Positions 1-27,115 of a stretch of 27,115 nucleotides of DNA are shown piece after piece. The stretch spans positions 1 through 27,115 of the IMG/VR virus record IMGVR_UViG_3300037840_000177; one strand, 5' to 3'. Made by a program: the position numbers and the translations under genes. Source of the stretch: a virus. Each line of letters opens with the position of its first letter. The first letter of the stretch is position 1. The notes beneath the pieces are model-generated. The model was not told the origin of the DNA. It searched no databases and worked only from the letters and a program-made list of their open reading frames with translations.

Positions 1-687
1 AAGGTTGATCCAGGCCCAACTATATGTATTTCTTTGGCTATTCAAACATGAAATCTTATCTAATCTTAGATCTAACAATCTAGATTTCTTATTGATCCAG
101 CTCTCATACTTTCCTAATTGACGCATAACGCCAGCAGGTGTTTCATAATTATATTCTGCACAAATTCTGTCAGCTAAAGCATATTTCAAATAGGTTATAA
201 AAAACATATCCAATGTAAGACTTAAGTCTTGACCTAATGCGACCTCCGATAACCTAAAAGTTCCATGTATTTCCATGGGGTAGGCTTGGTCTGGTTCAAA
301 ATAAATATATAGATTGCCGCCGCCAAACTGTCTTTCAAAGTACCATTGATTAGGAAGCGTCTTAATATTCTCCACCCGATTAGAGCCGAAGTAAGCATTA
401 CGCTTTGTATAAGCCATACTAAACCGAACCGAATTCAAAAAGAAAACGAGGGTATCAATTTGAATCAGATTCGGAATCGTATATTTTTCTTGGCCCGGAA
501 CCGCATTGAAGTCATAAGTGGTTTCATATGGAATCATTCCATCATCTACCACCTTCTCATCAATGATTTCATTGAGCCAAGAGAGGCCATCCCCTATCTG
601 CTGTCCACTAACCGTTTCAAACTCTCTAGAAACAACTCCTGAGGCATAGAAAGCGTTTGCTATGAGTTGATTTGTTGTATACGCCAT
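1..687 (-). CDS. P22 gp4-like head completion/connector protein (C-terminus cut by window edge)
   Basis: The frame opens with ATG at 687 and stays open to base 1, giving 229 residues without a stop, so the C-terminus lies outside the window. The start MAYTTNQLIANAFYASGVVS follows a clear AGGAG. Visible features are an N-terminal helical part with GLSWLNEIIDEK, a PGQEKYTIPNLIQIDTL stretch and a C-terminal DMFFITYLKYALADRICAEY helix. This layout is familiar from the gp4-like proteins that bind below the portal in short-tailed phages and close the filled head. Its place after the coat and an accessory head gene, all on the minus strand and 12 bases apart, supports a head-tail joining role. The family call is from memory of such proteins, not from a search. 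Another connector or adaptor class remains possible. Confidence 0.62.
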   Translation of the reverse strand, partial: MAYTTNQLIANAFYASGVVSREFETVSGQQIGDGLSWLNEIIDEKVVDDGMIPYETTYDFNAVPGQEKYTIPNLIQIDTLVFFLNSVRFSMAYTKRNAYFGSNRVENIKTLPNQWYFERQFGGGNLYIYFEPDQAYPMEIHGTFRLSEVALGQDLSLTLDMFFITYLKYALADRICAEYNYETPAGVMRQLGKYESWINKKSRLLDLRLDKISCLNSQRNTYSWAWINL

Positions 688-699
688 AGGGGATCTCCT

Positions 700-1440
700 T
701 TATAGATTATCTCTATATCCAGACACTAGTAGCGCCAACGCATCTGAAGCAGAAGTTTCCTTATGCTCAATCGTTGGAACACCTGAGTTTAGAGCGCAAG
801 GAACAACTGCCATACCTTGTTGCTCTGCTGCTACGCCATATCCAAATACAACCATCGCAGCTGTCGGCGTAGAGCCATAAGGGCCCATATTGACGACGTT
901 CGTTGCGCTATTAGCTGTGTACTGAACCTTCAAGAAGGATTCACAAGCTAATGGAGGAACGCCTGCTGCAAGTGATTGTGTTGCGTATGCCGTACCCGTC
1001 GTAATGGCAGGTGTTGCAATTGGCGTGTCATACCACATATCTTTAGCGCCACCATTTCCATATTGCCAGAACTTAAGAACATGAGCTGAGCCATCAGTTA
1101 GGACAAAGCCTACACGACGGTACATATCATAACCAAAAGGCAATGAGGGCTGGGAAGCATTTAAAGATAGCAAGCTGGCCGTTGGCTGGTATTCCGTAGA
1201 ATCACCAATAACGTAAACAGCATAAAAACTTGATGCTACTGCAGCTGCAATATCAACACCATTGGCGCCGACTGAAGTAATTGTATTAGTTACTAAAGCT
1301 GGTAATACGATGTCATTGATATCGTTGCTATTAGAAGCAGCGCCTGCTGCCATGGTAAAAGTCGTTGTACTTGCCCATACAAGCTGAAGACCGTTCACAT
1401 AAGCGAGCCGGGCATTCACAATTGGGGTATTAACTGTCAT
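700..1440 (-). CDS. Accessory head/decoration-like structural protein
   Basis: A 246-residue protein lying directly after the coat gene, with AGGAG before its ATG. The sequence is rich in Ala, Thr, Val and Ser, has no membrane segment and looks beta-rich. A central block carries FYAVYVIGDSTEYQPTASLL, then SLPFGYDMYRRVGFVLTDGS, a pattern I associate with virion proteins that often follow the coat gene in P22-like phages of environmental origin. A role as capsid decoration or a fibre-like head accessory is inferred from this position. It is probably co-transcribed with scaffold and coat. Function is not proven by any motif. Confidence 0.55.
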   Translation of the reverse strand: MTVNTPIVNARLAYVNGLQLVWASTTTFTMAAGAASNSNDINDIVLPALVTNTITSVGANGVDIAAAVASSFYAVYVIGDSTEYQPTASLLSLNASQPSLPFGYDMYRRVGFVLTDGSAHVLKFWQYGNGGAKDMWYDTPIATPAITTGTAYATQSLAAGVPPLACESFLKVQYTANSATNVVNMGPYGSTPTAAMVVFGYGVAAEQQGMAVVPCALNSGVPTIEHKETSASDALALLVSGYRDNL

Positions 1441-1489
1441 AACAGTCTCCTATTTTTTAATTCGTTGCGAGGGGAATGTATTGAGTTCA

Positions 1490-2737
1490 TCATATTGGCA
1501 ACGCTACGAGCATCGAATATTCATCTACGAGTGTAGCTCCCCAGATGCAGTCGGTCACATAACCACGCTGATTTTGACCAAATAACGAACCGTAGTAACT
1601 TCTTAAGGAAGCGCCGGAATCTGGGTCAGTGGCAATACCAGTTGGATATGGAACTTCTTCTGGCAATCTTGGCATTGCTAAGAACATTGGGTCACCAGAG
1701 TAAATAAGACCGCAACGGTGACTTGGCAATACAGTTGCCTGCATTCCAGCAACAATTGGTGTATTAATGTTTTGATCTTGTCCTGAATTAACTTGTAATG
1801 GAGGGTAGATACTAACCGTAACTTGATTACCACCTGTTGAAGCTGCTTGCGCTGTAGCACGGAACTGCACAGGGTTTTGAGATATTTTGTGACCAATGAA
1901 GGTTAAATATCTTAGATTTGTGAAACCGCTCACACCATCACTAAACTGGAATTTATCATAAGCTTGAACAGAGTTTGGATCGTTCGCAGCATTAGTTCCT
2001 GAGAAAGTGATTGCAGTCACAGCACCATTCGCATCAAGCGTCGTAGATACAACGGTTAATGTTGAAGCCTCGTTACCTTCCGTTCCAGAAATGTGAGTCT
2101 TTAACAGGTTAGATTGATACCATTCACATTTGCTGAACTCACCAATTTCCCATGACATAGCCTCACGATTACCTCTATCAAGCGTAAATTGGTTTAAACC
2201 AGAGTTTACGATTAATGGGAAGGTTAGGTCTGATAGGAAACCTTTAGTATCCATTACAGCCGCACCGTAGTTACGGAAGAAGGCTAAAGCGTTTGCTAAT
2301 TGCAAATAACTGTTAATAGGATTAACGCCATCACCATAAAAACGATAAGTATTAGTTTCAGCAAGTTGTGCAATATTGGATTCAATTTGAGTTCCAATTT
2401 CTGATACAGCTGATTGGCCAAATCTTTCCATGTAATCACGAACGTTGAAAATAAACTGTTGAGCAGTAAATTCATACGCTGTGCTAACTTGTTGGTTTAC
2501 CGTCAAAGTTTGAACACGCTGAACTGCAGGTTGGAATGTAACAACCAGGGAGTTCGTTGTGGTAAATCTCGGAGGCAAATCGAAGCTCACTGTGTCCCCT
2601 AGATTCTTAGGGACTGAGTCATTAAACCCAATAAATTTCTTATTGGTAGTGCTTATAAAGCAGAACGAGTTTAAAAGAAGCGCGAGGTTACTCTCGTTAT
2701 AGGTAATAACCTGTTGCAAGATGTTATTAGTTGACAT
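1490..2737 (-). CDS. Major capsid (coat) protein, P22-like
   Basis: A 415-residue protein starting at ATG with GGAGA upstream, placed directly after the scaffold gene. N-terminal residues LNSFCFISTTNKKF and NLGDTVSFDLPPRFTT, the middle part FNVRDYMERFGQSAVSEIGTQIE and the tail GASLRSYYGSLFGQNQRGYVTDCIWGA (in two parts) resemble the P22 coat family, which has an HK97 fold with an inserted domain. Length is close to the 430 residues of P22 gp5. Gene order portal, scaffold, coat agrees. It would form the icosahedral shell around the scaffold core. Classification is by recognition of the pattern and order rather than by alignment. Confidence 0.85.
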   Translation of the reverse strand: MSTNNILQQVITYNESNLALLLNSFCFISTTNKKFIGFNDSVPKNLGDTVSFDLPPRFTTTNSLVVTFQPAVQRVQTLTVNQQVSTAYEFTAQQFIFNVRDYMERFGQSAVSEIGTQIESNIAQLAETNTYRFYGDGVNPINSYLQLANALAFFRNYGAAVMDTKGFLSDLTFPLIVNSGLNQFTLDRGNREAMSWEIGEFSKCEWYQSNLLKTHISGTEGNEASTLTVVSTTLDANGAVTAITFSGTNAANDPNSVQAYDKFQFSDGVSGFTNLRYLTFIGHKISQNPVQFRATAQAASTGGNQVTVSIYPPLQVNSGQDQNINTPIVAGMQATVLPSHRCGLIYSGDPMFLAMPRLPEEVPYPTGIATDPDSGASLRSYYGSLFGQNQRGYVTDCIWGATLVDEYSMLVALPI

Positions 2738-2817
2738 TGCAATCTCCGTTTGCGTTTAACAAAGGGAGCAATGGCAAACTGGTTCGTTCTACCCTCTAAG
2801 CGTTAGCCTTTAAGTTT

Positions 2818-3543
2818 TTAACCTCTAAGCCAAGGCTGCGAGCGTAAATCCCGAATCGTCATCTGACCATTGCTACCGGATACACGGGAAGGTTGCAATG
2901 GAGACAACGGAGCATTCGTCGGGTTTTGTTGTGCCTCTTGTCTAGCCATATTATTTTGGCTTATAGACTGGGATAGGCGCACCAACTCAGCTTGGGCTAG
3001 ACGCGGTGACGTCTTTGCCAATGAATCAAGGGTTACGAGCTTTTGAGGATTTTTACTGAGTTCGTAGATGATGTCGCCAGCATTCTCAACCCCTGATACT
3101 AGATAGACCAGTTGTGGGAACGCGGTTGGATCGAAATCCTTTGTCACATCATCGAAATCGGTATATGCCTTACGACCTAAGTCCATTCGGGCATGATAGG
3201 CATTTGCGACGGTTGTCATTTCTTGTTGGAATTGACGCTCTTGCATTTCCCTATTAAAGCGCTCTTGGACTTGCTGATAGATTGCATCGGCTTCAGAATC
3301 AGTTGGGTAACCCCGACTCTGTTCCTGTCTCTGAGGTTGCTGCATCTGCTGTTGTTGCATCTGCGCTTGCTCAGCTCTTTGTTGATACTCTCTTTCAGCT
3401 TCTTGCCGTGCACGCGCTGCTGCAGCTTGCTTTTCGCGAGCTACAATGGCATTCACCTCAGCTTGGGTTAGCGTCTTTTCAGGCGCTGCCATCTGTGGTT
3501 GAAAATCAGGCGTGGCTCCGCCACTTAATTCTTGTTCATCCAT
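2818..3543 (-). CDS. Capsid scaffolding protein
   Basis: About 241 residues, highly charged and very Gln-rich. Roughly residues 25-80 form a predicted long helix or coiled coil (AVNAIVAREKQAAAARARQE, then MQQQQMQQPQ), followed by a folded middle (KAYTDFDDVTKDFDPTAFPQ) and a C-terminus ending RDLRSQPWLRG. Composition, size and position just before the coat gene fit an internal scaffold that guides shell assembly and is later lost. I chose ATG at 3543 because AAGGA lies six bases before it; an in-frame TTG two codons earlier overlaps that spacing. An 80-base gap separates it from the coat gene. Confidence 0.8.
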   Translation of the reverse strand: MDEQELSGGATPDFQPQMAAPEKTLTQAEVNAIVAREKQAAAARARQEAEREYQQRAEQAQMQQQQMQQPQRQEQSRGYPTDSEADAIYQQVQERFNREMQERQFQQEMTTVANAYHARMDLGRKAYTDFDDVTKDFDPTAFPQLVYLVSGVENAGDIIYELSKNPQKLVTLDSLAKTSPRLAQAELVRLSQSISQNNMARQEAQQNPTNAPLSPLQPSRVSGSNGQMTIRDLRSQPWLRG

Positions 3544-3650
3544 AAACAATCCTTCCTTTTCTTACACCATTACCCGCGTGCCACGGTATACCTCTTTCGA
3601 TGAGTTCGCCGTCTTAATCCTTAAAACGGAAAGTTAAACCCGAAATTTTA

Positions 3651-3665
3651 AGTGGTCGGTCCACT
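3651..3665 (-). promoter_or_regulatory. Short hairpin in the 5' leader of the scaffold-coat transcript
   Basis: AGTGG, a five-base loop and CCACT form a perfect five-base-pair stem. It lies about 40 bases after the candidate promoter and 110 bases before the scaffold start. It could be an operator, a leader structure or chance. The rest of the leader (3550-3759) holds no open frame that I can support. Confidence 0.3.
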
Positions 3666-3702
3666 AATTCTTAAACTTCTAATCTATCTAACTTCTAATT
3701 TG

Positions 3703-3731
3703 AGTGTAGTCTTACTCATAAATAAAGTCAA
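3703..3731 (-). promoter_or_regulatory. Candidate sigma70 promoter for scaffold and coat genes
   Basis: On the minus strand TTGACT (3731-3726), a spacer of exactly 17 bases and TACACT (3708-3703). It sits in the only sizeable non-coding gap (3550-3759) of the head cluster, just upstream of the gene that must be made in the largest amounts. A direct repeat of AACTTCTAAT lies just downstream of the -10 box. Confidence 0.55.
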
Positions 3732-3759
3732 CTTTCTTTTTGAATATTTGCAAGAAAAA

Positions 3760-3912
3760 TTACTTCTTTCTTCCACTTTTCTTTTTAGGCTTATTAGCTA
3801 TGTTAAGGGCAATCGCGACAGCTTGCTTGTGAGGTTTTACACGTGATTCTGTCCGTATATTTTTGGCTATCCCATCCTTTGTCCTAGCTTTAGGGCCTTT
3901 AACTAATGGCAT
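3760..3912 (-). CDS. Small basic protein, DUF6496-like
   Basis: A 50-residue, strongly basic protein: starts MPLVKGPKARTKDGIAKNIR, has a core HKQAVAIALNIA and ends PKKKSGRKK. The pattern 'K-Q-A-(I/V)-A-I-A-L' within a Lys/Arg/Gly context is typical of small proteins found beside portal genes in environmental phages. It is one base past the stop-start spacing of the next gene, so the three small basic genes here look like one translational unit. It may bind DNA or be a minor virion protein; no function is known to me. Confidence 0.6.
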   Translation of the reverse strand: MPLVKGPKARTKDGIAKNIRTESRVKPHKQAVAIALNIANKPKKKSGRKK

Positions 3913-3913
3913 A

Positions 3914-4099
3914 TTACTTCTTCATCTTCTTTAAGGTCTGCGCTAAATTGGCTCTGCGACGCATCATAGGGCTCTTGCTCTTTTCAGCTTTTTTAAGTTT
4001 AACTTCTGGAATATCTTCGCCTTTCTTGACATGCAAAGCCTTTCTTAGGGCGCCCTTCTTAGAGGGATTAATCGCTTTTTGAATCCATTTCTCAGCCAT
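3914..4099 (-). CDS. Small basic protein next to portal
   Basis: 61 residues, with start MAEKWIQKAINPSKKGALRK, then HVKKGEDIPEVKLKKAEK and an end RRRANLAQTLKKMKK. Small proteins of this kind (MAEKWIQKAI...LAQTLKKM) recur near portal genes of podovirus-like genomes. Nearly a third of the residues are Lys or Arg and there is no membrane segment. ATG is preceded by only a weak ribosome site, so translation may depend on coupling to the gene that ends at 4102. The function is unknown; nucleic-acid binding is a reasonable guess from charge. Confidence 0.6.
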   Translation of the reverse strand: MAEKWIQKAINPSKKGALRKALHVKKGEDIPEVKLKKAEKSKSPMMRRRANLAQTLKKMKK

Positions 4100-4101
4100 G
4101 A

Positions 4102-4278
4102 TTATTTCTGCCCATTCCGGTGGATACCCATCTTTTGGCCTTTGTTCTGAGGGTTCTTGCCCATATCAGAATGCTTTAAGGGGTCTTTATTCATATCTTT
4201 AACACGAGAGATTGCAGAAGAGGCTTTTTCTCCGCAGTCCTTATTAGCTACATATTTTTGGCTCATACCTTTTTTCAT
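4102..4278 (-). CDS. Small Lys/Asn/Gly-rich protein next to portal
   Basis: A 58-residue frame starting MKKGMSQKYVANKDCGEKAS with AGGAG seven bases upstream, overlapping the portal stop region by adjacency (portal stop at 4280). It ends KNPQNKGQKMGIHRNGQK. It is hydrophilic, with one cysteine and no recognisable domain. The good ribosome site and tight packing support it as a real gene. It forms a run of three small basic genes with those at 3914 and 3760. Function unknown. Confidence 0.6.
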   Translation of the reverse strand: MKKGMSQKYVANKDCGEKASSAISRVKDMNKDPLKHSDMGKNPQNKGQKMGIHRNGQK

Positions 4279-4279
4279 T

Positions 4280-6418
4280 TTATGTCTCCTTATTGTTTTT
4301 GTTTACGCGCTCGAAGGTGTCAGCGATAGATGTCATATCCCTAACGAGCTCTCTTGCGGTTTCAGCGTCCTGCTGAGCTGCTTTTTGATCGAGCTCAAGG
4401 CCTTCCAACTGGATTTTAGCCATGGTCTCAACAAACTTCGTTTCTGAATCTCTCTCTTTAATCGCTACATTAGCAGCGTCTAACTTGGCTTTTTCCTGTA
4501 TTGACATTAAACCAAGCTCTTCAATCGTCGGAGACTTCATCGTTCTTTGGAATTGCATCATTTCTAATTGAGCTTTTTGCTGCATTGCCTGAGCTTCTGC
4601 TTGCTGCTGTTGAGCTTGAGACTGTTGCATCTGCTGTCTTTGCTGAGCGAGTTGCTTCTCAAATTCCATCGCTTTTTCTTTAAGCCCTTCGATTCCACGA
4701 ATATCAATATTATCCAGAAGCACCTGAAGACCTTGCTCGTTAATGAATTGGGAGAACAGAGCAGACGCTTGCATCAGGCTTATGATGGCATTTAAAGCTA
4801 TTTCTTTTTGCATCGCGAAGTTAACGCCAGATTCTACCTTCACTTCTAATGAGTTAGGGTCGTAGTTCATATAGATTGAACCTTTCTTGTTAATCTCCAT
4901 GTGCGACCTTTTCCCGTCAGGAAGGACTATAGGAAGCGTTCTAGGCGTTCTATAATATTTCGGTATCAAATCTACGACTATCTGGGCAACTCGGTTTAAA
5001 CCCTTTATATAGCCCACGATATAAGGCATTGAGGCATTATTGCTCTGTATAGCTGAACGCGCGAATGCTATCCCACTGAAATTATCCTTAGCCACCCCAG
5101 CTGCTCCATCGTATGAGCCAAGAATAACCTGAGTCATCTCATCGCTCATTCTAAATGTGTTGGGAATCTCTGGAGGTATGGGGGTACGGTTAACCTCGCG
5201 AGGGGGAGGAAGTTGTACGTCTGGGTTGCGAGCATCCAGAAAGTGATTATAAATAAGAGTATCTGCCTTTTGGACATTCTGATACGCTGTTTGATAATCC
5301 TCTGGTATAGATTCAATTGCGACTATGAACTTATGTTGGATAGTATTCTCGAGTTCGTTAGCCAACGATTGGCCAGCATAATTCTTAAGTCTTTGAAGGC
5401 CTTGAGCATGATACACGTACGGTCTTGTCATCTGGGCTGATGAACCAGACTTGGTTATCATGATTGAATTGCCGTCGACAAATACTATCGGTAAAAATTT
5501 AAAATCCGTTTCGACATATTCTAGTACTTTTGTCTCACAAAAGCGATATCGACAGATGGTTTCAATCATCGTGATTCTGGGTTCGCCAACTGGAATAGGC
5601 GGCTGTTGAATGTGGCCGCCGTCTTCCCATTCTTGAAGAAACTTTTTGTAAGCTTTCTCTGTTACAGCATGACCATTGGAGAGTTTAACAATCTTCTCTT
5701 TCTTTTTCTTCTTCTCGTAATAGTCACAAACTAGAACGATATCCTCTTTCTCATTAGTAAATGACCAACTAAAGCCTGATAAAGAACGTGTAAAATTCAT
5801 GGATTCGAGGGCGTCCTTGCCATACTGCTCCATAAACGCGTCTTTAGTCATAGGAGATATCTCACCACAAAAACGGCCATCGCCTTTGTGGGATTCCCTA
5901 GCTAATGGGTCAAAAAAACAAAGTGTCGGATCAAAAACACGGGAAACGCAAATCTTCTGCTCGAAGCTCATCTCATTCAGATAATCCGTATGAACCTTTA
6001 CAGCCGAAAATCCTCCCGCTAGGAGGTCGGTATAAACGTTGTAGGCTAACATGTCATTAGAAGATTCTGAGAAGATAGCGCCTAAATGGCCTTCGAGGAC
6101 CTTAAGCGTTTCGGTGAAATCGGGGGTTAGAAATGATAATGGAACGCCATCAGCGGCTCTTACGCTTATAGAAGGTTGTTGCTTTGCAAACTCACCACGT
6201 AATCGGCTTATATAAGCCTCCAGAATGTTGAACTCGAGCGTGGGACGTCCTGTTGTAAGGAGGGCCGCAAGCTCTTGCTGATTCATAGAAGTATTGAAAA
6301 CAAAGCTAATGAACTCATTAAACCTGTTTACATTGTCTTTAAAGTACTCATTAGCCTCTTCGACCGTTTCTTTAAGGTCAGCAAGACGTTCAGAATACTT
6401 TTTGGCCACCTCGGTCAT
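4280..6418 (-). CDS. Portal protein, P22-like
   Basis: 712 residues, close to the 725 of P22 gp1. The N-terminal half has LTTGRPTLEFNILEAYISRL and WSFTNEKEDIVLVCDYYEKK, as in long podovirus portals. The middle carries the conserved-looking VDGNSIMITKSGSSAQMTRPYVYHA (given here only as a landmark near residues 325-350). Residues of about 580-630 are extremely Gln-rich (QQRQQMQQSQAQQQQAEAQA) and probably form the long C-terminal helical barrel/coiled coil. It would form the dodecameric DNA entry channel and bind terminase. The start lies 29 bases inside the terminase gene, so the two are translationally coupled. Confidence 0.85.
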   Translation of the reverse strand: MTEVAKKYSERLADLKETVEEANEYFKDNVNRFNEFISFVFNTSMNQQELAALLTTGRPTLEFNILEAYISRLRGEFAKQQPSISVRAADGVPLSFLTPDFTETLKVLEGHLGAIFSESSNDMLAYNVYTDLLAGGFSAVKVHTDYLNEMSFEQKICVSRVFDPTLCFFDPLARESHKGDGRFCGEISPMTKDAFMEQYGKDALESMNFTRSLSGFSWSFTNEKEDIVLVCDYYEKKKKKEKIVKLSNGHAVTEKAYKKFLQEWEDGGHIQQPPIPVGEPRITMIETICRYRFCETKVLEYVETDFKFLPIVFVDGNSIMITKSGSSAQMTRPYVYHAQGLQRLKNYAGQSLANELENTIQHKFIVAIESIPEDYQTAYQNVQKADTLIYNHFLDARNPDVQLPPPREVNRTPIPPEIPNTFRMSDEMTQVILGSYDGAAGVAKDNFSGIAFARSAIQSNNASMPYIVGYIKGLNRVAQIVVDLIPKYYRTPRTLPIVLPDGKRSHMEINKKGSIYMNYDPNSLEVKVESGVNFAMQKEIALNAIISLMQASALFSQFINEQGLQVLLDNIDIRGIEGLKEKAMEFEKQLAQQRQQMQQSQAQQQQAEAQAMQQKAQLEMMQFQRTMKSPTIEELGLMSIQEKAKLDAANVAIKERDSETKFVETMAKIQLEGLELDQKAAQQDAETARELVRDMTSIADTFERVNKNNKET

Positions 6419-7955
6419 AGTTTTTAGCGTTCCCTGCTATTATTTTGTCACTTAACGTCCTGTTAAGCTTGATTAAGATATCACTTCTTATGTTATCTTT
6501 CTTATCTATACTATATACTGTCTTGTCAATAAGTGCTAGTCGGATAGCATCTGCAAGCGTGTCTGCTATATCATCATGCCTGTGGCTTTCATTAGCCGTT
6601 ATGGACGTCATATGCTTGACGCAAATATCTTTATGTTTGGCGCCATCTGTGAAGGAAATATACTTAGAGGCTACATAGGGCTGAATTTCCAAAAAGCGTT
6701 GCGTCTTACTTCCAGAAGCCCTTGTTCGTTCTATTTCTCTAATAGTCAGCCCTCTGATTTCTTTTAAAACCGAAATAAGCGTTACACCGGTTGATTTCTT
6801 CTCAATAGCAGCCATTAAGGGGGGCGTTTTATGCCTACAGCAATCTGCGTAGAACTGAACAAACTGGTCTCGAAGGTCCTTTGGTTCCACGCGTAACTCT
6901 ACAGAGTCCAACCAATGGATTCCCAGTTCGCCGGTCTTTCTGCCGAAGTTCTCTATCTCATATAAGCCCCAGAAGGAAAATACGGTAGCGTCGTTCCAGC
7001 TTTTAGAGGTTTCCGCAGTATCGCAAGTCAGGAAAGTGAATAATATTTCAGGTTCATGGTCTAACGTTACAAACCAATCAGGCTTAAAGAGCCCCCCACC
7101 AGCGGGAATAGGGTTTTGTTGAAACTGGCTAGCAAAGACATAAGGGTCGCGCTCTTGCTTTATAAGCAATGACTCCAAGGGAAAGGCTTCTGGATAAAGG
7201 GCATTTCCAGCATCATCTATGCTTTTAAGGATAACACTATCCCATTGATACCCATCTTTACCCTCAAGGAGATACGCTGCAAGGTCCGATTCATGAACGC
7301 GCTGACCTATGTATATGTAAGGGACATTAATGCCTCTAGCGCGCTGCTGTATGGTTTCTCGATAGTTCTCTATAACACTATCTCTGATAGTATCTGAGTG
7401 TGCCTCATCTACCTTGTGTGGATCATCAACTATTACGGCCCCTGAAAACCTATCTAGCCCAGGAAGCCCACCATCTTGGCCAACAATAGCGCCTCCTGAG
7501 CCAAAAGCAGCGACAGAGCCACCAGCTGTAGTTTGAAAGAACTCTTTAGCCTTTGAATCCCATCGTATTGAAACGCCAAATAAATAATTATAGTGCCGAA
7601 GGCTAATGATACGTTTAATGGTTTCAGTGTGCTTTGCGGCAAGGGATTTAGAATATGATATGTACAGGTAGCGAGAGTCAGGATACTTAGAAAGAGTCCA
7701 AGCAACCCACATACATAAGAAAGACGATTTACCGTGTCCTGGGGGAACATTGATGATGAGTCTTTGGCTTGGAATTTGCAGTCTTGCTGCTTTTGTAAGG
7801 GCTCTTGAGATTGTAATTGCATGAGGTTCTCGTCCAGCAGGTGTAGATATAATGAATTCTCTTCCAGTCAGAAGTGGATAGAATACTTTGCAAAATTCTA
7901 GAAGGCTTCCTTGAAGCTCTGATACCATAGTTTCCTTATCTATATCAATCGTCAT
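6390..7955 (-). CDS. Terminase large subunit (ATPase/nuclease)
   Basis: 521 residues from the first ATG. The ATPase part shows Walker A PPGHGKSS (about 71-78) and a Walker B VIVDD (about 174-178). The C-terminal RNase H-like nuclease begins with FLTCDTAETSK (Asp near 312) and has SHRHDDIADTLADAI near the end, which would give later acidic residues. It packages DNA through the portal and cuts the concatemer. The ATG at 7955 has no good ribosome site; the in-frame ATG at 7928 has AAGGA just upstream and may be the true start. It overlaps the genes on both sides. Confidence 0.92.
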   Translation of the reverse strand: MTIDIDKETMVSELQGSLLEFCKVFYPLLTGREFIISTPAGREPHAITISRALTKAARLQIPSQRLIINVPPGHGKSSFLCMWVAWTLSKYPDSRYLYISYSKSLAAKHTETIKRIISLRHYNYLFGVSIRWDSKAKEFFQTTAGGSVAAFGSGGAIVGQDGGLPGLDRFSGAVIVDDPHKVDEAHSDTIRDSVIENYRETIQQRARGINVPYIYIGQRVHESDLAAYLLEGKDGYQWDSVILKSIDDAGNALYPEAFPLESLLIKQERDPYVFASQFQQNPIPAGGGLFKPDWFVTLDHEPEILFTFLTCDTAETSKSWNDATVFSFWGLYEIENFGRKTGELGIHWLDSVELRVEPKDLRDQFVQFYADCCRHKTPPLMAAIEKKSTGVTLISVLKEIRGLTIREIERTRASGSKTQRFLEIQPYVASKYISFTDGAKHKDICVKHMTSITANESHRHDDIADTLADAIRLALIDKTVYSIDKKDNIRSDILIKLNRTLSDKIIAGNAKNYDRGGQKVF

Positions 7956-8265
7956 ATGAAGATTTAACGCCGAAAAATTTTGCCAGTCGGTCTTCTATCC
8001 ATTCAAAATGTGCGATGTCGTCGTAGTATCCAGAAAAGGATTGTGTGAATCCATTTTTTTCCATGAAGTCCAGATTAGCCTCAATATTAAGAAGCATTTC
8101 CTTTACGGAAATTAGAGCATGATAATATTCCTCCCTGGGAGCATAGGGGCTAATTATAAAAAAATCTCTACTGTCATGGCGCTTTGCATTTTTCATTGTG
8201 TATTCCCCTGGGCAAAAAGGGCTGCTTTTGTCATCATTGATTGTAATCGGCTCTCCCGGTTCCAT
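7945..8265 (-). CDS. Unknown small protein upstream of terminase large subunit
   Basis: 106 residues, start MEPGEPITINDDKSSPFCPG with a strong AGGAG. The second half (REEYYHALISVKEMLLNIEANLDFM..., ending FFGVKSSYDD) looks helical and contains many Tyr and Phe. No membrane segment or metal motif is seen. Its 3' end overlaps the terminase start by 11 bases. I do not recognise the family; it could assist packaging, but only its position suggests so. Confidence 0.55.
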   Translation of the reverse strand: MEPGEPITINDDKSSPFCPGEYTMKNAKRHDSRDFFIISPYAPREEYYHALISVKEMLLNIEANLDFMEKNGFTQSFSGYYDDIAHFEWIEDRLAKFFGVKSSYDD

Positions 8266-8310
8266 AAAAAACTCCTAATTATTTTTTAATGACATTGTTC
8301 TGTAACTTGA

Positions 8311-8376
8311 TCAACGTCTATCGTCAACTTCAATTCCGGCAAGAAGATTATCTGTTTCGCTTATTTTTTCCCTCAT
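8311..8376 (-). CDS. Possible 21-residue peptide
   Basis: A tiny frame MREKISETDNLLAGIEVDDR(R) begins eight bases after a GAAGG formed by the end of the preceding gene. The rest of the gap 8266-8381 holds a 12-base copy (8286-8297) of the start region of the gene at 8603 (8594-8605), followed by an early stop, which looks like a leftover of a duplicated gene start. Coding status is uncertain. Confidence 0.25.
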   Translation of the reverse strand: MREKISETDNLLAGIEVDDRR

Positions 8377-8381
8377 CTAAA

Positions 8382-8603
8382 TCAACCTTCATCTTTATAA
8401 TACGACGCTAGAGTCATTATCTTCCAAACATCAAATTCGAGAACATTACAGCTTCCACTAAAGTCATTGTTTTTAATCGCATATTCCAAACTTTCTATAT
8501 CAATCTTAATAAGATTCGAAAGTAGCTCTAAACCAACCTTTGCTTCCTCTAGTCGCTCCATATACTTTATAAGTTTATTTTTAACTTCCTCGGTTAATGA
8601 CAT
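8382..8603 (-). CDS. Unknown small helical protein
   Basis: 73 residues starting MSLTEEVKNKLIKYMERLEE, rich in Leu, Glu and Lys with a heptad-like spacing, probably a helical hairpin. It ends KIMTLASYYKDEG. Its start lies inside the preceding gene (ten-base overlap), with GAGAG as ribosome site. It belongs to a series of small acidic or helical genes between the two terminase genes. Function unknown. Confidence 0.5.
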   Translation of the reverse strand: MSLTEEVKNKLIKYMERLEEAKVGLELLSNLIKIDIESLEYAIKNNDFSGSCNVLEFDVWKIMTLASYYKDEG

Positions 8604-9010
8604 TGCTCTCTAACCTCTTCGCCTTCTTCCGGCTCATTCTGTATTTCAGACACCTTTAATCTGAATTCTTCCATAATAGCTTTCTGTTTTTCTTTTATTT
8701 CAGTTCTACGCGCTTTAGCTTCTTCTGAATTGTCGAAGTCAGAAACCTTATCTATGCATAACATGGCATTAAAAATGCCTGGACCATTAATATGGTCGGA
8801 AGCGTAATCACAAAAATTAGCTACTAACCATGTCAAAGTTTTTGCCAAATCAGAATATTCAGAACATTCTATTCGAATGAATTTAACATTTTCCTTCTTA
8901 AAGTCTTCATGCGTCACGTGAATTTTATCTAAAGCTACTTCAGAATGCTTTTTTTCGTATTCTTCGTACAAAACTTTAATTCTCTCTTCTTTATTTTTAT
9001 TGTCAGTCAT
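8594..9010 (-). CDS. Unknown 138-residue protein
   Basis: Charged protein starting MTDNKNKEERIKVLYEEYEK. The middle FIRIECSEYSDLAKTLTWLVANFCDY (landmark only) and GPGIFNAMLCIDKVSDFDN may be a folded alpha/beta core, flanked by charged helices; the C-terminus is EPEEGEEVREQCH. It overlaps its neighbours by eight and ten bases. I do not recognise the family. Confidence 0.5.
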   Translation of the reverse strand: MTDNKNKEERIKVLYEEYEKKHSEVALDKIHVTHEDFKKENVKFIRIECSEYSDLAKTLTWLVANFCDYASDHINGPGIFNAMLCIDKVSDFDNSEEAKARRTEIKEKQKAIMEEFRLKVSEIQNEPEEGEEVREQCH

Positions 9011-9164
9011 TTGAAATCCTATATTTATAATAAAATTCTTTTACGCTTCTATTAAATTCTTCTTCAAAAGCCATGCGCTCTATGGTATCTTTGAAGTTTT
9101 CCCCATTATCGAAAAATTCTTTCTTAATACGAGCTAACAGATCTTCCATATCCCATTCCTGCAT
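9003..9164 (-). CDS. Small acidic helical protein (53 residues)
   Basis: The frame MQEWDMEDLLARIKKEFFDN... ends RSVKEFYYKYRISND. AAGGA lies eight bases before the ATG, and the stop overlaps the start of the next gene (ATGACTGA), the usual coupling in this cluster. It is mostly helical and amphipathic by eye. Function unknown. Confidence 0.55.
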   Translation of the reverse strand: MQEWDMEDLLARIKKEFFDNGENFKDTIERMAFEEEFNRSVKEFYYKYRISND

Positions 9165-9166
9165 TC

Positions 9167-9247
9167 CTATCCTTTTTGTATATCTTGTATTTTAAGTCGG
9201 GCAGCTTCTATGTTGTTCGGGGGCGTTCTTAAATAGTCATCACTCAC
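9167..9247 (-). CDS. Possible 26-residue peptide with GTG start
   Basis: The frame (M)SDDYLRTPPNNIEAARLKIQ... starts with GTG overlapping the end of the gene at 9240 and ends with TAG two bases before the next ATG; the TAGGA supplies part of the next ribosome site. It would fill the only gap between two genes, and its composition is protein-like, but its own ribosome site is weak. Confidence 0.3.
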   Translation of the reverse strand: MSDDYLRTPPNNIEAARLKIQDIQKG

Positions 9248-9608
9248 TTTTTAATGGCCCTAATTTATCATCAAAAATCTTCATTAGCGAGTCGACTGTT
9301 TTTTTTGACTTCTCTATCTGCTCAAAACTTAAACACTTACCTTCTAATTCCATTATTCGATTTCTAAGTTGCTGAATGATTTTATCCTGGGTTCTTATGG
9401 TTTCACAAAAACTTTCGATCTCATCTGACTTATCGAGACATGCGTAAGCATTTGAAACTTGTACGCCCATAGTTCCTAGTATGTCGTCTAGATGATCTTC
9501 AGAAATGTAATCGTGACCCTTCCTTATATTCATCTCGACAAAATTCTTAAAAGTTCCGATGTCCAATAGGATATTTTCCATTATTTCAATAAATATGTCT
9601 TTTTCCAT
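9240..9608 (-). CDS. Unknown coiled-coil-like protein
   Basis: 122 residues starting MEKDIFIEIMENILLDIGTF. The C-terminal half, from about residue 60 on, is a run of charged helices with Ile/Leu heptads (QDKIIQQLRNRIMELEGKCL, then KKTVDSLMKIFDDKLGPL) that looks like a coiled coil. There are no membrane segments or catalytic motifs. The ribosome site is weak (AGG). Part of the small-gene series between terminase subunits. Confidence 0.5.
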   Translation of the reverse strand: MEKDIFIEIMENILLDIGTFKNFVEMNIRKGHDYISEDHLDDILGTMGVQVSNAYACLDKSDEIESFCETIRTQDKIIQQLRNRIMELEGKCLSFEQIEKSKKTVDSLMKIFDDKLGPLKSE

Positions 9609-9654
9609 TTAAATACCTATAATTATTTTGTTAGAAAAACTAAACCAGGATTCA

Positions 9655-9867
9655 TTATGGCTCTTCATTAAGCGCTATAAGGCTCTTCATTTCTCTCTCT
9701 ATGCAATCAAAATTGCAAACCAGCTGATTGATATCCAATGTTTCTGAGGGCATATATCTCACTTCTTCAGCCATACCTGAAGCATTTGCTGACAGTCTAG
9801 CCGAATTCCTGGCAATGCTTAAAAGGTGCCTCATAAAATCTTTTCTACTTAAGGACGATTGTCTCAT
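9655..9867 (-). CDS. Unknown small protein
   Basis: 70 residues, start MRQSSLSRKDFMRHLLSIAR, basic at the N-terminus and acidic at the C-terminus (EREMKSLIALNEEP). The start codon overlaps the preceding stop by one base and AAGGAAG lies eight bases upstream. No family recognised. Confidence 0.5.
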   Translation of the reverse strand: MRQSSLSRKDFMRHLLSIARNSARLSANASGMAEEVRYMPSETLDINQLVCNFDCIEREMKSLIALNEEP

Positions 9868-10076
9868 TATGGAGCTTCCTTTTGAATGCCATCCTTATCA
9901 TATAAAAAGGGATATTTTCTAATCTTTTCTTGGCTATCTATTATACTGTCCAGTTCATAAATTAGATTTACTGCGGTCGTAATTTCTAAACCAAATTCTT
10001 GTTCTATATAATCATTTTTAAGCGCAGCATTTAGATTTTCAAGCGTCTCTTTTGTTCTCTCGTACCGTGTTTTCAT
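9867..10076 (-). CDS. Unknown small helical protein
   Basis: 69 residues, start MKTRYERTKETLENLNAALK with AAGGA before the ATG. It is mostly helix-forming with acidic and basic patches, and contains GLEITTAVNLIYELDSIID. Its 3' end overlaps the next start by one base. Function unknown. Confidence 0.5.
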   Translation of the reverse strand: MKTRYERTKETLENLNAALKNDYIEQEFGLEITTAVNLIYELDSIIDSQEKIRKYPFLYDKDGIQKEAP

Positions 10077-10096
10077 AAATTATCCTTACTTTATAA

Positions 10097-10339
10097 CTAA
10101 TATTCCTTTTTATTTTTTTTCTCACAGAGATCACAAAACATTGAATCTATATCTTCAACATATCTTCTAAGCTGACGAACCTCTTCCGGAGTGGCCTCGC
10201 AACATACATAAGTATGGAAATATTCATGAACATATCGAATCTGATAAGTTAGATTTACAGCGAGATACTTCGCGCGCTTTATGGCTTTTGCAAGCCTTAT
10301 TTCTTCATTTGTAAAAATACCATCTATTATCAATATCAA
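10097..10339 (-). CDS. Unknown small protein, probable TTG start
   Basis: About 80 residues, starting (M)ILIIDGIFTNEEIRLAKAIK. It has AYLxxR-like helices, a CC pair and a CDLC motif (MFCDLCEKKNKKEY) near the C-terminus. No ATG is suitably placed; TTG at 10339 has AAGGA five bases upstream. At the equivalent position in two neighbouring genes the junction element carries ATG, here it reads ATA, which may explain the TTG. The CxxC could bind a metal, but only one clear pair is seen. Confidence 0.45.
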   Translation of the reverse strand: MILIIDGIFTNEEIRLAKAIKRAKYLAVNLTYQIRYVHEYFHTYVCCEATPEEVRQLRRYVEDIDSMFCDLCEKKNKKEY

Positions 10340-10366
10340 TAATCCTTCTTATTCTTTTCGATAATA

Positions 10367-10609
10367 TCAATAATTGCCCTTCCTTGGATCTGGGTCAACC
10401 CCGCCATTATCTTCCATTCTTTTTATCTTGTCCAGAAGTTGATCTATCGAGCTTAAAAACTCCTTTTCGCGTGAGTGCCTAATGTAAACGAACGTAGAAA
10501 TTCTGCGAAGCTCGGCAAGAAGAAAATCAACATAAGTTTGTCCAAGCTCATTTACTGATCTATCAAAGTCAAAGTTTTTTAGATCTTCGTCGCCCATCAA
10601 AATCCCCAT
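10367..10609 (-). CDS. Unknown small helical protein
   Basis: 80 residues. ATG at 10609 overlaps the previous stop (TAATG). A second ATG four codons later (MGDEDLKNFDFDRSVNELGQ) has GGGG seven bases before it and may be used. Helical by eye, with FLSSIDQLLDKIKRMED, ending DPDPRKGNY. No recognised family. Confidence 0.5.
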   Translation of the reverse strand: MGILMGDEDLKNFDFDRSVNELGQTYVDFLLAELRRISTFVYIRHSREKEFLSSIDQLLDKIKRMEDNGGVDPDPRKGNY

Positions 10610-10875
10610 TATTCTGTAAAAATATCTATATCTTCAGTCGTTATCTTTTCTGCAAGAGCTGAAATCTTGTTGAGTATTATGTATGTATGACCAGCTAGAA
10701 AGTTAGGTTGAGTTTTCCATCCCCCATTGTATTTTTCAGGATTTGAATACATATCACACACCCATTCTAATAATTCGTTAGACATGTCCCGTAATGTACA
10801 TACCTCATTCCATATTTCTTTTACATCGTAGAAGTAATCACCAAGAACCTCTTTCTTTGATTTGAAAACTTCCAT
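10609..10875 (-). CDS. Unknown small protein
   Basis: 88 residues starting MEVFKSKKEVLGDYFYDVKE, aromatic-rich and acidic, with ELLEWVCDMYSNPEKYNGGW. ATG at 10875 is six bases after AAGGA within the repeated junction element; an in-frame TTG just before it would be too close. Function unknown. Confidence 0.55.
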   Translation of the reverse strand: MEVFKSKKEVLGDYFYDVKEIWNEVCTLRDMSNELLEWVCDMYSNPEKYNGGWKTQPNFLAGHTYIILNKISALAEKITTEDIDIFTE

Positions 10876-10887
10876 CAATATTCCTTC

Positions 10888-11142
10888 TTATTCTTTTTTG
10901 GCCAAAGGAGGCAAATTAAAAACTATACCGTCTTCAGGTATGTGTTTGTGTGGATCATCCCACCCTTTTACAAGAATCGAATGTGCTAACTCATAGTTGT
11001 CACGATATAGCCTATTCATTTTCCTTTCTTGGAATTCTAATTTACTTCTAAAATAAGAAAATATCTTTTTACAACATAAACAGGAAGCTGCTTCTTCTAT
11101 TTCCTGCTCTGTAGGTTTATTTGTCTCAAAGTCAGTCTCCAT
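10888..11142 (-). CDS. Unknown small protein with CxxCC motif
   Basis: 84 residues starting METDFETNKPTEQEIEEAAS, followed by CLCCKKIFSYFRSKLEFQER. The Cys cluster has no clear second metal half-site, so zinc binding is doubtful. It ends IVFNLPPLAKKE. The ATG at 11142 overlaps the terminase small-subunit stop (TGATG) and has AAGGA six bases upstream. Confidence 0.5.
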   Translation of the reverse strand: METDFETNKPTEQEIEEAASCLCCKKIFSYFRSKLEFQERKMNRLYRDNYELAHSILVKGWDDPHKHIPEDGIVFNLPPLAKKE

Positions 11143-11675
11143 CAATATTCCTTTTTATTCTTATCAGCAAGCTGCGTGCGCAGCGCCATTAGCTCATTCT
11201 TTAAATCTTCGTTCTGATTTTTAATTTCTTCTATAGCTTTCTTGTCTCCAAAATATTTAGGCGCAAGCTTGCTTACATACCATCGCCTTGTGGAGACCAT
11301 AAGGGCTTGAGAAGCTACAAAACCGGGATCTACCTTCATGTTGCCTTGAGCATCTGGGATATAACTCTTTTCTCTAGCCATTTTTTCGCATTCTTCAGAT
11401 AAGTTGTGCGCCTGATGTTCTTTAGCTGCCAAATAGCGAGCAAAAAACTCTGGATATTCCCAGGTCCAATTCTTTATAGTTTGATGAGATGGGAGCGTTT
11501 CATCTTTTTCGCAAAGCTCCTGTATACCACACGTACTGCAAGCGATACGCTTCATGATGTGGTCTGCAAGCTCTTGCGAGTACAAAGTAGGACGCCCTCC
11601 TGCATGCTTTTTAGTACTCTTTTTCGAATCTGGTTTCTTTTGCTTTTCTTCTTTGTCGATTTTCTTTTTTGGCAT
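11142..11675 (-). CDS. Terminase small subunit
   Basis: 177 residues. After a Lys-rich N-terminus comes HAGGRPTLYSQELADHIMKR, then a helix-turn-helix region (LPSHQTIKNWTWEYPEFFAR), YLAAKEHQAHNLSEECEKMA, and TRRWYVSKLAPKYFGDK, the pattern of small terminase subunits that recognise the packaging site and form a ring. The tail is a short coiled coil (EEIKNQNEDLKNELMALRTQ). I prefer ATG at 11675, which has AAGGTGAAGAG upstream; an in-frame TTG ten codons earlier lies deeper in the upstream gene. Unusually, about 3 kb of small genes separate it from the large subunit. Confidence 0.85.
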   Translation of the reverse strand: MPKKKIDKEEKQKKPDSKKSTKKHAGGRPTLYSQELADHIMKRIACSTCGIQELCEKDETLPSHQTIKNWTWEYPEFFARYLAAKEHQAHNLSEECEKMAREKSYIPDAQGNMKVDPGFVASQALMVSTRRWYVSKLAPKYFGDKKAIEEIKNQNEDLKNELMALRTQLADKNKKEY

Positions 11676-11889
11676 TCTCTTCACCTTTCCCGTCTTTAGT
11701 TTCAAAAAGTTCTTCAGCTGGAATCTTTTTTATTACACCTTTTCCAAGGCACATGGGACAATCTTGAATAACGCCACCTGAATTATCAAAACACCAGCCG
11801 CTCATAGTTTTGTATAGCTGCTTTCTTCCTCGGCAGCGTATGCATATTCTTTCATCATGTTTTAACCCAGATCCTTTTCTCAAATCCAT
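11611..11889 (-). CDS. Small DnaJ-type zinc-knuckle protein
   Basis: 92 residues. Two CxxCxG-type motifs, CIRCRGRK (about 16-23) and CPMCLGKG (about 44-51), form one presumptive zinc site like that of the DnaJ cysteine-rich domain. The C-terminal third is extremely charged (KKENRQRRKAKETRFEKEY). It is the first gene of the minus-strand packaging cluster and overlaps the small terminase gene by 65 bases, so the charged tail shares DNA with the terminase N-terminus. It may act as an early regulator or adaptor; that is inference. Confidence 0.6.
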   Translation of the reverse strand: MDLRKGSGLKHDERICIRCRGRKQLYKTMSGWCFDNSGGVIQDCPMCLGKGVIKKIPAEELFETKDGKGEENAKKENRQRRKAKETRFEKEY

Positions 11890-12001
11890 AATATTAAGTC
11901 CATATAATTACTTTATAAATATGATTATTTTAACACATAACTCAATTTATAACATAGCTGACTTTATAATTAAAATATTTTAAATATTATTAAAAAAATA
12001 C

Positions 12002-12029
12002 TTGCATTAAGTAATCTTTTCTATATAAT
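12002..12029 (+). promoter_or_regulatory. Candidate promoter for the 12070-12579 genes
   Basis: TTGCAT, 16 bases, then a perfect TATAAT at 12024-12029. It lies in the AT-rich divergent gap 11890-12069. The same gap must also start the minus-strand packaging cluster; several AT-rich boxes are seen there, for example TTGAGT near 11945, but none is convincing enough to list. Confidence 0.5.
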
Positions 12030-12069
12030 TACATTATAACGAATTAAAACAAAAAACGAGGAGATGAAA

Positions 12070-12249
12070 ATGACAGATAAACAAGTGGCAAGAGTTATAG
12101 GGTTTAATTTACAGAGCAAAATGGACTTAAAGGAAAGTCTAAGTCAGACAAAAAACGAAAAAGAAAGAAACGAATTGAAAAGAATGATCAAAAACTTAAG
12201 GAGAGAGAGCGCATTCATATACAGAGAATATAGAAAATCGATAGCGTAA
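12070..12249 (+). CDS. Small basic helical protein
   Basis: 59 residues starting MTDKQVARVIGFNLQSKMDL, Lys/Arg/Glu-rich and helical. ATG at 12070 is six bases after GAGGAG; the ATG at 12064 directly abuts that site and is unlikely. It is followed by a GC-rich hairpin. Function unknown. It stands alone on the plus strand with the next gene, between two minus-strand clusters. Confidence 0.55.
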   Translation: MTDKQVARVIGFNLQSKMDLKESLSQTKNEKERNELKRMIKNLRRESAFIYREYRKSIA

Positions 12250-12263
12250 AAAATAAACTAACC

Positions 12264-12277
12264 GCCCCGAAAGGGGC
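12264..12277 (+). terminator. GCCCC-GAAA-GGGGC hairpin after the 12070 gene
   Basis: A perfect five-pair GC stem with a GNRA tetraloop, 14 bases after the stop codon. No U-run follows, so it is more likely a partial terminator, RNA stabiliser or spacer structure than a full intrinsic terminator. A degenerate relative (ACTGAAAGGCCAAGGACGGC) follows the next gene's stop near 12582-12601. Confidence 0.4.
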
Positions 12278-12342
12278 AAGAGCAGCTAAAAATGACAATG
12301 ACATACGAACAAAAAATTAAAAAAGAAAAAGAGGAGATGAAA

Positions 12343-12579
12343 ATGGCGTACGCAATAAAATCAAAACTATCTAAAGAAGCCGTAGAAGAAAACTTAAGAA
12401 ACACACTAACTAAATTACAAAACGAAATAGGAATACAAGATCACGGATGGGCGCTTGGTTCAGAAGTGGCCGAAGTAAAAGCAAAAATAGCCAAAGATAA
12501 ATTGGGTGATTGGAGAGCAAAGTATCAAGAAGCCTATAATCTCGGATATTTCATATCCGTTTGGGAAAAATCTAAATGA
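12343..12579 (+). CDS. Unknown small Lys-rich protein
   Basis: 78 residues starting MAYAIKSKLSKEAVEENLRN, helical, ending EAYNLGYFISVWEKSK, with IQDHGWALGSEVAEVKAKIA in the middle. I chose ATG at 12343 because the leader GAGGAGATGAAAATG is identical to that of the 12070 gene with the same spacing. An in-frame ATG at 12292 would add 17 Lys/Glu-rich residues that are simply the translation of that leader. Function unknown. Confidence 0.55.
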   Translation: MAYAIKSKLSKEAVEENLRNTLTKLQNEIGIQDHGWALGSEVAEVKAKIAKDKLGDWRAKYQEAYNLGYFISVWEKSK

Positions 12580-12601
12580 ACCACTGAAAGGCCAAGGACG
12601 G

Positions 12602-12955
12602 CTAATTCAAATATCCAGAAATGCCCTCAATAGCTTCTTCAAAACTTTTACATATGATAACGGTATAATCTTGGGATCTTAACTTGTGATGAAAATCCTG
12701 TTGGACTTTTGATACGCGACCCTTGGTGCTTTTAAGCTCTATAAAAAGCGCATGACTACCTTTTGAGGCAACAAGAAGATGAAGATCGGGGTAACCAGGA
12801 CGTAATCCCATTGCCTTCATCCTGGAGGCTGTGCGAAGATCTAAATATACACCTGCTGGATAACCCACTAAAAGGCCTTCCAAATTGGGGTATTGAAGAC
12901 TGAACCATTTAAGAACAGAAATTTGTAGTCTGCATTCCTCATAGTTCATTTTCAT
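12602..12955 (-). CDS. VRR-NUC domain nuclease
   Basis: 117 residues, the size of single-domain phage VRR-NUC proteins. It shows GYPAGVYLDLRTASRMKAMG, then GLRPGYPDLHLL (Asp near 57) and ALFIELKSTKGRVSKVQQDF (Glu 73, Lys 75, Gln 85), the PD-(D/E)xK active-site pattern. Such enzymes cut or resolve branched DNA in replication and recombination. The frame is open 29 codons further upstream, but that part overlaps the previous gene; ATG at 12955 or 12949 avoids this. Co-transcribed with the replication-like gene. Ribosome site weak. Confidence 0.8.
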   Translation of the reverse strand: MKMNYEECRLQISVLKWFSLQYPNLEGLLVGYPAGVYLDLRTASRMKAMGLRPGYPDLHLLVASKGSHALFIELKSTKGRVSKVQQDFHHKLRSQDYTVIICKSFEEAIEGISGYLN

Positions 12956-12966
12956 AGTTCGTATTT

Positions 12967-13158
12967 TTAAATTAGAATTAGAGCAGCTGCTTCCATAATT
13001 TCTTCTTCGTCTCCCACAAACTCTAGAAATACTGAAAGGCATTTAAGGTCGTCTTCTAGCTCTTTAATCGAAACCATACAATCAACGTCAGCGCCAGTTG
13101 CGCCACAGATAGCCTTTGCTTCATCTACAGTTATATATCTCACTTTTTCATTCTCCAT
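12967..13158 (-). CDS. Unknown small acidic protein
   Basis: 63 residues starting MENEKVRYITVDEAKAICGA, acidic, with an C-terminal hydrophobic stretch (IMEAAALILI). It starts two bases after the stop of the preceding gene. The ITVDEAKAICGATGADVDCM part suggests a compact helical fold. No family recognised. Confidence 0.45.
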   Translation of the reverse strand: MENEKVRYITVDEAKAICGATGADVDCMVSIKELEDDLKCLSVFLEFVGDEEEIMEAAALILI

Positions 13159-13160
13159 AA

Positions 13161-13649
13161 TTAAGATCCATAATTTTCAATTTCGCTCGGAATGTCGACC
13201 CCAAGCTCTCTCATATCCGTTTCATCGTCACAATAGATATCTATCTCTTGTTCTGATATCTGAGAACCGAGCTCATCTTCCAGTGCTCTCATTATTTTAT
13301 CTTTTTGCATTTTAAGTATGATTTCTTGCTTTTTAGCGGCATGCAGAGCTTCTTTTTTTTTGCGATCTTCTTTCTGTTTTAGATCTTCCTTTTCTTTTGC
13401 CAGCTGTATAGCTTCTTTATCTTTAAATTCTTTAGCGATTTTTCTCTCCTGGCGATTCTTGGCTTTTACGGCCTCATATTTTTCACCGCGAATCAAAATT
13501 CGGTTAAGCGCCTTTCTAAAAAGAATCTCGTACATATAGTTTTCGTCTTTCATGGTTATGCACGATCTATAATCACCTTCTAAGGCCTTCTCGTGCGCCA
13601 TACGATACATTCCGCCTTTTTCCCACCCTTTCCCTGGTGCTGGCCGCAT
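13161..13649 (-). CDS. Unknown protein with long charged coiled coil
   Basis: 162 residues. The N-terminal 35 residues (RPAPGKGWEKGGMYRMAHEK, then GDYRSC) look like part of a small folded domain; about residues 60-115 form a long Lys/Glu/Arg helix (KKKEALHAAKKQEIILKMQK); the C-terminus is acidic (DDETDMRELGVDIPSEIENY). A perfect AGGAGG six bases before ATG fixes the start, unless the upstream frame is joined by frameshift (see the entry at 13573). Function unknown; sits in the replication cluster. Confidence 0.6.
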   Translation of the reverse strand: MRPAPGKGWEKGGMYRMAHEKALEGDYRSCITMKDENYMYEILFRKALNRILIRGEKYEAVKAKNRQERKIAKEFKDKEAIQLAKEKEDLKQKEDRKKKEALHAAKKQEIILKMQKDKIMRALEDELGSQISEQEIDIYCDDETDMRELGVDIPSEIENYGS

Positions 13650-13779
13650 ATTGCCTCCTGCAATGCTTACAATCTATTTTAAGAGGGCTTTTAATGACCC
13701 TAATACCAGCCCTATACCAAACCTTAAAAATCTCCAAATAAATTAATACAGCAGCCCTAAGAAGGTGCCGTCGCTTCAT
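13573..13779 (-). CDS. Overlapping frame that may supply an N-terminal extension by +1 frameshift
   Basis: A frame beginning MKRRHLLRAAVLIYLEIFKV inside the end of the replication gene crosses the 107-base gap without stop, reading KSPLKIDCKHCRRQ into the tandem AGG AGG codons at about 13653-13658. A +1 shift there would join it to the frame of the 162-residue protein. The CKHC motif looks like half a zinc site. There is no ribosome site for its ATG, and the frame could be chance. Confidence 0.2.
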   Translation of the reverse strand: MKRRHLLRAAVLIYLEIFKVWYRAGIRVIKSPLKIDCKHCRRQYAASTRERVGKRRNVSYGAREGLRR

Positions 13780-14629
13780 CAAGTGCTTTTTGACGCGCTG
13801 CGGCTGCCATACATCTTTCCATGAGGGCTTTTAAAGTAGGATCTTGAATGTCGGAAGGGTCACTGATCCTCAAATTTATCCTGTCATCGCCGTACTTCAT
13901 CGTACGCTCTATAAGCCTTCTTTTCTCCTCTCTGTTCATCTGCGATATTTCTGGGGTTAGATCTCTATAAAGATTTCCACAAAAGTCTCTAGGTAGGATC
14001 TTAGGTTCATAATTTAAAGAAGAAGATCTATTATTATTTATATAAGATCTATTAGACCGGACATTTTTTTCAGGAGGCCTATATGTGGCGTGGGTTTTGA
14101 ACGATTCTCGACCGGACATTTTTTGATGTTCGACCGGACATTTTTTTTGGTAAAAAGAGGATGAGGGGTGCTTTACATAGCCCTCTGTGGATAATTTTAC
14201 GCCATTGTTTTTTGCAAAATGATAATAGGCTGACCAACCTAACTCAGTTAGATCGTAAGTATAAACTGACCTCTTCGAACCGCTTCTTTTATAAGTTATT
14301 AGCCCGGCTTCAAAAAGATTGTTTGTTATTCGCCTGATTTGCCTTTCCTCTAAAACTTTGCCGTACCCGAAGTTGTACATCTCATAACCAAATACGACTT
14401 GCTTAGTTATGCAGTTGCCAAACTTCTCTATTCGGCCACCTATGATCTTAAGTAAGGTCCTAGTTGGCTTTGCACGTTTTGTTTTTGGGTTGTAAAATAG
14501 ATCTTTGAAGGAATCGGAATCGAAACTGACTTGAGTTTTGTGCGGATCCGACCCTAAATTGGTTTGAATTCTATCCATAGAATTATTTTTTCCGTTTAGG
14601 TGATTGACTTTTGATGCGACGTGCGTCAT
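13757..14629 (-). CDS. Winged-helix replication initiator/replisome organiser-like protein
   Basis: 290 residues. Residues of about 50-135 resemble a winged helix: KPTRTLLKIIGGRIEKFGNC, KVLEERQIRRITNNLFEAGL, ITYKRSGSKRSVYTYDLTEL. This is the layout of phage O-like or RepA-like initiators. A disordered, Arg/Ser/Asn-rich middle follows (SNRSYINNNRSSSLN), then a C-terminal helical part ending ARQKALDEATAPS that could bind helicase or its loader. ATG has AAGGAG upstream and lies next to a palindrome-rich region that may hold the origin or operator. A pure transcription factor is the alternative. Confidence 0.6.
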   Translation of the reverse strand: MTHVASKVNHLNGKNNSMDRIQTNLGSDPHKTQVSFDSDSFKDLFYNPKTKRAKPTRTLLKIIGGRIEKFGNCITKQVVFGYEMYNFGYGKVLEERQIRRITNNLFEAGLITYKRSGSKRSVYTYDLTELGWSAYYHFAKNNGVKLSTEGYVKHPSSSFYQKKCPVEHQKMSGRESFKTHATYRPPEKNVRSNRSYINNNRSSSLNYEPKILPRDFCGNLYRDLTPEISQMNREEKRRLIERTMKYGDDRINLRISDPSDIQDPTLKALMERCMAAAARQKALDEATAPS

Positions 14630-14657
14630 TATGAAGGCTCCTTATGGTGATACGTAG

Positions 14658-14719
14658 GGATTCGAAAATCCTTGTGGAAAAGGTGGTTTATTAAAGCTAT
14701 AACAAGTTGTGATGTTATA
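14658..14719. promoter_or_regulatory. Two inverted repeats upstream of the replication gene
   Basis: GGATT-CGAA-AATCC at 14658-14671 and TATAACA-8-TGTTATA at 14698-14719. Both lie between the replication gene start and the larger inverted repeat at 14734. They may be operators or part of an origin. Confidence 0.4.
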
Positions 14720-14733
14720 ACTTACCAATTAGA

Positions 14734-14781
14734 TTCTGTTGACTATTATTCTGTCCATCTGTCACATGGTAGTCAACAGAA
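14734..14781 (-). promoter_or_regulatory. 12-bp perfect inverted repeat around a candidate minus-strand promoter
   Basis: TTCTGTTGACTA (14734-14745) and TAGTCAACAGAA (14770-14781) are exact reverse complements with a 24-base spacer. On the minus strand TTGACT is followed after 17 bases by CAGAAT, a plausible promoter for the replication cluster. The arms would cover both promoter boxes, as expected for a repressor operator. Confidence 0.5.
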
Positions 14782-14857
14782 ATCTTTCAAATTCAAAAAA
14801 TATCTCTAAAAATATATATCCATGGTAAACTAAATTCGACTTTTGCGGAAGTTAGTC

Positions 14858-14869
14858 CTTCACGTGAAG
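14858..14869. promoter_or_regulatory. Perfect 12-bp palindrome CTTCACGTGAAG
   Basis: A fully self-complementary site within the 381-base gap 14630-15010, near the U-run of a candidate terminator. A dimeric regulator site is possible; the ribbon-helix-helix-like protein nearby is one candidate. Confidence 0.4.
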
Positions 14870-14870
14870 T

Positions 14871-14920
14871 TAAAAAACACCTTTCTGGTTTTGTTGGGTT
14901 GCTCCTCTTGACCAGGAAGG
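14871..14920 (-). terminator. Candidate terminator of the minus-strand regulator transcript
   Basis: Read on the minus strand, CCTTCCTGGT (14920-14911) pairs at nine of ten positions with ACCAGAAAGG (14889-14880), followed by TGTTTTTT. The 21-base loop is long. It would end the transcript of the gene at 15205-15405 after passing antisense through the gene at 15011-15208. The loop contains GAGGAGCAACCCAA, identical to the leader at 15582-15595. Confidence 0.4.
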
Positions 14921-15010
14921 CTTTTCCTTTCATCTCTCCCATTACCTCTTAAATCATTTTTTGTGCCAAACTGAAATATAACTTCCAAATATAAGCACAA
15001 GGAAAGGTTC

Positions 15011-15208
15011 ATGTCTTTTTTCAAAATCCTAAGTAATGATGATGACATATTTATAGAAGCCTGTAATGACTCAGGTGAAGAGCAAACTGAAACCTGGATC
15101 CACATAGAAGACCCTCAGGGCAACGTGTTCTGCCTGCCATTAGAGTTTATTTCCTTCTTAGCTGAGGAATACAAGGATGGATTTAAAGGCGACCATGTAA
15201 CTCATTAA
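15011..15208 (+). CDS. Small acidic protein of unknown function
   Basis: 65 residues starting MSFFKILSNDDDIFIEACND, strongly acidic, no membrane segment, likely a small alpha/beta fold (TWIHIEDPQGNVFCLPLEFI). AAGGA lies seven bases before ATG. It converges on the minus-strand regulator gene, the two stop codons sharing TTAA. Small acidic early phage proteins often block host DNA-binding proteins; that is only a possibility here. Confidence 0.5.
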   Translation: MSFFKILSNDDDIFIEACNDSGEEQTETWIHIEDPQGNVFCLPLEFISFLAEEYKDGFKGDHVTH

Positions 15209-15405
15209 ATGGGCTCCTGACATACGTAGCCATCCCTTTCCTGCTTCTTTATAAGCGTATTCAGCTTATCTATTATTGCGTCATGCGCAAATAGAGACGC
15301 TTTAAGCATATCCCTATTACAAGCCGCTCTTAATCTATATAGATCCTTATCTGACATTCTTATCGTAATAGAACCCGACTTAACCTTTTCTTTAGCTCTT
15401 CCCAT
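15205..15405 (-). CDS. Ribbon-helix-helix-like DNA-binding protein
   Basis: 66 residues: basic N-terminus, then GSITIRMSDKDLYRLRAACN and a second helix up to AIIDKLNTLIKKQ. A short beta strand (SITIRMS) followed by two helices is the ribbon-helix-helix layout of Arc/CopG-type repressors that bind DNA as dimers. It is transcribed divergently from the recombination operon across 189 bases of AT-rich DNA, suggesting it controls that operon and itself. Confidence 0.55.
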   Translation of the reverse strand: MGRAKEKVKSGSITIRMSDKDLYRLRAACNRDMLKASLFAHDAIIDKLNTLIKKQERDGYVCQEPI

Positions 15406-15447
15406 GTGTTTACCCCGTGCATTTACCCTTGTTGTTAAATAATAAAA

Positions 15448-15456
15448 ATTATATCA
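15448..15456 (-). promoter_or_regulatory. Extended -10 promoter for the regulator gene
   Basis: Minus strand reads TGATATAAT, a perfect extended -10 box, about 45 bases before the ATG at 15405. A poor -35 such as TATTTA lies 17 bases upstream, acceptable for extended -10 promoters. Confidence 0.5.
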
Positions 15457-15498
15457 CATAAATAAAAATGTAAATAAAGTTTTTTTTTAATAAAATAC

Positions 15499-15527
15499 TT
15501 TACAAAATGTTTTTTTTATTACATAAT
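15499..15527 (+). promoter_or_regulatory. Promoter of the plus-strand recombination operon
   Basis: TTTACA (15499-15504), 17 bases, CATAAT (15522-15527). It overlaps no gene and precedes the 15595 gene by about 65 bases. Confidence 0.6.
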
Positions 15528-15533
15528 GATTTT

Positions 15534-15555
15534 AAGTCGAGATAAAACTCGGCTT
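15534..15555 (+). promoter_or_regulatory. Leader hairpin of the recombination operon
   Basis: AAGTCGAG and CTCGGCTT pair over eight positions (one G-T) around ATAAAA, right at the expected transcript start. It may protect the 5' end or be an attenuator or operator; only a weak T-rich stretch follows. Confidence 0.4.
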
Positions 15556-15594
15556 TTAAGAAGAGCAACAAAAAAATAAATGAGGAGCAACCCA

Positions 15595-15783
15595 ATGAAA
15601 AAACCTTACGAGAAAGAATTTAATATAGACATTAAAAAAACGATAGATATTCATCAAAAAATAAGAGAGTATCAAAGAGAGATGGAAAAGTGGATGTTTT
15701 CATCTGATGATGAGTTAGACGATAGACGTTTAGCCGAAATGGGTATTGAGGAAGGACAAGATTATCATGGAGGAAGTTACTAA
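15595..15783 (+). CDS. Small acidic protein, first gene of recombination operon
   Basis: 62 residues starting MKKPYEKEFNIDIKKTIDIH, then a charged helix and an acidic tail (SDDELDDRRLAEMGIEEGQD). ATG at 15595 has GAGGAG at optimal distance; the ATG at 15580 overlaps that site. The stop overlaps the next start (TAATG). Function unknown. Confidence 0.55.
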   Translation: MKKPYEKEFNIDIKKTIDIHQKIREYQREMEKWMFSSDDELDDRRLAEMGIEEGQDYHGGSY

Positions 15784-15935
15784 TGTGCATGGAACTGTAT
15801 CACGGCGATGAAGATTATATTGAGTTAGAAGATCGGGAAACATACGAGCTCATATTTAGATCTAAGCAGGACGATTATAAATATGGAAGCCCTATATTAA
15901 GCAAAATTGATAACGACCCTATATGGGTCAGCTAG
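15783..15935 (+). CDS. Small acidic protein (50 residues)
   Basis: The frame MCMELYHGDEDYIELEDRET... ends LSKIDNDPIWVS. It starts on the last base of the previous stop, with GAGGAA about 13 bases upstream and coupling likely. Acidic and Tyr-rich. It is followed by AGGAGG for the next gene. Function unknown. Confidence 0.5.
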   Translation: MCMELYHGDEDYIELEDRETYELIFRSKQDDYKYGSPILSKIDNDPIWVS

Positions 15936-15944
15936 GAGGACATT

Positions 15945-16142
15945 ATGGATAGCATGGCTTTTTTAGTTTCTTTTGTTGTATCGGTGTCTATTGTGCTTAC
16001 AACAGTAGCCTCAGCATTATTCATTGTATTCATGTTGATGCTGTTGAAGGAGTTTTTCTCAAACCGAATCTCCAAGGATATGGTTATGAGTGATTTCGTC
16101 AGACGTGAGCACCGATTATCCGCATCGAGGTTAATATGGTAG
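15945..16142 (+). CDS. Small single-span membrane protein
   Basis: 65 residues. About residues 5-34 are one long hydrophobic segment (FLVSFVVSVSIVLTTVASAL...), followed by a basic cytoplasmic-type tail (RREHRLSASRLIW). AGGAGGA precedes ATG. It overlaps the exonuclease start by seven bases. It could be a superinfection or lysis-timing protein, but nothing specific is visible. Confidence 0.55.
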   Translation: MDSMAFLVSFVVSVSIVLTTVASALFIVFMLMLLKEFFSNRISKDMVMSDFVRREHRLSASRLIW

Positions 16143-17080
16143 ATAAGAGTGTAAAAGATAGAATGGATTATATAGGAGGCTCGGACGCCCCTATTCTAAT
16201 GGGTTTGTCCCCATACGAGAACTCAATAGATTTATGGAGGCTAAAGACAGGACAGATTCAGCAGAAGGATCTCTCAGATAATCAGTATGTAAAGGCCGGC
16301 ATAATGCTTGAGCCTGCAATAATAAAATGGTTCGAGGATGAAACAGGTTTAAGTGTGGTTAATAACAATGTTTTTTACTTCCATAAAGAACATGAGTTTA
16401 TAGCTGGCCATTTAGATGGGTGGATTGAGTCTGAGAATGCTGTATTTGAAGCTAAAACCTCATCCAGCGACAAGGGATGGGGGCCTAAGGGCTCGAACCA
16501 GATACCGGATCATTACCTGATTCAAATTGCCCACTACATGCTCGTAACAGGAGCAGATAAGGCTTACATAGCTGTTTTGATACGAGGGATAGATTTCAGG
16601 TATTACGTGATTCACAAGAACGAAAGGCTGCAAGAAATTATCCTTCAAAAGGAAATAGCGTTTTGGCAAAAAGTGCAGAGCAACATAATGCCAGATCCAT
16701 TAAATAACAGGGAGATAATAAGTTTGAACGAATATAAATCAACAGACGGCTCTGTGTGTGCAGATACAGATATACAATCCTGTATTGAAAGACTTGAACA
16801 AGTCAACTTTCAGATGTCAGTCTTATCTGATGAAAAAGATAAACTATCTGATAGAATCAAGGTTTTTATGGGAGAAAGGGATACACTGCTTGATATAAAT
16901 GGTAAAATAGCAGCGACCTGGAAGGGGGCGAAGCAGTCGAGAAGGTTTGACTTAGAAGCCTTCAAGAAAGATAAGCCAGATGAATTTATGAATTATAACA
17001 AGAGCTTTAATAGCTCAAGAAGATTTTTAATAAAAATAAATGAAAGAAGAAACGAGGAGCAACAAAATGAGCAGATTTGA
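16136..17080 (+). CDS. YqaJ-type viral recombinase exonuclease
   Basis: 314 residues. N-terminal IGGSDAPILMGLSPYENSID (13-32), GIMLEPAIIKWFEDETG, GHLDGWIE (Asp near 94) and FEAKTSS (Glu 105, Lys 107) match the lambda exonuclease/YqaJ fold and its catalytic D...ExK. It digests one strand of duplex ends and works with the RecT annealase next door. The C-terminal 100 residues, from about 210, add a helical part. It overlaps recT by 14 bases. Confidence 0.88.
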   Translation: MVDKSVKDRMDYIGGSDAPILMGLSPYENSIDLWRLKTGQIQQKDLSDNQYVKAGIMLEPAIIKWFEDETGLSVVNNNVFYFHKEHEFIAGHLDGWIESENAVFEAKTSSSDKGWGPKGSNQIPDHYLIQIAHYMLVTGADKAYIAVLIRGIDFRYYVIHKNERLQEIILQKEIAFWQKVQSNIMPDPLNNREIISLNEYKSTDGSVCADTDIQSCIERLEQVNFQMSVLSDEKDKLSDRIKVFMGERDTLLDINGKIAATWKGAKQSRRFDLEAFKKDKPDEFMNYNKSFNSSRRFLIKINERRNEEQQNEQI

Positions 17081-17933
17081 ACACGACCCAGAGCTTGTAA
17101 AGCAAAACTTAACAAACGCGTACAACGCGCTGATTAAAATAAAAGATCGTATAAGGCATTCTCTACCAGGGTTAACCTCCCTAAGAGAAGATAGGCTTAT
17201 ACAGTTATTCTGGCTTGAAATGAAGAGAAACCCACAATTAGGAATGTGTACTCCTGAATCTTTCTGTGCTAGCATTGTGTCATGTGCTCAACTTGGATTA
17301 GAGCCAGGTATATCTGGAAGGATTTATTTAGTAAAGCGCTGGAACAACAAATCTAAAGTTCAAGAGTGCACAACCATGTTGGGGTATAGGGGTATGTTAG
17401 AGTTAAGTTTTAGATCTGAAAGAATGACCGCATTTGAAACGGCGTGTGTGTATTCGAATGATAAGTTTTCATACAGAAGAGGTGTTAATGCTGGGATAGA
17501 TCATGAACCTGCCATCGATGATAAAGGATCTCTAATTGGTGTTTATGCTATAGCCATCCATACTAATGGCTACAAGCAGTTTGACTTTATGAGTATGAAT
17601 GAAGTTCACAACATAAGAAGAAGATGTTCCACATCTAAGAAGGATGACAATTCAGAAGGTGGAACGATTGGGCCTTGGGTTACGGATCTTGAAGCTATGG
17701 CCAAAAAAACGGTATTGAGGCGACTCCTAAGCCTAGTTCCTTCCTCTATAGATATAGATATGGCTATTTATAATGATGAGGCTATAGAACGAGGAGATTT
17801 GGATATGCATAAAGCGGGATTAAGTATATTGGGTGAGTTCGAACGTATAAATAAGGTGATCGATATAAAACCACAAGACAACTCTATATCTCAATCAGAT
17901 GCCCTGGCAAATAGATTATCTGGGGTGGTATAA
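17067..17933 (+). CDS. recT: RecT family single-strand annealing protein
   Basis: 288 residues. Hallmarks are RLIQLFWLEMKRNPQLGMCT, PESFCASIVSCAQLGLEPGI, RIYLVKRWNNKSKVQECTTMLGYRGMLEL (landmark) and AMAKKTVLRRLLSLVP, all typical of RecT/phage Bet-like annealases. It coats ssDNA from the exonuclease and anneals homologues. ATG at 17067 has GAGGAG upstream; the frame is open from 17040 but that part overlaps the exonuclease gene. The C-terminal 30 residues look disordered. Confidence 0.92.
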   Translation: MSRFEHDPELVKQNLTNAYNALIKIKDRIRHSLPGLTSLREDRLIQLFWLEMKRNPQLGMCTPESFCASIVSCAQLGLEPGISGRIYLVKRWNNKSKVQECTTMLGYRGMLELSFRSERMTAFETACVYSNDKFSYRRGVNAGIDHEPAIDDKGSLIGVYAIAIHTNGYKQFDFMSMNEVHNIRRRCSTSKKDDNSEGGTIGPWVTDLEAMAKKTVLRRLLSLVPSSIDIDMAIYNDEAIERGDLDMHKAGLSILGEFERINKVIDIKPQDNSISQSDALANRLSGVV

Positions 17934-17934
17934 G

Positions 17935-17991
17935 ATGGGATTCTGGGACGTTGTAATCATTGTTATTATCGTAAATATTATATTTTTTTAA
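17935..17991 (+). CDS. Possible 18-residue membrane peptide
   Basis: MGFWDVVIIVIIVNIIFF starts one base after the recT stop and is almost purely hydrophobic, like small phage membrane peptides. GGGGTGG at 17921-17927 may serve as its ribosome site. Too short to be certain. Confidence 0.3.
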   Translation: MGFWDVVIIVIIVNIIFF

Positions 17992-18003
17992 CGGGGTATC
18001 TGA

Positions 18004-18171
18004 ATGAAAATATCAAAGGGAATTGCCATCTTGTTATGCGCCTTATGCTGCACTGTAACAATTCTTTCTGGATGCTCAACTATAGGCATTGAGAAGGAAT
18101 TATATTTCAGAGAAGATATACTTTGTCCTGGTACAGGGCAGATGTATCAAATCCGAATTTACAACAAATAG
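18004..18171 (+). CDS. Small lipoprotein (55 residues)
   Basis: MKISKGIAILLCALCCTVTI is a signal sequence and LSGC (21-24) a good lipobox, so Cys24 should be lipidated and the remaining 32 residues (STIGIEKELYFREDILCPGT...) exported. CGGGG is the ribosome site. It is the last gene before the 21-bp repeats. Small phage lipoproteins can be spanin partners or block superinfection; no proline-rich Rz1-like stretch is present, so I do not assign it. Confidence 0.55.
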   Translation: MKISKGIAILLCALCCTVTILSGCSTIGIEKELYFREDILCPGTGQMYQIRIYNK

Positions 18172-18175
18172 GCAC

Positions 18176-18238
18176 AATTATCGATTTGGGGTGCTGATTT
18201 ATCGGTTTAGGGTGTTGATTTATCGATTTGGGGTATAG
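18176..18238 (+). repeat. Three tandem 21-bp repeats
   Basis: Units at 18176-18196, 18197-18217 and 18218-18238 share the core TTATCGRTTTRGGGTG with few changes. 21 bp is two helical turns, so a protein would bind all copies on one face. A shorter match, ATTTATCGAT, occurs at 20006-20015. Repeats end about 20 bases before an extended -10 box. They could be activator or iteron-like sites. Confidence 0.75.
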
Positions 18239-18255
18239 GTGTATGATCAAGATTG

Positions 18256-18264
18256 TGATATCTT
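18256..18264 (+). promoter_or_regulatory. Extended -10 box without -35 (bacteriocin-like operon)
   Basis: TGATATCTT, 40 bases before the TTG at 18304. No -35 is recognisable at the right distance; instead the last 21-bp repeat lies there, which fits an activator-dependent promoter. Confidence 0.4.
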
Positions 18265-18269
18265 TAAAT

Positions 18270-18287
18270 TAGATCGAGAACGATCTA
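18270..18287 (+). promoter_or_regulatory. Perfect inverted repeat TAGATCG-AGAA-CGATCTA
   Basis: Seven-base arms around AGAA, at the expected transcript start of the 18304 operon. Either a repressor operator or a leader hairpin that could mask the ribosome site AGAGGA a few bases on (18291-18296). Confidence 0.5.
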
Positions 18288-18303
18288 TAAAGAGGATACA
18301 CTT

Positions 18304-18567
18304 TTGATATTTTTAAGCGATACTTTATTAAATGCAATTTCTGGTGGCGCGTATATAACTGCGGGCTACCAGGAATCCTCTGGCGTGAGCTATCAATCAA
18401 GCGAGACGTACACTATTACGTTTCAATACGATGGCTCTATGCCCCCTGAGATTCAAGCTAAGATAGATGCAGGCGCATCATGGACAGAGTTGGCACCTGT
18501 TCTCACGCTTTACTCCATGGCGATTAACGATTTGAAAACTCGTTATCCTGAGAGATTTTCAGGATGA
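18304..18567 (+). CDS. Double-glycine-leader peptide precursor 1 (microcin/bacteriocin-like)
   Basis: 87 residues from TTG at 18304, with AGAGGA upstream. Residues 1-15 are MIFLSDTLLNAISGG, which align gaplessly with the colicin V leader at L4, L9, I/V12, S13, G14 and G15. Cleavage after GG would release a 72-residue, Cys-free peptide rich in Ser, Thr and Tyr (AYITAGYQESSGVSYQSSET...) with a C-terminal helix (WTELAPVLTLYSMAINDLKT). Its stop overlaps the start of the next precursor (ATGA). The leader match is seen; antibacterial action is inferred. The TTG start is needed to give the 15-residue leader. Confidence 0.6.
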   Translation: MIFLSDTLLNAISGGAYITAGYQESSGVSYQSSETYTITFQYDGSMPPEIQAKIDAGASWTELAPVLTLYSMAINDLKTRYPERFSG

Positions 18568-18869
18568 GGGTGTTGAACAAATTCGAAAGCGAGCGTGTGG
18601 CAGGTGCCGTTTATGGTATGTGTACCATAGGAGATCCGATAAATTTTTCACCCGTTGAACATAGTTACGTAGATTATACCTTTCGAGATCCAGGATTAAC
18701 CTTTGCAGAAATAATTAATGCTGGTTTCTGGGGTTGTACGGGAGCCTTGGCTACCGGAAGAGGTATACAAGGTTGTGTGATAGGAGGCGGAATTGCTGCA
18801 GGCGCAAAAACGATGTCCTTCTTCATAAATGATGCCTATGATCTCTATTGGAAGAGCAAAAAACGATGA
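18564..18869 (+). CDS. Double-glycine-leader peptide precursor 2 (GA-type)
   Basis: 101 residues. MRVLNKFESERVAGA is a 15-residue leader with L4, E8, V12, G14 and A15, a GA variant of the microcin leader. The mature part (86 residues) has three cysteines (20, 58, 71) and a Gly/Ala-rich hydrophobic stretch at about 52-81 (FWGCTGALATGRGIQGCVIG) with GxxxG spacing like pore-forming class II bacteriocins, then a basic end YWKSKKR. It is start-stop coupled to both neighbours. A second peptide of a two-peptide bacteriocin is a fair reading. An ordinary small membrane protein is the alternative. Confidence 0.6.
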   Translation: MRVLNKFESERVAGAVYGMCTIGDPINFSPVEHSYVDYTFRDPGLTFAEIINAGFWGCTGALATGRGIQGCVIGGGIAAGAKTMSFFINDAYDLYWKSKKR

Positions 18870-19138
18870 AATCAGATTTTGCTATGAAAGATTTAGACAA
18901 AGATTTAATAGCAAAAGTGGAACGAGTTCGAATAATAAGCGGAAAGGCTTTATATCTTAGGCTTATATATGTCGTTGGTATGATTTTCATTACTTGGTAC
19001 TGCGTGAGGCATAACCTATATAGCAAGTATGGGTATACGATACTGAGTATGACTTTAACAGCTAACTTAATATGGGTTATAGGCGATATAAGAAACACCG
19101 CCATTAGAACGATAGTAGATATTATAAAAAACGAATAA
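18866..19138 (+). CDS. Two-span membrane protein, candidate immunity protein
   Basis: 90 residues from ATG at 18866, which overlaps the preceding stop (ATGA). A charged N-terminus is followed by membrane segments at about 29-46 (LYLRLIYVVGMIFITWYC) and 55-73 (YGYTILSMTLTANLIWVIG) and a short C-terminal helix. Small 2-4 span proteins encoded directly after precursors are usual self-immunity proteins of microcins. The assignment rests on context and topology; there is no family match that I recognise. Confidence 0.5.
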   Translation: MKSDFAMKDLDKDLIAKVERVRIISGKALYLRLIYVVGMIFITWYCVRHNLYSKYGYTILSMTLTANLIWVIGDIRNTAIRTIVDIIKNE

Positions 19139-19158
19139 TTTAAGATGAATTGATTTAG

Positions 19159-19419
19159 ATGAGCGACGATTTAATTAAAGCATTCAAAGAGGCGCCCGAC
19201 GATGCGCTTTTAGACAGAATTACGACCGCTGCTGGCCTTGGGGTTAAGGTTTCCCTATTATCTACCAAGGCGATTAGAGGTGGCGGTCCCCCTTTTCAGA
19301 AGATAGGATTCAAGACTATGTATAAAAAGTCTGACGCAGTTGAATGGCTAAAAGCTTATAAACATAACTGCCGAAAGGTTAACCCAATGCACTATTGGAG
19401 AGTTGGTCCCGCTTGTTAA
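19159..19419 (+). CDS. Excisionase/AlpA-like helix-turn-helix protein 1
   Basis: 86 residues. DRITTAAGLGVKVSLLSTKA, GGGPPFQKIG (41-50) and MYKKSDAVEWLKAY match the winged-helix pattern of MerR/excisionase-like proteins, in which GPPF-K-G and Y-KSD-WL mark the wing and last helix. The usual 'W..G' turn is modified. The C-terminus (NCRKVNPMHYWRVGPAC) is extra. It lies just downstream of the bacteriocin-like genes and could regulate them. Weak ribosome site. Confidence 0.6.
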   Translation: MSDDLIKAFKEAPDDALLDRITTAAGLGVKVSLLSTKAIRGGGPPFQKIGFKTMYKKSDAVEWLKAYKHNCRKVNPMHYWRVGPAC

Positions 19420-19422
19420 TAT

Positions 19423-19662
19423 ATGAAAAAAATATCCGATTTAAGAAAAGAGTTTTGTAATGCTCATCCAGATGAATTGCTAGATAGGCCAACAACGGCT
19501 GCAGGTATTGGTTATTCTATGGGATGGATGGAAATGAAAGCCACAATTGGGGGTGGGCCACCTTTCTATAAGCGAGGGAGGCATGTATTATACAGAAAAT
19601 CTGATACCATGAAATGGTTTGAAAAGAACTCTAAGTTAGTCCATTCAACACGTGAGATTTGA
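19423..19662 (+). CDS. Excisionase/AlpA-like helix-turn-helix protein 2 (paralog)
   Basis: 79 residues, a diverged tandem copy of the gene before it: ELLDRPTTAAGIG, TIGGGPPFYKRGR and LYRKSDTMKWFEK align with DALLDRITTAAGLG, IRGGGPPFQKIGF and MYKKSDAVEWLKA. No clear ribosome site, so coupling is likely. Both copies retain the GGGPPF-K motif, suggesting that both bind DNA, perhaps different sites. Last plus-strand gene before the repeat-rich gap. Confidence 0.6.
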   Translation: MKKISDLRKEFCNAHPDELLDRPTTAAGIGYSMGWMEMKATIGGGPPFYKRGRHVLYRKSDTMKWFEKNSKLVHSTREI

Positions 19663-19665
19663 ACC

Positions 19666-19762
19666 GGTTACAATTTGTCACCAGTTGAACGAACGTACCG
19701 TACATCTGAACTGTTCGGTGAACTATCCGGAATTTCCGATCAGTTGGTGAAAAAATGTAACC
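19666..19762. repeat. 18-bp imperfect inverted repeat, 61-base spacer
   Basis: GGTTACAATTTGTCACCA (19666-19683) and TGGTGAAAAAATGTAACC (19745-19762) are complementary at 16 of 18 positions. The spacer itself contains small palindromes, GAAC-T-GTTC and GTTC-GGT-GAAC. Confidence 0.6.
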
Positions 19763-19781
19763 AACTCGTTTCCGATTTTTT

Positions 19782-19810
19782 TTGACCCAGTATAAATGGT
19801 GTGCTATCTT
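19782..19810 (+). promoter_or_regulatory. Promoter-like sequence with no gene downstream
   Basis: TTGACC, 17 bases, TATCTT. The transcript would run into 300 bases of non-coding, structured DNA and toward the 3' end of the minus-strand gene at 20119, so a small RNA or antisense RNA is conceivable. Confidence 0.4.
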
Positions 19811-19976
19811 TAAAATACATGTTTCACTCCTACATGTAAAAGCTAACTACATCTGTCGTCTTTAATTGAAGTTATTTAATTGAAAGCAATTATCTCGCCG
19901 ATAATGTCACGTGAGACTTAAAACGGATTGCGTGACACCCCTCAAGATAAATCCAAATAACTTATAATTATAAAAT

Positions 19977-19992
19977 GGTCCGAAAATGGACC
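19977..19992. repeat. GGTCC-GAAAAT-GGACC hairpin
   Basis: Perfect five-base-pair stem, extendable by a G-T and an A-T pair to 19975-19994. AT-rich flanks but no U-run of length, so a weak terminator at best. Confidence 0.4.
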
Positions 19993-20079
19993 GTAAAATA
20001 AGCCTATTTATCGATACTGGTGATTATTAATATAACTACCACTATTATTTATAGTTATACTGGTATTGTTTATAGTAGC

Positions 20080-20101
20080 GTCACTAAGGTGTCACTAAGG
20101 T
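20080..20101. repeat. Tandem 11-bp repeat GTCACTAAGGT x2
   Basis: Two exact copies, followed by the near-match ATCACCTCTC. One helical turn per unit. Lies 18 bases from the stop of the 20119 gene. Confidence 0.6.
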
Positions 20102-20118
20102 ATCACCTCTCCCACTAT

Positions 20119-20664
20119 TCAATGAGGTTTTTCTGATCCTAGCTCACAATTAAGTCCAGGTATTTGGATAATTGAATCTATTATTCCATTCATTATGTTT
20201 GTGCAAAACGATAATGAAAATTTTTTAATTAAAAATAGTTTGTAAGATACTTCTCCTACATCTCTTGTTCCTACAGCCAACGAATCAAAAAGGTGTTGAG
20301 TTATTTCAGATATTCTTCTGGCGAAATGTATTCTGGACGAAGCAGACTCGCCGTCTTTTAATTTATCTGAAGTATTTTTTATAAACAGTTCGAGCTCTTT
20401 TTTTATAGAACGTTCTATTTTTTCAGTAATAACCATTAGCATGAACAAAAGATCTAATTCATCCTCATCCCAATTTATATTTAATTTGACCAATGCTTCT
20501 CTGCTTAATTTTTCTGCTAAATTGGCATCCATTTTTTTAACAACTGTTCGAATAACATCCATATATTCATACTCTTTTATGCATTTTTTAATATTTGAAA
20601 TATGGTTTTCTGAAATTTTGATTTCCAGAGGAATGTCCTTTTCTTCTAATAATTCTATTCTCAT
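20119..20664 (-). CDS. Unknown helical protein (181 residues)
   Basis: Starts MRIELLEEKDIPLEIKISEN with GAGG upstream. It is almost wholly helical: NINWDEDELDLLFMLMVITE, KIERSIKKELELFIKNTSDK, RRISEITQHLFDSLAVG. The last part SFCTNIMNGIIDSIIQIPGL is hydrophobic but not a clear membrane segment. It is the last gene of the tail cluster in the minus direction. I recognise no family; its position after secreted and tail genes suggests an accessory role. Confidence 0.55.
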   Translation of the reverse strand: MRIELLEEKDIPLEIKISENHISNIKKCIKEYEYMDVIRTVVKKMDANLAEKLSREALVKLNINWDEDELDLLFMLMVITEKIERSIKKELELFIKNTSDKLKDGESASSRIHFARRISEITQHLFDSLAVGTRDVGEVSYKLFLIKKFSLSFCTNIMNGIIDSIIQIPGLNCELGSEKPH

Positions 20665-20727
20665 GTAGCCTCAAAAAATTTTCTATTTTTTAATTTATCG
20701 TTTAGCGATGGTATGTAATTTTTTAGA

Positions 20728-20898
20728 TTAACTTATCATGACCAAGTTGGTCAACCAAAGAGGACAACCGTCGTCATCCTCCTGGCAATCGAAGTCGTTT
20801 ACATAACATCTATCCGATAAATGTTCGCAATACACTATAGAAGTAAATAAAAAAAAACCCAGAAAGACTGCAAATAAAAAAAAACTAAGTTTCTTCAA
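20728..20898 (-). CDS. Small secreted cysteine peptide with TTG start
   Basis: 56 residues from TTG at 20898, six bases after AGGAG. (M)KKLSFFLFAVFLGFFLFTSI is a classical signal sequence. The remaining part CEHLSDRCYVNDFDCQEDDD plus GCPLWLTNLVMIS has cysteines at 24, 31, 38 and 45, exactly seven apart, and an acidic run. No lipobox fits (IVYC). It could form two disulfides in the periplasm. I found the frame by reading through the two T-runs codon by codon. No known family. Confidence 0.55.
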   Translation of the reverse strand: MKKLSFFLFAVFLGFFLFTSIVYCEHLSDRCYVNDFDCQEDDDGCPLWLTNLVMIS

Positions 20899-20920
20899 TT
20901 TTTTCTCCTATTATTGCGCC

Positions 20921-21826
20921 TTATTGCGCCGCTACAAACAATACATAATCTAATATTAATGATGCACCTGGATCCGTATTGGTTGTCACTGTAAAACTGC
21001 CAGTTCCAGGAACTATGGTAATCAAATAGCATGGATTGCTTGACGATTTGACAGAGCAAAGTATAACGCTGCTAGATGTACACGCAGCTTGACTAACTGT
21101 TAAAGGACCAGCTCCTGAACCACCAAGATTAGATGTTGTAACAGCTTTTATATTTGTATTTAACTGAACAGCGCTTGCCGCTATTCCAGCATCCGAAACG
21201 ATACCGCCTGTTCCTGAAGCTTCGAGCAAATGTCCCGATGTAAATGGTGTATTTGTAGCTGCGTTTAACAATCTACCTGCCGCATTTCCTACATCAGCGA
21301 TTGAATAAGTGGTTGCTTGACCATGAGAGGCGTTCGATATGTCGACGACAAAGTTTCCGCTATTAGCAACAGCTGCTAGCTTTAAAGATCCACTTGTTGC
21401 TGCGGATGGAAATGAAATTAATGCACCAGCTGTTCCACTTAAGCCTGCTTGTATATTGCCACCATTGATTGCCGTTGAAACATCTTCGCCTAAACTGCCT
21501 GCTGTATCTGTGAACACAGCTAAATGATTCGCTATTGTAGGCAATGTAATTGATCCAGGAGCTACCCCGATTGAAACGAGAGACCAATTTCCATTTGAAA
21601 ATTGGATATCAAGCCAACTGCTAGATGAGTAAGGAGAATTTGGCGTAGTCTTTGTAGATACAAGCGCCATCATGCCACTTGCAATCGGAACATTTTCTTC
21701 ATGAAGATCGTTCAAATAGCCTGCTGTCATGACAGTTGCTAATGTGTCATTGGTTTGAATTCTGATCATGGAAGGAAAAACACCAGCTTGACCAGGCTCA
21801 TTTATATTAAAACTTAAAATTGTCAT
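20921..21826 (-). CDS. Tail-fibre-like protein with shared N-terminal module
   Basis: 301 residues, AAGGAG before ATG. Residues 1-60 (MTILSFNINEPGQAGVFPSM, TNDTLATVMTAGYLNDL, MMALVSTKT) are the same module as in the genes at 22087 and 26072. A Ser/Thr/Ala/Gly-rich repetitive middle follows (TAGSLGEDVSTAINGGNIQA) and a beta-like C-terminus (CSVKSSSNPCYLITIVPGTG) ending LDYVLFVAAQ. Probably a virion fibre or adhesin. Confidence 0.6.
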   Translation of the reverse strand: MTILSFNINEPGQAGVFPSMIRIQTNDTLATVMTAGYLNDLHEENVPIASGMMALVSTKTTPNSPYSSSSWLDIQFSNGNWSLVSIGVAPGSITLPTIANHLAVFTDTAGSLGEDVSTAINGGNIQAGLSGTAGALISFPSAATSGSLKLAAVANSGNFVVDISNASHGQATTYSIADVGNAAGRLLNAATNTPFTSGHLLEASGTGGIVSDAGIAASAVQLNTNIKAVTTSNLGGSGAGPLTVSQAACTSSSVILCSVKSSSNPCYLITIVPGTGSFTVTTNTDPGASLILDYVLFVAAQ

Positions 21827-21836
21827 CTCGATCTCC

Positions 21837-22100
21837 TTATCTATTTTTATTGTCTTTTCCTGACTCTACCATGAAGTCTAGTTTACCGCTTAAAGAGCCG
21901 GATGGTAAATTCATAACATTTTCTAAATTTTTTTCAATGTCGATTTCTATTTCTTTTTCAAGCGCACTTTCATCTTTTCCGGTCATTTTCCCGTAACCAT
22001 ATACGCAGAACCACGATAAAAACAATAGTGTTATTATTAACATGCTAGCAGGAGAAATAAAAACGCTTAATATTACAATAAATTTTTTATTGATTTCCAA
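21837..22100 (-). CDS. Small membrane protein inside the tail cluster
   Basis: 87 residues if started at TTG 22100 (GCAGGG upstream), overlapping the fibre gene by 14 bases. Residues 6-35 (FIVILSVFISPASMLIITLL...) form one long or two short membrane segments; the rest is a charged tail (EKEIEIDIEKNLENVMNLPS, ending GKDNKNR). The same frame extends 42 codons upstream inside the fibre gene, which I do not consider coding. A holin or exclusion protein is possible; no specific motif supports it. Confidence 0.5.
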   Translation of the reverse strand: MEINKKFIVILSVFISPASMLIITLLFLSWFCVYGYGKMTGKDESALEKEIEIDIEKNLENVMNLPSGSLSGKLDFMVESGKDNKNR

Positions 22101-23706
22101 ACCCTGCCATAAACCAAGTTCCTGGGTCAATAGTCGCTCCAGAAGTCCTTCTATTAATTGCTGAAGCGTTGTTCGTGTTAATACCGCCAGAATAATAAAT
22201 ATTATCTGAAACAGATCCAGGCGCAACGCTTAGCAGTTGGCACCAATTTGAATTAGAAAAAGGAGTTGTGAACCCAACTGTAATCTGTCCTGTCCCTACA
22301 TCTGTTAGGCTGGAAATATTGAAAGATCCTAATACAGTCGTTCCATCTCCACTAATTTTTGCCCAAAATGCGGCACCTGCTCCACTTCCTCCTCCACCAG
22401 CTTGCCAGGTTGGGTATGCTCCTGCGCCATTACTGGTTAATACCTGACCAGCCGTTCCTAAAGATGCTACCGGTGTAACAGTACCAGTGTTGGTAGTTCC
22501 CGCGCATAAAACAGAATACGCTGTCAGACTTGTGGCTCCGGTTCCTCCAAAAGGAACTGTGACAGGCGTAGCATTCCATGTTCCCGTTGTTACCGTTCCA
22601 AGCGTTGTTATGCTGGCTTGGCCGACATATGAAGCCGATATATCAACGACCGCATTATTAGTTCCTGTGACAGTAATTCGATTCGTAGTTCCTGAAACGC
22701 TGTTGACAGTATTATTACTGGTGCTTATTGTGTACCAATTTGTACCATCATTTGTCAGCTCAATCGCATTTAATTGGTTATTCAGTCTTAAACCACCAGC
22801 GGTGCTTCCTCTTTGAGCTGTAGACCCAACGGGAAGAACAACTTCAGCGGTTCCAGGAAGAACGGCATTATTTGCTATTGCCAAAGTAACATTACCCGTT
22901 GAGCTAGATGCGGTTATCTCATTCGTGGTACCAAATATACTTGTTACAGCTCCGGGACTGCCCGTCTGAATGGGAAGCCATGTTATACCATCTACCGTTG
23001 TTTCAAATACATCCAACTGACTATTAAATCGAATAGATCCGGCAGTACTTCCGCGTTGCGCCGTATCGCCCGTAGGAAGCGTGATTTCAGCAGTTCCAGG
23101 GATTACGGGATTGCTAGCTATAGAAATAGTCACGTTCCCGGTAGGACTTGATGCCACAATTTCATTAGGTGTTCCAATAATGCTTGTAACAGAACTTGGG
23201 CTTCCGGTTTGAAGAGGAATCCAGTTAGTACCGTCTATAGTGACCTCAAACTGATCTAATTGGCTATTAAATCGAATAGAGCCGGCGGCCCCGGCCCTCT
23301 GTGTCGTATTTCCGACCGGCAAATTCACCGATCCTGTTCCAGGTATTATCGGATTGGGTGATATAGACACAACGACGTTACCTGTTGTAGGGCTAGCAAT
23401 TATCTGATTTAAGGTTCCACTCACAGATTGAACTAAGGCCGATCCAGATTCAGGAATTAGATCCCAATGCGGCCCATTTCCGACTCTTTGAAATTCATAA
23501 AAGTTCGCAGCAAAGACCGATGTAGGCGTCTGACGACTTACGATTAAAGCTACGTCCCCAGTATATATGCCCTGTTGGTTAGCCAACCAATCAATATAGC
23601 CAGTAGTTGTAATAACAGACACTGGATCATCCGTAAAAATGTATACAAGCTTGGGGTTTATTCCACCGTAACCGGGGGCGTTAACTTGATAAGATAGAAC
23701 TGGCAT
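22087..23706 (-). CDS. Large tail-fibre protein with triplicated internal repeats
   Basis: 539 residues with AAGGA before ATG. N-terminal shared module (MPVLSYQVNAPGYGGINPKL ... GYIDWLANQQ ... ALIVSRQTP). Then three ~72-residue repeats, each with NPIIPGT/NPVIPGT/NAVLPGT, LPxG(N/D/S)T(A/T)QR, (I/L)R(F/L)N(S/N)QL and GxxW. Then a GGTGATSLTAYSVLCAGTT...LTSNGAGAYPTWQA module shared with the 24083-26041 genes, a Gly linker and a C-terminal domain of 95 residues (AFWAKISGDGTTVLGSFNIS ... NRRTSGATIDPGTWFMAGFG). This is the usual build of phage fibres and receptor binders. Confidence 0.75.
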   Translation of the reverse strand: MPVLSYQVNAPGYGGINPKLVYIFTDDPVSVITTTGYIDWLANQQGIYTGDVALIVSRQTPTSVFAANFYEFQRVGNGPHWDLIPESGSALVQSVSGTLNQIIASPTTGNVVVSISPNPIIPGTGSVNLPVGNTTQRAGAAGSIRFNSQLDQFEVTIDGTNWIPLQTGSPSSVTSIIGTPNEIVASSPTGNVTISIASNPVIPGTAEITLPTGDTAQRGSTAGSIRFNSQLDVFETTVDGITWLPIQTGSPGAVTSIFGTTNEITASSSTGNVTLAIANNAVLPGTAEVVLPVGSTAQRGSTAGGLRLNNQLNAIELTNDGTNWYTISTSNNTVNSVSGTTNRITVTGTNNAVVDISASYVGQASITTLGTVTTGTWNATPVTVPFGGTGATSLTAYSVLCAGTTNTGTVTPVASLGTAGQVLTSNGAGAYPTWQAGGGGSGAGAAFWAKISGDGTTVLGSFNISSLTDVGTGQITVGFTTPFSNSNWCQLLSVAPGSVSDNIYYSGGINTNNASAINRRTSGATIDPGTWFMAGFGNQ

Positions 23707-23718
23707 ATAAAAGTCCTT

Positions 23719-24063
23719 TTATTTTAATGAGTCTAGCATAAACGCTTTTATTTCTTCTGGCGTAGTTGCATTAGCAATTCCTGAATCCATAGGCTTAATG
23801 GCTTCTTTTTGGGCATCTAAAATATTTTTCTGATGTATTCTCTTACAATGGTCTAAATCTAAACATATCTTATCGTCCTTATGACGCCACGCATCTCTAA
23901 AATATCTATCTGGAAGTTCATCCTCATTCAATGGTCTGTGTGATTCAACCTTTTCCTTTTGATGGTCTTGCCATTTATTGATTTCATCTGAAGGATTAAT
24001 ATCCTCAGAAAGGGTTGTCATTATTGCAACTGTGCCATCTTTATGTTTTATTAAGTGTTTCAT
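23719..24063 (-). CDS. Tail assembly chaperone-like protein
   Basis: 114 residues. NEDELPDRYFRDAWRHKDDK and LDLDHCKRIHQKNILDAQKE recall the 'DRTFRDAW...VDMxKAKEIHKDNLR' pattern of small proteins next to fibre genes in many phages, thought to be tail or fibre assembly chaperones. The end ATTPEEIKAFMLDSLK fits too. Its position within fibre genes supports this. Ribosome site is weak. Confidence 0.5.
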   Translation of the reverse strand: MKHLIKHKDGTVAIMTTLSEDINPSDEINKWQDHQKEKVESHRPLNEDELPDRYFRDAWRHKDDKICLDLDHCKRIHQKNILDAQKEAIKPMDSGIANATTPEEIKAFMLDSLK

Positions 24064-24082
24064 TAAATGCTCGTAAAGTTTC

Positions 24083-24748
24083 CTAAAGTGTTGTTGTTAA
24101 AACAGAATAATAAACGGTTATTCTCATAGAACCATCCCCACCTACATAAGGCGCCGTTATATTAGTTGCAAATAATCCCTCGTTTATGCCCTGTGTAGAA
24201 GCTCCAAAGTTAACATTTCCTAGATTATCGCCATCGTAGGCCCCACCATAAAATATAGCTGATGATGAAAAAGGACCCAATGTCGTTATATCCATATTAG
24301 ATATTCCCACTACTACACCAGATCCGTGGATCCCATTTGTATACTGGATGAGAGGACCAAATGTTCTTTCTCCACCCGTAAAATTGGTAGTATTAAAAAT
24401 ATATTCAAACACGGTCAGATAGACGACAATTAAAGTATGAGCACCTTGTGCTGCCAAAACTTGTACTGGTGTCGCGTACATGCTCTGTATGTTAAGCGTG
24501 CTTAATGTAGTGGAAGCTTTTATAATGGGATTTGGCATAGCCTGAAAGGACGGTAATGCGCTAGAGCCATTGCTCATTAGTACATTTGATGATGTTCCTA
24601 GTCCCGTAGATGCAGGTTGAAGTACGCCTGCTGCTGTGGTACCAGCACATATCGGAGCATAGGCCGTCGTCATTGTGCTAACACCTGTTCCACCTTCTGC
24701 TAAGGTCAGTATGGTTCCTGATGTATTGAGCTGTGTATTCGTAGTCAC
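24083..24748 (-). CDS. Tail-fibre paralog C
   Basis: 221 residues from GTG at 24748 with GGGAGA before it (an ATG two bases earlier is followed at once by a stop). N-terminal TQLNTSGTILTLAEGGTGVS, CAGTTAAGVLQPASTGLGTS, SNGSSALPSFQ module, then a folded domain beginning IQSMYATPVQVLAAQGAHTL and ending MRITVYYSVLTTTL. It is a tandem copy of the two genes upstream with a diverged middle (GERTFGPLIQYTNGIHGSGV). Probably a small fibre or adhesin tip. Confidence 0.6.
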   Translation of the reverse strand: MTTNTQLNTSGTILTLAEGGTGVSTMTTAYAPICAGTTAAGVLQPASTGLGTSSNVLMSNGSSALPSFQAMPNPIIKASTTLSTLNIQSMYATPVQVLAAQGAHTLIVVYLTVFEYIFNTTNFTGGERTFGPLIQYTNGIHGSGVVVGISNMDITTLGPFSSSAIFYGGAYDGDNLGNVNFGASTQGINEGLFATNITAPYVGGDGSMRITVYYSVLTTTL

Positions 24749-24758
24749 ATCTTTCTCC

Positions 24759-25391
24759 CTAGACCGTAGTTGGTAAAACTATGTAATATAAAGTAATTCT
24801 TGCTGAACTATTTCCAGTCGTGTAAGCGGCACTCAAATTTGATATATATAAACCCTGATTAATGATAGTGCCCGTAGTTCCATAAACACTATCCAGAAAA
24901 TCCACTGCTCCTCCGTATACTATTTTACTCCCAGATGTAGTTATAGATATAAGAGGCTGCCATATCTGTATGCCTCCAGCATGAGCTGTATTATTATATT
25001 GAATGTATATAGTTCCTCCACCACTGAATGGTGTTGAATTATATATGTATTCCATTACTATGTTGTATATAACAATAATGGTGTGAGCTCCTTGTGCCGC
25101 TAAAATCTGAACAGGTGTAGCATACATGGCTTCTATATTTGCAGTACTTAATGTGATCGAAGTTGATTGAACTGGCTGCTGCTGAAAAGATGGCAATGCA
25201 CTAGAACCATTTGAACATAATATGTATCCTGATGTTCCAAGACCAGTCGAAGCAGGTTGTAAGTGGCTTGTTGCTGAAGTTCCTGCGCATACAGGGGCAT
25301 AAGCAGTAGTAAGTGTTGTAGCACCAATACCTCCCTGAGAAACAGCTATTGGTGTAGCCCCAGTATTTAATTGATTATTAACTGTCGACAT
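24759..25391 (-). CDS. Tail-fibre paralog B
   Basis: 210 residues, ATG with AGGTG upstream. Same plan as its neighbours: VNNQLNTGATPIAVSQGGIG, CAGTSATSHLQPASTGLGTS, SNGSSALPSFQ, then IEAMYATPVQILAAQGAHTI and C-terminal ARITLYYIVLPTTV. The middle (IQYNNTAHAGGIQIWQPLIS) differs, as expected of the surface that selects ligands. About 10 bases separate it from each neighbour. Confidence 0.6.
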   Translation of the reverse strand: MSTVNNQLNTGATPIAVSQGGIGATTLTTAYAPVCAGTSATSHLQPASTGLGTSGYILCSNGSSALPSFQQQPVQSTSITLSTANIEAMYATPVQILAAQGAHTIIVIYNIVMEYIYNSTPFSGGGTIYIQYNNTAHAGGIQIWQPLISITTSGSKIVYGGAVDFLDSVYGTTGTIINQGLYISNLSAAYTTGNSSARITLYYIVLPTTV

Positions 25392-25399
25392 TATTCACC

Positions 25400-26041
25400 T
25401 CAAACCGTTGTTGAAAAAACATCATAGTAAACCGTTATGACAACTGTGCTTGCACCACCACCCGTGAATGATCCGGTATCATTTGTAAGGGATAGTCCCT
25501 GGTTAACTGCTAATGAGACTGGATTAAAAGGACCAGTACCGTAATATCCATTGGTACTTCCGTTGGCAGCCGAATAAAAAACAGCGCTACTAGATGCAGT
25601 CATATCAACAGTTAATATCTGAACCGCTGTATAGAAAATAGAACCACCATAACCTAAGTATATGATGCCCCCTCCACTGAAGGCTGTCGTATTGAATATA
25701 TATTCAAACTTCATGAAATAAACAACAATTAATGTGTGTGCACCTTGAGCTGGAAGAATTTGAACTGGACTAGAAAACATTCCATTAATTTGCGATGCAG
25801 TCAGGGTCATTGTCAAGAACGATATGTTCTGGCTTTGAAAACTCGGGACTGCACTACTGCCATTACTGGTCAAATAATAACTAGCGTTAGAAAGACCAGT
25901 TGTAACCTGTTGTAAATTACCTGTTGCTGTTGTTCCAGCACATAGGGGGGCATAAGGAGTTGTTGTTATTATCCCTGTGCCGCCTTCAGGGACTGAGATT
26001 CCAGAGCTTCCTGAGTTTAATTGCGTAGTAACTGTAGACAT
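25400..26041 (-). CDS. Tail-fibre paralog A
   Basis: 213 residues, ATG with GGAGAG upstream. TQLNSGSSGISVPEGGTGII, CAGTTATGNLQQVTTGLSNA, SNGSSAVPSFQ, then INGMFSSPVQILPAQGAHTL and VVITVYYDVFSTTV. Most diverged of the three in the core motif (MFSSPVQILP versus MYATPVQ(I/V)LA). Together they form a three-gene tandem array. Confidence 0.6.
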   Translation of the reverse strand: MSTVTTQLNSGSSGISVPEGGTGIITTTPYAPLCAGTTATGNLQQVTTGLSNASYYLTSNGSSAVPSFQSQNISFLTMTLTASQINGMFSSPVQILPAQGAHTLIVVYFMKFEYIFNTTAFSGGGIIYLGYGGSIFYTAVQILTVDMTASSSAVFYSAANGSTNGYYGTGPFNPVSLAVNQGLSLTNDTGSFTGGGASTVVITVYYDVFSTTV

Positions 26042-26071
26042 TTATCTCTCCTATATTCCCTATGCAATTCG

Positions 26072-26677
26072 CTATGCAATTGTGACGCCAGAACTGACGA
26101 CATACGAGCTTGTCCATGTTGTATTAGCAACAACGCAAACTACTTGTATCGCATCAAATGCTGCTGCTGATGTGACTGAACCGCCCGAACTTGAGGCTGT
26201 TTGTCCTACCTGGATAGTTTGTCCACCGTTAGCCTGAAGTACCCAACCCCCTGATCCTTTTCCTTGAATAGCAACAATAGATCCAACAGGGGCGCTAGCG
26301 GGAAGTGTTACCGTAGTCTGTGAAGAATTCCCTATTATATATCCTGTATTAATGACAGCTGCTTGAGTCGTTCCTGATACATTAACAAAAGGTAAGCCCC
26401 CACCACCTCCAGATGCTTGATACCCTTCCATTACGGATAAACTCCAATTTCCATTGGAATAAACCATAGATAAAGCCGTAACTGCCTTGTGACTTCCCAC
26501 GCCAGTGCTAACCAAAGCAATAGAATCTTGGCTTAAAGGCAGATTCTGATCTTTCAAAATATTCAAATACCCAACTGATAAAACAGTAGATAGGCTATCG
26601 TCCGTATCGATTCTAACTAAAGTCGGAACTTGTCCTGCGTTTCCGATATCATTAAAGCTTGTGCTCAAAATTGGCAT
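26072..26677 (-). CDS. Tail-fibre-like protein, chimera of two shared modules
   Basis: 201 residues. Residues 1-80 are the shared N-terminal module (MPILSTSFNDIGNAGQVPTL, DTDDSLSTVLSVGYLNIL, IALVSTGVG, YSNGNWSL). After a GGGGG linker, residues from about 96 on share a C-terminal module with the gene at 26690 (SGTTQAAVINTGYIIGNSSQ, VTLPASAPVGSIVAIQGKGS, VVCVVANTTW, VSSGVTIA). It joins the N-terminal module of the fibre group to the C-terminal domain of its neighbour. Confidence 0.6.
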   Translation of the reverse strand: MPILSTSFNDIGNAGQVPTLVRIDTDDSLSTVLSVGYLNILKDQNLPLSQDSIALVSTGVGSHKAVTALSMVYSNGNWSLSVMEGYQASGGGGGLPFVNVSGTTQAAVINTGYIIGNSSQTTVTLPASAPVGSIVAIQGKGSGGWVLQANGGQTIQVGQTASSSGGSVTSAAAFDAIQVVCVVANTTWTSSYVVSSGVTIA

Positions 26678-26689
26678 ATAAAATCCTCT

Positions 26690-27115
26690 TTATGCTACCG
26701 TAACGCCAGAACTTAAAACATATAGTGTTGCCCATGTTGTATTAGCGACGACACATACTACTGAAATAGAATCATATTTAGCAGCAGCAGTAACAGATGT
26801 CGTTCCGTTTGTTTGTCCTACTTGTATGTTTTGTCCAGAATTTGGGGCCAGAATCCAGCCTGAGGTGCTGCCCTCGCCTTGGACTGATACAACCGATCCA
26901 ACGGCAGCTGTGGCAGGGAGAGTGACGGTGCATACACTAGCATTAGTACAGACATAGCCATTATTAACCGCAGCTGCTTGTGTTGTTCCGCTAGCAGTGT
27001 TCCACGTGAACCCGCCACCACCTCCTGTGGCTGCGATTGTGATGCTGTTTGACGCGCTAGTAATGGTTATACCCATGCCTTGAGTCAAAGTCGCTGCTGT
27101 CGGGCTTCCAGACGT
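26690..27115 (-). CDS. Tail-fibre protein, C-terminal part (5' end outside window)
   Basis: The frame is open to the last base of the window, reading TSGSPTAATLTQGMGITITS at the edge, so the TTG at 27088 is not the start. The GMGITITSASNSITIAAT strand is typical of fibre shafts. The C-terminal 105 residues (SGTTQAAAVNNGYVCTNASV, VTLPATAAVGSVVSVQGEGS, VVCVVANTTWATLYVLSSGV) duplicate the C-terminal domain of the 26072 gene. Confidence 0.65.
   Translation of the reverse strand, partial: TSGSPTAATLTQGMGITITSASNSITIAATGGGGGFTWNTASGTTQAAAVNNGYVCTNASVCTVTLPATAAVGSVVSVQGEGSTSGWILAPNSGQNIQVGQTNGTTSVTAAAKYDSISVVCVVANTTWATLYVLSSGVTVA

Follow-up and report, generated by a model that had tools for sequence, protein, structure and literature searches.

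Leaders of the double-glycine type are cut at this motif by C39 ABC exporters (PMC6363468), and in microcins the cleavage site may be GG or GA (PMC9746304). Links between such peptides and phages have been described: NapC of Neisseria gonorrhoeae is 68.9% identical to an inovirus protein (PMC11798529), and bacteriocin gene clusters on prophages are known, at least as summarised in PMC7616364 (citing Dragos 2021). Here we describe a phage lineage that carries several leader-bearing precursor genes and in which no such exporter was found.

The analysed stretch of DNA, 27,115 nucleotides in length (hereafter “the window”), is a whole IMG/VR record and probably represents a fragment of a longer genome, because related records reach 37–39 kb. 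It belongs to a P22-like phage, the portal and coat proteins sharing 22–25% identity with their counterparts in P22-like and Thalassomonas/Vibrio/Shewanella phages. Just downstream of RecE- and RecT-like genes lies a cassette of three genes on the plus strand, i.e. P0001 (18304–18567, TTG start, 87 aa), P0002 (18564–18869, 101 aa), and P0003 (18866–19138, 90 aa). The first two encode precursors, and the third, as the first-pass annotation had stated, encodes a membrane protein with two hydrophobic spans, a candidate immunity protein. The coordinates, gene order, and ATGA coupling given there agree with our reading of the ORFs, with ATGA at both junctions. The description as a trio was nevertheless incomplete: the pair and P0003 stand as described, but a third precursor is encoded elsewhere (see below), and a conserved gene for a small lipoprotein (18004–18171, plus strand, 55 aa, lipobox-like LSGC) is located directly upstream. 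This gene is kept in most relatives and is possibly part of the module.

Several features of the flanking regions were noted. Three tandem copies of a unit of about 21 bases (ATTTATCGATTTGGGGTGCTG-like, 18177–18239) separate the lipoprotein gene from P0001; they are not obvious in relatives. By eye, a common TG(A/G)TA(T/A)-like promoter-type motif is visible 5′ of P0001 in the window and in L064, L065, L066, L067, L074, and L077, and a short GGGGAC...GTCCCC hairpin precedes the P0001 start in some relatives. Directly 3′ of P0003, two tandem paralogous small proteins (19159–19419 and 19423–19662) match phrog_2528 and have weak matches to HTH DNA-binding/excisionase families.

The distribution of the cassette was determined among relatives, starting from 48 related viral contigs recovered with the portal protein. 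A P0002 search of 31 full related records yielded four clear homologs (G002, G006, G008, and G009), each near recT; these four records are near-complete, and G002 has a 115-base terminal repeat, as in a complete genome. L077 and L074 came to light in profile scans and L133 in a RecE scan, so that the P0001–P0002 pair is present in eight records including the window. A two-span P0003 homolog follows the pair in seven aligned records; its place in L133 is taken by an ORF of 60 aa that has hydrophobic stretches. Single-sequence searches with P0002 of viral and genome contigs retrieved no homolog, nor was one found among isolated phages and plasmids; likewise, P0001 had no homolog in the phage collection. 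One match to P0001 (L002) was short and lay inside a large unrelated phage ORF, and it was rejected.

The P0001 leader (MIFLSDTLLNAISGG, 18304–18348) and the P0002 leader (MRVLNKFESERVAGA, 18564–18608) both comprise 15 residues ending in GG or GA, as had been claimed from the window alone. Homologs lacking such a leader at their N-termini had been named as grounds for rejecting the claim. Instead, all 16 precursors of the eight records, i.e. the P0001 and P0002 proteins of the window and their homologs in seven other phage records, have leaders of exactly 15 residues that end in G-G/A/S, with a consensus of roughly M-x-x-[LI]-x7-[IV]-[SA]-G-[GAS]. This length is retained even where the whole-protein identity to the window proteins drops to about 30%. 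The start codons vary between ATG, TTG (the window and L077), and GTG (L133), always yielding a 15-residue leader, and Shine-Dalgarno sites are found ahead of most precursor starts. Use of the TTG codon for P0001, on which the original reading depended, is backed by the Shine-Dalgarno sequence AAGAGGA (18290–18296, plus strand), which can be read directly upstream, and by the TTG start with a 15-residue leader in L077. The two precursor genes are adjacent in most relatives; in G006 and G009 an extra ORF lies between them, and both leaders are kept. The leader-bearing precursors are real and conserved across relatives, and the case is stronger than first described.

For an estimate of chance occurrence, we built a matrix on the leaders of six characterised class II microcins (V, L, N, E492, M, and H47) and scored the 658 starts in the window that are followed by at least 30 open codons. 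The first three ranks were taken by a start at 13143 on the minus strand, by P0001 (18304), and by P0002 (18564), respectively, in line with the proposed similarity to class II microcin leaders. In first-order Markov simulations, 0.05 starts per window reached the second score and 0.33 reached the third, so that the P0002 leader alone is not significant; in sister-clade phages, 4 of 8001 starts reached the third score. What excludes chance is mainly that the leaders of both genes are kept in all eight records, and not any single score. The cassette genes are under purifying selection with dN/dS values of 0.04–0.09, similar to RecT. For the comparison of G008 with L074, the values were 0.046 (P0001), 0.037 (P0002), and 0.092 (P0003), versus 0.065 for RecT.

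The top-ranking start in the window belongs to the third precursor (12967–13143, minus strand), a locus found by a leader scan of the relatives. The gene has a GTG start with the Shine-Dalgarno site GGAG nine bases upstream, and it encodes the leader VRYITVDEAKAICGA (13143–13099) followed by an acidic mature part of 43 aa and 4.72 kDa; the corresponding leader in G002 is MDDLNIEYMDDVYGG. The short gene lies on the opposite strand between a small gene and a nuclease-like gene, presumably VRR-Nuc-like, and it has the same place in relatives. This family is unrelated to P0001 and P0002 and shares their leader type, and its mature part is short, acidic, and variable. The window and the genomes G002, G006, G008, and G009 each contain exactly three high-scoring precursors, whereas the sister-clade records contain no such gene. 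The mature sequences of the three families are unrelated, the leader being all that they have in common. Just upstream of P0001 in G002 (L064, about 1920–1996, minus strand), there is a further GG-leader-like stretch, FIALSKSRLETISGG, followed by AGYERDMAGIL; it has no standard start codon and is possibly a relic of a duplicated precursor.

The mature parts differ markedly in character. Mature P0001 (72 aa, 7.97 kDa, pI 4.3) is hydrophilic, and its model (pLDDT 64) combines a beta hairpin with two helices. This acidic, soluble-looking domain weakens the label of a two-peptide bacteriocin that the first-pass annotation had used. A fold search of the PDB with P0001 gave no match; in BFVD it resembles one uncharacterised phage protein, A0A6J5L5N8 (E 0.01, probability 1.00, 32% identity). 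Mature P0002 (86 aa, 9.28 kDa) is neutral, with 24% Gly+Ala and a hydrophilic N-terminus. The three cysteines noted before are C20, C58, and C71, and the latter two, but not C20, are invariant in the family. The P0002 model, which at a pLDDT of 52 is indicative only, shows a leader helix, a loose stretch, and a Gly-rich helical hairpin. P0003 has the size, position, and membrane character published for microcin immunity candidates (PMC9746304). Searches of Pfam, NCBIfam, and PHROGs returned no significant family match for any of the three proteins, and no likeness of the mature parts to known bacteriocins was found. P0002 also matched a holin family and a yeast killer toxin weakly, which we attribute to chance. 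P0003 was also considered as a leader mimic: from its second Met (MKDLDKDLIAKVERV, 18884–18928) its hydrophobic residues are spaced as in a GG leader, but the GG is missing, and its leader score is weakly unusual, being reached by 1.9% of background proteins. This candidate was rejected.

As to the host, a portal profile run on genome contigs matched only two metagenome bins, with labels in conflict (Mucilaginibacter and Myxococcales), and a PAS kinase on the Mucilaginibacter-labelled contig has a Legionella plasmid protein as its nearest relative. The sister-clade phages L122 (787–1014 and 2811–4405, minus strand), L090, and L095 carry csrA, and L122 also has receiver and PAS-kinase genes, the kinase being nearest to a Legionella plasmid protein. 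Together with csrA, these Legionella-like signalling genes of sister phages give no more than a hint of a Legionellales host. G006 encodes a tRNA-Leu (gag) and G020 a tRNA-Tyr (gta), at L089:12200–12283 and L103:13308–13389 (minus strand), which might help to trace the host. Two adjacent genes of L085 (9354–9860 and 9857–10276, minus strand) weakly match sigma-70 region 4 and the RNA polymerase alpha C-terminal domain, below curated cut-offs. A search of 15 records revealed no tyrosine integrase.

The absence of an exporter from the window had been pointed out at the outset, and it extends to the relatives: a search for the C39 peptidase (PF03412), in which positive controls were detected, found it in none of 20 phage records. 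A host exporter would be required, and we infer export by a host C39-peptidase ABC exporter (PCAT, CvaB type) because no phage record searched encodes one. In the mechanism that we propose, the phage makes three short precursors with class II microcin-type double-glycine leaders, two of them from the cassette. During infection, the host PCAT would recognise the precursors, cleave after GG or GA, and export the products. Mature P0002, with its hydrophilic N-terminus, Gly-rich hairpin, and two invariant cysteines, would insert into membranes like colicin V-type microcins, P0001 might be a co-exported soluble partner, and P0003, from the next gene, would protect the producing cell. The parts of this proposal differ in strength. 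Leader-directed export of the phage peptides from the infected cell is very likely, and for this the phages probably borrow a secretion machine of the host. Export by the host PCAT combined with an action outside the cytoplasm is still favoured, though less firmly. Membrane-active antagonism by P0002 is a tentative assignment, as is the role of P0003 as immunity protein, and the peptides may have antibacterial activity. Several points count against this best reading: P0001 is unlike a membrane-active bacteriocin, the P0002 model has low confidence, the mature parts do not resemble known bacteriocins, and a phage without a recognised integrase has no obvious gain from a classical bacteriocin.

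Other explanations would account for parts of these results. An accidental resemblance of the N-termini to GG leaders in cytoplasmic proteins is conceivable for a single leader, given the simulated frequency at the P0002 score. It becomes extremely improbable when one considers that the leader has exactly 15 residues in all 16 homologs of the two families, that a third family carries it as well, and that non-ATG starts lie where they yield this length; moreover, no likeness to virion proteins was found. A function centred on the leaders, which would occupy the host exporter as decoys and block host peptide secretion, would fit the observation that three unrelated mature sequences have only the leader in common and that the third mature peptide is short, acidic, and variable; alternatively, the peptides could be phage-to-phage or phage-to-host signals. 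We regard decoys or signals as improbable, since purifying selection on mature P0001 and P0002 is strong and both have invariant motifs, indicating that the mature parts themselves matter, and no receptor gene was recognised.

The exported peptides could also turn on the producing cell and aid its lysis, by analogy with the GG-leader Nap peptides, which mediate autolysis in N. gonorrhoeae and include the inovirus-like NapC (PMC11798529). Among the proteins scanned, most of which came from G009, none was recognised as a lysis protein, and the model would allow P0002 to be a membrane-active hairpin. However, unrecognised lysis genes are common in metagenomic phages, the sister clade without the cassette must lyse anyway, the cassette is located with recombination genes and not with late genes, and the phage peptides are acidic or neutral whereas Naps are cationic, which makes self-lysis a poor candidate. 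Somewhat better placed, although still unlikely, is an envelope or superinfection-exclusion module, in which the envelope of the infected cell itself is the target of the lipoprotein, the exported peptides, and P0003, which would block a receptor or the DNA entry of a second phage and would not kill other bacteria. Such a module would be compatible with the conserved lipoprotein gene, with the predicted envelope direction of the lipoprotein, the two leader-bearing peptides, and the two-span protein, and with the position beside recET instead of the late genes; the lack of a detected integrase also makes a lysogenic bacteriocin role less natural. Against it, microcin-type export normally leads out of the cell and not to the envelope, and no likeness to known exclusion proteins was found. 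The most far-reaching reading is that of a P22-like clade without a recognised integrase that has its own secreted-peptide programme, with three unrelated peptides sharing only a microcin-type leader, export by a host C39 ABC exporter during infection, and an action outside the infected cell (antagonism, exclusion, or signalling). We consider the chances of this full reading to be about evenly balanced.

Within the limits of the literature searched, no report was found of exporter-less multi-precursor GG-leader sets conserved in tailed phages. Phages that keep only leader-tagged peptides and leave processing and export to the host would make the infected cell a secretor of phage peptides. The question of whether phages act on their surroundings before lysis via host type I secretion thereby becomes testable, and leader-tagged phage peptides would be a source of microcin-like molecules. 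Since these proteins have no significant match in Pfam, PHROGs, or NCBIfam, we suggest scanning phage genomes with leader models.

The comparison with known systems reveals both differences and common features. Prophage-borne bacteriocin clusters, as far as the cited summary describes them, also place bacteriocin-like genes on phage DNA; they carry whole biosynthetic sets, whereas here only precursors and a putative immunity gene are present, clade-wide and with no integrase found. Nap peptides (PMC11798529) likewise carry GG leaders and are encoded on a mobile element next to a membrane protein. They are cationic, have their own C39 peptidase and a FapF-like outer-membrane channel, and act in autolysis, whereas the phage peptides are acidic or neutral and the phage records have no linked C39 peptidase. 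In common with class IIb two-peptide bacteriocins (lactococcin G type), the cassette has two consecutive, ATGA-overlapping double-glycine precursor genes in one operon, followed by a membrane protein, and P0002 is Gly-rich. In contrast to that class, it is phage-carried, and mature P0001, acidic, hydrophilic, and partly beta in the model, departs from the expectation of two membrane-active partners of the amphiphilic or Gly-zipper type. Class II microcins (colicin V/MccV, MccL, MccN, MccH47, MccM, and MccE492) have a C39 peptidase-containing ABC transporter in the same element, whereas the carrier here is a phage without a recognised integrase, known from sequence alone, that has neither PCAT nor another C39 peptidase, two or three precursors per genome, and dissimilar mature parts. 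We do not claim membership in this class because no exporter lies beside the genes and antibacterial activity is only inferred. The features shared with class II microcins are the 15-residue leader ending in GG or GA with an equal residue pattern, core peptides below 10 kDa for all three precursors, the Gly-rich, Cys-containing P0002, and the small membrane protein encoded next to it.
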